This document shows, one piece after another, positions 1-64,000 of a DNA stretch of 64,000 nucleotides (positions within the stretch are counted from its first letter, which is position 1; each line of letters starts with the position of its first letter). The translations under genes and the position numbers were made by a program. The stretch lies in assembly GCA_902579585.1 (NCBI GenBank), contig CACHHJ010000002.1, forward strand, positions 1 through 64,000. The letters are read 5' to 3'. The notes below the pieces were generated by a model. The model ran no database searches. It saw only the letters and a list, made by a program, of their open reading frames with translations, and had not been told where the DNA came from. The DNA comes from an uncultured Pelagibacteraceae bacterium. GTDB taxonomy: Bacteria > Pseudomonadota > Alphaproteobacteria > Pelagibacterales > Pelagibacteraceae.

Positions 1-468
1 GTAACTGATGGCACAATTTTAGAAAAGCCATTAATAGAGTTTTGTTACAAAAAGGACGAACTTGGTGACCCGCTTATCGCTAAAGAGCACATTTTTGCAT
101 TTAATTGGGCAACAGAGGAAGAAATCAGGTCAATTGAGGAAATGACTTTTAGAGTTAATGACTTTATGTCAGGAATGTTTAGAGGAATTGGAATAAAGCT
201 AGTAGATTTTAAACTTGAATTTGGAAGACTATGGAACGGAGATAAGAAAGAAGTGATACTTGCAGATGAAATTAGTCCTGACACATGTCGACTTTGGGAC
301 ATTAAAAGTGAAAGAAAATTAGACAAAGATAGATTTAGAAAAGATTTAGGAAATATAATTCAGGCATATCAAGAAGTAGCTCGAAGATTGGGAATAGTTC
401 CAGAAACAACTAATGTAAGTGAAGTAAACTTTAAAAAACCTACATCAATAAGTATTAAGAAAAAATAA
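1..468 (+). CDS. purC: Phosphoribosylaminoimidazole-succinocarboxamide synthase (SAICAR synthetase), 3' part
   Basis: Catalyses ATP-dependent ligation of aspartate to CAIR in de novo purine synthesis. The reading frame is open from the first base of the window, so the N-terminal part of the gene lies outside; the track ORF at 142 is only an internal Met. The visible part carries the family's C-terminal half, including [12 protein letters not shown], the [15 protein letters not shown] motif and a C-terminal helix ([13 protein letters not shown]). It heads the run purC-purS-purQ-purL, a common alphaproteobacterial order, and purS begins one base after its stop. Identification is secure; only the 5' end is missing. 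Confidence 0.96.
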
Positions 469-469
469 A

Positions 470-709
470 TTGAAATTTGCTGTTACGATCACGTTGAAAA
501 ATGATGTGCTTGACCCACAAGGTAAAGTTGTTGGGCAAACTTTAAAAAACATAGGAATTAAAAATCTTAATTCGATAAGACAGGGAAAGTTTTTTGAAAT
601 TGATTTAGATGAAAGCGACTCAAATAAAGGTGAAAAAAAAGTTAAAGAAATGTGCGAAAAATTATTAGCAAATCAGATTATTGAGGATTTTCAAATAAAA
701 AAAATATGA
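470..709 (+). CDS. purS: Phosphoribosylformylglycinamidine synthase, PurS subunit
   Basis: Small (79 aa) subunit that links PurQ and PurL in the three-part FGAM synthetase. The sequence opens with KFAVTITLKNDVLDPQGK, the usual PurS N-terminus, which fixes the start at a TTG codon one base after the purC stop; no in-frame ATG would give a full protein. It overlaps purQ by 4 bases (ATGA), indicating translational coupling. Its presence with a separate PurQ and a short PurL means this organism uses the multi-subunit enzyme rather than the large single-chain PurL of gammaproteobacteria. Confidence 0.93.
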   Translation: MKFAVTITLKNDVLDPQGKVVGQTLKNIGIKNLNSIRQGKFFEIDLDESDSNKGEKKVKEMCEKLLANQIIEDFQIKKI

Positions 710-1383
710 AATCATCTGTTATAGTTTTTCCGGGTTCAAATTGCGATAGAGATATTGCTGTGGCTTTAAAAAAATTACAGTTTAAAACCTCAATGATTTG
801 GCATAAAGAGACTGAACTTCCAAAATCAGATTTGATTGTTATTCCGGGTGGGTTTTCATATGGGGACTATTTAAGATCAGGTGCAATAGCAGCTAAGTCA
901 AATATTTTGACTGAAGTCATCTCAGCTGGAAAAAAAGGCTCTCTCATACTGGGAATATGTAATGGTTTTCAAATTTTGATTGAGTGTGGATTGCTTAAAG
1001 GAGCATTGCTAAGAAATTCTGGGCTCAAATTTATATCAAAAGATATTCAAGTTAAAATTTTATCTAATAAAAGTAAATTTTTCAAAAAATATAAATCTGG
1101 TGAAATATTAAAATTAAATATCGCACACAATGAGGGAAATTATTTTACGAATAAAGAACACCTTGATGAGTTAGAGAATAATGAATTAATACCAATAAAA
1201 TATTGTGACAGAAACGGAAGTATTGATTTAAAAAGTAATCCTAATGGTTCTATAAATAATATTGCAGGAATATTTAATAATAAAAAAAATATTTTAGGAA
1301 TGATGCCCCACCCTGAAAGAATGTCAGATAAAGTTTTATCAAGTGAAGATGGTTTGGGTTTATTTTTAAGTTTAATGAATTAA
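706..1383 (+). CDS. purQ: Phosphoribosylformylglycinamidine synthase, glutamine amidotransferase subunit PurQ
   Basis: Class I glutamine amidotransferase domain (225 aa) supplying ammonia to PurL. The N-terminus [12 protein letters not shown] and the nucleophile elbow [10 protein letters not shown], with the catalytic Cys, are plain. The C-terminal GMMPHPERM carries the catalytic His and following acidic residue. Length is normal for stand-alone PurQ. It is coupled to purS by an ATGA overlap and is followed after one base by purL, so the three subunits should be made from one transcript. Confidence 0.97.
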
Positions 1384-1384
1384 A

Positions 1385-3577
1385 ATGACAGTCAGCAAAG
1401 ATCAAATAGAAGCTCATGGTTTAACATTCGATGAATATAAAAAAATTAAAGAATACTTGGGTAGAGACTCAAATTTATTGGAATTAGGGATTTTTTCAGC
1501 AATGTGGAATGAACATTGTTCGTATAAATCATCAAAGGTTCATTTAAGAAAACTTCCAACAAAAAATAATATTGTGATTCAAGGCCCAGGGGAAAATGCT
1601 GGTGTTATTGATATAGGGGATGATGATGCAGTTGTCTTTAAAATAGAAAGTCATAATCATCCCTCTTTTATTGAGCCATATCAGGGTGCAGCTACAGGTG
1701 TTGGTGGTATATTGCGCGATGTATTTACAATGGGTGCCAGACCAATCGCTTTGATGAATTCTATACACTTTGGATCACCTAAAAATCATAAAACCAAAAA
1801 CTTATTAAGTGGCGTTGTTTCTGGAATTGGTGGTTATGGAAATTCTGTTGGAATACCAACAGTAGGAGGTGAAACTAAATTTAATGATACATACAATGAA
1901 AATATTTTGGTCAATGCTATGGCAGTTGGTTTGGCAAATAAAAATAAAATTTTCTATTCAAAAGCAAAAGGTTTAAATAAGGCTGTAGTATATGTGGGTT
2001 CAAAAACTGGGCGAGATGGTATCCATGGAGCTACGATGGCATCTGCGGAATTCGATGATAACTCAGAAGAAAAAAAACCTACTGTTCAAGTAGGAGACCC
2101 TTTTACAGAAAAATTGCTTTTGGAAGCATGTTTGGAGTTGATGAAAGATAACTCTATTATATCAATACAGGATATGGGAGCAGCAGGTCTTACTTCATCA
2201 AGTATAGAAATGGCTTCAAAAGGAAAACTTGGTATCGAATTAAACTTGAATAAAGTACCATGTCGTGAAAATAAAATGACGCCTTATGAGATGATGTTGT
2301 CGGAGAGCCAAGAAAGAATGCTATTAATACTAGATGATAACAAAGAAGAAGAGGCTAAAAAAATATTCGATAAATGGGATTTAGATTTTGTTGTCATTGG
2401 AAAAACTACAGATACAAATAGATTAATTCTTAATTTTGATAACAAAAAAGTTGCGGACATACCAATTGCAGCACTTGCTGATAAAGCGCCTTTATATGAA
2501 AGAAAATTTACTTTAAATAAATTAAAAAAAGAAAAAGTAGAAATAAATAATCTTAAAAAAATTAAAATTGAAGATGCTTTATTAAAAATTTTATCCTCCC
2601 CTAATCACTCAAATAAAAGTTGGATTACAGATCAATATGATCAATCAGTAATGTGTGATACTATCCAAAAATCTGGTGGTGACTCTGCGGTAGTTAGAAT
2701 TCACAATAAAGAAAAAGCAATAGCAATATCTGTGGACTCATCCGCTTTATATTGTAAAGCTGACCCAAAAACTGGTGGAAAACAAATAGTTGCAGAAAAC
2801 TGGAGAAATTTAATATCTGTTGGAGCAAAACCTCTGGCAATAACAAATTGTTTAAACTTTGGAAGTCCAGAAAAAACAGATGTTATGGGTGAATTTGTAG
2901 ATTGTATAAATGGTATTAAGGAAGCTTGCGAATTTTTAAATTTTCCAGTCGTGTCAGGGAATGTTTCTTTTTATAACGAAACTAATTCAAAAAGTATTCA
3001 TCCAACTCCTGTTATTGGAGGTGTTGGTATAATTAATGATTTAAAAAGAATTACAAATATAAAGACAAAAGAAAATGGTAATTTAATATTAGTAGTAGGT
3101 AAAACTATAGGTCATTTGGGTCAGAGTGCTTTCCTGTATGAAAATTTTGCCATGAATAGTGGACCCCCACCTGAGATAAATTTATTAAATGAGAAAAATA
3201 ATGGTTTAGCTGTTCTTGAATTAATTAAAAAAGGTATCGCTTTATCTGTTCATGATATTTCTTCGGGAGGTATACTGGTTTCTTTAGCTGAAATGTCAAT
3301 GTCTTCAGGTCTTGGATTGAAAATATTTAAACCAAAAAAACTTAAAAACCTTTATGAATATTTTTTTGGAGAAGATCAGGGAAGATATTTGATTGAGTTA
3401 TCTAAAAATAATCTTAAAAATATAGAGGCATTATTTAAAAAAAATAATGTTTTTCATGAAATTGTTGCTGAAGTACAAAATGACACGTTCGAAATAGAGG
3501 GTTTGTTCTCTCTAAAAACAAAAGATCTTCAAATTTGTAATAATAAATGGTATGAAGATTTTAATGCCATTAACTAA
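1385..3577 (+). CDS. purL: Phosphoribosylformylglycinamidine synthase, large subunit PurL (small type)
   Basis: ATP-dependent FGAM synthetase subunit, 730 aa, the length typical of the PurSQL-type enzyme. It carries the family motifs [10 protein letters not shown] near residue 45, [30 protein letters not shown] (substrate and nucleotide site), and the second-half repeats around [12 protein letters not shown] follows the purQ stop by one base. The 3' end overlaps the start of bolA slightly. All signature segments are intact and there is no sign of a frameshift. Confidence 0.97.
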
Positions 3578-3800
3578 AAATGAAATTTCAGAAATGATTT
3601 TGTCTGCCTTTCCAGATGCTACCTTGGAACTGAAGGATACTATGGGTGACAACAACCATTTTGAAGCAAAAATAATTTCTAAAAACTTTGTAGGAAAATC
3701 TAAGATAGAACAACATAAAATGGTTTATAAAGCATTAAAAGGGAAAATGGGAAATGAATTACACGCTCTTGCACTAACTACAGAGGAAAAAAATGGATGA
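3564..3800 (+). CDS. bolA: BolA family protein
   Basis: Small BolA-fold protein (78 aa from this start), a partner of monothiol glutaredoxins in iron-sulfur or iron handling. It shows the class II KH-like pattern: [12 protein letters not shown], then the loop with [16 protein letters not shown] and the conserved His in ELHALAL. The track ORF starts at 3552, but the ATG at 3564 gives the better N-terminus ([12 protein letters not shown]); either start overlaps the purL end. The gene overlaps grxD by 8 bases. The bolA-grxD pair is widespread in alphaproteobacteria, and the overlap implies stoichiometric expression of the two partners. Confidence 0.9.
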
Positions 3801-4119
3801 AGTAATAAAAGGTAAAATCAAAACAATGATTGATACAAATAATGTGGTACTTTTTATGAAAGGTACACCTGACTCTCCTCAGTGCGGTTTTTCGATGGCT
3901 GTTACAAATATTTTAAAACATCTCCAGGTTAAATTTGAGGGAGTAAATGTTTTAGAAAGTAACGAAATGAGACAAGGAATAAAAGATTTTACTGATTGGC
4001 CAACAATACCTCAGCTTTATGTAAAAGGAGAATTTGTTGGAGGTTGTGATATCGTTAAAGAAATGTTTGAAAAAGGTGAGTTAAAAAAGCTTTTTGAAAG
4101 TAAATCTTTATTATCTTGA
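3793..4119 (+). CDS. grxD: Monothiol glutaredoxin, Grx4 family
   Basis: CGFS-type glutaredoxin (108 aa) that binds a [2Fe-2S] cluster with glutathione, usually as a homodimer or as a heterodimer with BolA, and passes clusters to targets. The active-site segment [11 protein letters not shown] near residue 25 defines the monothiol class. The later [21 protein letters not shown] segment carries the cis-Pro TIPQ and GG glutathione-binding residues. It overlaps bolA upstream. At the 3' end it overlaps convergent rpsD by 9 bases, leaving no space for a separate terminator. Confidence 0.96.
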
Positions 4120-4728
4120 ATAATATTCAATTACTAATTTTGGTTCCATAACCGTAGGATACGGAATGTCAGCAAATTTTGGAACTCTAACGAGTTTTGC
4201 AGTTTTATTTTTCGTATCTAATTGCACATATTCAGGAACATCTCTTTCTTTACTAGCTAAAGACGACTCAATAATAGTCAGTAATTTTGATTTATCTTTT
4301 ACCTCTATTAAATCTTCTTCTTTAACTAGATAACTAGAAATATTAACCTTTTTTTTATTTACCCTAAAATGTCCGTGATTAATTAATTGTCTAGCAGAAA
4401 AAACAGTTGGTGCAAATTTTGCTCTATAAATTACAGTATCTAATCTTCTCTCTAAAATCCCTACCAGGTTCTCAGTTGTATTACCCTTCTTTTTAATAGC
4501 AGTCCTATAAACATTTCTAAATTGTCTCTCATTAATATTACCGTAGTATGATTTAAGTTTTTGTTTGGCATGTAACTGGACACCATAATCAGTAGGTTTT
4601 CCTTTTTTACTTTGGCCATGCTGACCAGGTGGATAATTTCGAGTATTAAATGGGCTCTTGGGTTTTCCCCATAAGTTAACTTTAAGTCTTCTATCTACTT
4701 TGTGTTTTGCTCTTATTCTTTTTGTCAT
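4111..4728 (-). CDS. rpsD: 30S ribosomal protein S4
   Basis: Primary 16S rRNA-binding protein of the small subunit body, 205 aa, normal length. The N-terminus is very basic ([18 protein letters not shown]), followed by the [12 protein letters not shown] segment. The S4 RNA-binding domain ([18 protein letters not shown]) lies around residues 93-150. As in many alphaproteobacteria it stands apart from the large ribosomal operons. It sits 44 bases downstream of trmJ on the same strand and may be read through from it or have its own promoter in that gap. Confidence 0.98.
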
Positions 4729-4772
4729 AAAAAAATTGTTTATAGTCTTTATGTGCTATTTGTCAATTATTC

Positions 4773-5477
4773 TTAAAGTTTGCTGAAAATACTGGATAAA
4801 ATCCTTAATTCTTTATAGCTCAATTCAGTTCTACCAAAAATATTACGAAGATTGATAAGCATAGTTTTTCTCTTTTCAGAGGGTTGAAAAAAACCTTTTT
4901 TTTCTAAACGATACTCCACAAAATGCATAAGGTTATTAAGTTTTTTTTTATTAATAATATTACTTAATTCTTTGCCTTTATTAAAGTAACTAGTTTTAAA
5001 ACTTCGGAATATTTCGTAGCAGACTATAATCAAACTATGCGATAAATTAATTGATTCAAACTTTTTATTTACAGGAATTTTAAAAATATAGTTACAATTT
5101 ACTATATCCTCATTTGATAAACCAGATGCTTCAGGCCCAAAAATGATGCCGATTTTTTTATTTTTGTTTTTTTTGATACTTTTTATAAATTCATTAAAGG
5201 AAAGATGTTTTTTATTAATATCTCTTTTTCTTGCAGAAGAAGCATAAACGACATCATATTTATTTATTGCTTTTTCAACGCTAGAAAATACTTTGGTTTT
5301 TTTAAGAATATCTTTAGCGCCAACAGATGTTGCGATTGCTCTTTTATTTGGCCAGCTTTCTTTTGGATTTACTAAATCTAAAGAGGAAAAACCAAAATTT
5401 TTCAAACATCTAGCTGAAAATCCAATATTTTCTGGTAACTGTGGCTTTACCAAAACAAAACCGGTTTTATTAATCAT
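4773..5477 (-). CDS. trmJ: tRNA (cytidine/uridine-2'-O-)-methyltransferase, TrmJ/LasT-like SPOUT enzyme
   Basis: SpoU-family methyltransferase (234 aa) that probably 2'-O-methylates position 32 of tRNA. The three SPOUT motifs are visible: PENIGFSARCLKNFG (motif 1), IIFGPEASGLSNED (motif 2, SAM knot) and IPVNKKFESINLSHSL (motif 3). The C-terminal extension of about 70 residues is typical of TrmJ. It overlaps cimA by 8 bases as the last gene of the nadE-cysS-cimA-trmJ run. The assignment to TrmJ rather than another SpoU paralogue rests on length and C-terminal domain. Confidence 0.87.
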   Translation of the reverse strand: MINKTGFVLVKPQLPENIGFSARCLKNFGFSSLDLVNPKESWPNKRAIATSVGAKDILKKTKVFSSVEKAINKYDVVYASSARKRDINKKHLSFNEFIKSIKKNKNKKIGIIFGPEASGLSNEDIVNCNYIFKIPVNKKFESINLSHSLIIVCYEIFRSFKTSYFNKGKELSNIINKKKLNNLMHFVEYRLEKKGFFQPSEKRKTMLINLRNIFGRTELSYKELRILSSIFSKL

Positions 5478-7071
5478 TCGCTGGTGCTTTTTCTTTATAT
5501 AATTTGTAATCTAAACTATCAATTAAAGCTTTGAATGAGGCATCTATAATGTTTGGAGATACGCCTATTGTGAACCAATTCTTTCCATCTTTATCTGTGC
5601 TCTCTATTGAGACACGTGTTGTTGCGTTAGTACCTGTATTTAATATTCTAACTTTGTAATCTACCAGTTTTAAATCTTTTAAATATTTAGAATATTTTCC
5701 GACTTTGTCTACATTAGACCGTATTGCATTATCTAAAGCATTAACTGGTCCGTTACCCGAACCTTGGCAAATAATTTCTTTTCCATCGACCACAATATGA
5801 GCCTTAGCAAAAGAATTAATTTTATCTTTTGAGTCTCTCTTCACTGAAACATCGTATTTTGAAATAGTTAAATATTTGGGTATTTCGCCTAACAAACGTC
5901 TCGCTAATAACTCAAATGATGCATCAGCACCATCATATGAATAACCTGCAAATTCTCTGTCTTTAACCTCGTCTAATAAATTTTGTATCTTTGGGTCACT
6001 TTTGTCAATTTTGATCCCATACTTTGCTAATCTAGACATAATGTTTGATTTTCCAGATTGATCTGAAACAACAATATTTCTTAAGTTTCCTACTAAATTA
6101 GGATCTATATGTTCGTAAGTTTTGGGATCTTTTGTTACTGCAGAAACATGTAAACCTCCTTTGTGTGCAAAGGCTGATGCTCCTACATAAGCAGAGTGTC
6201 TATTAGATTTTCTATTTAGAATTTCATCTAACAATCTTGAGCATTCTGTTAATGTTTTCATTTTATCTTTAGAAATACCTATTTCAAAATTTTTTGCAAA
6301 ACTTTCCTTTAAAACTAATGATGGAATTACAGAAATCAAATTTGCATTACCACATCTTTCGCCTAATCCATTAATTGTTCCCTGAATTTGACGAGCACCA
6401 GACAAAACTGCCATCAAAGAGTTGGCTACTGCATTTTCGGTATCATTATGAGCATGTATTCCTAAATTTTTTCCTGGAATACTTTTTGAAACTTTTAAAA
6501 CTATTTCTCCAACTTCATGTGGAAGAGTTCCTCCATTTGTATCGCAAAGAACAATCCATCTTGCTCCTTCGTCAAATGCAGTTTTAACACAATTTAATGC
6601 ATATTCAGGATTATTTTTATAACCATCAAAAAAATGTTCAGCGTCGAACATAAATTCTTTTTTATTTTTTACAAAAATTTTTGATGATTCTTTGATATTT
6701 TCTAGATTTTCTTCATTTGTTATTCCTAAAGCTTTTCCAACATGAAAATCCCATGACTTACCAACCAAACAAACAGCTGGTGTATTTGAATTTAAAATAG
6801 CAGATAATCCAGGGTCGTTTTGAGCACTCCTACCACTTTTCTTTGTCATACCAAAAGCTGTAAGAACAGTTTTTCCTAACTTAGGAGGTTTGTTAAAAAA
6901 AGTGGTATCAAGTGTATTAGCTCCAGGCCATCCACCCTCTAAGTAATCTACACCAAGTTCAGCAAGCGCTTTGGCTATTTTATTTTTATCATCAATAGAA
7001 AAATTTACGCCCTCGGTTTGAGCTCCATCTCTTAATGTAGTATCGAAAATATATATTTTTTCTTTGGTCAT
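5470..7071 (-). CDS. cimA: (R)-citramalate synthase
   Basis: Condenses acetyl-CoA with pyruvate to citramalate, the first step of the threonine-independent route to isoleucine. The protein is 533 aa with an N-terminal DRE-TIM metallolyase barrel (FDTTLRDGAQTEGVNFS; HAHNDTENAVANS near residue 208) and a C-terminal LeuA-type allosteric domain from about residue 390. The ELGVDYLEGGWPGAN segment separates CimA from 2-isopropylmalate synthases. It overlaps cysS by 4 bases and trmJ by 8 bases. Its presence suggests that isoleucine can be made from pyruvate without threonine deaminase, although deaminase could be elsewhere. Confidence 0.93.
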   Translation of the reverse strand: MTKEKIYIFDTTLRDGAQTEGVNFSIDDKNKIAKALAELGVDYLEGGWPGANTLDTTFFNKPPKLGKTVLTAFGMTKKSGRSAQNDPGLSAILNSNTPAVCLVGKSWDFHVGKALGITNEENLENIKESSKIFVKNKKEFMFDAEHFFDGYKNNPEYALNCVKTAFDEGARWIVLCDTNGGTLPHEVGEIVLKVSKSIPGKNLGIHAHNDTENAVANSLMAVLSGARQIQGTINGLGERCGNANLISVIPSLVLKESFAKNFEIGISKDKMKTLTECSRLLDEILNRKSNRHSAYVGASAFAHKGGLHVSAVTKDPKTYEHIDPNLVGNLRNIVVSDQSGKSNIMSRLAKYGIKIDKSDPKIQNLLDEVKDREFAGYSYDGADASFELLARRLLGEIPKYLTISKYDVSVKRDSKDKINSFAKAHIVVDGKEIICQGSGNGPVNALDNAIRSNVDKVGKYSKYLKDLKLVDYKVRILNTGTNATTRVSIESTDKDGKNWFTIGVSPNIIDASFKALIDSLDYKLYKEKAPAND

Positions 7072-8429
7072 TTATATTTCCAAGTTGTTTTGTTATCCTT
7101 ATCCTCAATAATAACCCCGCTACTTTCAAGTTCCTCTCTAATGCTATCTGCTAATTTATAATCACCTTTATTTCTAGCATGCTCTCTGTCATTAATTTTA
7201 TTTCGTATAGTTTTTTCATCAATTTTTGATCTTGTTTTTTTAAATTTATTCCATATTTCTATGTCTTCTTCTAATAAGCCAATAAGTTTGCATCCAGCAA
7301 GGAAAAGTTTTTTTGCAGACATGTCCCCTTTTGATGCTTTATCATATAACGAATGTAATTTTGCTATGTAACCAGGGGTATTGATATCCTCTAAAAGTGG
7401 TTTTAGTAAATCTTGATTTAAAGCATCTTCATTAGTGTTTTCAAATTGTGTATACCACTTGTCTAGGGTATTCTGACTTTCCTTGATTAAATTTTCATTC
7501 CAATCTAAAGGTTGTTTGTAATGCGAACTCAACAAGGCAAACCGGATAACCTGCCCATTAATTGTTTTTCTCATTTTTTCAATTGTAACAATATTACCTA
7601 AAGATTTTGACATTTTTTCTTTGTTAAAGGTAACATAACCATTATGTAACCAATAGTTTGCGAATTTATCAACTTTATTAGCACAACATGATTGTGCAAT
7701 TTCATTCTCATGATGAGGGAAAATAAGATCTAATCCTCCTCCATGTATATCAAAATTTTTACCAAGAAATTTTTCACTCATAACTGAACATTCAAGATGC
7801 CATCCAGGTCTTCCTCTGCCCCAAGGCGACTCCCAACCCGGATCTTCTTCAGATGAAGGTTTCCAAAGAACAAAATCAAGAGGATGTTTTTTTAATTTAG
7901 AAATCTCTACCCTTGCGCCCGCAACTAATTCTTGTGGATCTTTTTTCGATAACTTCCCATAATTTTTAAAAGAGTTTATTGAAAAATATACATGATTATC
8001 TTTCTCATAGGCATGATTATTTTTTAAGAGATTTTCAGTCATAGTTATCATGCCTTTAATATGTTCTGTAGCTTTTGGTTCTGAAGTTGGTTTTAAACAA
8101 TTTAAATATTTACAATCATCATGAAAACTTTTTGTAATTGTTTTAGTAAGTTCTTCTATTGATATTTTTTTATTTTTTGAACTTTCTATAATTTTGTCGT
8201 CTATATCAGTTATATTTCTGACGTAAGTGACATTAGTTTTTCCAAAGATTTTAGATAAAACTCTATACAAAACATCGAATACGACTAAAGGTCTTGCATT
8301 ACCTACATGTGGAAAATCATAAACAGTGGGGCCACAAACGTACATTCCAATTTTTTTTGGATTAATTGGTACAAACGTTTCTCTTTTGCCTGTTATAGTA
8401 TTTGATAAGTTAAGCTGATTATTCGTCAT
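7068..8429 (-). CDS. cysS: Cysteinyl-tRNA synthetase
   Basis: Class I aminoacyl-tRNA synthetase, 453 aa. The signature segments are YVCGPTVYDFPHVGNARP (zinc Cys plus the HIGH-like HVGN), ECSVM, FPHHENEIAQ (zinc His and substrate site) and KMSKSLGN (KMSKS loop). The C-terminal anticodon-binding region is slightly compact for the family. The start ATG lies inside the 3' end of nadE (11-base overlap), and the stop overlaps cimA by ATGA, so it sits inside a translationally coupled run. Confidence 0.98.
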   Translation of the reverse strand: MTNNQLNLSNTITGKRETFVPINPKKIGMYVCGPTVYDFPHVGNARPLVVFDVLYRVLSKIFGKTNVTYVRNITDIDDKIIESSKNKKISIEELTKTITKSFHDDCKYLNCLKPTSEPKATEHIKGMITMTENLLKNNHAYEKDNHVYFSINSFKNYGKLSKKDPQELVAGARVEISKLKKHPLDFVLWKPSSEEDPGWESPWGRGRPGWHLECSVMSEKFLGKNFDIHGGGLDLIFPHHENEIAQSCCANKVDKFANYWLHNGYVTFNKEKMSKSLGNIVTIEKMRKTINGQVIRFALLSSHYKQPLDWNENLIKESQNTLDKWYTQFENTNEDALNQDLLKPLLEDINTPGYIAKLHSLYDKASKGDMSAKKLFLAGCKLIGLLEEDIEIWNKFKKTRSKIDEKTIRNKINDREHARNKGDYKLADSIREELESSGVIIEDKDNKTTWKYK

Positions 8430-9159
8430 TAAATGTACATACCGGTATTGGATTCATTTTGTGTAAATTTTTGTTTCTTATCTCTAAATATTTTTTGTAA
8501 TTTTGGTCATTTTTATTGATCATTGCTTTTTCAAGTTGCTCATAAGTCATACCAAGCTGTTGTACATCATTTCTACCATCATTCCATAGTCCATCTGTGG
8601 GTTCTGAGTTAATAATTTTTTCAGATACACCTAGGAATTTTCCAAGTTCCCAAACTTGAGTTTTTGTACAATCAGCAATTGGAGAAATATCTACTCCTCC
8701 ATCACCATATTTAGTATAGAAACCAACACCAAAATCTTCGACTTTATTTCCGGTACCCACAACTAATCCTGAATTAGCTGCAGCCACTTGATATAAAGTA
8801 GCCATTCTCAGCCTTGCTCTTGAATTTGCATAACCATGCTCATTATCGAAATTATTTAAAACCTGTGAGAAAGAGTTGAAAATTTTATCCATTTCGATCA
8901 AATGGTGTTCTACATTTTTGTATTTATCTTTCAACCATTTGGCATGTGTAAGGCTTAGGTCGTGCTGAGACTTTATTTGCTTAATTGGCATTGTTAACAC
9001 AATCGTTTTGCGTCCAGTACTTGCACATAAAGCGCTAACTACAGAAGAATCGATACCTCCTGAAATGCCAATAACAAGTGCTTTTGGTTTATAAGACGAC
9101 TCGTCACAATAGTTATTGATCCATTTCGTTATTATATCTGCTCTTTTTTTTACATCCAT
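8419..9159 (-). CDS. nadE: NH3-dependent NAD(+) synthetase
   Basis: Amidates nicotinate adenine dinucleotide to NAD. The protein (246 aa) is the short form without the N-terminal glutaminase domain, so it uses free ammonia or an external amidotransferase. The PP-loop GISGGIDSSVVSALC is near residue 30, followed by the GTGNKVEDFGVGFYTKYGDGG segment and the DGLWNDGRNDVQQLG end. A purine-rich AAGAGAGG lies upstream of the ATG. The 52-base gap from aroG contains a perfect inverted repeat (separate entry). It is the first gene of a tightly coupled run with cysS, cimA and trmJ. Confidence 0.95.
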   Translation of the reverse strand: MDVKKRADIITKWINNYCDESSYKPKALVIGISGGIDSSVVSALCASTGRKTIVLTMPIKQIKSQHDLSLTHAKWLKDKYKNVEHHLIEMDKIFNSFSQVLNNFDNEHGYANSRARLRMATLYQVAAANSGLVVGTGNKVEDFGVGFYTKYGDGGVDISPIADCTKTQVWELGKFLGVSEKIINSEPTDGLWNDGRNDVQQLGMTYEQLEKAMINKNDQNYKKYLEIRNKNLHKMNPIPVCTFNDE

Positions 9160-9189
9160 AATTAGTACCTACCTCTCTTTTAAGGTCAG

Positions 9190-9218
9190 GTCTTAATAAT
9201 TACAATAATTATTAAGAC
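9190..9218 (-). other. Perfect 13-bp inverted repeat at the aroG stop codon
   Basis: The arms gtcttaataatta and taattattaagac are exact reverse complements separated by a 3-base loop. The repeat begins inside the last codons and stop codon of aroG and lies in the aroG-nadE gap. On the transcribed (minus) strand no U-run follows, so it is not a textbook intrinsic terminator. It could be an attenuating or processing hairpin that shields the aroG 3' end, or a protein-binding palindrome. Confidence 0.6.
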
Positions 9219-10588
9219 GCGGCTTGAATAATTTTATTTGAAATTTTTGAATTTTTCTTAATTTCCTCTGAAATCAAGAAAGCTAGTTCTAAAGCCTGGT
9301 CAGCATTCAATCTTGGATCACAATGAGTTCTGTATCTGTTAGATAAATCTTTTTCAGATATTTTTTGAGCTCCACCAGTACATTCTGTCACATCTTGACC
9401 TGTCATTTCTACATGAAGGCCGCCTGCGTAACTACCCTCAGATTGACTAATGGCAAAGAAGTTTTTAACTTCTTTTACAACGCTGTCGAAAGTTCTTGTT
9501 TTAAAACCGGTTGCTGCTTTTATTGTATTGCCATGCATTGGATCGCAAGACCAAACAACATTCAATCCCTCTTTTTTTACTGACTTAATTAGTTTGGGTA
9601 AATATTTTTCAACGTTGTCAGCACCAAATCTTGATATTAATGTCATTCTACCAGGTTCGTTATTAGGATTTAAAATATTACAAAGTTTAATCAGTTCGTC
9701 TGCTTTCAAAGTTGGTCCACACTTTAAACCGATTGGGTTTTTAATGCCTTTACAAAATTCAACATGCGCACCATCTACTTGTCTTGTTCTGTCTCCAATC
9801 CATACAAAGTGAGCTGAGGTATCATGATATTCTCCAGTAGTTGAATCAACTCTTGTCATTGCTTGTTCGAATGGCAAATGTAATGCTTCATGTGAAGTAT
9901 AAAAATTTACAGTTCTTAATCTTCTATTGTTATCCGAGTTAATACCACACGCTTCCATAAAAGCTAAAGCATCACTTATTTTGTCCTCTATTTCTTTGTA
10001 TTTGCCTTTTGTTCTATCTTTAATAAACCCTAAATTCCATAAATGAACTTGTCTCAAATCAGCAAAACCTCCTTGGGAAAAGGCTCTCAATAAATTCAGT
10101 GTTGATGCTGATTGAGAATATGCTCTAAATAATCTTTTTGCATCAGGTTGTCTTGATTTTTCTGTAAATTCCATCCCATTTATATTGTCTCCTAAATAGC
10201 TAGGTAATTCTTTACCATCTCTTTTTTCTGTCGGTGCACTTCGTGGTTTAGAAAACTGTCCTGCAATTCTTCCAATTTTAACAACGGGTACAGATGCAGA
10301 CGCTGTTAAAACTAAAGACATTTGTAAAATTATTTTAAATGTATCTCTTATATTGTCAGGATTGAACTCTGCAAAACTTTCGGCACAATCTCCTCCTTGT
10401 AATAAAAATGCTTTTCCATGAACAACGTCTCCTAGAGCCTTTTTAAGTGATCGAGACTCACCCGCAAAAACTAAAGGTGGATATTTTTTTACTTTGCTTA
10501 AAACCAAATCAAGTTCCTTTTGATCTTGGTACACCGGTATATGTTTTGCTGGAAATTTTTTCCAACTATTTAAAGTCCATTTTTTCAT
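9212..10588 (-). CDS. aroG: 3-deoxy-7-phosphoheptulonate (DAHP) synthase, class II
   Basis: Joins phosphoenolpyruvate and erythrose-4-phosphate, the entry step of the shikimate pathway. It belongs to the class II (plant/mycobacterial type) family: FAGESRSLKKALG, FLLQGGDCAESF, KIGRIAGQFSKPRS, FYTSHEALHLPFE and WSCDPMHGNT are all present. The track ORF begins at a TTG (10594), but ATG at 10588 gives MKKWTLNSWKKFPA, the usual class II N-terminus, so I take that start (458 aa). glmS ends 32 bases upstream and nadE follows downstream. A hairpin covers its stop codon. Confidence 0.96.
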   Translation of the reverse strand: MKKWTLNSWKKFPAKHIPVYQDQKELDLVLSKVKKYPPLVFAGESRSLKKALGDVVHGKAFLLQGGDCAESFAEFNPDNIRDTFKIILQMSLVLTASASVPVVKIGRIAGQFSKPRSAPTEKRDGKELPSYLGDNINGMEFTEKSRQPDAKRLFRAYSQSASTLNLLRAFSQGGFADLRQVHLWNLGFIKDRTKGKYKEIEDKISDALAFMEACGINSDNNRRLRTVNFYTSHEALHLPFEQAMTRVDSTTGEYHDTSAHFVWIGDRTRQVDGAHVEFCKGIKNPIGLKCGPTLKADELIKLCNILNPNNEPGRMTLISRFGADNVEKYLPKLIKSVKKEGLNVVWSCDPMHGNTIKAATGFKTRTFDSVVKEVKNFFAISQSEGSYAGGLHVEMTGQDVTECTGGAQKISEKDLSNRYRTHCDPRLNADQALELAFLISEEIKKNSKISNKIIQAAS

Positions 10589-10626
10589 ATTCAACTCTTG
10601 GTGGATATTTATATTATTATTACAAT

Positions 10627-12444
10627 TTATTCAACTGTAACAGATTTGGCTAGGTTTCTTGGCTTATCTATATCGCATTTTTTGAATAAAGCTACGTGAT
10701 ATGAAAGAAGTTGAAGAGGTATAGTAAACATAAAAGGTGAAAGAGTTAAATCAGAGTCTGGTAAATTAATTTGAAACCTTATATTTTCACTAATAACCTT
10801 TCCGTCAGAATTAGTTAATAATAACACTTTGCCACCTCTAGCTATAACTTCTTGCATATTCGATAAAGTCTTTTCAAAATATTTATCTTTTGGTGCAATA
10901 ACTACAACAGGTAAACCATCTTCTATTAATGCTAAAGGACCATGTTTCATTTCACCAGCAGGATAACCTTCGGCATGTAAATATGAAAGTTCTTTTAATT
11001 TTAGTGCACCTTCTAATGCAATTGGAAATGAAGAGCCTCTTCCTAAAAACATTGAGCCTTTTGACTCATAAATATCTTTTGCAATCAATTGAATTTTTTC
11101 TTCTTCTTTTAACGCTTCACTGATTAGTCTGGGTAATTTTTTTAATTCAGAAATTTTCTTTTTATATTCAACATTATGCATGTCATCTCTGACCTCAGAA
11201 ATTTTTAAAGAGAGTAAATATAAAACTAACATTTGACCAACAAAAGCTTTTGTGGAAGCCACTCCTATTTCTGGTCCAGCATGAATTGGTAAAACACAGT
11301 CTGAGTTTCTGGCTATTGAACTTTCAACAACATTTATAACTGAACAAGTTTTAACATTTTGCCTTCTACAAAGATCTAAAGCTGCATATGTATCAGCAGT
11401 TTCGCCGGATTGTGATACAAAAATATAAAGGGCTTTTTTATCAAATCTAACTTTTCTGTATCTAAATTCTGAGGCTATGTCGACTTCAATATTTAAAGAT
11501 GTAAACTCCTCAAACCAATATTTTGCTACTAAACAAGAATGGTAGGCAGTTCCACATCCAATCAATACTACCCTATTTATTTCTTTTGGATCTAGTGGAA
11601 GGTTGTAAAAATTTATTTCCTCTCTGATTTTATCGATATACTCTTTTAAACAAGTTTTGACAGTAACAGGTTGTTCAAAAATCTCTTTTATCATGAAATT
11701 CTTATAATTCCCCTTACTAACTGACTCTTTATCCTCAGAAAGTGTAAAAATTTCTTTATTAATTTTATCTTTATTATGATTATAAAATTTAACTTCATCT
11801 TTAGATAAAACACATACATCTCCATCATCTAAATATGAAATTTTGTTTGTCATTGACTTTAAAGCATATGAATCAGAACCTAAATAATTTTCATTATTTG
11901 AATAACCAACAGCTAAGGGACTACCTCTTCTGGCACCGATGACAAAGTTTTTGTGATTTTTAAATATTATACCCAAAGCAAAACTACCTTTAAGTAAATC
12001 TATAGTTTCAAATACCGCTTTTAAGGGATCCAATTTTTTTAATTTTTCTGTAAGAAGAACTGTTATTACTTCAGTATCTGTTTGAGATTTAAAAGTCGTA
12101 CCAGATTTTTCAAATTCTTTTTTAAGTTGATCAGAATTTTCTATTATTCCGTTATGTACTACTGATACTATGTCACTTGAGTGAGGATGAGCATTAATTT
12201 CGTTTGGAACTCCATGTGTTGCCCACCTTACATGTCCTATACCTAAATTTCCTTCGTTTGGACTTTGAAATAAAATTTTTTCGAGTTTTTCTACTCTACC
12301 AGAACATTTTTTTTCATTGATTTCACCATTTGCAATTGTAGCAAGACCTGCGGAGTCATAACCGCGGTATTCCAATTTTTTCAAGGCATTTACAATGTTA
12401 GTAGAAACTTTTTTATTGCTTGCTATACCTATTATCCCACACAT
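10627..12444 (-). CDS. glmS: Glutamine--fructose-6-phosphate aminotransferase (isomerizing)
   Basis: Makes glucosamine-6-phosphate for peptidoglycan and lipid A. The 605-aa protein has an N-terminal glutaminase domain beginning MCGIIGIA (Cys2 nucleophile after Met removal), with HVRWATHG, VVHNGIIEN and a QTDTEV segment. Two SIS isomerase domains follow (SQSGETADTYAAL; GRGSSFPIALEGALKLKE), and the canonical end is PRNLAKSVTVE. The ATG overlaps the glmU-like stop by one base (TAATG), so glmU-glmS is a coupled pair feeding UDP-GlcNAc synthesis. Confidence 0.98.
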   Translation of the reverse strand: MCGIIGIASNKKVSTNIVNALKKLEYRGYDSAGLATIANGEINEKKCSGRVEKLEKILFQSPNEGNLGIGHVRWATHGVPNEINAHPHSSDIVSVVHNGIIENSDQLKKEFEKSGTTFKSQTDTEVITVLLTEKLKKLDPLKAVFETIDLLKGSFALGIIFKNHKNFVIGARRGSPLAVGYSNNENYLGSDSYALKSMTNKISYLDDGDVCVLSKDEVKFYNHNKDKINKEIFTLSEDKESVSKGNYKNFMIKEIFEQPVTVKTCLKEYIDKIREEINFYNLPLDPKEINRVVLIGCGTAYHSCLVAKYWFEEFTSLNIEVDIASEFRYRKVRFDKKALYIFVSQSGETADTYAALDLCRRQNVKTCSVINVVESSIARNSDCVLPIHAGPEIGVASTKAFVGQMLVLYLLSLKISEVRDDMHNVEYKKKISELKKLPRLISEALKEEEKIQLIAKDIYESKGSMFLGRGSSFPIALEGALKLKELSYLHAEGYPAGEMKHGPLALIEDGLPVVVIAPKDKYFEKTLSNMQEVIARGGKVLLLTNSDGKVISENIRFQINLPDSDLTLSPFMFTIPLQLLSYHVALFKKCDIDKPRNLAKSVTVE

Positions 12445-13085
12445 TATTTTTTACTCCTATAATTTTCTATTTCTTCTTGTTCAGACCTTTCCAAAGCCAA
12501 AGAGTTTTCTTTCACATCTCTTGTGATTACAGAGCCAGCGCCAATAATTGATTTTTTTTTAATTTTAACTGGAGCGACTAAAGATGTATTTGATCCAACA
12601 AAAACATCATCAGAAATAATGGTTTTGTTTTTTTTAATTCCATCATAATTACAGGTAATCGTTCCAGCTCCAATATTAGTATTTTTTCCAATCTCACTAT
12701 CGCCAATATAAGATAAATGATTGACCTTTGATTTCGAATTAATTTTAGATTTTTTTGTCTCTACGAAATTTCCAATTTTTACACCTGGCATTAAGTGTGT
12801 TCCTTCTCTAATTCTTGCGTAAGGTCCTATTGTTACTTTGTTTTCAATTTTTGCACCCTCAATATGACTGAATGATAAAATTTCAACGTTGTTACCTATT
12901 CTTACTTTTTTACCAATAACTACATAAGGGTTAATAGTCACATTTTTTCCAAACTTAGTGTCTTTAGATAAAAAGATTGTTTCTGGAGCAATTAAATTTA
13001 CACCAGACTTTAAAGCTTTTTTTCTCAATCTTTCTTGAATTGCTTTGTATGTAACAGCTTTTTTAAATTTTGAATTTGTGTTCAT
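12444..13085 (-). CDS. glmU: GlmU C-terminal half only: glucosamine-1-phosphate N-acetyltransferase
   Basis: This 213-aa protein matches only the left-handed beta-helix acetyltransferase part of GlmU. Visible hallmarks are the linker-like RLRKKALKSGVNLI, repeated hexapeptides (ARIREGTHLMPGVKIGNFVE), the catalytic-region VNHLSYIGD, NIGAGTITCNYDG and a C-terminal LALERSEQEEIENY. The N-terminal uridylyltransferase domain of about 230 residues (with its LAAGxGTRM loop) is absent, and nothing upstream in this frame encodes it. It should therefore acetylate glucosamine-1-phosphate, while another protein would make UDP-GlcNAc. It is coupled to glmS by a one-base overlap. Confidence 0.88.
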   Translation of the reverse strand: MNTNSKFKKAVTYKAIQERLRKKALKSGVNLIAPETIFLSKDTKFGKNVTINPYVVIGKKVRIGNNVEILSFSHIEGAKIENKVTIGPYARIREGTHLMPGVKIGNFVETKKSKINSKSKVNHLSYIGDSEIGKNTNIGAGTITCNYDGIKKNKTIISDDVFVGSNTSLVAPVKIKKKSIIGAGSVITRDVKENSLALERSEQEEIENYRSKK

Positions 13086-13157
13086 TAAAATTTCTCTTTA
13101 CATTAGAATTATGATTGTAATAAGTCACAAAATATTTCTTATTACAACTTGAACAAA

Positions 13158-13820
13158 ATGACTCAAAAATTAACAATTTTATTCGATCTAGATGGTACAC
13201 TAGTTAATACGGCTCCTGATCTAATGGCTGCACACAATCACGTTATGAAAAAATTTGGTTACCAACAAAAAAATCTTAGTGATATTAAACATATTGCTGG
13301 CAAAGGTGCATGGATCATGATGCAAAGATCTTTCAAAGAGGAAATTAAAGATGAAAAATTAAAAAAAGAAATGGTAAGAGAATTTTTAGATTATTATGCT
13401 AAAAACATTGATAAAAATAGTACGCCTATAAATGGCGTGACTAGTTTTTTAAAATGGGCACAGTCGAAGAAAATCCCTATGGGTGTGTGCACAAATAAAC
13501 AAGAGAGACTTGCAGTTGATTTGTTAAAAAAAATAAAGTTAGAGGAATATTTTCATTACATTGCTGGTTGTGATACATTTGATTTTAATAAACCCGATCC
13601 TAGACATCTTACAAATGTGATTGAAATAATTGGCGGAGATATAAATAAAGCTTTAATGATCGGTGATAGTGAAGTGGATTCTCAATCAGCAATTAACGCT
13701 AAAATTCCTTTTATATTAGTTGAAGATGGATATACAGAAAAGAAAATTGACCAAATTCCACATGATATTGTCGTCAAAAATTTTTTAAATTTTGAAAAAA
13801 TAATCGAAAAATTTTTATGA
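13158..13820 (+). CDS. gph: HAD-superfamily phosphatase, phosphoglycolate phosphatase-like
   Basis: HAD hydrolase of 220 aa with motif I FDLDGTLVNTAPDL, a Gph-like alpha-helical cap, motif II in VCTNK, and motifs III/IV in KPDPRH and MIGDSEVDSQSA. It probably removes phosphate from 2-phosphoglycolate, but HAD substrate predictions are soft. The track ORF begins at a TTG (13149); the ATG at 13158 (MTQKLTILFDLDGT) is the better start. It is divergent from glmU, with about 70 bases between, and its stop overlaps the LysE-family gene (ATGA). Confidence 0.8.
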   Translation: MTQKLTILFDLDGTLVNTAPDLMAAHNHVMKKFGYQQKNLSDIKHIAGKGAWIMMQRSFKEEIKDEKLKKEMVREFLDYYAKNIDKNSTPINGVTSFLKWAQSKKIPMGVCTNKQERLAVDLLKKIKLEEYFHYIAGCDTFDFNKPDPRHLTNVIEIIGGDINKALMIGDSEVDSQSAINAKIPFILVEDGYTEKKIDQIPHDIVVKNFLNFEKIIEKFL

Positions 13821-14419
13821 TAGATTTTCAACTACTATCTGCATTGGTCACTTATTATTTTATCATGTTTGCAACACCTGGACCTAATAATGCAATGTTA
13901 ACAGCTTCTGGATTGAAATTTGGTTTTGTAAAAACTTTACCACACTTGATAGGAATACCTTTGGGTCATATTTTTCAAATAGGACTTGTGTGTTTCGGCT
14001 TTGGAAATCTTTTTATATTATTTCCAGAATTACAATTTTATATGAAGATATTATGTTTTGTTTATTTAATATACTTGGGCTGGAAAATTATTGGCTCTTT
14101 TAGTTTGGTTGAAAAAGATACAGGTGGTCGACCTTTAAAATTTTATGAGGCATCTTTATTTCAGTTTATAAATCCAAAAGCCTGGGCAGTTGCTATTACT
14201 GTTGCGTCTGGTTTTTTCCCCACTGAGGAAAACTTTATTATTGCTACAATGTTCTTAGTGATTACTGCTGCGATAGTTTGTTTTCCATCTATATGTATTT
14301 GGGCAATTTTTGGTAATAGTCTAAGAATCTTTATCAAAAACACTAAAGCTAAAAAAATAACTGAATATATTTTGGCGGTTTTGTTAGTTTTAACTGCTAT
14401 AGTTGTATTATTAAAATAG
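13817..14419 (+). CDS. LysE/RhtB-family amino-acid exporter
   Basis: Integral membrane protein of 200 aa with about six hydrophobic segments. It carries the LysE/RhtB signature FATPGPNNAMLTASG at residues 17-31 and a conserved INPKAWAVAI segment near residue 115. Members export amino acids or related small metabolites; the substrate cannot be read from sequence. The ATG overlaps the gph-like stop by four bases, so the two are probably co-transcribed, with prpB following 38 bases later. Confidence 0.85.
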   Translation: MIDFQLLSALVTYYFIMFATPGPNNAMLTASGLKFGFVKTLPHLIGIPLGHIFQIGLVCFGFGNLFILFPELQFYMKILCFVYLIYLGWKIIGSFSLVEKDTGGRPLKFYEASLFQFINPKAWAVAITVASGFFPTEENFIIATMFLVITAAIVCFPSICIWAIFGNSLRIFIKNTKAKKITEYILAVLLVLTAIVVLLK

Positions 14420-14457
14420 TCTTTGATTTTATATTTTTGTTTTAATATAAAAACTTG

Positions 14458-15354
14458 ATGCATTTTACAAAAAAAGATGCCAAAACAAAAAGGAAAGATT
14501 TTTTAAATAATCTTAAAGAAAAAAAATTACTTAGATTTCCAGGTGCTTACAATCCTTTGTGTGCAAAATTAATTGCAGAGATAGGCTTTGATGGCGTGTA
14601 TATATCTGGTGGAGTTATGTCAAATGATCTTGGAATTCCAGATATAGGTTTAACCACTTTAAAGCATGTCAGTTATAGGGCAAATCAAATTGCTAAAGTC
14701 ACTGATTTACCAACAATAGTTGATGCAGATACTGGTTTTTCAGATTGTAGTAAGACGATAGAAACTTTTGAAGAAATGGGTCTCTCTGGATGTCATATAG
14801 AAGATCAAATTGCGGAAAAAAGATGTGGTCATTTAGATAACAAAGAGCTTATTTCAAAAGATCAAATGGTAAAAAAAATTAAAGAAGCTGTTGCATCAAG
14901 AAAAGATCGAAATTTTTCAGTTATAGTGAGAACTGATGCAAATCTAGTAGAAGGACTTGAAAAAACAATTGAGAGAGTAAAGGCTTATGAGGCTGCAGGT
15001 GCAGATATAATATTCCCTGAGTCGATGAAAGATGAAAAAGAATTTGAAAGTATAAGAAAAAACTCAAAAGTATTCTTATTAGCTAATATGACAGAATTTG
15101 GGAAATCGAAACTATTATCCACAAAAGAACTAAAAGATTTAGGTTATAATATTGTAATATATCCAGTAACAACACAAAGATTAGCAATGAAAAGTGTGGA
15201 GGATGGCTTGAAGTCTATTTTTAAGGATGGACATCAAAATAATATTATAGATAAAATGCAAACTCGAAAAAGATTGTATGAATTGGTAGAGTATGAAAAG
15301 TATAATACTCCAGATAAAAAAATTACTGATTTTAAAACAGAGGGACATGAATAA
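14458..15354 (+). CDS. prpB: 2-methylisocitrate lyase
   Basis: Cleaves 2-methylisocitrate to pyruvate and succinate in the methylcitrate cycle for propionyl-CoA. The protein belongs to the isocitrate lyase/PEP mutase superfamily: ISGGVMSNDLGIPDIG, the metal-binding VDADTGFS, HIEDQIAEKRCGHL with the catalytic Cys, and VRTDAN. The track ORF begins at a TTG; the next codon, ATG 14458 (MHFTKKDAKTKR), is the likely start, giving 298 aa. prpC follows after two bases. No prpD or prpR is visible nearby. Confidence 0.9.
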   Translation: MHFTKKDAKTKRKDFLNNLKEKKLLRFPGAYNPLCAKLIAEIGFDGVYISGGVMSNDLGIPDIGLTTLKHVSYRANQIAKVTDLPTIVDADTGFSDCSKTIETFEEMGLSGCHIEDQIAEKRCGHLDNKELISKDQMVKKIKEAVASRKDRNFSVIVRTDANLVEGLEKTIERVKAYEAAGADIIFPESMKDEKEFESIRKNSKVFLLANMTEFGKSKLLSTKELKDLGYNIVIYPVTTQRLAMKSVEDGLKSIFKDGHQNNIIDKMQTRKRLYELVEYEKYNTPDKKITDFKTEGHE

Positions 15355-15356
15355 AT

Positions 15357-16481
15357 ATGGCTGAAGAAATTAAAAAAGGTTTGATGGGAATAGTTGTTGA
15401 TGAAACTACAATCTCGCAAGTGATGCCTGAAATAAATTCTCTAACTTACAGGGGTTATAAAGTCCAAGATCTTTGTGAAAAATGTAGTTTCGAAGAGGTA
15501 GCTTATTTAGTTTTGAATGGCGAACTTCCAAAATCTAAAGAGCTTAAAAAGTTTATTAAAGAAGAAAGGAATAATCGAAAATTATCAAAACAAATTTTAA
15601 GTGATATTAAAAATATGCCGAAAAAGGCACATCCTATGGATGCCATTAGATCTGCAGTTAGTTTGATGGGTCTTGAAGATAAAGATACAAGGGATAACTC
15701 GCCAAAAGCAAATATGAGAAAAGCTATGAGAATTTTTGCTCAAACTCCTACTGCTGTAGCAGCATATTTTAGAGCTCGAAAAGGTAAGAAATTTATTCCT
15801 CCAAATAAAAAATTGTCTTATTCAGAAAATTTTTTTAGCATGATGTTTGGAAAAGTTCCTAATAAAGAAATTGTAAAAGCTTTTGATGTTTCAATGATAC
15901 TTTACGCTGAACATAGTTTTAATGTTTCTACTTTTACTGCGAGAACTATCACAAGCAGTCTTTCTGACATGCATGGAGCTATCACTGGTGCAATAGCAAG
16001 TTTAAAAGGCCCATTACATGGCGGTGCAAACGAAGCAGTGATGCATATGTTTAAAGAAATTAATAAACCGGAAAAAGCTGAAACATGGATAAATAACGCT
16101 CTAGACAAAAAGAAAGTTGTTATGGGTTTTGGACACAGGGTTTACAGAAGTGGAGATTCTAGAGTCCCAACAATGAAAAAATACTTTTTAAAAGTCGCAG
16201 AACTGAAAAAAAATACAAAATATCCCAAAATGTATGAAACTCTTGAAAAAATTATGCTTGAAAGAAAAAATATTCACCCAAATGTAGATTATCCTTGTGG
16301 TCCCACGTATCATTTAATGGGTATAGATACAGATTTTTTTACACCAGTTTTTGTTATGGCAAGAATAACTGGCTGGTCAGCTCATATAATTGAGCAACAT
16401 GCGGCTAACAAGCTTATAAGACCTTTGTCTAAGTACAAAGGTAGCGAACACAGAGAAGTTTTATCCTTAAATATTAGATAA
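15357..16481 (+). CDS. prpC: 2-methylcitrate synthase (citrate synthase family)
   Basis: Condenses propionyl-CoA with oxaloacetate. The 374-aa length and N-terminus GLMGIVVDETTISQV / LTYRGYKVQDL fit PrpC-type short citrate synthases. Catalytic regions are GPLHGGANEAVM (His), FGHRVYRSGDSRVP (second His) and the Asp segment near TDFFTPVFVMARITGW. Its position two bases after prpB supports the methylcitrate role over the TCA enzyme, although PrpC enzymes often accept acetyl-CoA too. It ends two bases from convergent nrdB. Confidence 0.88.
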   Translation: MAEEIKKGLMGIVVDETTISQVMPEINSLTYRGYKVQDLCEKCSFEEVAYLVLNGELPKSKELKKFIKEERNNRKLSKQILSDIKNMPKKAHPMDAIRSAVSLMGLEDKDTRDNSPKANMRKAMRIFAQTPTAVAAYFRARKGKKFIPPNKKLSYSENFFSMMFGKVPNKEIVKAFDVSMILYAEHSFNVSTFTARTITSSLSDMHGAITGAIASLKGPLHGGANEAVMHMFKEINKPEKAETWINNALDKKKVVMGFGHRVYRSGDSRVPTMKKYFLKVAELKKNTKYPKMYETLEKIMLERKNIHPNVDYPCGPTYHLMGIDTDFFTPVFVMARITGWSAHIIEQHAANKLIRPLSKYKGSEHREVLSLNIR

Positions 16482-16483
16482 TC

Positions 16484-17485
16484 TTACGAGAATGCCTCTG
16501 CCCAAGAACCTTTTGTAGATGCTTTAGAATACTCTGTAGCTCTACCTTCAAAAAAGTTCATATGTTCAACAGCATTGAGCATAGTATCTAACCAGGTAAG
16601 AGGGTTTTTGTCGATTTTGTAAATTGGCTGTAAACCAAGCTGGATTAACCTTCTGTCGCCTATCCACCTAATATATTTCTTAACCTGATCAGCAGTCAAA
16701 CCTTCTATTGGTCCCATTTGAAAAGCTAAATCAATAAATGAATCTTCGTGTGATATAATTGTTTTACAAGCATCATAAAGTTCGTTTTTTAATTTATCAT
16801 TCCAGATTTCAGGGTTTTCCTTTATAAAAGCTTTAAACAACCTAATCATAGAATTGCAATGAAGGGTTTCGTCTCTTACAGACCAAGTAACTATTTGGCC
16901 CATTCCTTTCATCTTGTTATGTCTTGGAAAATTCAGAAGAATTGCAAAACTTGCAAAAAGCTGAAGTCCCTCAGTGAAAGCACTAAATACGGCAACTGTT
17001 TTTGCAATGTCGGCTTTTGAATTAACATTAAAGCCTTGCATATAGTCGTATTTGTCTTTCATTTCTTTGTATTTCATAAATGCAGAATACTCTGACTCTG
17101 GCATTCCTATTGTATCGAGTAAATGTGAGTATGCTGCTATATGTACTGTCTCCATGGCAGCAAATGCTGTCATCATCATTAAAACTTCTGTTGGCTTAAA
17201 AACAGTTGTGTAATGTCTTAAGTAACAGTTGTTAACTTCAACATCAGCTTGAGTAAAAAATCTAAAAATTTGAGTTAAGAGGTTTTTTTCACCTTGTGAT
17301 AAATTCTTTTGCCAATCTCTCACATCATCGCCGAGCGGTACTTCTTCTGGTAACCAATGTATTCGTTGTTGAGTTAGCCATGCGTCGTAGCACCATGGAT
17401 ATCTAAAGGGTTTGTATACTGGATTTTCTACTAATAACCCACCTTTGAAAACTTCTTTTTCTTTTTTTAAGTTAATTACTGACAT
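16484..17485 (-). CDS. nrdB: Class I ribonucleotide reductase, beta (radical) subunit
   Basis: Diiron subunit that makes the tyrosyl radical for NrdA. The spacing of the first metal ligand Asp (FFTQADVEV) to the Glu in AMETVH is 31 residues, as in E. coli R2. The following ETVHIAAY gives the Glu, His and radical Tyr, and later ligands lie in FTEGLQ and RDETLHCNSM. So it is a Tyr-bearing class Ia-like protein, not the Phe-type class Ic. The track start (MFIMSV) is inside nrdA; I prefer ATG 17485 (MSVINLKKE), 333 aa, overlapping the nrdA end by 10 bases. Confidence 0.95.
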   Translation of the reverse strand: MSVINLKKEKEVFKGGLLVENPVYKPFRYPWCYDAWLTQQRIHWLPEEVPLGDDVRDWQKNLSQGEKNLLTQIFRFFTQADVEVNNCYLRHYTTVFKPTEVLMMMTAFAAMETVHIAAYSHLLDTIGMPESEYSAFMKYKEMKDKYDYMQGFNVNSKADIAKTVAVFSAFTEGLQLFASFAILLNFPRHNKMKGMGQIVTWSVRDETLHCNSMIRLFKAFIKENPEIWNDKLKNELYDACKTIISHEDSFIDLAFQMGPIEGLTADQVKKYIRWIGDRRLIQLGLQPIYKIDKNPLTWLDTMLNAVEHMNFFEGRATEYSKASTKGSWAEAFS

Positions 17486-19428
17486 GATAAACACTCCTCA
17501 TATTTGTTATCCTCATTACTTGATTCTTTTTTATTTGAATAAACATTCTTTGTCACATCTGTGGATGAACCTGCATTAATATTTTCTGCTCTTTGAATAG
17601 ATTTAGATCTGCAGTAGTAAAGGCTTTTTAGACCTTTTTTCCAAGCCTGGAAATGTAACTGATGAAGGTCTTTTTTGTGGACATCAGCAGGTACAAAAAC
17701 GTTGACTGATTGTGCTTGGGAAATGTGGGGAGTTCTATCTGCACCTAATTCAACAATCCATCTTTGATCTATTTCGAAAGCTGTTTTGAATGTTTCTTTT
17801 TCTTCTTTGGTTAAAAATTCAAGGTGAGAAACCGAACCCTGATTTGTTGTTATAGTAGACCAAACTTCATCTGTGTTCTTTCCATGTTTTTCTAAAATTT
17901 TTGTTAGATACTTATTTCTAACATTGTATGAACCGGAAAGAGTTTTGTGAGTATAACTATTGGCAGCGATAGGTTCAATCCCAGGTGAAGCTCCACCACA
18001 AATAATTGAAATTGAAGCTGTAGGGGCAATTGCAGTTTTATTTGAAAATCTTTCTTTTATTCCAAACTCTTCGGCATCTGGGCACGCCCCTCTTTCCTCG
18101 GCAAGATCTTTTGACGCTTGGTCAACCTTTTTTTGTATTAATGCAAATATTTTTTTATTCCACACTTTGCTCATTACAGATCCGAAGGGAATTCCTTTTT
18201 GTTGAAAATAAGAATGTAATCCCATAACGCCTAAACCAACACTTCTTTCCCTTGCTGCAGCATATTTTGCATTTGCAAAACTATCAGGAGCTTTATTTAT
18301 AAAATCTGTAAGAACGTTATCTAAAAATCTCATTATATCTTCAATAAAATTTTTATCGTCTTTCCATTCGTCATATTTTTCTATATTTAAAGAAGATAAA
18401 CAACACACTGCTGTTCTCTCATTTCCTTCTCTGTCTTTTCCAGTAGGCAATGTAATCTCACTACAAAGATTTGATGTTTTAACTGTCAGCCCTGCTAATT
18501 TGTGATGCTGCGGTATTTGTCGGTTTACAGTATCGATATAAATTATATAAGGTTCGCCTGTTTCCACTCTTGCAGTTAAAAGTCTTATCCATAAATTTCT
18601 TGCAGATAAAGTTGCTTGAACTGATCCGTCTTTTGGACTTTTTAGAGCCCACTGACTATCTGTTTCAACTGCTCTCATAAAAGCATCAGAAACTAAAATA
18701 CCATGATGCAAGTTCAAAGATCTCCTGTTGGTATCCCCACCCGTGGGTCTTCTCATTTCTATAAATTCTTCTATCTCGGGATGATCAATTGGGAGATAAC
18801 ACGCTGCAGATCCTCTTCTTAGAGAGCCTTGACTAATAGCCAAAGTTAGTGAGTCCATCACTTTGATGAAAGGTATTATCCCTGACGTTTTGCCAACTTT
18901 ACCAATCTTTTCTCCGATAGATCTTAGGTTACCCCAATAACTTCCTATTCCTCCACCTCTTGCAGCTAGCCAAACATTTTCGCTCCATAAATCTAAAATG
19001 CCATTCAAACTATCTCCCGCTTCGTTTAAAAAACATGAAATAGGCAAACCTCTTTCTGTGCCGCCGTTAGATAGAACTGGTGTAGCAGGCATAAACCATA
19101 AATTACTAATATAATTATAAAGCCTTTGGGCGTGAAGATTATTGTCAGCATAAGTGCTTGCTACCCGAGCGAACAAGTCTTGGAAAGATTCATTCTGTCC
19201 TAAATATCTATCAGATAAAGTTGCTTTACCAAAATCAGTGAGATTTTTATCTCTTGATCTATCGATTTTGATTATAATCCCTTTATCATTTTGAAAAAGT
19301 TCTGTTTCTTGGTTTAACGAGAATAAATCTGGTTTTTTGTTATCAATATCTTTTAAAAGATCGTTATTTTCAATCTTATCTAGATTTGAGACAGCCTTTT
19401 CTATTGCCAAAGTTACATTTTTATTCAT
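17476..19428 (-). CDS. nrdA: Class I ribonucleotide reductase, alpha (catalytic) subunit
   Basis: Reduces ribonucleoside diphosphates. The 650-aa chain has the substrate-site Cys in PISCFLNEAG, the radical motif SNLCSEI (Asn-x-Cys-x-Glu), its partner Cys in CCLSSLNI, the Tyr-Tyr relay in LYYCRS, and a C-terminal redox pair in EECLSCQ. It is about 110 residues shorter than E. coli NrdA. The first 90 residues do not resemble an ATP-cone, so overall activity control by dATP through that domain is probably lost. Two candidate NrdR boxes lie upstream. Confidence 0.96.
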   Translation of the reverse strand: MNKNVTLAIEKAVSNLDKIENNDLLKDIDNKKPDLFSLNQETELFQNDKGIIIKIDRSRDKNLTDFGKATLSDRYLGQNESFQDLFARVASTYADNNLHAQRLYNYISNLWFMPATPVLSNGGTERGLPISCFLNEAGDSLNGILDLWSENVWLAARGGGIGSYWGNLRSIGEKIGKVGKTSGIIPFIKVMDSLTLAISQGSLRRGSAACYLPIDHPEIEEFIEMRRPTGGDTNRRSLNLHHGILVSDAFMRAVETDSQWALKSPKDGSVQATLSARNLWIRLLTARVETGEPYIIYIDTVNRQIPQHHKLAGLTVKTSNLCSEITLPTGKDREGNERTAVCCLSSLNIEKYDEWKDDKNFIEDIMRFLDNVLTDFINKAPDSFANAKYAAARERSVGLGVMGLHSYFQQKGIPFGSVMSKVWNKKIFALIQKKVDQASKDLAEERGACPDAEEFGIKERFSNKTAIAPTASISIICGGASPGIEPIAANSYTHKTLSGSYNVRNKYLTKILEKHGKNTDEVWSTITTNQGSVSHLEFLTKEEKETFKTAFEIDQRWIVELGADRTPHISQAQSVNVFVPADVHKKDLHQLHFQAWKKGLKSLYYCRSKSIQRAENINAGSSTDVTKNVYSNKKESSNEDNKYEECLSCQ

Positions 19429-19462
19429 AATTTCCCTATTTTACTGACTTATTTGAGCAAAA

Positions 19463-19509
19463 CAACTATATGTTGTGTTACAGTTTTATTAATACACTAA
19501 ATAACATAC
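19463..19509 (-). promoter_or_regulatory. Candidate paired NrdR boxes upstream of nrdA
   Basis: Against the NrdR consensus ACACWATATATWGTGT, bases 19463-19478 (caactatatgttgtgt) match 13 of 16 positions and 19494-19509 (acactaaataacatac) match 10 of 16. Their starts are 31 bases apart, the three-helical-turn spacing usual for NrdR pairs. A weak sigma-70-like promoter (TTGTTT, 16 bases, TAAAAT) on the minus strand overlaps the first box and points at nrdA. Consensus and spacing are established knowledge; the binding is inferred. Confidence 0.6.
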
Positions 19510-19597
19510 ATAGCAAGAGAACATTATATGAACATAAATGTTTTTTCAAGTTTAAAATAATTCTGTTAAATCTATTGTTAATAAATCAATTGAAATA

Positions 19598-21040
19598 ATG
19601 AAAATCAATGAAAGTGGATTTAGAGAATATGATGCTAGATGGCTATATCCTAAAGATATTGATTTAGAGGGTATTGAAGAACTTGGCAAAGGATTAGGCA
19701 CACAGGTTATAAATAAAACAAAAAAAAACAACCCAAAAATAATTGTTGGTCACGATTACAGATCATACAGCGAAGAAGTAAAATCATATTTCAAAAAAGG
19801 CTTGATTTCTACAGGATGTAATATTGAGGATATTGGTCTTTCACTAACTCCCACTGTTTATTACGCACAATTCAAATTAGATTCTGATGCAATAGCTATG
19901 ATAACAGCTAGCCACAATGAAAATGGTTGGACAGGTGTGAAAATGGGAATTGAAAAAGGGCTAACCCATACACCTAAAGAAATGAATGAATTGAAAGAAA
20001 TTACATTGAAGAAAAAATTTATAACTGGAAATGGGAGTGACAAAAGAATTAATGATTTTCAAAAAATATATATTAAAGATTTAATAAATAAAAATAAAAT
20101 TAAAAAAAAAATAAAGGTTGTAGTAGCATGTGGAAATGGGACAGCTGGAGTATTTGCGCCTGAAATTCTAAAAGGAATTGGTTGTGATGTAATTGAATTA
20201 GATTGTAAATTAGACTTTACTTTTCCTAAATATAATCCTAATCCAGAAGATTTAAAAATGTTAGAAGCAATATCTAAATGTGTAAAGGAAAATAGTGCCG
20301 ATATAGGTTTTGGATTTGATGGTGATGGTGATCGTGTAGGAGTAATAGATGAAAAAGGCGAAGAAATATATTCAGATAAGATTGGTTTGGTAATTGCAAG
20401 AAATTTATCCAATACTTACAAAAATTCGAAGTTTATTGTAGATGTAAAGTCTACTGGTTTATATATTGATGACGAAGTTCTTTTAAAGAATAACTGTAAA
20501 ACAATTTATTGGAAAACTGGTCACTCTCATATTAAAAGAAAGGTCAATAAAGAGAAAGCCTTAGCCGGTTTTGAAAAAAGTGGGCATTTTTTCTTTAATG
20601 ATCCAATAGGCTTTGGTTATGATGATGGAATAAGTTCGGCAATTCAAGTCTGTAAATTATTAGACAATGAAAATAAAAAAATGAATTCTATAATTAATTC
20701 TCTTCCTAAAACATTTCAGTCACCTACTATGGCCCCGTTCTGTAAAGATGAAGAAAAATATAAAGTTGTTGAAAATTTAGTGGAAAAGGTAAAAGAAATA
20801 AAGAATAAGAAAATTAAAATAGACGATAAATTTATAAAAGAAATTTTAACTGTAAATGGTGTGAGATTTGTTTTAGAAGATGGTTCTTGGGGATTAATTA
20901 GAGCCTCCTCAAATAAGCCTTCGTTAGTAGTGGTAGTCGAAAGCACCTCATCAGATAAAAGTACAAAAAGAATATTTAGTTTTATAGACAATTTATTGAA
21001 AAAAACTGGCAAAGTTGGTGAATATGACCAAAAAATTTAA
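19598..21040 (+). CDS. Phosphomannomutase/phosphoglucomutase
   Basis: Alpha-D-phosphohexomutase (480 aa) interconverting hexose-6- and hexose-1-phosphates for sugar-nucleotide synthesis. The phosphoserine loop TASHNENGWTGVK is near residue 102, the metal loop is GFDGDGDRVGV near 245, the sugar-binding loop region is GFEKSGHFFF, and a C-terminal phosphate-binding RASSNKPSLVV is present. It is the ManB/AlgC type. It could supply mannose-1-phosphate toward the GDP-mannose used by gmd at 42503, or glucose-1-phosphate toward the dTDP-sugar genes. Its stop overlaps convergent tauE by 4 bases. Confidence 0.9.
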   Translation: MKINESGFREYDARWLYPKDIDLEGIEELGKGLGTQVINKTKKNNPKIIVGHDYRSYSEEVKSYFKKGLISTGCNIEDIGLSLTPTVYYAQFKLDSDAIAMITASHNENGWTGVKMGIEKGLTHTPKEMNELKEITLKKKFITGNGSDKRINDFQKIYIKDLINKNKIKKKIKVVVACGNGTAGVFAPEILKGIGCDVIELDCKLDFTFPKYNPNPEDLKMLEAISKCVKENSADIGFGFDGDGDRVGVIDEKGEEIYSDKIGLVIARNLSNTYKNSKFIVDVKSTGLYIDDEVLLKNNCKTIYWKTGHSHIKRKVNKEKALAGFEKSGHFFFNDPIGFGYDDGISSAIQVCKLLDNENKKMNSIINSLPKTFQSPTMAPFCKDEEKYKVVENLVEKVKEIKNKKIKIDDKFIKEILTVNGVRFVLEDGSWGLIRASSNKPSLVVVVESTSSDKSTKRIFSFIDNLLKKTGKVGEYDQKI

Positions 21041-21867
21041 TAGTTAATAAAGTCGTATAGAAATCTACTAGCAATAAGAATAAGAAATAAACCGAACATT
21101 TTTGTAATAATCTCTCTTTTAATTTTGTGAACAGAGTTGGCGCCAACCTTGGCCATTATTATTGTTATTGGTATAAAAATAAGAAAAGCAGGTATATTTA
21201 TAAAACCATAGCTTAAAGGAATGTTTGTTTTAATTATAATTCCAGAAATTAAAAAACCCAAACAACCAAATATAGCTATTAAAAAACCAATAGATGCTGC
21301 ACTACCTATAGATTTATTAATGGTATAACCAACAAATTTCAAAATTGGGACATTCATTATAGCGCCACCAATACCCATAAGTGAAGAGACAAATCCAACA
21401 ATTAAGCCAAAAAAAGTTCTTTGAAATAAACTAAATTTTAATTTTATTTTCGTTTTTTCTTTTAAAAAAATCAAGTTAAGTGCAAGTAAATACATAACAA
21501 TACTAAAAAAAAGAATTAAAGATTTTGTGTGTAAGGATGCTGCGAAAAAACTACCTATAATGACACCAAATACTACAAATATCCCGTAAGATTTTAATAC
21601 ACCAAAATCTACTGCATTATGTTTGTAGTGTGTATAAACTGACATCATAGCTGTAGGAACAATGATCGCGAAAGACGTTCCTACTGCAAGATGCATTAAA
21701 TAAGATTTGTCCACTCCTACAGCACCGAATATATAAAAAAGACACGGAACTGTAATTATTCCTCCTCCAATTCCAAAAAAACCTGCAAAAAAACCTGCTA
21801 TAACTGCTGTTAATGTCATAACTAAAAGAAAAAATAAAATTTGATCTGTAGAAAAATTTTCAATCAT
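21037..21867 (-). CDS. TauE/SafE-family membrane permease
   Basis: Integral membrane protein of 276 aa with about eight hydrophobic helices. It carries the two half-repeats of the TauE/SafE (sulfite exporter) family: AGFFAGFFGIGGGIITVP near residue 23 and VGFVSSLMGIGGAIMNVP near residue 158. Family members move sulfite, sulfoacetate or other organic acids; the substrate here is unknown. It is coupled to dusA by an ATGA overlap, so it is expressed from the rpoZ-dusA transcript. Confidence 0.88.
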   Translation of the reverse strand: MIENFSTDQILFFLLVMTLTAVIAGFFAGFFGIGGGIITVPCLFYIFGAVGVDKSYLMHLAVGTSFAIIVPTAMMSVYTHYKHNAVDFGVLKSYGIFVVFGVIIGSFFAASLHTKSLILFFSIVMYLLALNLIFLKEKTKIKLKFSLFQRTFFGLIVGFVSSLMGIGGAIMNVPILKFVGYTINKSIGSAASIGFLIAIFGCLGFLISGIIIKTNIPLSYGFINIPAFLIFIPITIIMAKVGANSVHKIKREIITKMFGLFLILIASRFLYDFINY

Positions 21868-22856
21868 GAAGTTACTTGGTTAGCTTTTTCATTGTTTTGA
21901 ACTATCTCCATAATATGGTTTACTTTTTGAAAATCTGAATTTCTGGCCATCATGTTATCACTTAAATATCTTTTCCACTTATTTGCACCATTTTGACCAT
22001 GGTACAAACCAACAGTGTGTCTCATAATTTGGTTTATCCTTGTTCCTTTCTTTACTTCATCTTTTACATATTCAACTAATTTTTCTGCAATCTCAGATCT
22101 TGTTGGAATATTTGTATTATTAAAAAAAGTTTTTTCAATTTCAGCTAAAAAATATGGATTTTGATAAATTGCCCTTCCTATCATAACTCCATCACAATTG
22201 TTTAAATGTTCTTTTATTTGTGAACAATTAACTATTCCACCGTTTATAATAATTTCCAAATTTTTGTTATGTTTTTTTATTTCATATACCATTGGGTAGT
22301 TTAATTTTGGAATTTTTAGATTTTCTTTGGGAGTAAGACCTTTTAAAATTGCTTTTCTTGCATGTAAAATAATTGTTTTGGCTCCAGCATTTGATATTTT
22401 ACTTACAAATGAGTTTAAATAATCAAAATCTTCTGTTTGATCAAAACCTATCCTCGTTTTTGCAGTAACTGGAATTTTACAAGAGTTAACCATTTTGTTT
22501 ATGCATTCAGCAACTAAGTCAGGCTCTTTAATAAGACATGCTCCAAACTTATTTTTTTGTACTTTTTTGCTCGGACATCCAAGATTTATATTGATTTCAT
22601 CATAGCCCATTTCTTCAGCTATTTTACATACTTCTGAAAGCTCGTTTTTGTCTGAACCACCAACTTGAAGAGCAACTGGTTTTTCTGCTTCGCTAAACCC
22701 TAATATCTTTTTTCTATTTCCATGTATTGCGGATTTAGTCGCAACCATTTCAGTATATAACATTACGTTTTTACTTAATAATCTGAGAAAATATCTTTCA
22801 TGTCGATCCGTACAATCCATCATTGGAGCAACACAAACTTTTCTATTGATATTCAA
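21864..22856 (-). CDS. dusA: tRNA-dihydrouridine synthase, DusA-like
   Basis: FMN-dependent reductase of uridines in the tRNA D-loop, 330 aa. Motifs are CVAPMMDCTDRHERYFLR, LYTEMVATKSAIHG, NLGCPSKKVQ with the catalytic Cys, VTAKTRIGFD, and IINGGI plus MIGRAIYQNP at the phosphate site. The HGRxA-type segment and the C-terminal end (MRHTVGLYHGQNGANKWKR) match DusA. The start is a TTG directly abutting the rpoZ stop; the first internal ATG would remove the conserved CVAP strand. It overlaps tauE by 4 bases. Confidence 0.92.
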   Translation of the reverse strand: MNINRKVCVAPMMDCTDRHERYFLRLLSKNVMLYTEMVATKSAIHGNRKKILGFSEAEKPVALQVGGSDKNELSEVCKIAEEMGYDEININLGCPSKKVQKNKFGACLIKEPDLVAECINKMVNSCKIPVTAKTRIGFDQTEDFDYLNSFVSKISNAGAKTIILHARKAILKGLTPKENLKIPKLNYPMVYEIKKHNKNLEIIINGGIVNCSQIKEHLNNCDGVMIGRAIYQNPYFLAEIEKTFFNNTNIPTRSEIAEKLVEYVKDEVKKGTRINQIMRHTVGLYHGQNGANKWKRYLSDNMMARNSDFQKVNHIMEIVQNNEKANQVTS

Positions 22857-23312
22857 TTATTTTTTTTCTTCTACTTCTTCGGTTAGTTTTAGGGGTGAAC
22901 TTTCTTCTTCTGGAGCTTTTTTTTCATCTTCCTCTAAACTTGAAGATGATGCAGAAGGAGTTGGTATTTTTCTCATTCTTTTTGAAGGTAAAATAGCTAC
23001 ACCAGACTTAGATACCTCGCCTTTGTATTGTTTCTCGAAATCATCTGAGGAGATTTCTTCAGTGTCTTGCTCTTCTAAATTTTCATCAGGCTCTTTTCTT
23101 AATCTTAAAACAGTACTTTTTTTAAGCTCTTCAACATCTACTTTTCCCTCGGCTATCTCTCTTAATGCAATTACCGTTCTTTTATCGTTATCTTCCTCTA
23201 CAAGCATTTCAGAACCTGAATTTAATTGAGAAGTTCTTTCCTTCGCCAACAAAACTAAATCATATTGATTTTCAACTTTTTCGAGACAATCTTCCACTGT
23301 TATTCGGGCCAT
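22857..23312 (-). CDS. rpoZ: RNA polymerase omega subunit with long acidic tail
   Basis: Small assembly subunit of RNA polymerase. Residues 1-60 show the conserved fold: [30 protein letters not shown], then [15 protein letters not shown]. The remaining 90 or so residues are low-complexity, rich in Glu, Ser, Pro and Lys (for example [18 protein letters not shown]), making the protein 151 aa against about 90 in E. coli. Extended omega tails occur in alphaproteobacteria; this one looks disordered. It abuts dusA downstream. Confidence 0.9.
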
Positions 23313-23348
23313 AAGATTAGCAATAAATAGTTAAAAGCATTGGAAAAA

Positions 23349-24578
23349 TCAAGTTTTTTTTGAATAAATAATTGGCTCAATTGAGCTTTTTATTATTAAC
23401 AATGCCAATAGTGATAGACTTATATATATAACGCTCACTAAGGCTATATACTCAATTGTAAATCCTCGGTCAATTAAAAGACCAAAAATAGCAGTTCCAA
23501 ACGCAGTTGAAAAAACCATTAAGGCTGTTGTAAGTGCCTTTATGCTACCCAAATATCTAACACCATAAATCTCTGCCCATGTTGAGGATCCTAAGACATT
23601 TGCTAAACCATTTGAAATCCCAACCAGCCCAAAGAAAAAATAAGCTGAATAAGAAAAATTAAAAAAGTATAATATTAACATTCCAATTAACAATGGAACA
23701 TTCATAAAAGGTATTAATTTTCTACTTGAAAATTTATCAACTAGAAAACCAGAAGATATTAATGTCAAAATTGATGTTACTGAATAAACCATAAAAGATT
23801 TAGGAATAATATAAATATCCCAAAGTTTGGAGTCTGCTATAAAAGATTGATAGATAAAGACACCTGTAGCAATCCATGGCATAGCCAACATATTTAATGA
23901 TATTATATAAAATTTAAAATCCCTTAAAACTTCTGATCTTTTCCAACTTTTAATATTCTTAAATTTTTTTTTGCTTTCATCCAAATTGGAAGTCTCTCTT
24001 GAGTCTATTGTAATAGTTTTTATTGTATAAAAAATTACCAAAGGCAAAGTTATCAATATGATAACTGATATGAACTGCCATATAGTCCTCCATGAAAAAA
24101 TGGAAAGTAAAAATATAATTAAAATGGGTAGAATAAATTCTGCAGAAGATAGCCCAAACCATATACCGCTTAAAGCACGTCCTCTCCTTTTATTAAAATA
24201 CCTCGATATTGTAGTTGATGAAGTATGAGACATTAATCCTTGTCCAGAAAATCTCATAAGAAATATATCTATCATTAAAAAATAAATGTTATTTATTAAA
24301 GAAAATAAAAATGAAGATGAAAATAGGATTATTATTACGATCAAAGAATAATTAAATAATTTGAATTCATCAATCTTTTTCCCAAACCAAATTAGAACTA
24401 CACTCGAGCAAATAGTTGCTGCTGCATAAATTGTGCCAAATTGTCCATGTGTAATATCGAGTTCAACTCTTATGCTAGGATTAAATAATCCAAGAAAAAA
24501 ACTCTGTCCAAAACTTGAAAAAAATGTAAATATGAAACCGAAAATTAAAACTTTTTTATTAGTACTGAGGTTTATCAT
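23349..24578 (-). CDS. Major facilitator superfamily transporter
   Basis: Twelve-helix carrier of 409 aa with the MFS loop 2-3 pattern (IWFGKKIDEFKLF) and a helix 5 region in GLSSAEFILP. It resembles monocarboxylate/oxalate-formate-type MFS proteins, but no substrate motif can be read. The ATG is immediately next to the divergent dehydrogenase ATG (CATATG), so its promoter must lie inside that gene. It lies 36 bases upstream of rpoZ on the same strand. Confidence 0.82.
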   Translation of the reverse strand: MINLSTNKKVLIFGFIFTFFSSFGQSFFLGLFNPSIRVELDITHGQFGTIYAAATICSSVVLIWFGKKIDEFKLFNYSLIVIIILFSSSFLFSLINNIYFLMIDIFLMRFSGQGLMSHTSSTTISRYFNKRRGRALSGIWFGLSSAEFILPILIIFLLSIFSWRTIWQFISVIILITLPLVIFYTIKTITIDSRETSNLDESKKKFKNIKSWKRSEVLRDFKFYIISLNMLAMPWIATGVFIYQSFIADSKLWDIYIIPKSFMVYSVTSILTLISSGFLVDKFSSRKLIPFMNVPLLIGMLILYFFNFSYSAYFFFGLVGISNGLANVLGSSTWAEIYGVRYLGSIKALTTALMVFSTAFGTAIFGLLIDRGFTIEYIALVSVIYISLSLLALLIIKSSIEPIIYSKKT

Positions 24579-25445
24579 ATGTCTAAAGTGTCTTTTATTG
24601 GTTTAGGTGTAATGGGATATCCCATGGCTGGACATATATCAAAAGCTGGACACGATGTAACTGTTTTTAATAGAACCACAGCTAAAGCAGAGAAATGGAC
24701 TAAAGAATATAAAGGTAAATTTGCCAAATCGCCAATGGAAGCGGCAAAAGACTCTGACTTTATATTTTCTTGTGTTGGTAATGATAATGATCTTAAAGAG
24801 GTAACTCTTGGAGACAATGGTTTATTTAAATCCGCAAAAAAAAATTCTGTTTATATTGATAACACCACCGCTTCTGCAGAAATAGCTAGAGAACTTTATA
24901 AAAAAGCAAATGACTCTGGTTTTCAATTTTTAGATGCGCCTGTTTCCGGAGGTCAAGCTGGAGCTGAAAATGGAGCTCTGACCGTGATGATTGGTGGAGA
25001 CGAAGATGCTTTTAAAAAAGCTTCACCAGTAATTGATAGCTATAGTAAAAAAATGAAATTGTTGGGGCCTGCTGGGAATGGTCAATTAGCAAAGATGGTA
25101 AATCAAATTTGTATAGCTGGAGTTGTTCAAGGCTTATCCGAGGCTATTAATTTTGGACTTAATGCAAAATTAAAAATGGAAGATGTTATCGAGACAATTT
25201 CAAAAGGTGCTGCTCAATCATGGCAAATGGAAAATAGATATAAAACTATGATTGATGATAAATTTGATTATGGTTTTGCAGTTGATTGGATGAGAAAAGA
25301 TTTAAAAATTGCAATGGATGAAGCTAAAAGAAATAATTCACCACTTCCTATAACAAAATTAATCGATGAGTATTATGGTGAAGTTCAAAAGATGGGTGGA
25401 AACAGATGGGATACCTCAAGTTTAATTAAAAGATTTAGAAAATAA
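24579..25445 (+). CDS. Beta-hydroxyacid dehydrogenase (3-hydroxyisobutyrate / tartronate-semialdehyde reductase family)
   Basis: NAD(P)-dependent dehydrogenase of 288 aa. The N-terminal Rossmann motif FIGLGVMGYPMAGH begins at residue 6, which fixes the start codon. The family signature DAPVSGGQAGAENG is near residue 119 and the catalytic Lys is in GNGQLAKMVNQ near 170. The HIBADH/GarR/GlxR enzymes share these motifs, so the exact substrate (3-hydroxyisobutyrate, tartronate semialdehyde or glyoxylate) is open. It is divergent from the MFS gene with no intergenic base, which may mean shared control. Confidence 0.85.
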   Translation: MSKVSFIGLGVMGYPMAGHISKAGHDVTVFNRTTAKAEKWTKEYKGKFAKSPMEAAKDSDFIFSCVGNDNDLKEVTLGDNGLFKSAKKNSVYIDNTTASAEIARELYKKANDSGFQFLDAPVSGGQAGAENGALTVMIGGDEDAFKKASPVIDSYSKKMKLLGPAGNGQLAKMVNQICIAGVVQGLSEAINFGLNAKLKMEDVIETISKGAAQSWQMENRYKTMIDDKFDYGFAVDWMRKDLKIAMDEAKRNNSPLPITKLIDEYYGEVQKMGGNRWDTSSLIKRFRK

Positions 25446-25448
25446 ATT

Positions 25449-26057
25449 GTGCCAGAAGAAGTAAGCTACTACGAAGATTTTACAGAAATACAAAAAAAAA
25501 TTTGGAGTCTTTTAACAGACGCTGTGAAAAATCGTAATTCAGAATTTAGAACCCCGGTTTTTATTTGTGGAGATAATAAAAATTTGGACGGCAGAGTTGT
25601 AGTCTTAAGAAAAGCTGACCCCAATAATAATTTTATTCAATTTCATAGCGATATTAGATCTTCTAAAATAAGTAAAATAAAAAAAAATCCGTCTTGTTCT
25701 ATATTATTTTATGGTAAAGAAGAAAAAATTCAGTTACGTCTTAAAATTGATTGTGAAATTAATTATAAAAATGATATCACAAAAGAGTCCTGGGAAAAAA
25801 CAGGTCATGTAAGTAGGAAATGTTATCTGGTCACAGATAGCCCCGGAACTATATCTCAAAAACCTACTTCCGGTTTAAATGGGAAATTTAATGATTTTGA
25901 TTTTACTAAAGAAGAAAGTGAGGAAGGCTATAAAAATTTTTGTGTTATCAAATGTAAAATTCAAAGCATTGAGTGGCTTTATTTAGCTGCCAAAGGTCAT
26001 CGTAGAGCTTTACTTAAACTGGGCGACTCTATTGAGTTTAAGTGGCTTATTCCCTAA
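25449..26057 (+). CDS. Pyridoxamine 5'-phosphate oxidase-related flavin-binding protein
   Basis: Split-barrel flavoprotein of 202 aa. Residues 50-130 show a PNPOx-like pattern: GRVVVLRKADPNNNFIQFHSDIRSSKISKIKKN, then SILFYGKEEKIQLRLK and a C-terminal WLYLAAKGHRRALL. The strict PdxH C-terminal signature (RLSDR/RLAP) is not seen, so it is more likely a PNPOx relative of unknown substrate than PdxH itself. The start is GTG, three bases after the preceding stop, implying co-transcription with the dehydrogenase. It ends two bases from the convergent carbonic anhydrase-like gene. Confidence 0.75.
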   Translation: MPEEVSYYEDFTEIQKKIWSLLTDAVKNRNSEFRTPVFICGDNKNLDGRVVVLRKADPNNNFIQFHSDIRSSKISKIKKNPSCSILFYGKEEKIQLRLKIDCEINYKNDITKESWEKTGHVSRKCYLVTDSPGTISQKPTSGLNGKFNDFDFTKEESEEGYKNFCVIKCKIQSIEWLYLAAKGHRRALLKLGDSIEFKWLIP

Positions 26058-26059
26058 AA

Positions 26060-26563
26060 TTATTTTTTATACTTTTTATAGTTACTAACATAATGTTCTG
26101 CGTTTTCTTTAATATGTTTTATTTCCTCATCTGTAACTTTTCTGATAACTCTTCCTGGACTACCTACAACTAAGGATCTTTCTGGTATAACTTTGTTTTC
26201 AGTAATTAAAGAATTTGCTCCAATAATTGAGTACTTCCCAATCTTTGCTTTATTTAAAATAGTACTACCAATTCCAATTAAACAATCATCCTCGATTATA
26301 CACCCATGCAACATAACTAAATGCCCAACCGTTACATTCTTGCCAATAGTTGCTGGACAACCAGGATCGGTATGAACCACGCTCCCATCTTGAATATTAG
26401 AACCTTCTCCAATAATTATAGGTTCTACATCTCCTCTTAGAGTTGCATTAAACCAAATGTTTGCATCTTTTTTAAGAGTAACATTGCCTATTAAAACTGA
26501 ATTTGGTGCAAACCAACTATCTTTGTCTAACTTTGGACTAATATTGTTGAAATCATAAATCAT
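26060..26563 (-). CDS. Gamma-carbonic anhydrase-like hexapeptide protein (YrdA/PaaY family)
   Basis: Left-handed beta-helix protein of 167 aa. The N-terminus WFAPNSVLIGNVTLKKDANIWFNATLRGD is the family's hallmark. The three expected zinc-site His residues appear in VVHTDPGCP, VGHLVMLHGC. Members bind metal and some hydrate CO2; others act on thioesters, so activity is not assured. It is divergent from the thioredoxin-like gene across only 20 bases made almost entirely of overlapping TATAAT-like sequence. Confidence 0.88.
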   Translation of the reverse strand: MIYDFNNISPKLDKDSWFAPNSVLIGNVTLKKDANIWFNATLRGDVEPIIIGEGSNIQDGSVVHTDPGCPATIGKNVTVGHLVMLHGCIIEDDCLIGIGSTILNKAKIGKYSIIGANSLITENKVIPERSLVVGSPGRVIRKVTDEEIKHIKENAEHYVSNYKKYKK

Positions 26564-26583
26564 TATTATAATTATAATATATT
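26564..26583. promoter_or_regulatory. Minimal bidirectional promoter candidate (overlapping TATAAT boxes)
   Basis: The whole gap between two divergent start codons contains TATAAT at 26567-26572 and 26573-26578 on the plus strand and the mirror ATTATA at 26565-26570 and 26571-26576. The core TTATAATTATAA is a perfect palindrome. A -10 box this close to each ATG would put transcription starts at or next to the start codons. No SD sequence fits in the gap. In DNA this AT-rich, chance TATAAT is common. Confidence 0.4.
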
Positions 26584-27138
26584 ATGGTTTTAACAAAAAC
26601 TCCAATTTGTAATTTTGGTGAAAAACCTCATTCCTTTGAATTAAAAGATGTTAGTGAAAAAACTTATAATTTTACAGATTTGGTTGGAGAAAAAGGAACA
26701 TTGATCATGTTTATCTGTAATCACTGTCCATACGTAAAAGCAGTTATCAAAGATATCGTACATGATGCCGATAAACTAAAAAATTTAAATATCAATACCG
26801 TTGCTGTAATGTCTAATGATACTAAAAATTATCCGGATGATTCATTTGAAAACATGATTGAATTCTCAAAAATAAATAAATTTAATTTTCCTTACTTGTT
26901 TGATGAGACTCAAGAAATAGCAAAAAAATATGGGGCTGTATGTACGCCAGATTTTTTTGGATACAATGGCAATCTCGAATTACAATACAGGGGTCGAATT
27001 AGAGAGCTTAAAGATTTAAAACCTGTTTCAACGGGCGAAAGTGACTTATTTAATGCGATGAAGATGATTGCTGAAACAGGCAAAGGTCCTCAAAAACAAA
27101 TTCCAAGTATGGGCTGTAATATCAAGTGGTTTAAATAA
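26584..27138 (+). CDS. Thioredoxin-fold protein (AhpC/TSA-redoxin family)
   Basis: Cytoplasmic redoxin of 184 aa without a signal peptide. The active-site-like FICNHCPYVKAV (CxxC) is near residue 48, followed by a thioredoxin core with VMSNDTKNYPDDSFENM, LFDETQEIAKKYGAVCTPDFF (cis-Pro in CTPDFF) and YRGRI. It belongs to the stand-alone thioredoxin family proteins often annotated only as such; its electron donor and target are unknown. Its stop overlaps the next ATG by one base, so it is co-transcribed with the GT4 glycosyltransferase, with no obvious functional link. Confidence 0.83.
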   Translation: MVLTKTPICNFGEKPHSFELKDVSEKTYNFTDLVGEKGTLIMFICNHCPYVKAVIKDIVHDADKLKNLNINTVAVMSNDTKNYPDDSFENMIEFSKINKFNFPYLFDETQEIAKKYGAVCTPDFFGYNGNLELQYRGRIRELKDLKPVSTGESDLFNAMKMIAETGKGPQKQIPSMGCNIKWFK

Positions 27139-28232
27139 TGTTTGTAATATCAACAAGAAGCTTTCCACCTGAAACTGGAGGAATGCAAAACTTAATGGGT
27201 GGTCTAGCTAACGCTCTTTTAAATCATGGTCCAGTTAAAGTGTTTGCAGATAAATTTGAAGGATCTGAGGTGTATGATCAATCTTTAAAATTAGAAATTG
27301 AAAGATTTGGAGGTATAAAGTTATTTAGGAAATATAGAAAAGCAAATAGGCTTAATGATTTTATAAAATCAAATCAAAATATAAGGTCTATTTTTTTTGA
27401 TCATTGGAAAAGTATAGAAAAAATTAACGATAAAGTTATTGAGAAAGTACCAACATTTTGTTTGATACATTCCAAAGAAATTAATCACCCTTTGGGTTCC
27501 TCGTTAAATAAAAGGGTAATAAATTCTTTTAAAAAAACAAAATTTATAATTGCCAATTCAAATTTTACCAAAAAATTAGGAATTGAAATTGGGCTTCCAA
27601 AGGAAAAAATATATGTGATACATCCTGGATGTGAAGAACCTATTAAAATTGAAAAAGAATATGAATTGAAGGCTGACAAAATTTATCAAGACTCTTTTCC
27701 TAAAATTATTACCGTCGCAAGACTTGATAGAAGGAAAAATCACCAAAATATTCTTATGTGTGTAAGAAATTTAAAGGAAATATTTCCAAAAATTAAATAT
27801 GTTAGTGTTGGGGATGGTGAAGAGAGAAATAATTTAATCAAGCTTGTGAAGGAGTTGAAAATAGATAATGAGGTTACTTTACTGTCTAAACTAGATGGTA
27901 AACTTAAAAATGCTTTATTAAAAAAATCAAATTTGTTTTTAATGCCTTCAATATTACATAAAAAATCGGTTGAAGGTTTTGGAATATCATTTATTGAAGC
28001 TGCTTGTTATGGAGTAGGTTCCATTGGAGGTAAAATAGGCGGTGCCAGCGATGCAATCAAAGAGAATACTACAGGACTAATATGTGATGGGGACAACATC
28101 GAGTCAATTTACGAAAATGTAATTAAATTCTTTAAAAATGATGACTATAAAAAATATGGAAATAATGCTGAAAAGTTTTCTGAGAACTTTTATTGGAAGA
28201 TTATAATTAAAAAATATTTAAAATTAATTTAA
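27138..28232 (+). CDS. Glycosyltransferase family 4 (GT-B fold)
   Basis: Retaining glycosyltransferase of 364 aa. The N-terminal acceptor domain starts TRSFPPETGGMQNLMGGLANAL. The C-terminal nucleotide-sugar domain has VARLDRRKNHQNIL, VSVGDGEERNNL and the E-x7-E element EGFGISFIEAACYGVGSIGG. It probably builds an envelope glycan, but donor and acceptor are unknown. It overlaps the convergent GT9 gene by 9 bases. Confidence 0.87.
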   Translation: MFVISTRSFPPETGGMQNLMGGLANALLNHGPVKVFADKFEGSEVYDQSLKLEIERFGGIKLFRKYRKANRLNDFIKSNQNIRSIFFDHWKSIEKINDKVIEKVPTFCLIHSKEINHPLGSSLNKRVINSFKKTKFIIANSNFTKKLGIEIGLPKEKIYVIHPGCEEPIKIEKEYELKADKIYQDSFPKIITVARLDRRKNHQNILMCVRNLKEIFPKIKYVSVGDGEERNNLIKLVKELKIDNEVTLLSKLDGKLKNALLKKSNLFLMPSILHKKSVEGFGISFIEAACYGVGSIGGKIGGASDAIKENTTGLICDGDNIESIYENVIKFFKNDDYKKYGNNAEKFSENFYWKIIIKKYLKLI

Positions 28233-29159
28233 ATTTTCTTTTATTTTTTCATACACATCAGCCACATTAAGGTTTTTTAGATTATCTGCTCTTAAAGATT
28301 TAAAATTCTGACTTTCCATGCTCACTTTTTCTGGTGTTGTATGACTTCCGAACAAAACGACCCCTTTTTTATTTAAGTGGGCACATATGTGTGCTGGTCC
28401 TGTATCATTTGATACGATGTAGCTAGAATTATCTATTAAACTAATTAATTCATTAATATTAAGAGGTAATCCCTTATTTAAAATAACATTTACATCAAAC
28501 CTTTTAGCTTCATCAATCTCGTTAGGACCTGGCGCTATGGCTATATTAAATTCTTTACCAAAGTCCCGTTTTAAAAGACTGATCAAGTCTTTATAGTATG
28601 GCCATTTTTTTTTGTGTAATTTTGGAGAACAAAAAGGAAAAATTAAAATATATTTTCCCTCAAAATTTTGATTAACAATACTTTTTATATTTGTTAAAGC
28701 CCAAGTAAGATCTGGTTTTTTTGTAAATTTTCTATCTGAAATTCCTGATCTCTCAAGCTGTTGTTCCATTCTAGTTAAAACAGGCAAATTTTTTTGGGAA
28801 ATTGACTCTTCCTTAGATAAAAATGAATTACTACCTGACCAAAAAATATCATTTTTAAAAATAAATTTTCTATAAAAATTTGTTCTAGATGAATTTTGTA
28901 AATCAAATACTTTTGAGAAAGAAAATCTATCAAGCATTCTTTTTAATCTGAGTAAGTAAAAAAGATTCCATCTAGGTAGTCTTTTGTCAATTAATACTCC
29001 ATCAATATATGGGCACGAATACATAAACTTAGAGTAATGTGGAGTTGTAAGTAATAAAACTTTATCTTCGGGGAATTTATTTTTAATATCTTTAATAGCA
29101 CCGTTTGCTTGAATCAAATCTCCTAGCGATCCATGTTTTATTATCAGAATATTTGACAT
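28224..29159 (-). CDS. Glycosyltransferase family 9 (heptosyltransferase-like)
   Basis: GT-B enzyme of 311 aa resembling ADP-heptose:LPS heptosyltransferases. The N-terminus is ILIIKHGSLGDLIQANGAIKDI and the C-terminal donor site is IVSNDTGPAHICAHLNKKGVVLFGSHTTPEK. It likely adds a sugar to the LPS core. It lies 58 bases downstream of the speD-speE fusion on the same strand, so it could be read from that transcript, but the function looks unrelated to polyamines. Confidence 0.87.
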   Translation of the reverse strand: MSNILIIKHGSLGDLIQANGAIKDIKNKFPEDKVLLLTTPHYSKFMYSCPYIDGVLIDKRLPRWNLFYLLRLKRMLDRFSFSKVFDLQNSSRTNFYRKFIFKNDIFWSGSNSFLSKEESISQKNLPVLTRMEQQLERSGISDRKFTKKPDLTWALTNIKSIVNQNFEGKYILIFPFCSPKLHKKKWPYYKDLISLLKRDFGKEFNIAIAPGPNEIDEAKRFDVNVILNKGLPLNINELISLIDNSSYIVSNDTGPAHICAHLNKKGVVLFGSHTTPEKVSMESQNFKSLRADNLKNLNVADVYEKIKENLN

Positions 29160-29217
29160 AGGTTATAATTAAATAATAGAACTAAAAAACATCTTTTAAG
29201 CTAAAGTGCAATTGTGA

Positions 29218-30258
29218 CTATTTGTTGGAAGAGGAGATAAAATTCCATCTACAATCAAAACTTGGAATGAAAATTCCAGATAAATTTGTATTACCAAAGC
29301 TAGTTTCTAAAACTTTTGTCCAATTTTTAATTTGCTTTGGTTTTTTGTCCTGACATCCGACTTGAGCGGTTAGAGCTCCACCTTTTTTTAAAATTCTTTT
29401 TAAGCCTTTCATATTACGCTTTGCTAAATCTATGCAATATTGATCATCATTAAGATCTACAAATATATGATCATATTTAGAGTCCTCGATAGATTTGATG
29501 CTTTTAAATGCATCACCCCAATATGATTTTACTTTATTACTTTTTTTAATTCTTGATGTGATTTTAGGCAAATGCTTATAACTAAGTTCAACAACTTGTG
29601 GATCGAGTTCAAACCAATCAACAAAATTAAAATTATTTTGTAAACATTCTCTAACTACCCCACCGTCACCACCACCTATTACTGCTGCAATACCTTTTTT
29701 TTCACAAATACTGGTTCCAGATTTAACAAAAGTAGAACTATAAAGTTTTTCATCTTTTTCTGAAACTTGAAGCTCATCATCAATGAATAAAGCATTGCCA
29801 AACTCCTCGAGATTCAAAATCTCTAATTTTTGACCAACTTTTGAAACTAGTTTTTCCAAAATATCATTTACAACATAATATTTTTTTTGTCCTGGAGTGC
29901 TATAGATATCATCCTTTAAAGCAACACTACTTCTATCAAAATTATTAACAATTATTCTCTTATGATCTATTTCTTTTTTTAAAATATTTAAAGCTACTCG
30001 TGGTGAAATTTTACCACATGTAAAAAAGTCGAAGCTTACAACTCCTCTTTCTGGAAAAGTATGAAAACTCATATGACTTTCTGCTAATAAAGCTACAGAT
30101 GTGAAGCCTTGTGGTTCAAATTTGTGACTAGAAATTTTTAGCAATTCAACATTTGCTTTTTTTGAAATTTTGTAAAAAATCTTTTCGTAGAAATCGGGTG
30201 GATAATCTTTTTTTACCCCAAGAAAGTCTAGTGTGATATGCTCACCAACTTTTATCAT
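29218..30258 (-). CDS. speDE: SpeD-SpeE fusion: S-adenosylmethionine decarboxylase + aminopropyltransferase
   Basis: Single chain of 346 aa. Residues 1-110 are a class 1b AdoMet decarboxylase: LLAESHMSFHTFPERG with the processing site Glu60-Ser61 (pyruvoyl precursor), His66 and FDFFTCG Cys81, at the same spacing as Ser63/His68/Cys83 of the Thermotoga enzyme. Residues 125-346 are a spermidine synthase-like domain: IDDELQVSEKDEKLY, AAVIGGGDGGVVREC at 191-205, FELDPQVVEL, YWGDAF and DHIFVDLNDDQ. It should decarboxylate SAM and use the product to aminopropylate a polyamine, releasing MTA. The acceptor is not certain because some SpeE positions differ (DD for DG, YS for YH). The aldolase gene ends 7 bases upstream. 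Confidence 0.9.
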   Translation of the reverse strand: MIKVGEHITLDFLGVKKDYPPDFYEKIFYKISKKANVELLKISSHKFEPQGFTSVALLAESHMSFHTFPERGVVSFDFFTCGKISPRVALNILKKEIDHKRIIVNNFDRSSVALKDDIYSTPGQKKYYVVNDILEKLVSKVGQKLEILNLEEFGNALFIDDELQVSEKDEKLYSSTFVKSGTSICEKKGIAAVIGGGDGGVVRECLQNNFNFVDWFELDPQVVELSYKHLPKITSRIKKSNKVKSYWGDAFKSIKSIEDSKYDHIFVDLNDDQYCIDLAKRNMKGLKRILKKGGALTAQVGCQDKKPKQIKNWTKVLETSFGNTNLSGIFIPSFDCRWNFISSSNK

Positions 30259-30265
30259 TATAAAA

Positions 30266-30910
30266 TTAATCCTTTTTATAATTTTTCATCTTATCCAAAA
30301 CAATTTTCATTTCTCTTTTTGAAAGCAGTTTAGGTATTCCAATTCTTATTGCATTTATATATTGATGGCAAATATTTTCGACCTCTTGCGCAAGCTCAAA
30401 AGCATTATCTAAATTTTTTCCAAAAGTTATTTGACCGTGATTAGACATTAGACATGCTGATCTATTTTTAAGTGCTGATAAAATATTCTTTGATAAATTT
30501 CTTGTTCCAAAAGTAGCGTATTTAGCGCATTTTATGTCTTCTCCTCCGGCTACACCGACCATGTAATGAAAGGCAGGAATGTTTTTTTTATGTGTGGAAA
30601 CAGCCGTAGCACACGTAGAATGTGCATGCACTATAGCTTTAGCGTCAACTTTATTAACATAAATATCTTGGTGAAATCGCCATTCTGAAGACGGTTTTTG
30701 CTTTTTTTTGTCGAATCGACCTTTTAAGGAAACAAAAACAATATCTCTCGGTTTTAATACAGAATATTTAACTCCAGAAGGAGTAATATAAAAACCATTA
30801 ATATTTCCTTCATTTGCTCTTACGGAAATATTTCCTGATCTTAATGCAGACAAATTTGTTGTGTTCAATTTTTTTGCATATTTAATGACCTGTGCTCTAA
30901 GTTTTTTCAT
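30266..30910 (-). CDS. Class II aldolase, FucA-like; probable Ald2-type 5-methylthioribulose-1-phosphate aldolase
   Basis: Zinc-dependent class II aldolase/adducin-family protein of 214 aa. It carries the FucA-type catalytic Glu in PSSEWRFHQDIY, the zinc pair in AIVHAHSTCATAVS, the AFHYMVGVAGGEDI and YATFGTRNLS segments, and the third His in MSNHGQITFG. These segments are very close to E. coli fuculose-1-phosphate aldolase. Its position between mtnA (ATGA overlap) and speDE suggests the substrate is 5-methylthioribulose-1-phosphate, split to DHAP and a methylthio-aldehyde (DHAP shunt). An MtnB dehydratase is the alternative, but it would need mtnC/mtnD, which are not here. Confidence 0.78.
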   Translation of the reverse strand: MKKLRAQVIKYAKKLNTTNLSALRSGNISVRANEGNINGFYITPSGVKYSVLKPRDIVFVSLKGRFDKKKQKPSSEWRFHQDIYVNKVDAKAIVHAHSTCATAVSTHKKNIPAFHYMVGVAGGEDIKCAKYATFGTRNLSKNILSALKNRSACLMSNHGQITFGKNLDNAFELAQEVENICHQYINAIRIGIPKLLSKREMKIVLDKMKNYKKD

Positions 30911-31977
30911 TTAAATAAACCTTTTAAACCTTCTGAAGATGCTTCGCAGATGCCTTTTTCCGTTATCAGTCCCGTGACATACTTAGCAGGAGTAATATCA
31001 AATGCTAAATTCATAGCTTTACTTTTTTGGGGATAAATCAAAATTTTTGTTAATTTATTATTTTTATCTAAACCTTCTATAAAGGATAGTTCTTCTGAAT
31101 TTCTCTCCTCTATAGGAATATCTTTGAAATTTTTTAAATTCCAATCAATTGTTGAACTCGGTAGAGCAACATAAAAAGGAACTTTGTTATCATAAGCAGC
31201 TAAAGCTTTAAGATAAGTTCCAACCTTATTAGCTACATCTCCAGAGGCAAGAGTTCTATCTGTTCCTGTGATACACATGTCCACCTCTCCTCTTTGCATT
31301 AGAATTCCTCCAGTATTATCAGCAATAATAGTATTTGGTATTCCTTCTTCGTTAAGTTCGTAAGATGTTAAATTAGCTCCTTGATTTCTTGGCCTGGTTT
31401 CATCCACCCAAACATGGAGTTTAATTCCATTTTGGTGGGCATGATAAATTGGTGAAGTAGCAGTACCCCAATCAATAGTTGCAAGCCATCCTGCATTACA
31501 ATGTGTTAAAATGTTTATTGTATCTTTTTTCTTTTTATAAATTTTCTCAATTATTTTTAATCCGTTTAATCCAATATTTTTACAAAAACTTATATCTTCT
31601 TCACAGATAGCATGAGCTTCATTGATTGCAATTTTTAAAATTTCCTTACTATTAACCCCTGATAATTTTTTCATCATTCTATCAACTGCCCATTTTAAAT
31701 TTATTGCAGTTGGTCTCGATTTGATTAAGTCTTCACTAGCTTTTTTAAGAAATGACTGATCATTATTTTCAATTATGGATAACACTAAACCATAGGCGGC
31801 AGTAGCCCCAATTAATGGTGCACCTCTTACTTCCATTGTCTTAATTGCATTAATAGAGTCTTTAATATTTTTTAAATCTTTAATTATAAATTGATGAGGA
31901 AGTTTTGTTTGATCTATAATTTTAACAATATTATTCTCAAACCAAATTGTTCTAAATTCTTTTCCGTTTATGTGCAT
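30907..31977 (-). CDS. mtnA: 5-Methylthioribose-1-phosphate isomerase
   Basis: Converts MTR-1-P to MTRu-1-P. Hallmarks are MEVRGAPLIGATAAYG near residue 50, LTHCNAGWLATIDWGTAT with the catalytic Cys, WVDETRPRNQGANLT, and CITGTDRTLASGDVANKVGTY with the catalytic Asp. The track ORF extends into mtnP, but the ATG at 31977 (MHINGKEFRTIWF) gives the usual N-terminus and 356 aa, overlapping the mtnP stop by one base. It overlaps the aldolase gene by ATGA at its 3' end, so the MTA genes are tightly coupled. Confidence 0.94.
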   Translation of the reverse strand: MHINGKEFRTIWFENNIVKIIDQTKLPHQFIIKDLKNIKDSINAIKTMEVRGAPLIGATAAYGLVLSIIENNDQSFLKKASEDLIKSRPTAINLKWAVDRMMKKLSGVNSKEILKIAINEAHAICEEDISFCKNIGLNGLKIIEKIYKKKKDTINILTHCNAGWLATIDWGTATSPIYHAHQNGIKLHVWVDETRPRNQGANLTSYELNEEGIPNTIIADNTGGILMQRGEVDMCITGTDRTLASGDVANKVGTYLKALAAYDNKVPFYVALPSSTIDWNLKNFKDIPIEERNSEELSFIEGLDKNNKLTKILIYPQKSKAMNLAFDITPAKYVTGLITEKGICEASSEGLKGLFK

Positions 31978-32849
31978 TATTTTTTTAAAACTCTTCCAGC
32001 AATATACTCTAATTTCTTTATTGTTTTTTTTGTTCTTAATTTTGGATCCGTGATTATAGCGGTATCTAAACAATTGTTTGCAGGATCCTTATCAACTGCA
32101 AAATCTTTGAAAGTTTTAATAACTTCTTTAACCATATTTTGTGCATTCTCTGCATTCTTTTGAAGAGTTTTAATCACCATTGAAACATCAACTTCATCAT
32201 GTTCGGAATGCCAACAATCGTAATCGGTGACCATTGCAACTGTACAATATCTTATCTCGGCTTCTCTTGCTAATTTGGCTTCTGGCATATTTGTCATACC
32301 TATTACATCTGCACTCCATGATCTATATAAATTCGACTCTGCTAAAGTTGAAAACTGTGGTCCTTCCATAACAACATAAGTTCCTCCCATTTGATAATCA
32401 ATATTTAATTTTTTTAAAGCAGCTTCACAACACTCCCCCAAACCTTCGCTTGTAGGTTTTGCCATTGAAACATGAGCTACTATCTCTTCATCAAAAAATG
32501 TTTTGTCTCTGGAGAAAGTTCTATCAATAAACTGATCAACAATTACAAAAGTTCCAGGGCTCAGGTTTTCTTTTAAAGAACCAACTGCTGATACTGATAT
32601 TATGTCAGTGACACCTTGTTGTTTCATTGCATCAATATTTGCTCTAAAATTTATATTGGTTGGGCTTATTTTGTGACCTCTAGAATGTCGTGGAACAAAA
32701 CTTATATCATTTCCTTTAAACTTTGCTGTCATAATATCATCTGAGGGTTGTCCCCAGGAAGTTTTAACTTTTTTCCACTTAGTTTTTTGAAAACCTTCCA
32801 TGTTGTAAAGACCGCTTCCACCAATTATCCCAAGCTTTCTATTTTTCAT
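31977..32849 (-). CDS. mtnP: 5'-Methylthioadenosine phosphorylase
   Basis: Phosphorolytic cleavage of MTA to adenine and 5-methylthioribose-1-phosphate. The 290-aa protein has the MTAP/PNP class II motifs: GGSGLYNMEGF, the phosphate site FVPRHSRGHKISP, VSAVGSLKENLSPG, MEGPQFSTLAES and VIGMTNMPEAKLAREAEI, with VTDYDCWH favouring MTAP over purine nucleoside phosphorylase. It is the first gene of the minus-strand mtnP-mtnA-aldolase-speDE unit. Divergent apt starts 43 bases away and would reuse the adenine product. Confidence 0.94.
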   Translation of the reverse strand: MKNRKLGIIGGSGLYNMEGFQKTKWKKVKTSWGQPSDDIMTAKFKGNDISFVPRHSRGHKISPTNINFRANIDAMKQQGVTDIISVSAVGSLKENLSPGTFVIVDQFIDRTFSRDKTFFDEEIVAHVSMAKPTSEGLGECCEAALKKLNIDYQMGGTYVVMEGPQFSTLAESNLYRSWSADVIGMTNMPEAKLAREAEIRYCTVAMVTDYDCWHSEHDEVDVSMVIKTLQKNAENAQNMVKEVIKTFKDFAVDKDPANNCLDTAIITDPKLRTKKTIKKLEYIAGRVLKK

Positions 32850-32892
32850 GATTTAATTATTAATCTTTTTTTGTTAGATAATGAAGTAAAAT

Positions 32893-33420
32893 ATGGATTT
32901 AAAAAAATATATTAGATCAATACCTGACTATCCCAAAAAAGGCATTTTATTTAGGGATATAACAACTTTAATAAAAAACCCTGAGGCCTTTAACTTTAGT
33001 GTTGATAAAATTATAGAAATATCAAAAAAAATAAAATTTGATAAAGTTGCGGCCATAGAATCTAGAGGTTTTATTTTTGCTGCTGTTGTCTCTTATAGGT
33101 TGAAAAAACCTCTTATAATGATGAGAAAAAAAAATAAATTACCTGCTGAGAGATACTCTGTCGATTTTGAATTAGAATATGGGAAGGCCACAATAGAGAT
33201 ACACAAAGATTCAATTAGTAAAGGTGATAATGTTTTAATTATAGATGATTTGATTGCCACTGGTGGTACAGCTGAAGCTGGTGCAAAATTAGTTGAGATC
33301 TCACAGGGAAAAGTTGCTGGTTTTATTTTTATTATAAATTTATTTGATCTAGGTGGTAACCAAAAATTAAAAGATAATTCTTATTTTACTGAAAGTTTAA
33401 TAGACTTCCCTGGTCACTAA
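32893..33420 (+). CDS. apt: Adenine phosphoribosyltransferase
   Basis: Salvages adenine to AMP with PRPP. The 175-aa protein begins MDLKKYIRSIPDYPKKGILFRDITTL, the standard Apt N-terminus. It has AIESRGFIFA, RKKNKLPAERYSVDFELEYG, and the PRPP loop VLIIDDLIATGGTAEAG. Its divergent placement next to mtnP fits disposal of the adenine released from MTA. The stop directly abuts the end of the convergent epimerase gene. Confidence 0.97.
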   Translation: MDLKKYIRSIPDYPKKGILFRDITTLIKNPEAFNFSVDKIIEISKKIKFDKVAAIESRGFIFAAVVSYRLKKPLIMMRKKNKLPAERYSVDFELEYGKATIEIHKDSISKGDNVLIIDDLIATGGTAEAGAKLVEISQGKVAGFIFIINLFDLGGNQKLKDNSYFTESLIDFPGH

Positions 33421-34431
33421 TTATATTTCTTTTTTTATCCAAGTTGATGGTGTTAATTCATTTTGAATTTCAACATTGATATAATAATCAAAAGGTTTTA
33501 CTCCTCTTTTTTTAATATAATCGAATGTTTTTGTTATACCTGTTTTAAGATCAACGGTTGTCTTATAATTAAGTAACTTTCTTGCTTTGTTAGCTGAACA
33601 AGTGGCATGTTTGACTTCTTTTGGTCTATCAGGTTTATAAATTGGTTTTAAATTGCTCCCTGTCACATTTGAGCACAATTCAGCAACTTTGTTTATTGTC
33701 ACGAACTCCTCATCAGGTCCGATATTTATTATTTGTTTATTTAAATTTACTTGATCTTTCATTGGTATAAGACAGCTTAAACAATCATCAATGTATGAAA
33801 AGCATCGTTTTTGCTCTCCATCACCATAAATAATTGGAGCTTTATTTTGCAACATTCTGTTGAGCATAATTGATACAACGTTTCTAAAAGGGTCGTCATA
33901 CTTTTGCTTTGGCCCTATTATATTGTGTGGCACAGCAATCACCCACTCTATTTTATTCAACTCACATAAATTTATTAAAGTTTGCTCTGCTGCAACCTTT
34001 GCAATTGCATATGGATCAGCTGGACTTGACTTCATATCTTCGGTGAAAGGATATTTTTGTGAACCATATCTAGCCATTGATGAACAAAAAATTATTCTTT
34101 TTACTTTATTCGATACAGCAGCAGAGAATACCGATACAGAAGCTAAATAATTATTTTTACCTATCTCATATGGAGAAAAAACTGATAGGCCTTCATGTGC
34201 TGTTGCCGCACAATGATAAACGATGTCTACCCCTCTCATAAGTTCTTTTATTTTTTTTAGATCGCAACAATCTATTTTATGAAATTTAATATTTTTTGGA
34301 ACATTATCTTCATAACCTCCCATCATATTATCTATTCCAACTACTTCATCACCCATTTTAGATAATTTTTCTGCAAGGTGAGATCCTAAAAAGCCTGCAG
34401 CTCCGGTGATAAATACTTTATTTTTTTTCAT
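33421..34431 (-). CDS. NAD-dependent nucleotide-sugar epimerase/dehydratase (SDR family)
   Basis: Extended SDR enzyme of 336 aa. The N-terminal GAAGFLGSHLAEKL is the NAD-binding TGxxGFxG motif, the catalytic SSMARYG and YAIAKVAAEQ (Tyr-x3-Lys) are near residues 125-155, and IYGDGEQKRCFSYIDDC binds the nucleotide sugar. It resembles UDP-hexose 4-epimerases, though closely related 4,6-dehydratases and 5-epimerases cannot be excluded. It begins the surface-polysaccharide gene block and has no base between its stop and that of convergent apt. Confidence 0.83.
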   Translation of the reverse strand: MKKNKVFITGAAGFLGSHLAEKLSKMGDEVVGIDNMMGGYEDNVPKNIKFHKIDCCDLKKIKELMRGVDIVYHCAATAHEGLSVFSPYEIGKNNYLASVSVFSAAVSNKVKRIIFCSSMARYGSQKYPFTEDMKSSPADPYAIAKVAAEQTLINLCELNKIEWVIAVPHNIIGPKQKYDDPFRNVVSIMLNRMLQNKAPIIYGDGEQKRCFSYIDDCLSCLIPMKDQVNLNKQIINIGPDEEFVTINKVAELCSNVTGSNLKPIYKPDRPKEVKHATCSANKARKLLNYKTTVDLKTGITKTFDYIKKRGVKPFDYYINVEIQNELTPSTWIKKEI

Positions 34432-34476
34432 TGGTATTAATTTTTATATTTAAAAATGTCTCAAATCAATAAATAA

Positions 34477-35352
34477 TCAAACTTTAGGTCTGTACCATGA
34501 TTTTTTTCCAGCTATTGAGTTGGCTAGACCTGAAAATCTTTGGTAATAAATTTCTTTTTTCTCTTTGTTCATAATCAAAAGAAAAAAGAAATATTTAAAA
34601 ATCGACGATATAAGTTTTGGAAATACTTTAATTAGTGAATTTACGAAACCCTTATATTTTTTGTTAAAATAAAAAGTAGACCACATCCAGTGCCAATTTC
34701 TAGACAGTTCCATTTGATGATTGATTTTATTTTCATGGGACCTGCCTCCCTCATGAAAAATTATTATTGGAGCACAATAATAAATTTTTTTTTTACTTTT
34801 TAAAATTCTCATTGCTAAGTCTGTTTCCTCTAAGAAAAAGAAAATATTTTCGTCAAAAAAACCGATATTCTCAAATTTTTGAAGATTGAGAAATAAAGCA
34901 TGACCTCTTACAGTTTTAATTGCTTTTTGATCTAACTCAATACAATGATCCCACACTCTATTTTTTGAGGCCAAATTAGAGTTTCTAAAGTTATTTTTAT
35001 CCTCAAGAGTACTAGGCTGTATCATTGCAAAGTCAGAATTTTCTTCAGCCAATTTTAAAAAATTAGTTATTGAGTCAGGAAAAAGTTCTGCATCAGGATT
35101 AAGTATTAAAGCATATTTAGTTTTAACTTCTTTTAATCCTATATTGTTTCCCTTTCCATAACCGATGTTCTCCCCAGAAAGAATACATTTAACATTTTCA
35201 AATTCTCTTTCTATTTTTGTTTTATAATCTTGATCGTTTGAATTTTCTACGTTAATTACATTGTATCGCTTATCAATAGAATTTAAGCAATTTCTGATTT
35301 TGTTTTCACTTTTAAAGGATGTTATTACTATAGTTATATCTTTAATTGACAT
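34477..35352 (-). CDS. Glycosyltransferase family 2 (rhamnosyltransferase-like)
   Basis: GT-A enzyme of 291 aa. The N-terminal ITIVITSFKSENKIRNCL is followed by SGENIGYGKGNNIGL, the DxD-region LILNPDAELFPDSI and the acceptor-side FFFLEETDLAMRI; this pattern is typical of rhamnosyltransferase-type GT2 proteins. The C-terminal region near residue 255 is hydrophobic and may contact the membrane. Its neighbours include dTDP-sugar genes, which suits a dTDP-6-deoxyhexose donor, but that is inference. Confidence 0.84.
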   Translation of the reverse strand: MSIKDITIVITSFKSENKIRNCLNSIDKRYNVINVENSNDQDYKTKIEREFENVKCILSGENIGYGKGNNIGLKEVKTKYALILNPDAELFPDSITNFLKLAEENSDFAMIQPSTLEDKNNFRNSNLASKNRVWDHCIELDQKAIKTVRGHALFLNLQKFENIGFFDENIFFFLEETDLAMRILKSKKKIYYCAPIIIFHEGGRSHENKINHQMELSRNWHWMWSTFYFNKKYKGFVNSLIKVFPKLISSIFKYFFFLLIMNKEKKEIYYQRFSGLANSIAGKKSWYRPKV

Positions 35353-35432
35353 TATTTAAACATAATTGATTTTATACTCTAATTATTTTAATACTTTAAC
35401 TTAATTGATCATGTCTTATTTGTAAAATTAAT

Positions 35433-36464
35433 ATGAAAAAAATTATTGTAACTGGAGGTTCTGGTTTTATAGGAAGTAATTTAATAAGACTATTATTAAA
35501 AAAAAAATACTTCGTGATTAATGTTGATAAGTTAAGTTATTCTGCGAATTCATACAATGTAAAATATTTTAAAAGAAGTAAAAATTATTTATTTTACAAA
35601 ACCGATATTAATAAAACATCTAAAATCCTTCAGATTTTAAAAAAACATAAACCAATTGGAATTTTTAATTTAGCAGCGGAGACACATGTGGATAGATCTA
35701 TAGATAAAGCACATCATTTTATCAGATCAAATATTGTAGGTGTTTACAGTTTATTAGAAGCAATAAGGAAGTTTGAAAATAAAAAAGTAAAAAAAATTAA
35801 ACTTTTACAGATTTCTACTGATGAAGTTTATGGTGATATACCAAATAATAAAAAAGCAGATGAAAATCATAATTATAATCCCAGTTCTCCATACTCAGCC
35901 TCGAAAGCTGCAGCAGATCAATTCATAAAATCCTATAGTAGAACTTATGGAATAAAAATAATGATTGCTCATCCTTGTAACAATTATGGACCAAATCAGC
36001 ATCCAGAAAAATTTATACCAAAAATGATATTTAATATCCTCAATAATAAACCTTTGCCAATTTATGGTGACGGTAAAAATGTTAGAGAGTGGATTTACGT
36101 TAAAGACAATTGTGAGGCACTTTTAAAAATTTTTTTAAAGGGAAAAAATAATCAAAATTACAATATAGGTTCAGGAATAAGATTAAAAAATACAGATATA
36201 GCAAAAAAACTTTTAGATATCGCAAAAAATAGAGTAACTGGCAAATCTAGTAAAACTAAAATAATATTTGTAAAAGATAGACCCGGCCATGATGAAAGGT
36301 ATGCGTTAAATTCTAAACTTATTAAAAAAGAGATTAAGTGGAAACACAAAATATCTATATCAAATGGTTTACTAAAAACATTGGCATGGTACTCAAAAAA
36401 TTACAATTATTTCAAGCAGATTTCAAAAAAAAATATAACTAAAAGATTAGGTTTGAAACTATGA
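35433..36464 (+). CDS. rfbB: dTDP-glucose 4,6-dehydratase
   Basis: Forms dTDP-4-keto-6-deoxyglucose. The 343-aa SDR protein has GGSGFIGSNLIRLLL at the N-terminus, AAETHVDRSID, the catalytic STDEVYGDI (Thr-Asp-Glu), YSASKAAADQFIKSY, and HPCNNYGPNQHPEKFIPKMI, all specific to RmlB. The partner genes rfbD-like and rfbC follow with ATGA overlaps. The first-step enzyme RfbA (thymidylyltransferase) is not in this window. It is divergent from the GT2 gene across 80 bases. Confidence 0.94.
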   Translation: MKKIIVTGGSGFIGSNLIRLLLKKKYFVINVDKLSYSANSYNVKYFKRSKNYLFYKTDINKTSKILQILKKHKPIGIFNLAAETHVDRSIDKAHHFIRSNIVGVYSLLEAIRKFENKKVKKIKLLQISTDEVYGDIPNNKKADENHNYNPSSPYSASKAAADQFIKSYSRTYGIKIMIAHPCNNYGPNQHPEKFIPKMIFNILNNKPLPIYGDGKNVREWIYVKDNCEALLKIFLKGKNNQNYNIGSGIRLKNTDIAKKLLDIAKNRVTGKSSKTKIIFVKDRPGHDERYALNSKLIKKEIKWKHKISISNGLLKTLAWYSKNYNYFKQISKKNITKRLGLKL

Positions 36465-37159
36465 AAAAAATAGTTGTCACAGGAGGATCAGGAAGATTTG
36501 CAAACGAATTAAAAAAAATTAAAACAAAATATAATGTCATTTACCCCTCAAAAAAATTTTTAGATATCACCAATTTTGAAAAGATTAAAAATTACTTAAA
36601 AAAAATTAAAGCTGATTATGTTATTCACTTAGCTGGTATGTCTAGACCAATGAAATCTCACGAAAAGAATTTGGCTCAAAGTATAAACTTAAATATAATC
36701 GGAACTTCTAATTTGGTAAGAGCATGTTCAGACTTAAATATTAAAATTATTTATTTTTCCACAAGTTATGTTTATCCTGGAAAAAAAGGTAATTATAAAG
36801 AAACAGATCCAGTTTTACCTTGGAATAATTACGCATGGTCTAAATTGGGTGGGGAATGTGCTGTGCAAATGTATAAAAATTCATTAATTTTGAGAGCGTG
36901 CATGACTGAAAAACCTTTCGTTCATAAAAAAGCTTTCAATAATATTAAATTAAATTTCATTTACCACGAAGATATAGCAAAAATATTGTTTAAGATTATT
37001 AACAAAAAAGGAATTTTAAATATTGGAGGTAAAACAAGAACTGTTTACGAATTTGCAAAAAAATATAATCCTGATGTTATTAAAGTTAAGTCAAAAAAGG
37101 AATTTCCGCCAAAACCGTATATGAATTTGTCAAAACTTTATAAAATTAAAAAAATATGA
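36461..37159 (+). CDS. RmlD-like sugar-nucleotide reductase/epimerase (short)
   Basis: SDR-family protein of 232 aa between rfbB and rfbC, where dTDP-4-dehydrorhamnose reductase would be expected. It has a Rossmann start (VVTGGSGRFANELK), VIHLAGMSRP, YFSTSYVYPG and the catalytic YAWSKLGGE. It is about 60 residues shorter than RmlD, and the NAD motif is GGSGRFA rather than GxxGQLG, so it may be a diverged reductase or an epimerase making a different 6-deoxy sugar. It overlaps both neighbours by 4 bases. Confidence 0.72.
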   Translation: MKKIVVTGGSGRFANELKKIKTKYNVIYPSKKFLDITNFEKIKNYLKKIKADYVIHLAGMSRPMKSHEKNLAQSINLNIIGTSNLVRACSDLNIKIIYFSTSYVYPGKKGNYKETDPVLPWNNYAWSKLGGECAVQMYKNSLILRACMTEKPFVHKKAFNNIKLNFIYHEDIAKILFKIINKKGILNIGGKTRTVYEFAKKYNPDVIKVKSKKEFPPKPYMNLSKLYKIKKI

Positions 37160-37692
37160 AATTACTTAAAACCAAATTTAAAGATTTGAAAATTATTAAG
37201 TTAAAAAAAAATAAAGACTCTAGGGGGTATTTGGCTGAAACTTATAATAAAAAATTGATAGGAGGAAAAGAATTAGTTTTTGATTATAAAGTCATCTCCA
37301 AAAAAAATATTTTTAGAGGATTTCATTTCCAATATAAATTTCAACAGGTAAAACTCATCAGTGTTCTTAAAGGTAAAATACTTGATTGTGTAATTGATCT
37401 TAGAAAGAATTCTAAAACATTTGGAAAGACATACAAAATAATTTTGTCTGAAAAAAATAGTTTGTCACTGTATGTTCCAAATGGTTTCGCACACTCCTAT
37501 TTAACACTTGATAAAGAAAATATTGTTTATTACAAACTATCAAATTATTATGCACCAAAATTTGAAAGTGGCATATTTTGGAATGACAAAGATTTAAATA
37601 TCAAGTTACCAGTCAAAAACCCATCAATTTCAAATAAAGATAAAAATTTGCCTTCTTTTAAAAATTTTTTAAAAAGATTTAAATATCTTTAA
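37156..37692 (+). CDS. rfbC: dTDP-4-dehydrorhamnose 3,5-epimerase family protein
   Basis: Cupin-fold epimerase of 178 aa. RGYLAETYN, the catalytic His segment FRGFHFQYKFQQVKL, LKGKILDCVIDLRKNSKTFG and LYVPNGFAHSYLTL follow the RmlC pattern, and FWNDKDLNI carries the conserved Asp region. With rfbB and the short RmlD-like gene it should finish a dTDP-6-deoxyhexose, probably rhamnose or a relative. It overlaps the convergent DUF4422 gene by 4 bases. Confidence 0.88.
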   Translation: MKLLKTKFKDLKIIKLKKNKDSRGYLAETYNKKLIGGKELVFDYKVISKKNIFRGFHFQYKFQQVKLISVLKGKILDCVIDLRKNSKTFGKTYKIILSEKNSLSLYVPNGFAHSYLTLDKENIVYYKLSNYYAPKFESGIFWNDKDLNIKLPVKNPSISNKDKNLPSFKNFLKRFKYL

Positions 37693-38510
37693 GAAATATC
37701 ATTTCTTATATCATAAAAGGAAATATTCATTGTTTTGTATTTGGCATTTTTTGTAAACCAGTAAGATGTAAAACGTTCAGCTAAAAAAGCATAAATCCTT
37801 TCTAAATCATATCCTTTTAAATCTTTATTTGAAAAAAAAAACTCACAATTCTCTAACCAAGTAAAAAGTGTTTGGTAATATTCATTAAGCATTTTTTTGG
37901 ATTTGCATATATACATATTGAATGGATGAAAATATACTTTTCTATTTACATAATCATAAAAATCTTTTCTGTTCTCTTTATCCAAAAATTCAATAGCTTT
38001 TTCTAAATTATTTTTTCCATGCATTATATCGAAATGAAATTTAATAGTTCTCTCATCAGAATTAAGCAATCTACTAGGTTTTTCTAAAATTGTTCTTAAT
38101 CCTTTTTTTAAAAACTTCATTATTTTTCTTTGATTTACATAAAACGGTTCTCCTAAAATTACATCATACTTTTCAAATTCTTCTGGGATTTCTTTTAATA
38201 AAATAGACGGTAGATTATCTATATTAATTTCTGAATTTTTATGAACTCCTTTTGTCCAGAATTTTCTGTAGTGGCAAAAACCAACCCATTTACTTTCACA
38301 ATTTTTCAAATAATTTTTCCAAAACCAATAATGAAACGTAAGTTCTGCGTAGTTTTTATTTTTTTTAGAAATATTTATATTGGTATTATCTCTTAGCCAA
38401 CCGTCTTGAAAATCCTTTTCTCCCAAAGCAGATGGTATATATCCTGCTTCTTTAATAAATTCATAATGATTTGGCTCCATAGATGTACAAAACATTTCAA
38501 GGTTTTTCAT
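37689..38510 (-). CDS. DUF4422 domain protein, probable polysaccharide glycosyltransferase
   Basis: Protein of 273 aa matching the DUF4422 pattern: YAELTFHYWFWKNYLKN, WVGFCHYRKFW, then FHPFNMYICKSKKMLNEYYQTLF and IYAFLAERFTSYWF. The family occurs in capsule and O-antigen clusters and is thought to transfer sugars. No signal peptide or membrane segment is evident. It lies 4 bases after the GT61 gene on the same strand, consistent with a shared transcript. Confidence 0.8.
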   Translation of the reverse strand: MKNLEMFCTSMEPNHYEFIKEAGYIPSALGEKDFQDGWLRDNTNINISKKNKNYAELTFHYWFWKNYLKNCESKWVGFCHYRKFWTKGVHKNSEINIDNLPSILLKEIPEEFEKYDVILGEPFYVNQRKIMKFLKKGLRTILEKPSRLLNSDERTIKFHFDIMHGKNNLEKAIEFLDKENRKDFYDYVNRKVYFHPFNMYICKSKKMLNEYYQTLFTWLENCEFFFSNKDLKGYDLERIYAFLAERFTSYWFTKNAKYKTMNISFYDIRNDIS

Positions 38511-38514
38511 TATG

Positions 38515-39624
38515 TTAATTTATAGTCTTTTTTAACTCCTTAATAGAAACATTTATATGTCCAAATTGATTTTCATGTGTATCTGATGAGTCAAATTTTA
38601 GATATTTATATGAAAGGTTGTTTGATTTTGCTAAGTTTTCAATTTCTTTACCTTGGTGAGATCTTTTCTTTAGTTCTATTATCTTAACATTTGGTTTAGA
38701 AAAAACTATATTGGCAAATCCTGCCCCATGCAAACCAACAATTACCTCTGCATTCTCAAAAATAGATATTTGGTCCTTAAAACTATACTCACCTAACCTC
38801 ACATTCTCAAAGCCAATTCCTGACAAATAATTTTTTACTTCATCTTCATTTTTAATTGTTCTTAAATGTTTTACGTTTGAGGTTGAGTCTGATCTATCAA
38901 TATAAATTTTCTTTGCAAATTTTTTACTATTCCCCTTCATAAAGGTACTTCTTAACCATTGAGATATCCACAAAGGTATATTTTGCACGTCTTTGGTTAT
39001 ATCATTCGACTTTGCAACGGGATGTGAAGTTACAAAAAGTTTGTCACATAAAATATGTCTGTAATTTTCGCTAGATATTTGTTTGTTTTCACTAATTTTC
39101 AATATTTCCAAAGTTTCTTTTTGAAATTTTTTCTTATTATTAGGTAACAAAAAATAATTTATTTTTTCTAAATTAATTATTTCTTGGCATAAAGCTAATC
39201 TCGGAAGTACATCAAATAACCAATGCCAATAATTATCATTGCCCCCACCTCCTGTAAGAAGTGATAAAACATTACCATTAATTTTCTTTTTAAGACGCGG
39301 TGTGCCTTTAGAAAACACAATATTTTTTTTTATATCTGCATTATATACTTTTGAGTTTTCAACTCTAAACTGAAAAGAGGCTTTTTCTACTATTTCATTT
39401 TTGGTAATTACTGCAGTATCATTTACCCTATCAGTATAAAGTCTGCCCTTATTTATGGTGTAGATTTGATATTCAAAATTTCCATTTTTTTTAATATTGC
39501 TTATTTGAATTTCATTATTATTTTTTTGGCTAGCTATTTTTTCAATTTTTTTATAAATAATTCTAAATAGACTATATGAAATAATTTTAAATATATTTTG
39601 AAAAATTTTTTTATTTATTTGCAT
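38515..39624 (-). CDS. Glycosyltransferase family 61 (DUF563) protein
   Basis: Protein of 369 aa with the GT61 hallmark VLSLLTGGGGNDNYWHWLFDVLPRL near residue 125 and the C-terminal VIVGLHGAGFANIVFSKP near residue 300. The family transfers xylose, GlcNAc or other sugars; here it is probably an envelope polysaccharide enzyme. The predicted ATG is only 4 bases past the CCA end of the tRNA gene on the same strand, so its mRNA leader must be the tRNA itself or be created by tRNA processing, unless translation starts later. Confidence 0.82.
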   Translation of the reverse strand: MQINKKIFQNIFKIISYSLFRIIYKKIEKIASQKNNNEIQISNIKKNGNFEYQIYTINKGRLYTDRVNDTAVITKNEIVEKASFQFRVENSKVYNADIKKNIVFSKGTPRLKKKINGNVLSLLTGGGGNDNYWHWLFDVLPRLALCQEIINLEKINYFLLPNNKKKFQKETLEILKISENKQISSENYRHILCDKLFVTSHPVAKSNDITKDVQNIPLWISQWLRSTFMKGNSKKFAKKIYIDRSDSTSNVKHLRTIKNEDEVKNYLSGIGFENVRLGEYSFKDQISIFENAEVIVGLHGAGFANIVFSKPNVKIIELKKRSHQGKEIENLAKSNNLSYKYLKFDSSDTHENQFGHINVSIKELKKTIN

Positions 39625-39628
39625 TTTA

Positions 39629-39705
39629 TGGTAGCGGGGAGTGGATTCGAACCACCGACCCCAGGCTTATGAGTCCTGTGCTCTAACCAACTGAGCTACC
39701 CCGCC
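39629..39705 (-). tRNA. tRNA-Met (CAU anticodon), CCA encoded
   Basis: The minus strand folds as a full 77-base tRNA: acceptor GGCGGGG/CCCCGCT with a terminal G-U pair, D arm GCTC/GAGC, anticodon loop CTCATAA, a 5-base variable loop, T arm GGTGG/CCACT with TTCGAAT loop, discriminator A and an encoded CCA. The lowest anticodon-stem pair (31-39) is an A/G mismatch. The paired 1-72 end excludes the initiator. Elongator Met fits best; Ile2 with lysidine-modified CAU is the alternative. Confidence 0.92.
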
Positions 39706-39868
39706 TAATAATATTTTATATCTTATAGCACGAATAAATCTAATTTTACATTAGACATCAAAAGATTTGAGATATTTATTTATAAAATATTTATTTTATC
39801 AGTTGACTTTAAAATACAAAATTGTTTTTATCAACCCAAAATGAACAATATTTATATTTTTTAACAAT

Positions 39869-40852
39869 ATGGATCGAACTAAAGACCTTGAAAATAAAAT
39901 AATTCAAAAAAATTTTACTGAAAATTTTCTTAGTCTTATGCCAACTTTTTATGAAATGGAAAGTTCATTTCTTTCTGGAGTCTATAAACGCTATGGAGAT
40001 CTTGAGGGAGGTAATATTGTAATTTTTTTTGCAAGAGATTGCCATCTTGAGATAATGAGAAAAAGAGAGAAAGATCTAAGTTTTGATCTTTCACTAGATA
40101 ACTTTTGGGAAAATCATAGAAATATTTTTCAATCTAAGAAGAAAATAATTTTAGTATCGCAACAAACAGGTTTACCAAAAGAAACAACTAGAAGAAAAAT
40201 TATATCTCTCATTAAGAAAAAACATCTAAAAAAAGGTGAAAAAAATAAACTTTTTTGGGAACCGGATACTGATTTAAAAGAAAGTTACGTAAAAATTATA
40301 GACGAAGAAATATCATCTTTGTCAAAATTTATCTTTGAACAAACAAGATTACTTTCTTTAGGTTTGTCAATCTCAAAAATTGAAAGAGAAATAAAAAATA
40401 ACTACTCATTTTATTGGTATCATTTTTTAAATGTTCAACTTGAATATATTAAATTTTGGCAAGATAAACTTAAAGACCTTGAAATGCTTTTAATTGGAGT
40501 ACAAGTTTTAATTTTAACTTTGAATTCTTTGAGAAGAAATTATAGTGATTTGACTCAATTTTTTAATAATCAAAAAAATATAAAAAACTTATCTCAAACG
40601 AATCCAGATATCAGTGCTACATCAATATCAGATATCACGGGAATACCTCGAGCTACTTGTATCCGAAAATTAGATAAATTTGTTAGGATGAAAGTTTTGC
40701 AAAAAAATAGTAAAACAAAAAGATATTCATTGATTCTTGATCAAACAACTTTCAACCCAATGTTACAACCAGAATGGATGAAACATAAAATTTCAATATT
40801 AAGTGATTTTTCTTTCATTGTAATCAAAGGTTTAGTTAAAAAAGTTTTATAA
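39869..40852 (+). CDS. Hypothetical protein with duplicated helix-turn-helix module
   Basis: I do not recognise this 327-aa protein as a named family. It contains two similar helix-turn-helix-like segments, residues 97-120 (SQQTGLPKETTRRKIISLIK) and 254-277 (SDITGIPRATCIRKLDKFVR), sharing S-x3-TG[LI]P[KR]-x-T-x2-RK and ending K-x-L. The preceding regions also align loosely (RYGDLEGGNIVIFF with KLKDLEMLLIGVQV), so the chain looks like a tandem repeat of about 157 residues. Each HTH is followed by a possible wing. A DNA-binding regulator is likely; its targets are unknown. It overlaps a small convergent gene by 6 bases. Confidence 0.7.
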   Translation: MDRTKDLENKIIQKNFTENFLSLMPTFYEMESSFLSGVYKRYGDLEGGNIVIFFARDCHLEIMRKREKDLSFDLSLDNFWENHRNIFQSKKKIILVSQQTGLPKETTRRKIISLIKKKHLKKGEKNKLFWEPDTDLKESYVKIIDEEISSLSKFIFEQTRLLSLGLSISKIEREIKNNYSFYWYHFLNVQLEYIKFWQDKLKDLEMLLIGVQVLILTLNSLRRNYSDLTQFFNNQKNIKNLSQTNPDISATSISDITGIPRATCIRKLDKFVRMKVLQKNSKTKRYSLILDQTTFNPMLQPEWMKHKISILSDFSFIVIKGLVKKVL

Positions 40853-41029
40853 TGTAAGAATTATCCCAAAAACTGCAAATGCAGAAATAGCTGCTGCTGA
40901 CAAATAAACACTTGTTCTTTTAGATTTTTTTTCTTGATCCCTGACTCTTTTCATTAAATCATTAAGGTCGACTTTGTTATTTGAGTGTACAGCTTCCTCA
41001 TTTAACTGTTCTTCTCTTCCGTATCTCAT
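40847..41029 (-). CDS. Small C-terminally anchored membrane protein
   Basis: Sixty-residue protein not recognised as a named family. Residues 1-38 are hydrophilic and charged (RYGREEQLNEEAVHS; LMKRVRDQEKKSKRT), followed by one hydrophobic segment of about 20 residues (VYLSAAAISAFAVFGIILTL) at the C-terminus, a tail-anchored layout with the basic side inside. It fills the only space between the HTH gene and a 106-base gap, is in a clean ATG frame, and is not opposite a longer conserved ORF apart from a 6-base overlap, so I consider it real. Confidence 0.65.
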   Translation of the reverse strand: MRYGREEQLNEEAVHSNNKVDLNDLMKRVRDQEKKSKRTSVYLSAAAISAFAVFGIILTL

Positions 41030-41135
41030 AAACCAATTACATCACTTAAAAGATAAAAAATAAAGTTAAACTAATAATTAGACCATTAGATTATGTTCAA
41101 TTTGGGCTCTAAAAACTCTTTTAAATTTAATCGAA

Positions 41136-42476
41136 TTATATTGATTTTGAGTAAGCTACAATTCCTTTTCTTAATTTTTCAACCATTTCATCAATATGTT
41201 TTTTTTCTGAGATAAATGGTGGAGCTATAATTAGACAATCTCCAGTTGCTTTAAAATTTACGCCAGCCTCATAACATTTTTTGTATGTTAAGAAACCTGC
41301 CTTTCCTGGTCTGTCAGATTTTTTGATATCAATACCGCCCATTAGTCCGTATCCTCTTATATTTTCAATATGCTCAATATCTTTTAAAGAAAACAATCCG
41401 TCTAAAAAATATGAAGAAAGGTTTTTTGCTCTATTAAAAATATCTTCTTTTTCAAAAATATCTTGGACTGCCAGTGCAGCTGCAACTGCAACAGGAATTC
41501 CAGAATATGTATATCCATGAAAAAGTTCTATCACTCCATCAGGGGATGCATTAATTATTGTATCATAAATTTCTTCTTTGACTGCAACAACACCCATTGG
41601 AACTATTCCATTTGTAGTAGCTTTTGCCATAGTCATTAAGTCAGGTGTCACACCGTATTCTTTTGAGGCAAATGATGAACCTGTTCTTCCCCAGCCAGTT
41701 ATTACTTCATCAAAAATTAAAAGTATGTCATGTTTATCACAAATTTCTCTGAGTCTATTTAAATAACCTTTTGGAGGTACCAGCGTACCTGTAGAGCCAG
41801 AAATTGGCTCAACGATGCATGCAGCTATATTTTCAGAACCAAAATTTAATGCAATTCTTTCTAAATCATCTGCTAGATCTTTTCCTGTTTCTGGTTGGCC
41901 TTTTATGAATTTGTGGTCTGGGAGGTGAGTATGTCTCATATGAACTACACCAGGCATTAAAATACTTGCAAATGTTTTAACGTTATTAATCATTCCACCT
42001 ACAGAAGTAGCTCCAATATTCATTCCGTGATAAGCTCTTTCTCTTCCAACAAATCTAAATCTTTGTCCATGTCCTCTTGCTTTATGGTATGCGATACAAA
42101 TCTTAAGTGCAGTTTCAACTGCGGTTGATCCGCAAATGGTATAGAATATTTGATTTAAGTTACCAGGTGTGTGTTTTGCAATTTTTGTAGCTAATTCAAA
42201 TGAACCTCCAAAACCTTGTTGAAATGGTTGAACATAATCGAGAGTCTCAAGTTGTTTTGTAATAGCTTCTATAATTTCTTTTCTTCCATGTCCCAGTGGA
42301 TTACAAAATAGTCCTGAACTGGCATCGATTAGGGTTCTACCTTTGTGGTCTTTTAAGTAAACACCTTTAGCTTCTGTTATTAATCTTGGATCTTTTTTAA
42401 AATCTTTATTTGAAGTGAAAGGCATCCAATGTTCTTGTAATGAATTTGGCATACCTACTGTGTTTTCACTTTTCAT
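41136..42476 (-). CDS. Class III aminotransferase, beta-alanine:pyruvate type
   Basis: PLP-dependent omega-amino acid transaminase of 446 aa. The N-terminus SLQEHWMPFTSNKDFKKDPRL is characteristic of beta-alanine--pyruvate aminotransferases. FYTICGSTAVETALKI binds PLP phosphate, LLIFDEVITGWGRTG holds the PLP Asp, and the Schiff-base Lys is in MAKATTNG. It would convert beta-alanine or related amines (taurine, GABA) to semialdehydes; the choice among them is inference. It lies 26 bases downstream of gmd on the same strand. Confidence 0.87.
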   Translation of the reverse strand: MKSENTVGMPNSLQEHWMPFTSNKDFKKDPRLITEAKGVYLKDHKGRTLIDASSGLFCNPLGHGRKEIIEAITKQLETLDYVQPFQQGFGGSFELATKIAKHTPGNLNQIFYTICGSTAVETALKICIAYHKARGHGQRFRFVGRERAYHGMNIGATSVGGMINNVKTFASILMPGVVHMRHTHLPDHKFIKGQPETGKDLADDLERIALNFGSENIAACIVEPISGSTGTLVPPKGYLNRLREICDKHDILLIFDEVITGWGRTGSSFASKEYGVTPDLMTMAKATTNGIVPMGVVAVKEEIYDTIINASPDGVIELFHGYTYSGIPVAVAAALAVQDIFEKEDIFNRAKNLSSYFLDGLFSLKDIEHIENIRGYGLMGGIDIKKSDRPGKAGFLTYKKCYEAGVNFKATGDCLIIAPPFISEKKHIDEMVEKLRKGIVAYSKSI

Positions 42477-42502
42477 ATTTTTTATTATTACAAATTTTTT
42501 TT

Positions 42503-43486
42503 CTAATAACCAGACTTAATTATTGATTGGATATCGGTTTCAACCATATCTTTAACAAGATTTTTAAATGAAATTTTAGGTTTCCATTTTAAAATTCTTC
42601 TTGCTTTAGAATAATTTCCTAAAAGTGTATTTACTTCTGCTGGCCTAAAGAGATTTTTATCTATTATTACATGTTTTTTATAATCTAATCCCGCAACCGC
42701 AAAAGCTTGTTTTGCAAATTCTCTTACAGAGTGCTGTTTACCGGTAGCAACCACAAAGTCATCTGGTCTTTTTTTTTGTAACATCATCCACATTGCCTCA
42801 ACATAATCCTTTGCGTGTCCCCAGTCTCTTTTTGCATCTAAATTTCCTAACATTAATTTTTTTTCCATTCCAAGTTTTATTTTTGCTACTCCATGTGAAA
42901 TTTTTCTTGTAACAAATTCAAAGCCTCTTCTTGGCGACTCATGATTAAATAATATTCCTGTGCAACAAAAAAGGTTATATGCCTCTCTATAATTTCTAGT
43001 CAAATCATGGCCTGTTACTTTTGATATTCCATATGCGGATCTAGGATAGAATGGGGTTTTTTCATTTTGAGGTATCTCCTGAACTTTACCAAACATTTCT
43101 GATGATCCAGCAAAGTATAATTTTGTTTTAGGTGAAAAATCTTTTACTGCAGATAATAAATAATGCGTTCCATTTATATTTATATTTAGGGTAGAAAATT
43201 CATCTCTAAATGAATAATCAACATAACTCTGGGCTGCTAAATGATATATCTCAGTAGGTTTTATTTTTTGAATTATTTTGACAATACTCGCGTAACTTTC
43301 AAGAGAAGCAGCATGAATATGAATTTTTTTAAGAATGTGTTTAATCCTCCACAACCTGTGACTCCTGTCCTCTAATGCAACTCTTCTGACTATCCCATGT
43401 ACTTTATATTTTTTATTAATAAGATATTCAGCAAGATATGAACCGTCTTGTCCAGTTATTCCAGTGATTAATGCAACTTTCCTCAT
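42503..43486 (-). CDS. gmd: GDP-mannose 4,6-dehydratase
   Basis: Makes GDP-4-keto-6-deoxymannose for GDP-fucose, GDP-rhamnose or perosamine. The 327-aa SDR has GITGQDGSYLAEYL, the NADP-type VHGIVRR, AAQSYVDYSF, SSEMFGKVQEIPQNEKTPF, the catalytic SAYGISKVTGH and ESPRRGFEFVTRKI. It is slightly short for the family. The enzyme for the next step (Fcl or Rmd) is not adjacent, so the final sugar is unknown. It is divergent from the M23 protein across 61 bases. Confidence 0.94.
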   Translation of the reverse strand: MRKVALITGITGQDGSYLAEYLINKKYKVHGIVRRVALEDRSHRLWRIKHILKKIHIHAASLESYASIVKIIQKIKPTEIYHLAAQSYVDYSFRDEFSTLNININGTHYLLSAVKDFSPKTKLYFAGSSEMFGKVQEIPQNEKTPFYPRSAYGISKVTGHDLTRNYREAYNLFCCTGILFNHESPRRGFEFVTRKISHGVAKIKLGMEKKLMLGNLDAKRDWGHAKDYVEAMWMMLQKKRPDDFVVATGKQHSVREFAKQAFAVAGLDYKKHVIIDKNLFRPAEVNTLLGNYSKARRILKWKPKISFKNLVKDMVETDIQSIIKSGY

Positions 43487-43547
43487 TGAATTTTTTTGTT
43501 TTTTATTATTCTGGACTATAGTACGAAGTTTATACTATTCAAATTAA

Positions 43548-44360
43548 ATGTTTAAAATGAACCTTAAAAATATTGTTTTTTTAACAACTCTACTTGTATC
43601 TTCCAATGTTTTAGCATTAGAATTTCAGGGTAAATTTATTCAGGGTCATTTTATCTTAGGAAAAACAGACCCTCAGTCGAAAATTTGGGTTGATGAAAAA
43701 AAAGTAAAAGTAAGTGATGACGGGTACTTTGCATTTGGCATAGGTAGAGATAGAAAGTATGATATTTCTATCACAAAAGAGTTAGATGGTAATAAAGAAA
43801 GAATAGTCAAAAAAGTTTTCAAAAGAGAGTATAAGATACAAAGGATTGATGGTTTATCTGAAAAAAAAGTTACCCCACCAAAAGAGGTATACGAGAGAAT
43901 AAAAAGAGAAAATAAAATTATTGGTGAAGCTAGAGCCATTGATAGTAATTTAACATTTTTTAAAAAAAAATTTATTAGCCCATTAGATGATGCAATAGTA
44001 ACGGGTGTTTATGGAAGTCAAAGAATATTAAATGGTAAACCTAAATGGCCACATTATGGAATAGATTTCGCGGCTAAAGAGGGAACAAAAATTAAAGCGA
44101 TGTTAGATGGTAAAGCAACTATGGTTCAATCTGATTTGTTTTATACAGGCGGAACTTTAATTTTTGACCACGGTCATGGTATTTCAACATTGTATATGCA
44201 CATGAAAGATATATACGTCAAAAAAGGCCAAGAAGTTAAGCAAGGTGAAATAATTGGAACTGTTGGTTCTACTGGTAGATCAACTGGTCCTCATCTAGAT
44301 ATTAGACTTAATTGGTTTGGAACTAGATTGGACCCAGCAACTGTCTTAGATTTAAACTAA
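43548..44360 (+). CDS. M23-family (LytM-like) metallopeptidase
   Basis: Exported protein of 270 aa: a hydrophobic N-terminal segment with a likely signal cleavage after NVLA (about residue 23), a middle region with charged helices, and a C-terminal LytM barrel. Metal and catalytic residues appear as His169 and Asp173 in HYGID, His218 in LYMHMKD and His249 in GPHLDIR. The usual third zinc ligand, the second His of HxH, is Asp251 here. Members cut peptidoglycan cross-links or regulate amidases. ATG 43557 is an alternative start three codons in. Confidence 0.85.
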   Translation: MFKMNLKNIVFLTTLLVSSNVLALEFQGKFIQGHFILGKTDPQSKIWVDEKKVKVSDDGYFAFGIGRDRKYDISITKELDGNKERIVKKVFKREYKIQRIDGLSEKKVTPPKEVYERIKRENKIIGEARAIDSNLTFFKKKFISPLDDAIVTGVYGSQRILNGKPKWPHYGIDFAAKEGTKIKAMLDGKATMVQSDLFYTGGTLIFDHGHGISTLYMHMKDIYVKKGQEVKQGEIIGTVGSTGRSTGPHLDIRLNWFGTRLDPATVLDLN

Positions 44361-44409
44361 TCTTTTCCAATAATTAGTTTATATCTTATTTGTGCCTTTG
44401 CGAGTTTTT

Positions 44410-45075
44410 TTAAGCAGCTGCTTTTAAGCTATGCTTCTCAACCATACCACTTAAAAAATTCCATAAGAACTTAGCTGTAGACAAAGCAGCTTTTTCGGCT
44501 TTCTTTTGTTCTTTCTTAGAAAGACCGTCTAATAACTTTTCGCATGCTTTTCTATGAAGAACATCTGCAGCTTTGTGAGCTTCAAAGAACTCAAGACCTT
44601 TTTTTGAACTTACGCCGTAATGTTTTTTGAGCCCTTTGATTTTTGTGTCAGCAATTTCTGGTATTTGTCTTTCGTACGTATACAAAGAGGCGAGACCTTC
44701 GGCATATGATTTTCTACCTTGTTTAAAAAAATTATCTATCATTCTTTTTGTAAAAGACTCCTGTTTAGCCTTCTCAATTTTATTTTTATCTGCACCAACG
44801 CTTAATGCAAAATTTTTCCATAACTTTGGATGATCTCCATTTGGGTTTTCTTCGTCTTGCAAATTTTCTAATAAAATTTTCCTTTTTTCAATATCTTCAC
44901 AAATAGAATGTGTAGCGGAGATATATCTTGGGAAAGCTTTAACGTGTTGATAATACTGTTCGGCATAATCCTTAATAATTTCTCTCGTTAGCTTTCCATC
45001 ATTCCATGATTTATAAAAAGGATGATTTAGTAAGTGATACTTGTCTAATTTTTTATTTAATTGTTTTGAAAACAT
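44410..45075 (-). CDS. CADD-family heme-oxygenase-like diiron protein, probable self-sacrificing pABA synthase
   Basis: Protein of 221 aa in the TenA/heme-oxygenase-like fold, closely patterned on Chlamydia CADD: LLNHPFYKSWNDGKLT, DYAEQYYQHVKAFPRYIS, LENLQDEENPNGDHPKLW, LYTYERQIPEIADTKIKGL and FFEAHKAADVLH. Aligned to the C. trachomatis protein as I recall it, the diiron ligands become Glu75, His82, Glu135, His167, Asp171 and His174, and the residues consumed to build p-aminobenzoate, Tyr27 and Lys152, become Tyr21 and Lys145. All are present. A strong AGGAGG ribosome site precedes the ATG. It would supply pABA for folate without the chorismate route. Confidence 0.85.
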   Translation of the reverse strand: MFSKQLNKKLDKYHLLNHPFYKSWNDGKLTREIIKDYAEQYYQHVKAFPRYISATHSICEDIEKRKILLENLQDEENPNGDHPKLWKNFALSVGADKNKIEKAKQESFTKRMIDNFFKQGRKSYAEGLASLYTYERQIPEIADTKIKGLKKHYGVSSKKGLEFFEAHKAADVLHRKACEKLLDGLSKKEQKKAEKAALSTAKFLWNFLSGMVEKHSLKAAA

Positions 45076-45144
45076 ATTGTTCCTCCTAAGTCACCACTTT
45101 AATTTAATTTAAAAAATTAACAATTAAAAAAATAATCCACAACT

Positions 45145-46377
45145 TTAGATTGTTACTTCTTTTCTTAGTGGTTTTTCGTCAATTGGAAGGTGAAGCAGTG
45201 TTGCAACAAACGATAAAATTATAGCTAAATACCATGCATAGTCATAATTGCCGAAGATATCATAAAAAACTCCTCCTAAATATGCTCCTAAAAAAGATCC
45301 TATTTGGTGATTTAAAAAAACTATACCAAAAAGCATTGAAAGATTTTTGGCGCCAAAAACTTGAGCAACAATACCGTTTGTTGCTGGCACTGTTGCTAAC
45401 CATAACAGTCCAAAAGTAATTCCGAAAGCTATAGCTGAAATATTTGATGGAGGTAAAAATATGAATAGCATTATAGAAATTGCCCTAAAAAAATATAGTC
45501 CAGCCAATAACATTTTTTTACTGTACTTATCGCTTAAATAACCCATTATCAAAACACCTATTATGTTAAATAATCCTATTAATGATAAGATTGCAAAACC
45601 TGTCCAATCATCGAGTCCTTTATCTTGAACATATCTTGGAACGTGAGTTGCGACCAAAGTGATTTGAAATCCACAAACAAAAAAACCTAAAACTAATAAT
45701 CTAAAACCTTTGTGTGCAAAAGAATCTTTGAGAACTTTTACAACGCTTTCACTTTTTTCAGTCTCTTTATTTAAACTATATTCTTCCTTTTGACTTTCGG
45801 GTTTTTTTAAGAAAAAGCCCGGAATACACATTACAAATAAAATTATTGCAAATACTGTAAAAGTGCTCTGCCAACCTACTTCAACCATTAAATATTTTGT
45901 AAGGACAGGAAAAATAAACATTCCTAGTCCACCAAAAGCAGTTACATATCCAGCTGCTTTACCTCTATTTTGATTTGGAAAATGTTTTGTTACTACTGGA
46001 GCTAAAATTGTTCCTGCAGCTCCCCCTAAACCGATACCAACTAAGAGACCTAGATTTATTTGAAACCATGTTCCAGTGTTAAAATTATTTCCTAATGCCA
46101 AAACACCAACGCCGTAAACAATTAGAGTAAATATTACCATTTTACTTCCGCCATGCTTATCAGCAAATCTTCCAAAAATAGGTGTAACAATTCCCCATAT
46201 CAAAGCATGCAAGGCTATAGCAAGACCAAACTCTGTGTTAGAAATTCCACAATCAATCTCAAAGTCGCTAGAAAATAACCCAAAGGTTTGTCTAACACCC
46301 ATTGTGACATTAACCACCAAACAAGCTGCAATTAAAGTTATGAACGCTGTCTTATTAGGAAAAAATTTTGATGTCAT
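45145..46377 (-). CDS. Major facilitator superfamily transporter
   Basis: Twelve-helix carrier of 410 aa resembling the oxalate/formate and monocarboxylate branch: GVRQTFGLFSSDF in helix 1, the loop motif FGRFADKHGGSKMV, GLGGAAGTILAPVVTKHFPNQNRGKAAG in helices 4-5, and MGYLSDKYSKKML between helices 8 and 9. The substrate cannot be assigned. It overlaps metC by 4 bases, so the two are co-translated and the carrier might move a sulfur or amino compound, which is inference. Confidence 0.84.
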   Translation of the reverse strand: MTSKFFPNKTAFITLIAACLVVNVTMGVRQTFGLFSSDFEIDCGISNTEFGLAIALHALIWGIVTPIFGRFADKHGGSKMVIFTLIVYGVGVLALGNNFNTGTWFQINLGLLVGIGLGGAAGTILAPVVTKHFPNQNRGKAAGYVTAFGGLGMFIFPVLTKYLMVEVGWQSTFTVFAIILFVMCIPGFFLKKPESQKEEYSLNKETEKSESVVKVLKDSFAHKGFRLLVLGFFVCGFQITLVATHVPRYVQDKGLDDWTGFAILSLIGLFNIIGVLIMGYLSDKYSKKMLLAGLYFFRAISIMLFIFLPPSNISAIAFGITFGLLWLATVPATNGIVAQVFGAKNLSMLFGIVFLNHQIGSFLGAYLGGVFYDIFGNYDYAWYLAIILSFVATLLHLPIDEKPLRKEVTI

Positions 46378-47549
46378 TTAATCTTTTTAATAGCTTTTGC
46401 TAAATCTTCAATCAAATCTTTCGGATCTTCTAATCCAACATGGAATCTCACAATGTGATGATTGGCCTTTAAGTATTTCCTGTAAACTCTTTGAATTACA
46501 TGACTTTGATATAAGGCTAAACTCTCAAAACCACCCCAGCTTTGACCTATTCCAAATAATTTCAATGAATTGATAAAATTATAAATTGAATTTTTTTTCT
46601 TACTTTCAATTATAACAGAAAATAACCCTGTGGAACCAGAATAGTATTTTTTCCAATTTTCATAATTAGAAGAACCCCTTTTAAAGGGATAAAGAATTTC
46701 TTTAATCTTTTTCTGTTTACTTAAAAAACTTATTACTTTTTTGGTATTTTCTTCATGTTTTTTAAGCCTCACGTCTAAAGTTCTTAACCCTCTTAAAACT
46801 AAGTAGGCATCATCTGGGGATGCTCTATAACCTAAAAGCTTATTACAAAATTTTACTTTTTCATAAACTTTTTTATTTACACATAAAGTACCAAGCATAA
46901 CATCTGAATGGCCAGAAAGGTATTTGGTTCCTGAAGAAATTGACATATCAAAACCTAATTTCAATGGTTTTAAAAATAAAGGAGTTCCCCAAGTGTTATC
47001 AATGGCTGTAATAATTTTCCTTTTTTTTGCTAATTTTATAATTTTACCAATGTCTTGAAATTCAAAAGTATTACTTCCTGGATTTTCTACAAATATCATT
47101 TTTGTTTTTTTATTTATTCTTTTTTCAAGAGTTGTTAAATCTTCTGGATTATAAAAATGAGTTTTTACATTAAAATCTTTTAGTAATTTTGAGGTAATAA
47201 TTCTAGTTGGTGAGTATACAGCATCTGTTACTATTATTTCGTCACCTGGTCTACAAATACTCATTATAGCTAATGAAACCGATCCAAAACCTGTGGGGGT
47301 TAAAAAGGTTCTATAACCTGATTCTAGTTCAGTAATAAAATTTTGTAATGCAATTGTGGTTTGGCTCCCTGCCCTTCCGTATTCATAGAAATTGACTTCG
47401 GTTCCTTTCTTAACCAAATTTTCATGATTTATTAATTCCTGCATACTTTTAAAGAAAACTGTTGAGTTTCTAACTACGGCTGGATTAGCTGATCTTGAAT
47501 TTTTATCTTGAGCTAAAAATTTTAGTTTTGTTATGTCGGAGTATTTCAT
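46374..47549 (-). CDS. metC: Cystathionine beta-lyase-like PLP enzyme
   Basis: Cys/Met-metabolism PLP enzyme of 391 aa. NFYEYGRAGSQTTIALQ, GFGSVSLAIM, FVENPGSNTFE, AIDNTWGTP and the PLP Lys in SISSGTKYLSGHSD are all in place, and GIGQSWGGFESL is the carboxylate-binding region typical of MetC. It should cleave cystathionine to homocysteine. It directly abuts the DUF2155 gene upstream and overlaps the MFS gene downstream. No riboswitch-size leader exists in front of it. Confidence 0.9.
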   Translation of the reverse strand: MKYSDITKLKFLAQDKNSRSANPAVVRNSTVFFKSMQELINHENLVKKGTEVNFYEYGRAGSQTTIALQNFITELESGYRTFLTPTGFGSVSLAIMSICRPGDEIIVTDAVYSPTRIITSKLLKDFNVKTHFYNPEDLTTLEKRINKKTKMIFVENPGSNTFEFQDIGKIIKLAKKRKIITAIDNTWGTPLFLKPLKLGFDMSISSGTKYLSGHSDVMLGTLCVNKKVYEKVKFCNKLLGYRASPDDAYLVLRGLRTLDVRLKKHEENTKKVISFLSKQKKIKEILYPFKRGSSNYENWKKYYSGSTGLFSVIIESKKKNSIYNFINSLKLFGIGQSWGGFESLALYQSHVIQRVYRKYLKANHHIVRFHVGLEDPKDLIEDLAKAIKKIK

Positions 47550-48047
47550 TTAAATATTTTCACATCCTATTAGCCATAAATCATAAACTGGATGATCAAA
47601 TGGTCTTAGAGTTGGGCTAGAAGAGAAAGTCCATCCATTAAAAACAAATATTTTTTCATCTCTTTTGTCGGATAAATCTTTTACTTGTAAGTATGCAACT
47701 ACCCCGGGGTCACTTGTATCCACAGATCGTTTACAATTTTTTGGTAATATTTCTAAATATCCAAATCTTTTTTTTTCGCCTAGAATAATGTCGATATCTA
47801 ATGTTTTTGCTGTAATTTTATCTAACGCCCTTAGGTTAACAATTTTTTGTGTTGTCTGATTTTTTGTTTTCTTTTTTAATCTAATATAGTTTGTGTCTTC
47901 AGTTTCAGTATCGCCCAAATTTTCTTGCTCTTCTTCAAATGTAGGTCGAATATCTTCTAGGTTTACCCTCTCTTCTGCAAAAAGCGCTGAAAAATAAAAA
48001 AAAGTCAAAATTAAAAATACTTTGCTACTTAGGTTTCCATGTCTCAT
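47550..48047 (-). CDS. DUF2155 protein, exported
   Basis: Exported protein of 165 aa with a signal peptide (KVFLILTFFYFSALFAEE). The DUF2155 core follows from about residue 65: VNLRALDKITAKTLDIDI, YLEILPKNCKRSVDTSDPG, FNGWTFSSSPTLRPFDHPVYDLWLIGC. DUF2155 is an alphaproteobacterial envelope domain of unknown function, usually encoded next to the NDUFA12 homologue as here, where it overlaps that gene by 23 bases. Confidence 0.85.
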   Translation of the reverse strand: MRHGNLSSKVFLILTFFYFSALFAEERVNLEDIRPTFEEEQENLGDTETEDTNYIRLKKKTKNQTTQKIVNLRALDKITAKTLDIDIILGEKKRFGYLEILPKNCKRSVDTSDPGVVAYLQVKDLSDKRDEKIFVFNGWTFSSSPTLRPFDHPVYDLWLIGCENI

Positions 48048-48384
48048 ATTTTTGAAATTCCTTAGTCTTCTTTACAATTTTATTTGGTTTGTAAGCTTTT
48101 TTAGTGCCAGTTTGATTATCTTGGTGTGGTTTTTGCCATGAATATTTTTTTTCAATTTTATTAAATGGAGTCCTATCTGTTGTGTGATGGATCCAGGAAA
48201 ACCAATCAGATGTGATTTTTGATGCATTTATTTCATCTTTATAAATAACCCATCTTTTATTTTTTTTGTTTTGATAATATTTGTTTCCAAATTCATCTTT
48301 GCCAACAAACTTGCCAAAAAAAATGGTATACAGAAAAGTTCCAAAAGTTTGAGAGTTCCACCAAGTAAAAATTTGCTTTATCAT
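48025..48384 (-). CDS. NADH:ubiquinone oxidoreductase accessory subunit, NDUFA12 family
   Basis: Complex I accessory subunit homologue (mitochondrial B17.2). FGTFLYTIFFGKFVGKDEFGNKYYQ, RWVIYKDEINASKITSDWFSWIHHTTDRTP and YSWQKPHQDNQTGT are the diagnostic segments. The track ORF starts at a GTG (48408), but ATG 48384 (MIKQIFTWWNSQTFG) fits the family, giving 119 aa. Its presence is a good marker for Alphaproteobacteria. It overlaps the DUF2155 gene. Confidence 0.9.
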   Translation of the reverse strand: MIKQIFTWWNSQTFGTFLYTIFFGKFVGKDEFGNKYYQNKKNKRWVIYKDEINASKITSDWFSWIHHTTDRTPFNKIEKKYSWQKPHQDNQTGTKKAYKPNKIVKKTKEFQKYETWKPK

Positions 48385-48502
48385 TTTTCTATAAATTATT
48401 AAATCCACACAATTTTAAATTGTATAACAATAACATAGACACAATTTAAATATCGTATATATCTTAAAAACAATTACTTTCAACAAACATTGAGGAAAAA
48501 TT

Positions 48503-49339
48503 ATGTCAAAATTTTTAGTAGAAACCCACTATACATGCACATTTAAAATCATTCATGAGTTAAATGAACTTAACGAGAAAGAGCTGTCAAACATTGATAA
48601 CCGTAAAGATGGAAAAGTTGAGGTTATAGATGTTACAGTTAACAATAGAAAAACAAAAAAAGCAGGAACTGCTAAAAAATTAGAAAAGTATGAAGTCAAA
48701 AATAATTTAAACATTAATCATAAATCTAAAGATAAGAATAATGACGCAGTTAAGACTGCAGTAATTAATGAGACCTTAAAAGTAAAAACGGCTGTTGGAA
48801 TAAAAAATTCTGGAAAAAGATTCCAAATGCCCGATAGACGAAAAGGTTATATTCAAAAAGCTACTGTCGGTGATCATAAAGTTTATTTACACACTGGAGA
48901 ATATGACGATGGAAAGATTGGAGAGATTTTTATAGATACCAACAAAGAGGGGGAATTAGTTAAAGCATTAATGAATAATTTTGCTATAGCTATTTCTTTG
49001 GGTTTACAATATGGAGTCCCGTTAGAAGAATACGTTGACGCATTTTTAGATACAAAATTTGAACCCTCTGGAAATGTTCATGGAAATGATAGGATATTGA
49101 GCGCTACATCAATTCTAGATTATATTTTTAGAGAGCTTGCTATTTCTTATTTAGGAAAAGAGGAACTAGCACACACTCCAAGTATAAGAAACAATTCAAC
49201 AGAAAAAGAATTTAATGGGAATGATCAGATTCTTAAAGTAGTTAAGAATATTACTAGTAAAGGATTTATAAGAAGTAACTACGAGGATAAATTAGTTGAT
49301 CTTAGTGACGTTAGAATAAATCTTAAAAGTAAAAGTTAA
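48503..49339 (+). CDS. Stand-alone NrdJb-like (class II RNR C-terminal, TSCPD-domain) protein
   Basis: Protein of 278 aa. Residues 105-225 match the C-terminal portion of B12-dependent Nrd[79 protein letters not shown]. The N-terminal 50 residues ([20 protein letters not shown]) form a separate small domain, with a charged linker between. It has no reductase barrel, so it is not a reductase alone. It resembles NrdJb of split class II enzymes, but no NrdJa is near and the window carries nrdAB. A GAGGA site precedes the ATG, and the stop abuts convergent aspS. Confidence 0.83.
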
Positions 49340-51127
49340 TTATTTTTTTATATTTTTAATACTTAATTCTTTTAATTGTTTATCGGAAATATCTGATGGT
49401 GCATCCATTAAAAGATCTTGCGCATTTTGATTTAGAGGAAATAAAGTAACTTCTCTAATATTTTTTTGGTTTGCTAGTAACATTACTATTCTATCTATTC
49501 CTGGGGCCATACCGCCATGCGGAGGTGCACCGTAAGAAAGAGCTTTTATCATACCAGAAAAATTTTTTTCAACCATATCTTTTGAATATCCGACTTTATT
49601 AAAAACTTTAAACAAATATTCAGTTATATGATTTCTGATTGCTCCCGATGATAATTCATAACCGTTACAAACTAAATCATATTGATAAGCTAAAATTTTT
49701 AATGGATCTGTTTTGTCAAAATCTCCAATTTCAGTTTGTGGCATTGAAAAAGGATTATGACTAAAATCAATTTTTTTTTCTTTTTCATCATAATGAAACA
49801 TTGGAAAATCAATTATCCAACAAAAGTTAAAGGAAGAATTATCAATGAGATTTAATTCTTCAGCAATTTTCTGCCGAGCTATTCCAGCGAATTTATTTGC
49901 CTCATGCTCTTTATTGCAAACAAAAAAAACAGAGTCTTTTTCATTAATTTCACAAATCTTTAAAAGCTTTGAAATACTTTTGTCGGAAAAAAACTTAGAT
50001 ATAGGCCCCTTTCCAATTACTTTTTCATTATTTTTTTCAAATGTTATATAAGCTAAACCGCTTGCTCCCTCAGAAATGGCCCAATTATTTAAATTGTCGA
50101 AGAAACTTCTAGGTTTTGATTGTGTATTTTTTACAGGAATGGCTTTTACGATTCCCCCTTTTTTGATTATTTCTTTGAAGATTTTTAACTTAACTTCATC
50201 TGAATTAAAAATATTTGTAACATTCAAAAGTTCAATTGGATTTCTTAAATCCGGCTTATCAGTGCCGTATTTATCTATTGATGTTTTGTATGAAATTCTT
50301 GGAAAAGGAAATTTGTTTATTTTTTTTCCCTTTCCAAATTTTAAAAAGAGGTCATAAAATATTGGTTCAACAACCTTAAAAACATCTTCTTGCTCAACAA
50401 AAGACATCTCCATATCTAATTGATAGTGTTCTCCAGGACTTCTGTCGGCTCTTCCGTCCTCATCTCTAAAACATGGAGCTATCTGAAAATACTTATCAAA
50501 ACCTGAGATCATAACCATTTGCTTAAATTGTTGTGGTGCCTGTGGTAAAGCATAAAACTTACCAGGATGAAGTCTGCTAGGAACTAAAAAATCTCTAGCT
50601 CCTTCTGGACTAGAAGCGGTGAGTATTGGTGTCTGAAATTCTAAAAATTTATTTTCAATCATTTTAGATCTTATAAAAGAAATTACGTCAGATCTTAGTT
50701 TAATATTATCATGCATTTCTTTTCTTCTAAGATCGATAAATCTATATTTTAATCTTATTTCCTCTGGGTAATCTTGTTCGCCAAATACTGGGAGAGGAAG
50801 CTCTTTTGCTTCGGATAAAATTTGAATATTCAAAATCTTAACTTCAATCAAGCCTGTTTGTAACTCTGTATTTTGGGTTTCCTTTGATCTTTTGACAACT
50901 AAACCATTAACTAAAATTACAGACTCTGGTCTTAGCTTCTCTAAGGTTTTAAAGTTTTTATCATGGTTTTCTATAACACATTGAGTAATTCCAAAATGAT
51001 CTCTTAGATCAAGAAAGAGTAAATTACCGTGATCCCTTTTTCTATGTATCCATCCTGATAATTTAACTTTCAGACCTACATTTTTTTCATTTAGCTCTGA
51101 ACAATTATGAGTTCGAAATTTATTCAT
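49340..51127 (-). CDS. aspS: Aspartyl-tRNA synthetase
   Basis: Class IIb synthetase of 595 aa, the bacterial long form. The N-terminal OB anticodon-binding domain includes [21 protein letters not shown]; motif 2 is [19 protein letters not shown], the GAD insertion domain is in the middle, and motif 3 is [15 protein letters not shown]. In organisms without AsnRS or GlnRS it can be non-discriminating; this window cannot settle that. hdaA ends 7 bases upstream on the same strand. Confidence 0.97.
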
Positions 51128-51134
51128 AAAAATA

Positions 51135-51797
51135 CTATTTTATTTTTTTTAAAACATCTTTTATTAATTGTAAATTTATTGGTTTTGCTTTTTCTAGAGA
51201 TAAATTATCAATTAAATTTGAAAATAGATTTATTTTTTCAAAGGATCTATCAATATTGTTAAGAATGTAATCAATATTTTTCTTATTTATTGAAATTTGT
51301 TTATCTGAAAAGTTTTTTGTCAATATCACCTTTATTAAATCATCAGTTGGTAAATCAATACCAACTTCGATAAAGCTTGTAAATCTTGAATTTAAATCTT
51401 TTAATTTTATTTTAAACTTTTTTAGTGAAATAGGCGAACTTATAATTAAATATTTGTTATCTTGCAAAGCTAAGTTTATTATTGAGTAAAGTAAATTTTC
51501 TTCAATATCGTTGTTAAAATCATCAATTATCAAACATTCTTTAGTTTTGTATTTGACAATAATATCATTATTAATTTTTTTTCCAGAAATTATTAAGCTT
51601 CCAATCTTGCTAGATAAAATATTTGCTAAATGAGTTTTTCCACAACCTTTTGGTCCAAAAATATTAATAAATCTGCTTGGCCACTGAGGCCAACTTTCAA
51701 TAAGCTTGAATGCATTAAAATTATTTTTTGATACATAAAAATCCTGACTTAAATAAGTTTTTTTAAAAGGAAAATTAAATATTAGTTGTTGTGACAT
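51135..51797 (-). CDS. hdaA: DnaA-related regulatory inactivator Hda (HdaA)
   Basis: DnaA-like AAA+ protein of 220 aa that promotes hydrolysis of DnaA-bound ATP after replication starts. The N-terminal QQLIFNFPF matches the sliding-clamp-binding peptide of Hda. [17 protein letters not shown] is the Walker A site, [11 protein letters not shown] the Walker B site, and [16 protein letters not shown] the sensor region. It lacks the DnaA DNA-binding domain. Its position between a DUF2066 gene and aspS, with purMN divergent, is partly conserved in alphaproteobacteria. Confidence 0.87.
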
Positions 51798-52847
51798 TTA
51801 ACTGATTATTTTTAAATTCCATTGGCCATCTATAAACTGAACCTCAAAACCATTTTCTATAAGACTATTTTGTAAATTTTTTATTTTTCCAAAAAACTTA
51901 ATTTTAATTTTAATTAATTTATTATCAAAATTTTCAATTGAGAAAGAATCAACTGAATTAATTTTATTAATATTATCAAGAATTTTTTTAAAAGACTCAG
52001 GATTCTTTGAGCTTACACTTACTGTAATAAAAGATGGAGTTGAAATATCAATTAAATTCTCTTCTTTCCATAACTCAATTGTATAAGATTTTAAGTTTGA
52101 TATAATATCATTTCTTACATCCTCATTTTCAAGATTATCAACTTCAAAATCTATTTTTTTAAACTTTTCGACACCCGATAGATTAGATTTTAAGAAAACA
52201 TCTAATTTTTTTTTGTTATATCTTAAAATTATAATAGTGCTATTTTTAATTTCATAATTATTTACAAGCCTAGATAGATCGGTTTCCTCCAGTTTTGAAA
52301 TGTTTTCTTTTATAAAGTTAATATCATCAAGATTTTGAAGAGGAAGAATAAAATTTGCATTATCATATTCAGTAGTTCTATTCCATTCCTCAAAAAATTT
52401 ATTTTTTGATATTACTTGCAACTCTGATCCTACGATATAAATTGGATAAATAAGCATATCGAACTTTTTCATATCAGAATATGAAATATTTTTATTAATT
52501 AAAAATTGTTCTATTTGCCTTCTATTGAAAAAAAGGTTTATCCTTAAGTTGTAATTATTTTTATAATTTTTTTCTTCTACAATTTTATAGCTCGAAATAA
52601 AATTTTTAATATTTGTAAGCTCAAGACTCAGTAGTTCTTTTTGATCTTCTTTCTTAATAATCGCAGTGATTAATTTACTGAAACCCTTTTTAAAAGCTAA
52701 ATTTAAATATTTTTCTCTGTTATTTGTCGTTTTGGTTGACCCACCAACCTCGATATTATCAACAATAAATACACCGGATGATGCAAAAACATTTTGAGTT
52801 TTGTTAAAAAATAATATTATTAAAAATAAAATAACAAGTTTTTTCAT
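51798..52847 (-). CDS. DUF2066-like exported protein
   Basis: Protein of about 349 aa from the ATG at 52847 (MKKLVILFLIILFFNKTQNVFA, a signal peptide). FIVDNIEVGGSTKTTNNREKYLNLAFKKGF is the DUF2066 opening; the rest is diverged, with a basic, Asn-rich composition. The family is periplasmic and of unknown function and usually sits just upstream of hdaA, as here (stop abuts the hdaA ATG). The track start at 52874 overlaps the purM start codon and would put nine residues before the signal peptide; I prefer the later Met. Confidence 0.72.
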   Translation of the reverse strand: MKKLVILFLIILFFNKTQNVFASSGVFIVDNIEVGGSTKTTNNREKYLNLAFKKGFSKLITAIIKKEDQKELLSLELTNIKNFISSYKIVEEKNYKNNYNLRINLFFNRRQIEQFLINKNISYSDMKKFDMLIYPIYIVGSELQVISKNKFFEEWNRTTEYDNANFILPLQNLDDINFIKENISKLEETDLSRLVNNYEIKNSTIIILRYNKKKLDVFLKSNLSGVEKFKKIDFEVDNLENEDVRNDIISNLKSYTIELWKEENLIDISTPSFITVSVSSKNPESFKKILDNINKINSVDSFSIENFDNKLIKIKIKFFGKIKNLQNSLIENGFEVQFIDGQWNLKIIS

Positions 52848-52872
52848 TAAGTATTTAATTAACATTTTATTC

Positions 52873-53892
52873 ATGAAAAAAACAAAAAATAGTTACAAAA
52901 AAAGTGGCGTAAATATTGAAACTGCAGATAAATTAACTAAATATATTAAAAGAATAACTCAAACAGCCTTCAAAAAAAAAACAAACAATAATAACATTGG
53001 GAATTTTGCATCTACTTTTGATTTAAACTCTCAAAAAATAAAAGACCCTTTAATAGTCAGTAGTACTGACGGTGTAGGCACTAAAATTGAAATCGCAAAT
53101 AAATTTAAAAAATTTGATACAATTGGAATTGATCTTGTAGCAATGTGTGTTAACGACTTAATTGTTCAAGGCGCAAAACCATTATTTTTTTTAGACTATA
53201 TAGCAACAGGAAAATTAAAACTAAATCAAATGAAAACTATAATAAAAAGTATAGTGAGGGGTTGTAAGATATCAGATTGTGTTCTTGTTGGTGGAGAAAC
53301 TGCAGAAATGCCTGGAACTTATTCAAATAATAAATTTGATTTAGCAGGATTTTCTGTTGGTGTGGTTTCAAAAAAAAAATTATTAATAAAAAATAAAGTT
53401 AAAAATAATGATGTAATCTTAGCTGTCCCCTCGAGCGGTTTACATTCAAATGGTTTTTCACTTGTAAGAAAAGTTTTGACAAAAGGTAGCTTAAATAATT
53501 TTTTACGAAAAGAATTGCTTATACCTACTAAAATTTATGTTAAAGAAGTTCTTAAACTTGTTAAAAAAGATTTAATACATTCTTCAGTAAATATTACTGG
53601 CGGTGGACTTACAGAGAATATACCAAGATCAATACCTAATGGTTTTACTGCAAATGTAGATCTATCTAAAATTCGAGTTTTAAAAATTTTTAAATGGCTT
53701 AAAAGTAAAAATATAAGTGATAATGAAATGTTAAGAACTTTTAATTGTGGTGTAGGTTTTTGTATAATAACTGATAAAAAAAAAGCAAAAAAAATAAAGA
53801 AATTTTTTAACAAAGAATTTAAACCATATCAAATTGGTTTTATAAGCAAGTCTTCAAAAAAAATTAATTTTATAAACGATTTAAAATGGTAA
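52873..53892 (+). CDS. purM: Phosphoribosylformylglycinamidine cyclo-ligase (AIR synthetase)
   Basis: Closes the imidazole ring in purine synthesis. The 339-aa protein starts at ATG 52873 (MKKTKNSYKKSGVNIETADKL), the usual PurM N-terminus; the longer track ORF is an upstream extension. LIVSSTDGVGTKIEIA, DLVAMCVNDLIVQGAKPLFF, GGETAEMPGTY and NITGGGLTENIPR are conserved. It overlaps purN by 7 bases. It is divergent from the DUF2066 gene with about 25 bases between, so promoter elements must reach into coding sequence. Confidence 0.96.
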   Translation: MKKTKNSYKKSGVNIETADKLTKYIKRITQTAFKKKTNNNNIGNFASTFDLNSQKIKDPLIVSSTDGVGTKIEIANKFKKFDTIGIDLVAMCVNDLIVQGAKPLFFLDYIATGKLKLNQMKTIIKSIVRGCKISDCVLVGGETAEMPGTYSNNKFDLAGFSVGVVSKKKLLIKNKVKNNDVILAVPSSGLHSNGFSLVRKVLTKGSLNNFLRKELLIPTKIYVKEVLKLVKKDLIHSSVNITGGGLTENIPRSIPNGFTANVDLSKIRVLKIFKWLKSKNISDNEMLRTFNCGVGFCIITDKKKAKKIKKFFNKEFKPYQIGFISKSSKKINFINDLKW

Positions 53893-54446
53893 AAAAAAGA
53901 GCTTGTATTTTTATATCAGGTTCAGGAACAAATTTAAGATCAATTATAAAAAGTACCAGAGACTACAATTTTCCAATTAATATTGAACTTGTAATATCTA
54001 ATAAAAAAACTGCTAAAGGTATACATTATGCAAAAAAATTTTCAATTCCATATCAAACAATTACAAATAAAACCAAATTTGAACATTTTGCGCTTAGATT
54101 TATTCGTTTAAAAAAGATTCAAATTATTTGTTTGGCTGGTTTCATGAAAATATTATCTAAAGACTTTGTAAGAAAATTTAGGGGAAAAATTGTAAATATT
54201 CATCCATCTCTTTTGCCTAAATTTAAAGGTTTAGATACTTTCAATAGAGTTTTAAGAGCAAAGGAAAAATTTACTGGTTGTACAGTTCATTTTGTTGATG
54301 AAAAACTAGATAATGGAAAAATTATCATAAAAAAAAGGATACCTATTAACAAAGATTTAAGTAATAAAATGCTGAAAAATAGTGTTCAGGTTTTAGAACA
54401 TAAAGCTTATTCTGAAGCAATAAGAAAAATACACAATCTTAGTTGA
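53886..54446 (+). CDS. purN: Phosphoribosylglycinamide formyltransferase (GAR transformylase)
   Basis: Transfers the formyl group of 10-formyl-THF to GAR. The 186-aa protein has ACIFISGSGTNLRSII at the N-terminus, the catalytic Asn-His-Asp region as VNIHPSLLPKFKG, then GCTVHFVDEKLDNGKIIIKK. It is the folate-dependent type, so it depends on a folate supply such as the CADD-type gene may support. It is coupled to purM by a 7-base overlap and overlaps the convergent ndk gene by 8 bases. Confidence 0.95.
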   Translation: MVKKRACIFISGSGTNLRSIIKSTRDYNFPINIELVISNKKTAKGIHYAKKFSIPYQTITNKTKFEHFALRFIRLKKIQIICLAGFMKILSKDFVRKFRGKIVNIHPSLLPKFKGLDTFNRVLRAKEKFTGCTVHFVDEKLDNGKIIIKKRIPINKDLSNKMLKNSVQVLEHKAYSEAIRKIHNLS

Positions 54447-54846
54447 AGAAAAATTCAATTTCTTTTTTCGCATTATCCTGAGAGTCAGACCCATGTACAG
54501 AATTTTTGTCAATGGAAATTCCAAATTCCTTTCTTATGGTCCCCTTGTCTGCTTTTTGTGGGTCTGTAGCCCCCATAATTTTTCTATTAACCGAAATAGC
54601 ATTTTCACCTTCTAAAATCATTACAACAATAGGTCCTGAAGATAAATAATTGCACAATCTATCGTAAAAAGGCTTTGTTTGATGGACTTTGTAAAATTCA
54701 GCAGCTTCTTCCCTTGAAATTTGAATTTTTTTTTGATTTTTAATAATTAACTTATTTGCTAAAAACTTTTCTTTTATTTTATCAGATAAATTTCTTTCTA
54801 CAGCATCTGGTTTTATAATTGAAAGAGTTTGTTCTATGCTACTCAT
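54439..54846 (-). CDS. ndk: Nucleoside diphosphate kinase
   Basis: Balances NTP and dNTP pools. From ATG 54846 (MSSIEQTLSIIKPDAVERN) the protein is 135 aa, standard for the family; the track ORF adds 18 residues inside pepA. The phospho-His motif is NSVHGSDSQDNA, and MILEGENAISVNRKIMGATDPQKA and GTIRKEFG are the nucleotide-binding regions. It overlaps the pepA stop by 8 bases, implying coupled translation. Confidence 0.95.
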   Translation of the reverse strand: MSSIEQTLSIIKPDAVERNLSDKIKEKFLANKLIIKNQKKIQISREEAAEFYKVHQTKPFYDRLCNYLSSGPIVVMILEGENAISVNRKIMGATDPQKADKGTIRKEFGISIDKNSVHGSDSQDNAKKEIEFFFN

Positions 54847-56296
54847 AATTTTCTTCAACAAGTTGATTAAGCAACCTGACTCCAAATCCTGTAGCCCCAC
54901 CTGAGTTTAAAGCGCCACCGTATTTAGAAAAAGCCATACCAGCAATATCTAGGTGAGCCCATGGAGTCTTGTTTAAAATAAATCTCTGCAAAAATTGGGC
55001 TGCTGTTGTAGATCCAGCTCCACCAACATAATTTATGTTTTGAACATCTGCATTTTTAGAATTCATAAGTTTATCGTAATTTTTATGAAGTGGCATTCTC
55101 CAAACTTTTTCCTCGACCTTTTCACCTGCATTAAAGATTTGTCGAGATAATTTATCATCATTTGAAAACAATCCTGCATACTCTGACCCTAGACAAACGA
55201 TTATTGCTCCTGTTAGGGTAGCTAAATCAACAATGAATTTCGGTTTAAATTTTCTTTCAGTAAATGTTAATGCATCTGCTAAAACTAATCGCCCTTCTGC
55301 ATCTGTGTTTAAGATTTCTATAGTTTTTCCGCTATAAGATTTTACAATATCCCCGGGTCTTTGAGCATTTCCACTAACCATATTTTCTACAAGCCCCACA
55401 ACACCGACAGCATTAATTTTCGCTTTTCGTAATGCAAAGCTTTTCATTAAACCAACTACTGTAGCTGATCCTGCCATGTCATATGTCATATCCTCCATAA
55501 ATTTTGCCGGTTTTAATGAGTATCCCCCTGTATCAAAGCAAACCCCCTTGCCAACAAATGCTAATGGTTTGCTATTATTATTTGCTCCATTCCATTCCAT
55601 TGTTACAAGGTATGATCCTCTTACACTTCCTTGTCCAACACCAAGCAAAGCGTGCATGCCAAGTTTCTTTAATTTTTTTTCATCATATATGTTTACTTTC
55701 AATCCATCTTTTTTGAGAAGACTTAATCTTTTTGCATATTCATCAGGATGCAAAATATTTCCAGGTTCGGATACCAAATCTCTTGCATAAAAAGTTCCTT
55801 CTTCTATAGCTTCGAATTTTAATTGATTTTGCTTTGAAGGTTTATTTTTATTACCTACAACGTTTATTGAAATTACTCTTTTATCTTTTTTTGTTTTATA
55901 TTTTTTAAATTCATATGATTTTAATTTTAAACCATGCAAAAAATATCCTAAAAAGTTATTCTCTTTTCCTATTACGCTGTCAGAGATTACAAAGTACTCG
56001 GTATTCTTACCTTGATTAATTTTCTTATAAAATTCTGCTCCTAAGTTTTCTATTTCATAAGTCTTCAAATTTTTTTTAATTGATACCAATACTATCTTTT
56101 TTTTTGAATTAACTTCAAAAACCAATAAATTCTTTTTTAGTTCATTTGTTTTTAGCAAATCAGATATGTAAGAATACTCATTATTAGAAAGATATTTTTT
56201 TAAGCCTTGAACACTATATTTTTCATCACAAAATAAGACCAGGTTCGATGAAATTTGAGTGCTTGGTTTGTTTGAATAATTTAATTTTATAGACAT
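54839..56296 (-). CDS. pepA: Leucyl aminopeptidase (cytosol aminopeptidase)
   Basis: Two-metal M17 aminopeptidase of 485 aa. FVGKGVCFDTGGYSLKPAKFMEDMTYDMAG holds the metal-site Lys and Asp residues and the family signature NTDAEGRLVLADAL is near residue 330. The C-terminal WAHLDIAG and GATGFGVRLL are typical. The N-terminal domain is diverged, as usual. In some bacteria PepA also binds DNA; nothing here bears on that. It is the first gene before ndk and is divergent from lptF across 155 bases. Confidence 0.96.
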   Translation of the reverse strand: MSIKLNYSNKPSTQISSNLVLFCDEKYSVQGLKKYLSNNEYSYISDLLKTNELKKNLLVFEVNSKKKIVLVSIKKNLKTYEIENLGAEFYKKINQGKNTEYFVISDSVIGKENNFLGYFLHGLKLKSYEFKKYKTKKDKRVISINVVGNKNKPSKQNQLKFEAIEEGTFYARDLVSEPGNILHPDEYAKRLSLLKKDGLKVNIYDEKKLKKLGMHALLGVGQGSVRGSYLVTMEWNGANNNSKPLAFVGKGVCFDTGGYSLKPAKFMEDMTYDMAGSATVVGLMKSFALRKAKINAVGVVGLVENMVSGNAQRPGDIVKSYSGKTIEILNTDAEGRLVLADALTFTERKFKPKFIVDLATLTGAIIVCLGSEYAGLFSNDDKLSRQIFNAGEKVEEKVWRMPLHKNYDKLMNSKNADVQNINYVGGAGSTTAAQFLQRFILNKTPWAHLDIAGMAFSKYGGALNSGGATGFGVRLLNQLVEENYE

Positions 56297-56451
56297 AGTT
56301 TTTTAAAAAAATTTATTAAAGCTCAAAATAAGTAAAGAAAAATGTATTTTTTCCCTTTTATCATCAAATTTTTTTGTTAAATTTATCATTTGGTCAACTC
56401 AAGATTGAAATTTATCAAAACTTGCTTTAATTATATACAAAAACATTAATA

Positions 56452-57603
56452 ATGTTGAGTAATAAAATTTATAAACACTTTCTTTTTGAACTAAGTAGAT
56501 ACTTTTTCTTAGTATTGTTTACTTTTACCATAATTGTTTGGGCAGTACAAGCGGTCAACTTTTTAGATTTGATAGTTGAAGATGGACATGGTGTCTCTGT
56601 ATATCTTTACTATTCACTTTTAAATATTCCAAAAATTTTGACAAAATTTATTCCTCTTTCATTTTTAATAGCTCTATTTTTAACAATTCTTAAGTTCGAG
56701 AGTGAAAATGAGTTTTTAATACTTTGGACTTCAGGATTAAACAAGATGAAAGTTGTAAACTTTTTTTTTAAAGTTTCTATAATAATTACAATTTTACAGC
56801 TTTTATTTGCTTCATTAATAAACCCAAAATTTTTAAATCACTCAAGATCTTTGATTAAGTCCTCAAATTTGGATTATGTTTCTACCATGGTAAAATCCAA
56901 ACAGTTTAACGATACAATTGAAGGATTAACAATATACGTTGAAGAAAAAAAACAAAACGGAGTTCTTAAAAATATTTTTATAAGGGATGACGGACATGTC
57001 TTAAAAAGTTTAGAAAATTCAAAAGGTTCAAATAATGTTACAATTTTTGCAAAAGAAGGTAAAATTGAACAAGGATCAGAAGGAAACTATTTAGTGTTAA
57101 GAAACGGAACAATTCAGAAGGAAAATAAAAAAAACGAGATTGTTTCTATAAATTTTATTAAAACAAATATGCAAATAGAAGGTTTGCAAACTAAATCAAT
57201 TATAATGCCTAAAATTCAGGAAACATCTTCCAAAATTTTAATTGATTGTATGACTCTGGGGGAGAAAAATGTTGAACTTTTAAATTGCCCTCAAACGGAT
57301 TCAAAGATAGATACACTAGCAGAATTAAATAGAAGATTTGGTATGCCATTATACATACCTTGTATAAGTCTAATTTTATCATTCTTACTGATTTCAAGAA
57401 AAGATCAAAAAAGAAATAATATATATAAATATTTTTATTTTGGATTATCTTTTGTAATTTTAATTACTGCTGAAATTTTAGTAAGATATTCTGGTAAGTC
57501 ATATTTTTATTCATACTTCTATTATTTGCTTCCTTTAATATGTGTTCCTTTTTTTTATTATTTACTATTTAAGAAATTTTACAACGAGAATTTGAAAATA
57601 TAA
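56452..57603 (+). CDS. lptF: LPS export ABC transporter permease LptF
   Basis: Inner-membrane permease of the LptB2FG transporter that extracts LPS. The 383-aa protein has an N-terminal membrane block (FLVLFTFTIIVWAVQAVNFLDLIVEDG), a periplasmic beta-jellyroll from about residue 130 to 260, and three C-terminal helices; the ELNRRFGMPLYIP segment is the coupling-region motif. The first gene of the lptF-lptG-lptD-surA-pdxA-rsmA series, it follows a 155-base gap that should hold the promoter. lptG starts two bases after its stop. Confidence 0.92.
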   Translation: MLSNKIYKHFLFELSRYFFLVLFTFTIIVWAVQAVNFLDLIVEDGHGVSVYLYYSLLNIPKILTKFIPLSFLIALFLTILKFESENEFLILWTSGLNKMKVVNFFFKVSIIITILQLLFASLINPKFLNHSRSLIKSSNLDYVSTMVKSKQFNDTIEGLTIYVEEKKQNGVLKNIFIRDDGHVLKSLENSKGSNNVTIFAKEGKIEQGSEGNYLVLRNGTIQKENKKNEIVSINFIKTNMQIEGLQTKSIIMPKIQETSSKILIDCMTLGEKNVELLNCPQTDSKIDTLAELNRRFGMPLYIPCISLILSFLLISRKDQKRNNIYKYFYFGLSFVILITAEILVRYSGKSYFYSYFYYLLPLICVPFFYYLLFKKFYNENLKI

Positions 57604-57605
57604 TC

Positions 57606-58694
57606 ATGAATAACACAATAATAAATACTTATTTGATCAAAGAATTCTTAAAAACATTTATTAATATAGTTTTAATTTTTTGTTGTCTTGGTTTAATTAT
57701 GAATTTATTTGAGGAAATAAATTTTTTCAAAAATTATAATGTTGGAATATTAATTCCAATAAGTTTATCATTAATGGTAATACCAAGTATTTTGATTAAC
57801 TTACTTCCATTTATTCTTTTTCTTTCCTCAATGGTAGTGTTCATAAAACTTAAAGATAATAAAGATATAATTGCCCTAAAAACTTTTGGTTTCTCAAACT
57901 TGAACTTTTTAATTTTATTCTCTTTGTCTTCAATATTTATTTCTATTGTTATTTTATTTGTTCTTAACCCTCTTACATCTGCAACGGTGAAATACTATGA
58001 AGATTTCAAGGGTAGATATGACTTGGATAAATCTCATTTAGCGTCAATCAATTCTAATGGAATTTGGATAAGAGAGAAAGATGGATATAATATAAATATA
58101 ATTAAATCTGAGAGACTTGAAGGTGACCAATTAATAAATGTTTCAATTTATAAATTTGATGAAAGCTATGTTTTATCCTCAAGAATAGATGCAAAAGAGG
58201 CGAAGATATCTGAAAATCCATGGATTTTACAGAACGGAAGAAAAATTGATTTTAAAAAAGAAGACAAAATTGATGAATTTTTAACTTTTAAATTTGAGTC
58301 CACTTTTAACGACGAAAAACTAAATTCAATTTATTCAAATTTGGATACTGTTTCATTTTTTAACCTAATCACTAATATGGAAAGCCTTACAAACAAAGGT
58401 TATAACCCAATGTTATTAACTGAAAAAAAACATTTTTATTTATCATTGCCTTTTTTTCTAGTTTTGATGGTGTGCTTGGCTTCTATGTTTACCTTAAATA
58501 ACAACGATAGAAAACAAAATACATATTATATTCTTTTATCTATAATAGTTTGCGTAATAATATTTTATTTTAAAAATTTTTCTACAGCTTTGGGGACAAC
58601 CGAAAAAATACCAATAATACTTTCAGTATGGTCACCAATTATAATTCTTTCTTTGTTTTGTAGTGTAGGAGTAATGCAAATAAATGAAAAATAA
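57606..58694 (+). CDS. lptG: LPS export ABC transporter permease LptG
   Basis: Second permease of the LPS exporter, 362 aa. It has the same layout as LptF: N-terminal helices with YLIKEFLKTFINIVLIFCCL, a periplasmic domain including NGIWIREKDGYNINII, and three C-terminal helices after KKHFYLSLPFFLVLMV. The order lptF then lptG fixes the assignment. It overlaps lptD by 11 bases. The ATPase LptB is not in the window. Confidence 0.92.
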   Translation: MNNTIINTYLIKEFLKTFINIVLIFCCLGLIMNLFEEINFFKNYNVGILIPISLSLMVIPSILINLLPFILFLSSMVVFIKLKDNKDIIALKTFGFSNLNFLILFSLSSIFISIVILFVLNPLTSATVKYYEDFKGRYDLDKSHLASINSNGIWIREKDGYNINIIKSERLEGDQLINVSIYKFDESYVLSSRIDAKEAKISENPWILQNGRKIDFKKEDKIDEFLTFKFESTFNDEKLNSIYSNLDTVSFFNLITNMESLTNKGYNPMLLTEKKHFYLSLPFFLVLMVCLASMFTLNNNDRKQNTYYILLSIIVCVIIFYFKNFSTALGTTEKIPIILSVWSPIIILSLFCSVGVMQINEK

Positions 58695-61029
58695 ATTAAT
58701 TAAATATTTTATTATATTATCAATTTCACTAAATTTTCAGTTTAGTTACGCTGATGAATTATTTATAAATGCTTCTACAGTTGAATTAGATAAAAATGGT
58801 AAAATTGTTTATGCAAAAGGTGATGTAGAAATTTATGATGAGAATAAAAATATAATATTTTCAGAAACTGCCGAATATGACAAAAGTAAAGGCATTGTAA
58901 AGACTATTGGTCCTACTAAAATTATTACATCTGAAAAATATGAGGTTATCGGAGAAGATATTTTTTATGACGATAATAAAAAATTAATTTATTCGCAAAA
59001 TAATACAATTATTACAGATACTAACAAAAACAAAATAACTGTTGATATGTTTAATTATCTTACTGTAAAAAAAATGTTTTTTTCAAAAGGAGATATTGAG
59101 GTTTTAGATAATAGGGAAAACAAATATCTTTTTAGTGAAATCTATATTGATGAATCTAAAAATAAAATAGTGGGAAGCGATATAAAATCTTATTTAAATC
59201 ATATTACATTTAAGGAGGATAAAAGAAATGATCCAAGATTTTTTGCTAATAGTGCTTCGATAACAAAAGATAACACAATCTTTGAAAAAGGTGTTTTTAC
59301 ATCTTGTAAAATTAGAGAGAATAATAAATGTCCGCCATGGGCGATTAGAGCAAAAACCATTGAGCATAATGCTGCAAAAAAAACTATTTATTATGAAGAT
59401 GCAGTAATGAAAATATATGATTTTCCTGTATTTTATTTTCCTAAGTTTTTTCACCCTGATCCAACAGTAAAAAGACAATCGGGTTTTTTAGTTCCTAGAT
59501 TTACTGATAGCACAACGGTAGGATTTGGTTCTACAGTTCCTTATTTTTGGGCAATGTCTAAAGATAAAGATATGACGATATCTCCTAAACTTTATGCAAA
59601 CGAAAATTTAATCTTATTTAATGAATATAGACAAGCATTTAGTAAATCTAACTTAATAGTAGATACAAGTTATACTAAAGGTTACAAGCAAACATCTAAT
59701 ATAAAACTACCTGGTTCAAGGTCACATTTTTTTGCAAAGTACAGTGCAGATTTTTCAAAAGATGATTACTTTAGTGACTTTGAAATTAATATTCAAAAGG
59801 TATCGAATCCAACTTATTTAGAAGTCCACGATATAAATACTGAACTTGTCGATTCCTCTAATAATATTTTAAATTCAAATGTAAATTTTGAATTCCAAGA
59901 TGAAACAAATTATTTAGGTCTTTCAGCAAGTGTTTATGAGGATTTAAAAAAAACAGATAGATCTAGATACGAATATTTTTTACCTAGTGTTTTATTTGAA
60001 AGAAATATTTATAATGACAATAAACTTGGTCTAATTAATCTCCTGAGCAGTGCATATGTAAAAAATGTAGAGGTAGACCAAACTACTAAAATGTGGGTTA
60101 ATGATTTTAATTGGAAATCAAGAAGTCTCTCTAATATAGTTGGAATTAAGAGTGAATTCGAGGGATTGCTCAAAGTTGTTAATTATGAGGCTGATGCAGA
60201 TACCCATAAAACTGAAGGTTTTAATTCAGAAGTATCAAGCGCATTGGCTTACAATACTAGTCTTCCACTAAGTAAAAAAATTAAAGATAACAGTATGGTT
60301 AATTTTCTAATTCCAAAAATGTCTTTCAGATATGCACCAGGTCATATGAGAAATATAAAGGATGACGAAACTAAACTTTCATATGCAAATTTATTTTCAC
60401 TGAATAAAAATTCACAAATAGATGTAATTGAAAAAGGTACAAGTATAGCATTAGGAATTGAATTTTCAGGTAATAAATTAAATGAAGATAATTTGCCAGG
60501 TGAAGAAAAATATTCGTTTGCTGTGGGCCAAATTTACAATATGAATGAAAACAATGATGTACCGATCAGAAGTTCGTTAAATGATCAGACGTCGGATATC
60601 GTGGGTAAAGGTTTTGTGAAATTAAATGACAATTTGAGTATTAATAACCAATTTTCCCTTGATCAAAATCTAAATGAAATAAATTATAACGAACTTGGTG
60701 CTAGTTTAATTAGTAAAAATTTAAATTTTAATTTAAAATATTTAGAAGAAAATAACCACATAGGAAGTACAAATTATATTAAATCTGATTTAAAAGTCGA
60801 ACTTAATGAGTCTAGTGAAATGAATTTTGATTTTAGAAGAAATCTTGAAACTGAGTCTACAGAATTTTACAGTTTAGCCTACAATTATTTAAATGATTGT
60901 TTGAGAGCCGGGGTTGTATTTAGACGAAAATTCTATGAGGATAGAGATATTGAACATTCAGACTCATTAATGTTTAAAATTTCATTAATACCACTTGGTG
61001 ATGCATTTGCTCCTACGATTAAACAATAA
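58684..61029 (+). CDS. lptD: LPS assembly outer-membrane protein LptD
   Basis: Outer-membrane translocon for LPS, 781 aa. A signal peptide (LIKYFIILSISLNFQFSYA) precedes an OstA-type beta-taco domain (residues 25-150: NASTVELDKNGKIVYAKGDVEIYDE). Then comes the LptD barrel domain, with PVFYFPKFFHPDPTVKRQSGFLVP as its conserved start. Cys residues occur in GVFTSCKIRENNKCPPW and one near the C-terminus (NDCLRAG), so a disulfide arrangement differing from E. coli is possible. It overlaps the surA start. Confidence 0.93.
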   Translation: MKNKLIKYFIILSISLNFQFSYADELFINASTVELDKNGKIVYAKGDVEIYDENKNIIFSETAEYDKSKGIVKTIGPTKIITSEKYEVIGEDIFYDDNKKLIYSQNNTIITDTNKNKITVDMFNYLTVKKMFFSKGDIEVLDNRENKYLFSEIYIDESKNKIVGSDIKSYLNHITFKEDKRNDPRFFANSASITKDNTIFEKGVFTSCKIRENNKCPPWAIRAKTIEHNAAKKTIYYEDAVMKIYDFPVFYFPKFFHPDPTVKRQSGFLVPRFTDSTTVGFGSTVPYFWAMSKDKDMTISPKLYANENLILFNEYRQAFSKSNLIVDTSYTKGYKQTSNIKLPGSRSHFFAKYSADFSKDDYFSDFEINIQKVSNPTYLEVHDINTELVDSSNNILNSNVNFEFQDETNYLGLSASVYEDLKKTDRSRYEYFLPSVLFERNIYNDNKLGLINLLSSAYVKNVEVDQTTKMWVNDFNWKSRSLSNIVGIKSEFEGLLKVVNYEADADTHKTEGFNSEVSSALAYNTSLPLSKKIKDNSMVNFLIPKMSFRYAPGHMRNIKDDETKLSYANLFSLNKNSQIDVIEKGTSIALGIEFSGNKLNEDNLPGEEKYSFAVGQIYNMNENNDVPIRSSLNDQTSDIVGKGFVKLNDNLSINNQFSLDQNLNEINYNELGASLISKNLNFNLKYLEENNHIGSTNYIKSDLKVELNESSEMNFDFRRNLETESTEFYSLAYNYLNDCLRAGVVFRRKFYEDRDIEHSDSLMFKISLIPLGDAFAPTIKQ

Positions 61030-61948
61030 AAAAATTTTACTTTTTTTTTTATTAGTCTTTTTATTTAATTTTACTAAAGTTAATTCTAATATAAAAAATT
61101 CAGTAGTTGTATCTGTTGGAAATTTACCAATTACTTATTTGGACTTAATAAAAGAAATGAAATTAATTTCTCTATTAAACAACATTGCAGTAGACAGTTC
61201 AAACAGAGAAACAATTAAATCTGTAGCTGTTCAAGGATTAATAACAAGAAAAATTAAAGAAATTGAAATTAAGAAATTTAAAGTAAAAAACTTTAATAAA
61301 AAAGATTTAGAAAATCTTATTGTAAGAACATCTAAAAATCTTGGCACTAATGAAAGTGGATTAGAAAAACTTCTTGTTCAACAAAATCTAAAACTAGAAA
61401 GCCTAGAAGAAAGATTTAAAACTGATCTTAAATGGAATACTTTAATTTTTCAATTATATAATAATAAAGTAGTTCTTAATACTAATGAATTGGAAAATAA
61501 AATAAGAGCTGAAATTGAAAAAACAAATGAGAAAAGAATGTTTTTGCTGTCAGAAATAGAAATAAATAAAGCAAATGAAAATAATAAAAGTATTTTAGAC
61601 AAAATTTTCAATAATATAAAAGATGAAGGTTTTGAAAAGACAGCTAAAAAATTTAGTATATCCAATTCCTCTGAATATGGGGGAAATATAGGGTGGATAA
61701 ACCAAAATAATTTATCAAAAGAAATTTATGAAAGTATAAAACTTTTAAAAACAGAAGAAATTAGTAGGCCAATTTTTTTAGATGAAACTATTGTAATTAT
61801 AAAAAAAATTGGAGAAAAAAAATATGGAAAAGATATTGAAAAAATCAAAGATAGAGTCGTAAGACAAGAGAAAGAAAAAAAATTACAGATGTTTTCTAAG
61901 GCTCATTATTCCAAATTAGAAAAAACGATACAAATTAGTTTTTTATGA
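61001..61948 (+). CDS. surA: SurA-like periplasmic chaperone/peptidyl-prolyl isomerase
   Basis: Chaperone for outer-membrane proteins such as LptD, its upstream neighbour. About 315 aa from ATG 61001, with a hydrophobic export segment (KKILLFFLLVFLFNFTKVNS). A SurA N-terminal domain (VVVSVGNLPITYLDLIKEM) and a single parvulin domain (residues 195-285, including EYGGNIGWINQNNLSKEIYESI) follow. E. coli SurA has two parvulin domains, so this is a compact version. Start choice is uncertain because TTG, GTG and ATG are clustered inside the end of lptD. Confidence 0.82.
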   Translation: MHLLLRLNNKKILLFFLLVFLFNFTKVNSNIKNSVVVSVGNLPITYLDLIKEMKLISLLNNIAVDSSNRETIKSVAVQGLITRKIKEIEIKKFKVKNFNKKDLENLIVRTSKNLGTNESGLEKLLVQQNLKLESLEERFKTDLKWNTLIFQLYNNKVVLNTNELENKIRAEIEKTNEKRMFLLSEIEINKANENNKSILDKIFNNIKDEGFEKTAKKFSISNSSEYGGNIGWINQNNLSKEIYESIKLLKTEEISRPIFLDETIVIIKKIGEKKYGKDIEKIKDRVVRQEKEKKLQMFSKAHYSKLEKTIQISFL

Positions 61949-62904
61949 AAAAATTAGTTGCTATAATTGCTGGGGATCCAGAAAGTATTAGCTCTGAGTT
62001 GATTGCAAAGGCTTGGAAAAAAAAGAATCAATTTAAAAATGTTAATATATTTTTAATTGGAAACTATAATTTAATAAAAAAACAATTTAAGTTATTAGAT
62101 TTAAAAATAAATATTAGAAAAATTAATAGTTTGAGGAATAAAGATTTTAAGAAAACTTTATTAGTTTATGATGTGCCTCTAGATTTTATAAATCCATTTA
62201 AAATAAATAAAAATTATAAAAAGAAATATGTTTTAAAAAGTTTTGACATAGCTATAAATTTTTCAAAAAGTAAAAAAATTATTGGTTTTATAAATTGTCC
62301 AGTTAATAAAAAAGATGTTTTTCAATCCAATTTTGGTGTGACTGAATTTTTAGCAAAAAAATCAAATGTATTGAATAAAGAGGCTATGATTATTTACAAT
62401 AAAAGGTTGTCTGTTTGCCCTATTACAACGCACATTAAAATTAAAAATGTTTCAAAAAATTTATCAATAAAAAAAATCTATGAAAAAGTAGTTGTAATAA
62501 ATAAATTTTATTTAGATAAATTTAGGTTTAAACCAAGAATTTGTGTTTTGGGTTTAAACCCACATAATTATGAGCTATTTGATGACTCTGAGGAAAAGAA
62601 AATTATACTTCCAGCTATAAAAAAACTTAAAAAAAAAGGTATTAATGTGGAAGGTCCTATACCAGCTGACACGGCTTTTCTTAATAATAAAAAATTTAAT
62701 ATTTTAATAGGAATGTATCATGATCAAGTTTTAGGACCTTATAAGACAATGTTTAATTTTAGTGCAATTAATGTAACAGCAGGTTTACCATACTTAAGAG
62801 TATCTCCTGATCATGGAACTGGTTTAGATATTATAAAAAAAAAATTAGCTAACCCACAGAGTTTAATTGAATCAATTAAATTTTTTAAACAAATTAATGT
62901 TTAA
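61945..62904 (+). CDS. pdxA: 4-Hydroxythreonine-4-phosphate dehydrogenase family protein
   Basis: Pyridoxal phosphate synthesis enzyme, 319 aa. IIAGDPESISSELIAKAW is the N-terminal signature. The three metal His residues are seen in ITTHIKIKNVS, LGLNPHNYELF and GMYHDQVLGPYKT, and VSPDHGTGLDI is the C-terminal motif. The NPHxGExG consensus reads NPHNYELFD here, a modest change near the active site. It overlaps surA (ATGA) and rsmA (8 bases), the classic surA-pdxA-rsmA order. Confidence 0.9.
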   Translation: MKKLVAIIAGDPESISSELIAKAWKKKNQFKNVNIFLIGNYNLIKKQFKLLDLKINIRKINSLRNKDFKKTLLVYDVPLDFINPFKINKNYKKKYVLKSFDIAINFSKSKKIIGFINCPVNKKDVFQSNFGVTEFLAKKSNVLNKEAMIIYNKRLSVCPITTHIKIKNVSKNLSIKKIYEKVVVINKFYLDKFRFKPRICVLGLNPHNYELFDDSEEKKIILPAIKKLKKKGINVEGPIPADTAFLNNKKFNILIGMYHDQVLGPYKTMFNFSAINVTAGLPYLRVSPDHGTGLDIIKKKLANPQSLIESIKFFKQINV

Positions 62905-63685
62905 ATTAAAAAAATCACTTGGACAAAATTTTTTAATCGATCGAAATGTAATAAATAAAATTTTGTCAGTAGAAACTTTAAAAAATCAAAATGTTATGGA
63001 AATTGGTTCTGGTTCAGGGAATCTTTCTAAATTGATAATTGCAAAAGGAATAAAGAATTTCTTGGCCATTGAGAAAGATGTGAGGTTTTGTACTCTTTTA
63101 GGTAAAAGGTATGTTCAAAATAAAAATATCTATTTCGAGAATAAAGATATTTTAAAGAAAGATTTAAATAAAATAGATTTAAGAAATGTCATAGTTTTTG
63201 GTAATTTGCCATATAATATCTCAACACAAATTTTAGTAAACTTTATTAACTTAAATAAATGGCCCCCTTTTTATAAAAAAATTATTTTTATGTTTCAAAA
63301 AGAGGTTGCCGAAAGAATATTAGCAAAATCTAAAACAAAACAATATGGAAGGTTAGCAATTTTAACCAACTACCGTCTAAATGTTGTTAAAAGTTTTAGT
63401 ATTTCAAAAAATTGTTTTTTTCCAGTACCGGCTGTTGACTCTAAAGTAATTGCTTTTGAGCCCAAATTTAATATAAAGCATAAAATTAAAAATATTAAAA
63501 ATTTAGAGCATATTACAAATATTTTTTTTAGTGGTAAAAGAAAAATGATAAATAAGGCTTTTGCAAAAATATTTAATAACCACTTATCTGTTTCAAAAAA
63601 GCTCAAAATTGATCTAAATTTAAGACCTTCTGATTTATCATTAGATGATTATTATAAACTAACAGAATATTATGAAGGTAATTAA
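62897..63685 (+). CDS. rsmA: 16S rRNA (adenine(1518)-N6/adenine(1519)-N6)-dimethyltransferase
   Basis: Dimethylates two adenines at the 3' end of 16S rRNA. From ATG 62897 (MFKLKKSLGQNFLIDRNVI) it is 262 aa; the track ORF start is an upstream TTG in pdxA. SAM-binding motif I is MEIGSGSGNLSKLI and the catalytic motif IV is FGNLPYNIS. The C-terminal helical domain is intact (FFSGKRKMINKAF). It ends 8 bases before the convergent gmk stop. Confidence 0.96.
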   Translation: MFKLKKSLGQNFLIDRNVINKILSVETLKNQNVMEIGSGSGNLSKLIIAKGIKNFLAIEKDVRFCTLLGKRYVQNKNIYFENKDILKKDLNKIDLRNVIVFGNLPYNISTQILVNFINLNKWPPFYKKIIFMFQKEVAERILAKSKTKQYGRLAILTNYRLNVVKSFSISKNCFFPVPAVDSKVIAFEPKFNIKHKIKNIKNLEHITNIFFSGKRKMINKAFAKIFNNHLSVSKKLKIDLNLRPSDLSLDDYYKLTEYYEGN

Positions 63686-63693
63686 TTAAAATT

Positions 63694-64000
63694 TTAATTA
63701 TTTAGATGCTTTTCAATTATTCTTAAAATTTTGTTAAAACAATTTTCTACATTATCATTTGTAATAACATGATCGTACTCATTTGCATGCTTTATATCTT
63801 GTGAATATGCCAAAACTCTTTTTTTAATTGATTCTTTTCCATCTTGATTTCTTGATATAAGTCTTTTTTCTAGTTCTTCTTTACTTGGAGGTAATATAAA
63901 TATCTTTAATAAATTTAATTCTTTGAAAGCACTAAGCTGTTTTGCACCCTTCCAGTCAATATCAAATAATACATTAAAATTTTTTTTTATAATATCGTCA
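63694..64000 (-). CDS. gmk: Guanylate kinase, C-terminal part
   Basis: Not in the ORF track because it runs off the window. On the minus strand the frame from the right edge reads VLFDIDWKGAKQLSAF, IFILPPSKEELEKRLISRN, IKKRVLAYSQDIKHANEYD and HVITNDNVENCFNKIL, ending with TAA at 63694-63696. These are the C-terminal half of bacterial guanylate kinase (GMP to GDP). About 101 residues are visible; the P-loop and GMP-binding part lie beyond the window. Confidence 0.93.
   Translation of the reverse strand, partial: DDIIKKNFNVLFDIDWKGAKQLSAFKELNLLKIFILPPSKEELEKRLISRNQDGKESIKKRVLAYSQDIKHANEYDHVITNDNVENCFNKILRIIEKHLNN

Follow-up and report, generated by a model that had tools for sequence, protein, structure and literature searches.

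Fusions of S-adenosylmethionine decarboxylase (AdoMetDC, SpeD) to an aminopropyltransferase (APT, SpeE) were reportedly first described by Green et al. in 2011 (Mol Microbiol 81:1109), with bacterial examples said to occur in Delftia, Syntrophus, Nocardia, and Chloroherpeton. Further AdoMetDC-APT fusions are found in a deltaproteobacterium and in Ca. Krumholzibacteria (PMC12803844). These other bacterial fusions resemble the enzyme considered here in domain order and in both activities, and independent fusion events are reported among them. Human spermine synthase, too, has been described as a bacterial AdoMetDC-APT fusion whose decarboxylase activity was lost (PMC12803844); like the present protein, it possesses an N-terminal AdoMetDC-like domain and an APT (structures 3c6k and 3c6m), but its SpeD-like domain is without decarboxylase activity and the two proteins share 18% identity.

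The fusions of Ca. Pelagibacter ubique HTCC1062 (WP_011282223) and Ca. Pelagibacter sp. HTCC7211 (WP_008544956) have been expressed in Escherichia coli, where they restored spermidine to a speD deletion strain, yielded spermine and thermospermine in speE- and speG-deleted strains, and produced norspermidine from diaminopropane (PMC11107197). Restoration of spermidine in the speD deletion shows that the SpeD domain of these orthologs works and makes decarboxylated SAM. For methylthioadenosine (MTA), a gene set constituting the MtnP-type dihydroxyacetone phosphate (DHAP) shunt has been described (PMC10986504 and PMC6302742). Such shunts operate in Rhodospirillum rubrum and Rhodopseudomonas palustris (MtnP variant) and in E. 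coli (MtnK variant); SAR11 has MtnP, MtnA, and a class II aldolase resembling FucA in common with them, and encodes these in one operon with the MTA-making enzyme.

The window analysed here, a 64,000-nucleotide stretch of DNA from an uncultured Pelagibacteraceae bacterium, contains a speDE open reading frame of 346 aa with an ATG start (Table 1). An earlier note had proposed that this frame encodes a single-chain SpeD-SpeE fusion, and this proves to be real: both halves and all Pfam matches lie in one reading frame, and the same fusion recurs at 80 loci. The N-terminal half matches AdoMet_dc (PF02675; residues 7-109, 89 bits against a cut-off of 25), and the C-terminal half matches Spermine_synt_N (PF17284; residues 119-167, 24 bits) and Spermine_synth (PF01564; residues 171-342, 78 bits), both above their curated cut-offs. 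The SpeD half also passes NCBIfam TIGR03330, the equivalog for Bacillus-type, class 1b AdoMetDC (94.6 bits against 75.65). The SpeE half falls under the speE equivalog cut-offs, scoring 98 bits against 250 for TIGR00417 and 115 bits against 260 for PRK00811, and is therefore a divergent aminopropyltransferase that is not filed as a SpeE equivalog. It nevertheless has the features of the SpeE fold, namely a tetramerisation domain and a Rossmann catalytic domain with GGGD and the catalytic Asp. A protein search of the source genome, which is 62% complete, yielded no second SpeD or SpeE copy.

Table 1. Features of speDE and its neighbouring genes in the window.
Feature	Coordinates	Strand	Assignment or basis
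speDE	29218..30258	-	class 1b AdoMetDC (aa 7-109) fused to aminopropyltransferase (aa 119-342)
Predicted beta chain, residues 1-60	30079..30258	-	self-cleavage after Glu60, predicted from class 1b AdoMetDC chemistry
Predicted alpha chain, residues 61-346: pyruvoyl from Ser61, then whole SpeE domain	29221..30078	-	prediction
Class II aldolase, L-fuculose-1-phosphate type; probable 5-methylthioribulose-1-P aldolase, Ald2-like	30266..30910	-	profile models, structure relatives
mtnA, methylthioribose-1-phosphate isomerase	30907..31977	-	TIGR00512, 412 bits vs cut-off 279
mtnP, methylthioadenosine phosphorylase, first operon gene	31977..32849	-	NF006492, 445 bits vs cut-off 437
apt, adenine phosphoribosyltransferase, divergent	32893..33420	+	TIGR01090, 206 bits vs cut-off 186

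Searches of solved structures by sequence returned none matching both halves of speDE; the halves separately matched SpeD entries (2iii, 1tlu, and 1vr7) and spermidine synthase entries (including 1iy9 and 6qmm). An AlphaFold2 model built with 34 family members reached a pLDDT of 77.6 and a pTM of 0.62, with a weak linker at residues 107-124 (pLDDT 50-60). The top PDB fold matches to this model were chains of human spermine synthase, with 3c6k as the best hit and both domains aligned at an rmsd of about 12 A; this large value suggests either that the domain arrangement differs or that the model does not determine the arrangement. For the SpeE part of the model, solved spermidine synthases superpose at about 3 A.

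The same fusion occupies one open frame at each of the 80 loci, which come from public genomes that are nearly all single-cell genomes and metagenome-assembled genomes; one of these loci is cut off by a contig end. The earlier suggestion to look for the fusion in other Pelagibacterales was answered in the affirmative, with a match in 132 of 148 Pelagibacteraceae genomes (72 of 81 among those at least 90% complete). The 80 independent loci and this distribution exclude the possibility that misassembly or a frameshift merely fused two separate genes. Within Pelagibacteraceae there is nearly always one full-length copy, at 58-97% identity, and the divergence of the SpeD half tracks that of the SpeE half (r = 0.965 over 90 unique sequences). 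Because the two halves diverge in step, the fusion has been inherited as one unit within the family. Thresholds that would miss distant fusions gave no match in 381 sampled alphaproteobacterial genomes outside the family (E 1e-40) or in 396 genomes of other Pseudomonadota (E 1e-30). In one Pelagibacteraceae genus, all five genomes (G005, G015, G022, G028, and G034) gave neither the fusion nor any aminopropyltransferase-family match, and cells of this genus may obtain polyamines by import or by some other route. At one further locus (G045:C5:97937-98284), adjoining the aldolase gene, only the SpeD half was matched (residues 1-116, in an open frame of 121 aa), possibly through truncation or a contig-end effect.

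The SpeD-SpeE protein of SAR11 is the normal Pelagibacteraceae enzyme, already published and assayed in orthologs. The window protein belongs to another genus-level group than HTCC1062 and HTCC7211, and shows about 73% identity to proteins encoded by two named Ca. P. ubique genomes (L019, L063). It is alike to the two assayed fusions in bacterial family, in N-SpeD(1b)-SpeE-C architecture, and in single copy, and on this basis is almost certainly orthologous to them.

Residue conservation was assessed in 101 aligned sequences, comprising the window protein and 100 loci, some of them near-duplicates. Residue numbering was confirmed for E60-S61, H66, and C81, and for the GGGDGG motif at 195-200. 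The SpeD processing and catalytic residues E60, S61, H66, and C81 are invariant throughout; together with the TIGR03330 score, this upholds the description of the N-terminal half as class 1b SpeD with these residues at the positions first given. Also invariant are D160, E170, Y173, S174, D198, G200, E217, D249, D268, N270, D271, and D272. Spermine-making APTs are reported to carry a signature of dcAdoMet-binding positions consisting of a motif-2 Asp, a Gly two residues on, and a motif-3 Glu (PMC11107197), and D198, G200, and E217 align to these. Position 161 holds D, N, H, S, or G, while the Tyr-Ser pair is fixed across all 101 sequences, at a site occupied by Tyr-His in the solved SpeE proteins of the alignment.

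In the operon, the aldolase gene lies 7 bp upstream of speDE and shares 4 bp with mtnA. For mtnA, the ORF list gives a TTG start at 32073, which falls inside mtnP; the likely start is the ATG at 31977, touching the mtnP stop. The order mtnP-mtnA-aldolase-speDE with divergent apt is conserved in the family. In loci whose flanks were long enough, the aldolase gene adjoins speDE in 75 of 78, with mtnA in 74 of 75, and both mtnP and apt in 69 of 73, counts in which the loci all come from one bacterial family and hence are not independent. The gap between aldolase and speDE measures 5-7 bp in 73 of 77 loci. The combination of the fusion with an MTA-disposal operon, which had been singled out from the one locus, is accordingly real and conserved.

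Identification of the third operon gene as MtnB was ruled out, with a TIGR03328 score of 64 bits where the cut-off is 137. Fuculose-1-phosphate aldolase models scored 186-203 bits, themselves below cut-off. Solved relatives include E. coli FucA (164 bits) and 6btd (128 bits), a Bacillus 5-deoxyribulose-1-P-type aldolase; in sequence, the gene product is closer to FucA. The family cut-off for MtnD was reached in 0 of 40 genomes, and canonical methionine salvage is therefore not complete. With a FucA-type rather than an MtnB-type third gene and with MtnD absent, MTA probably leaves via the DHAP shunt, and the aldolase would probably cleave methylthioribulose-1-P. By gene content, the clustered MtnP, MtnA, and FucA-like aldolase make up the MtnP variant of this shunt; a literature search found no DHAP shunt assay in SAR11.

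Taken with the ortholog assays, these observations suggest the following mechanism. The proenzyme would cut itself between Glu60 and Ser61, as members of its class do, and Ser61 would be converted into the pyruvoyl cofactor. With it, the SpeD domain would decarboxylate S-adenosylmethionine, as the orthologs have been shown to do. The earlier proposal that SpeE is carried on the alpha chain stands, in that this placement follows from the class if cleavage at Ser61 occurs as predicted. Channelling of decarboxylated SAM between SpeD and SpeE is a conjecture, and no test of it was found in the literature consulted. The SpeE domain, carried on that alpha chain, would pass aminopropyl groups first to putrescine, forming spermidine, and next to spermidine, forming spermine/thermospermine, and could also use 1,3-diaminopropane as an acceptor; both capacities have been shown for orthologs. 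MTA would be released at each aminopropyl transfer. Gene content and order suggest that MtnP, MtnA, and the fuculose-type aldolase probably convert it to adenine, dihydroxyacetone phosphate, and methylthioacetaldehyde, and that the divergent apt would recover the adenine as AMP. The window speDE is very probably the standard Pelagibacteraceae AdoMetDC-aminopropyltransferase fusion, working with an MTA-clearing operon in this manner.

The neighbours of speDE change by lineage. Six loci (L105, L114, L111, L075, L078, and L080) are without the FucA-type aldolase, and there a divergent bifunctional aldolase/short-chain dehydrogenase of 602-603 aa adjoins speDE; the copy at L105 scores 760 bits against a cut-off of 639 for NF006192. 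This protein is possibly a non-orthologous replacement of the FucA-type aldolase. In one genus, a gene for a 178-aa MTA/SAH-nucleosidase-like protein (L108:3769-4305 and L110:4238-4774) lies between apt and speDE, replacing mtnP-mtnA-aldolase. Beside an intact speDE at L109, an aldolase remnant (G036:C1:223934-224065) of 44 aa at 59% identity contains a TGA stop, a sign of recent loss.

The MTA-making enzyme thus stays linked with whatever disposes of MTA. The balance tips slightly towards a view of Pelagibacteraceae in which the fused enzyme shares a single genetic unit with whichever MTA-disposal module its lineage has—MtnP-MtnA-FucA-type aldolase, MtnP-MtnA with the aldolase-dehydrogenase, or an MTA nucleosidase—forming a self-contained module that makes polyamines, clears MTA, and recovers adenine and DHAP, with SAR11 MTA passing through the DHAP shunt. 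This conserved but modular context is the mildly new part of the analysis, although Green et al. 2011 may already note the mtn neighbourhood.

A different direction of catalysis has been put forward, in which SAR11 SpeE is reversed in the cell and strips aminopropyl groups from spermidine or norspermidine, making imported polyamines a nitrogen source. The proposal was based on how metabolites shifted in HTCC7211 when spermidine or norspermidine was supplied, but the same study notes that SpeE does not run backwards in other cells, and its results for HTCC1062 were unclear (PMC8437039). Reversal needs MTA as a substrate, yet speDE is co-operonic with MtnP and partners that remove MTA, and lineages without the FucA-type aldolase or mtnP/mtnA have another MTA-handling or aldolase gene beside speDE. 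As far as gene order can speak to it, conserved co-operonic removal of MTA points to synthesis and counts weakly against reversal, which is considered unlikely.

Within the synthesis direction, the identity of the acceptor has also been questioned. The earlier note read "DD for DG" and "YS for YH" in the SpeE domain as hints that putrescine might not be the acceptor, and a shift to, for example, agmatine or cadaverine only would agree with the scores below the speE equivalog cut-offs and with the family-fixed Tyr-Ser. However, the residue argument fails: position 161 is variable and was dismissed as a specificity signal, and the "YS" is invariant in the family. The idea of an acceptor other than putrescine is contradicted for orthologs, which make spermidine from E. 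coli putrescine and also use spermidine and diaminopropane (PMC11107197). Broadened specificity fits these data, and lost putrescine use, which does not, is judged very improbable; the suggestion of a different acceptor would be best restated as a broad acceptor range including putrescine. Least probable of all, and hardly to be entertained, is that the SpeD half has turned into an ornithine or arginine decarboxylase, such that the fusion makes its own diamine. Neofunctionalised SpeD homologs with these activities do exist (PMC10407285), but the SpeD half here passes the AdoMetDC equivalog, and an E. coli speD deletion regains spermidine when it expresses the Pelagibacter fusions.

SAR11 bacteria count among the ocean's most abundant cells, and polyamines are both taken up and made by them. 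As the enzyme is known and assayed, the finding mainly confirms the fusion in another SAR11 genus; its operon context bears on the direction of SpeE in SAR11 and on the handling of MTA by sulfur-limited SAR11 cells. Gene content suggests a DHAP shunt that would surrender or re-route the methylthio sulfur, and not canonical salvage. PLP-dependent ornithine/arginine-type decarboxylase homologs were found in 40 of 40 genomes, with two in the source genome, and one of each pair may be lysA.

Follow-up and report, generated by a model that had tools for sequence, protein, structure and literature searches.

A predicted self-sacrificing pABA synthase in SAR11 bacteria, its invariant Ala-Ala tail, and a locus where it is exchanged for pabBAC

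The biochemistry of self-sacrificing pABA synthesis has been described for two close homologues of the protein considered here, CADD (CT610) of Chlamydia trachomatis, which is a Mn/Fe enzyme, and NePabS (NE1434) of Nitrosomonas europaea, which is an Fe/Fe enzyme of the same family (PMC11965152). In NePabS, Tyr41 is essential besides the sacrificed tyrosine and lysine, and Tyr45 and Trp99 are relay residues (PMC11965152). The choice of metal is set by two positions, which are Tyr/Tyr in CADD (Mn/Fe) and Phe/Phe in NePabS (Fe/Fe); the F148Y variant of NePabS alone is cambialistic, while F177Y alone prefers Mn/Fe (PMC11965152). The canonical PabB-PabA-PabC route leads to the same product with three catalytic enzymes that act on chorismate and glutamine and have no homology to CADD; in other SAR11 lineages, the genes for this route are found at the locus of CADD.

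A CADD-type protein with the residues for self-sacrifice

The window analyzed here is a stretch of 64,000 nucleotides from an uncultured Pelagibacteraceae bacterium (GCA_902579585.1, contig CACHHJ010000002.1). It contains the following features:

44410..45075, minus strand: gene for a predicted CADD-type (self-sacrificing) pABA synthase of 221 amino acids plus stop (from TIGR04305, PDB matches and a structural model)
45013..45015, minus strand: codon for Tyr21, the predicted sacrificed tyrosine (CADD Tyr27, NePabS Tyr25; by alignment, invariant in 99 distinct SAR11 sequences)
44641..44643, minus strand: codon for Lys145, the predicted amino donor (CADD Lys152, NePabS Lys159; by alignment, invariant)
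44674..44676, minus strand: codon for Tyr134, metal-selectivity position 1 (CADD Tyr141, NePabS Phe148; by alignment and conservation, role from PMC11965152)
44587..44589, minus strand: codon for Phe163, metal-selectivity position 2 (CADD Tyr170, NePabS Phe177; by alignment and conservation, role from PMC11965152)

The reading frame starts with ATG, and its coordinates include the stop codon. By sequence and modelled fold, the product is a member of the known CADD-type family. A profile search matched residues 2-212 to TIGR04305 (fol_rel_CADD) with 309.6 bits and an E-value of 9.5e-93, where the cut-off is 200 bits, and a phmmer search of the PDB returned CADD (1rcw, 6.6e-48; 8va9, 1.9e-47) and the pABA synthase 9pj4 (4-aminobenzoate synthase, 1.4e-42), with PqqC (1.3e-9) and BesC (6e-4) far weaker. 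The protein falls below the family cut-offs for PqqC (56.4 of 240 bits), BesC (27 of 500) and TenA (22.9 of 130), and the E-values of its PqqC, TenA and UndA matches are far weaker than those for CADD. An AlphaFold2 model (pLDDT 90, pTM 0.88) has the heme-oxygenase-like helical fold with a predicted ligand set of 3 His and 3 carboxylates, and it superposes on C. trachomatis CADD (8va9) with a TM score of 0.90 and an rmsd of 1.8 Å, at 38-39% identity in the structural match. NePabS differs from the window protein by a loop of ~10 residues.

Alignment to CADD, with residue numbering taken from PMC11965152, gives an offset of 6 that becomes 7 past a one-residue gap. A sequence-only reading of this DNA had equated the sacrificed Tyr27 and Lys152 of CADD with Tyr21 and Lys145, and the formal alignment bears this out; NePabS has the same sacrificed residues. 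The same reading held that the six diiron ligands align exactly, and the presumed ligands do so: Glu75, His82, Glu135, His167, Asp171 and His174 align with the residues that we take to be the ligands in CADD (Glu81, His88, Glu142, His174, Asp178 and His181, with numbers derived from the offset) and are invariant in the 99 distinct SAR11 sequences. The essential Tyr41 of NePabS corresponds to Tyr37 in the window protein, and its relay residues Tyr45 and Trp99 to Tyr41 and Trp86. The window protein therefore has the sacrificed Tyr and Lys, the second Tyr, and the relay Trp and Tyr, and Tyr21, Tyr37, Tyr41, Trp86 and Lys145, together with the presumed ligands, are shared without exception by 99/99 distinct SAR11 sequences and by 5/5 alignable sequences from outside the group. 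C. trachomatis CADD shares with the window protein the sacrificed residues, the presumed ligands, and the Tyr43, Trp92 and Tyr141 positions, but its Tyr170 is replaced by Phe163.

This replacement makes the metal-selecting pair mixed. Tyr134/Phe163 is found in 99/99 distinct SAR11 CADDs and in 4/5 alignable outside sequences. The Mn/Fe subtype has Tyr at both positions, from which Phe163 departs in 99/99 SAR11 sequences, and the Fe/Fe subtype has Phe at both, from which Tyr134 departs. Where NePabS has two phenylalanines, the Tyr/Phe combination of the window protein is that of the cambialistic F148Y variant, and on this analogy SAR11 CADD is predicted to tolerate both Fe/Fe and Mn/Fe.

It is likely that the window protein synthesizes pABA by self-sacrifice. 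As in CADD and NePabS, a pair of metal ions supplied with O2 and a reductant would break the CA-CB bond of Tyr21, turning this residue into Gly; Lys145 would supply the nitrogen, and each polypeptide would form one pABA.

A strong ribosome site and a terminal Ala-Ala

Two further features lie at the ends of the gene:

45082..45087, minus strand: AGGAGG Shine-Dalgarno sequence, 6 nt from the ATG (-10.2 kcal/mol, best of 59 window ORFs)
44413..44418, minus strand: codons for Ala220-Ala221, a candidate ClpXP degron (99/99 distinct SAR11 CADDs end -AA)

The AGGAGG site had been singled out from the sequence as unusually strong. It indeed has the best anti-Shine-Dalgarno duplex energy among the window ORFs, and its strength extends across the clade, with GGAG ahead of CADD in 98.75% of 80 SAR11 genes versus 11% of 421 neighbouring ORFs, a background for which the best of several starts was allowed. 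Because each protein would be used once, many copies would be needed, and a strong ribosome site fits this demand and could secure high CADD output; strong ribosome sites also have causes other than a high demand for CADD copies.

At the other end of the gene, a terminal Ala-Ala is encoded at 126/126 SAR11 CADD loci versus 1/571 neighbouring ORFs, and by 3/368 ORFs in regions taken from two complete genomes, with proteins other than CADD ending in this way at a frequency of 0.2-0.8%. Entropy in the tails of the SAR11 CADDs is 0 at positions -1 and -2 and 1.4-2.8 bits at positions -3 to -10. Eight different codon pairs encode the Ala-Ala end, and for this reason a codon or terminator by-product was rejected as its origin. 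In the AlphaFold2 model the last seven residues (after 214) have no secondary structure, and pLDDT is 34 at the last residue, so that the 99 sequences and the model together describe an ssrA-like tail, in which a C-terminal Ala-Ala-COO- sits on a flexible segment. ClpXP degrons depend chiefly on their Ala-Ala-COO- end (PMC7652416), and changing Ala-Ala to Asp-Asp stabilizes NstA in Caulobacter, an alphaproteobacterium (PMC4470285). The ssrA-type ClpXP substrates NstA and CtrA of Caulobacter end in Ala-Ala as SAR11 CADD does, and the source genome has a permuted alpha-type tmRNA (G000:C17; L054 1468-1777, minus strand) with the tag ANNKFALAA, which likewise ends ALAA. This tag is shorter than that of E. 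coli. ClpX is found in 7/7 near-complete genomes tested.

By analogy with these substrates, the Ala-Ala tail of SAR11 CADD is plausibly a ClpXP degron through which used, and perhaps also unused, enzyme is removed, and we give this slightly better than even prospects; spent CADD would then probably be recycled through it. A role for the invariant tail as a dimer contact or a docking site for a partner is possible but somewhat doubtful, as the conservation in SAR11 CADDs of the helix end and KH motif ahead of the tail would suit such a contact, while the unstructured and poorly predicted last residues speak against it and constancy of the last two positions alone, with -3 to -10 varying freely, is how an ssrA-type degron behaves. 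If the tail is a degron, it is not a general property of the family, because C-termini outside SAR11 partly lack it: 3/7 end -AA (L138, L140 and L141, two of them from one family), L135, L136, L137 and L163 do not, and neither do the CADD of G709 and that of C. trachomatis, whose end was read from a primer (PMC1971073).

Absence of the chorismate route and exchange with pabBAC

A missing or costly chorismate-pABA route had been offered from the sequence as an explanation for so uneconomical an enzyme. As the source assembly (G000) is 61.7% complete, this question was answered with counts across the family, and absence of the pathway is shown through relatives. Among 297 Pelagibacteraceae genomes, CADD is present in 151, PabB in 84, and both in 0. 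Here PabB was called from at least two chorismate-binding genes per genome (TrpE and PabB), one genome whose partial CADD lies below the cut-off was scored as CADD, and G024, whose two pieces belong to a single broken gene, was left out of the PabB count. A Fisher test of this exclusion gives 3e-34, a value that overstates the evidence because the 297 genomes share ancestry and are not independent. A second chorismate-binding enzyme beside TrpE was found in 0/151 CADD genomes, and the source genome shows only TrpE, encoded together with trpG and trpD in one operon (named by sequence and by eye). A PabC-like gene (~255 residues) occurs only adjoining PabB. The gene for FolP, which consumes pABA, is present in 36/36 near-complete genomes tested, of the CADD and PabB kinds alike; folP and full-length clpX were not found in G000 at its 61.7% completeness. 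The proposed gap in the pathway is thus real in the relatives, where CADD-bearing genomes lack a complete pabABC set (0/151), with pabB and pabC missing and folP kept, and CADD-made pABA would feed the retained FolP. CADD is the apparent sole pABA source found in the source genome's genus and in most other non-Pelagibacter SAR11 genera, and the PabB set is carried mostly by genus g3. A cultured SAR11 isolate, HIMB058, also has CADD in its assembly (L063).

Neither CADD nor a second chorismate-binding gene was found in 62/297 genomes, most but not all of them incomplete. G047, G107 and G130 are near-complete SAR11 genomes of this kind, in which there exist gaps, undetected (third) routes or pABA uptake.

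Distant CADDs were sought at class and phylum level, and the nine CADD genomes outside SAR11 have at most one chorismate-binding gene each. Four near-complete CADD-bearing alphaproteobacteria (G454, G469, G548 and G450) have no PabB/TrpE-type chorismate-binding enzyme at all. Three other genomes (G492, G589 and G396) each have 9-10 weak CADD/HDO-like paralogues, mostly of ~50-98 bits, which are expansions of the CADD enzyme superfamily in Alphaproteobacteria.

Upstream of CADD, the window contains the left flank that is common to CADD and to the pabBAC operon of relatives:

45145..46377, minus strand: MFS transporter gene directly upstream of CADD (from locus comparison)
46374..47549, minus strand: gene for a CGS-like PLP enzyme, overlapping the MFS gene by 4 nt (from ORFs and locus comparison)

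The gene order in the window is CGS-MFS-CADD, and CGS-MFS precedes CADD in most SAR11 loci of several genera. In the PabB genomes G032, G045, G053, G108 and G043, pabB-pabA-pabC comes directly after CGS-MFS, and in G039 two small genes lie between them. The apr genes (named by sequence) are next after pabBAC, and at loci L064, L110 and L120 they come after CADD as well. A congener of the source genome, G005, has CGS-MFS-pabBAC with a left flank that matches the window gene for gene from PepA to CGS-MFS. CADD and pabBAC are exchanged in place at one locus. A contaminant contig is an unlikely source of the G005 arrangement because its left flank is in window gene order and its TrpE falls within genus g1, while the case of G056 is weaker (4.6 kb contig, 4% contamination). 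CADD has a different position in genera g5, g9 and g12, where it adjoins serC- and serA-like genes.

The MFS gene stays beside either pABA route across lineages, and its product may be a transporter of pABA or a related acid, or merely a stable neighbour. Unlike C. trachomatis CADD, the window CADD is not in a folate gene cluster; SAR11 CADD genes have no adjoining folate genes, and a folE-like gene was seen by eye ~5 kb away only in g5, g9 and g12. A search near the CADD gene for a riboswitch or other Rfam element gave one chance match and no element. Elsewhere in the window, one ORF (29218-30258) reads by eye as a fusion of a SpeD-like AdoMet decarboxylase with a spermidine synthase, and positions 30907-32849 hold MtnA-like and MtnP-like ORFs of methionine salvage that overlap by ~97 nt in different frames, the upstream start of the first probably being miscalled.

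In a TrpE tree, CADD is the label of the basal genera, and three label changes are needed. The SAR11 CADDs form one group (89/92 support), as do the SAR11 PabBs (100/100), which lie at a distance from the PabB of f2, a neighbouring family. The simplest reading is that CADD was ancestral in Pelagibacteraceae and that the compact pabBAC operon took its place in g3 and G005, and perhaps also in G056; the evidence for this direction is moderate because the tree rests on one gene and has several weak forks.

There is a small chance that pABA comes mainly from outside the cell, that CADD has another role, and that its exclusion of PabB is lineage history only. Near-complete SAR11 genomes with neither gene would fit this account, as would the dependence among genomes within a lineage and the large share of genus g3 in the PabB set, but lineage history sits poorly with three label changes in the TrpE tree and with exchange at the same locus within the source genome's own genus (G005) and, less surely, in g6. 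It is highly improbable that the protein is a conventional diiron oxidase or oxygenase (PqqC-, TenA- or BesC-like) that works catalytically on a small molecule and has kept Tyr and Lys by descent, for although the superfamily is diverse and the PqqC and TenA families match weakly, CADD models lead by >30 orders of magnitude in E-value, all self-sacrifice residues are invariant in the 99 distinct sequences, and the exclusion of PabB is perfect.

A possible make-use-recycle cycle in SAR11

In the literature searched, no paper linking CADD to SAR11 was found, and PMC12636525 contains no link of pab or CADD to SAR11 habitat genes. What is new is that CADD is used clade-wide and, in many SAR11 lineages, seems to be the only way to pABA; that it is exchanged with pabBAC at a single locus; that its metal-selecting pair is mixed; and that its Ala-Ala end never varies in SAR11. 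Self-sacrificing synthesis by CADD can be joined with these features in a single account, to which we assign an even chance: a one-shot synthase, made from a strong ribosome site and carrying its own ClpXP degron, would form a make-use-recycle cycle, repeatedly replaced by the three-gene route at the same site.

SAR11 bacteria rely heavily on folate for one-carbon oxidation, and strong pressure towards economy is thought to act on them. They are described as the most abundant group of heterotrophs in the ocean (PMC3160333, PMC12636525). If many of their lineages spend one protein on each pABA molecule that they make, this reaction would be among the commonest suicide chemistry in nature. The Ala-Ala tail suggests how the cost could be limited, with all amino acids recycled except one Tyr and one Lys, and the exchange of pabBAC and CADD at one locus sets the two strategies side by side in closely related genomes, as a comparison provided by nature.
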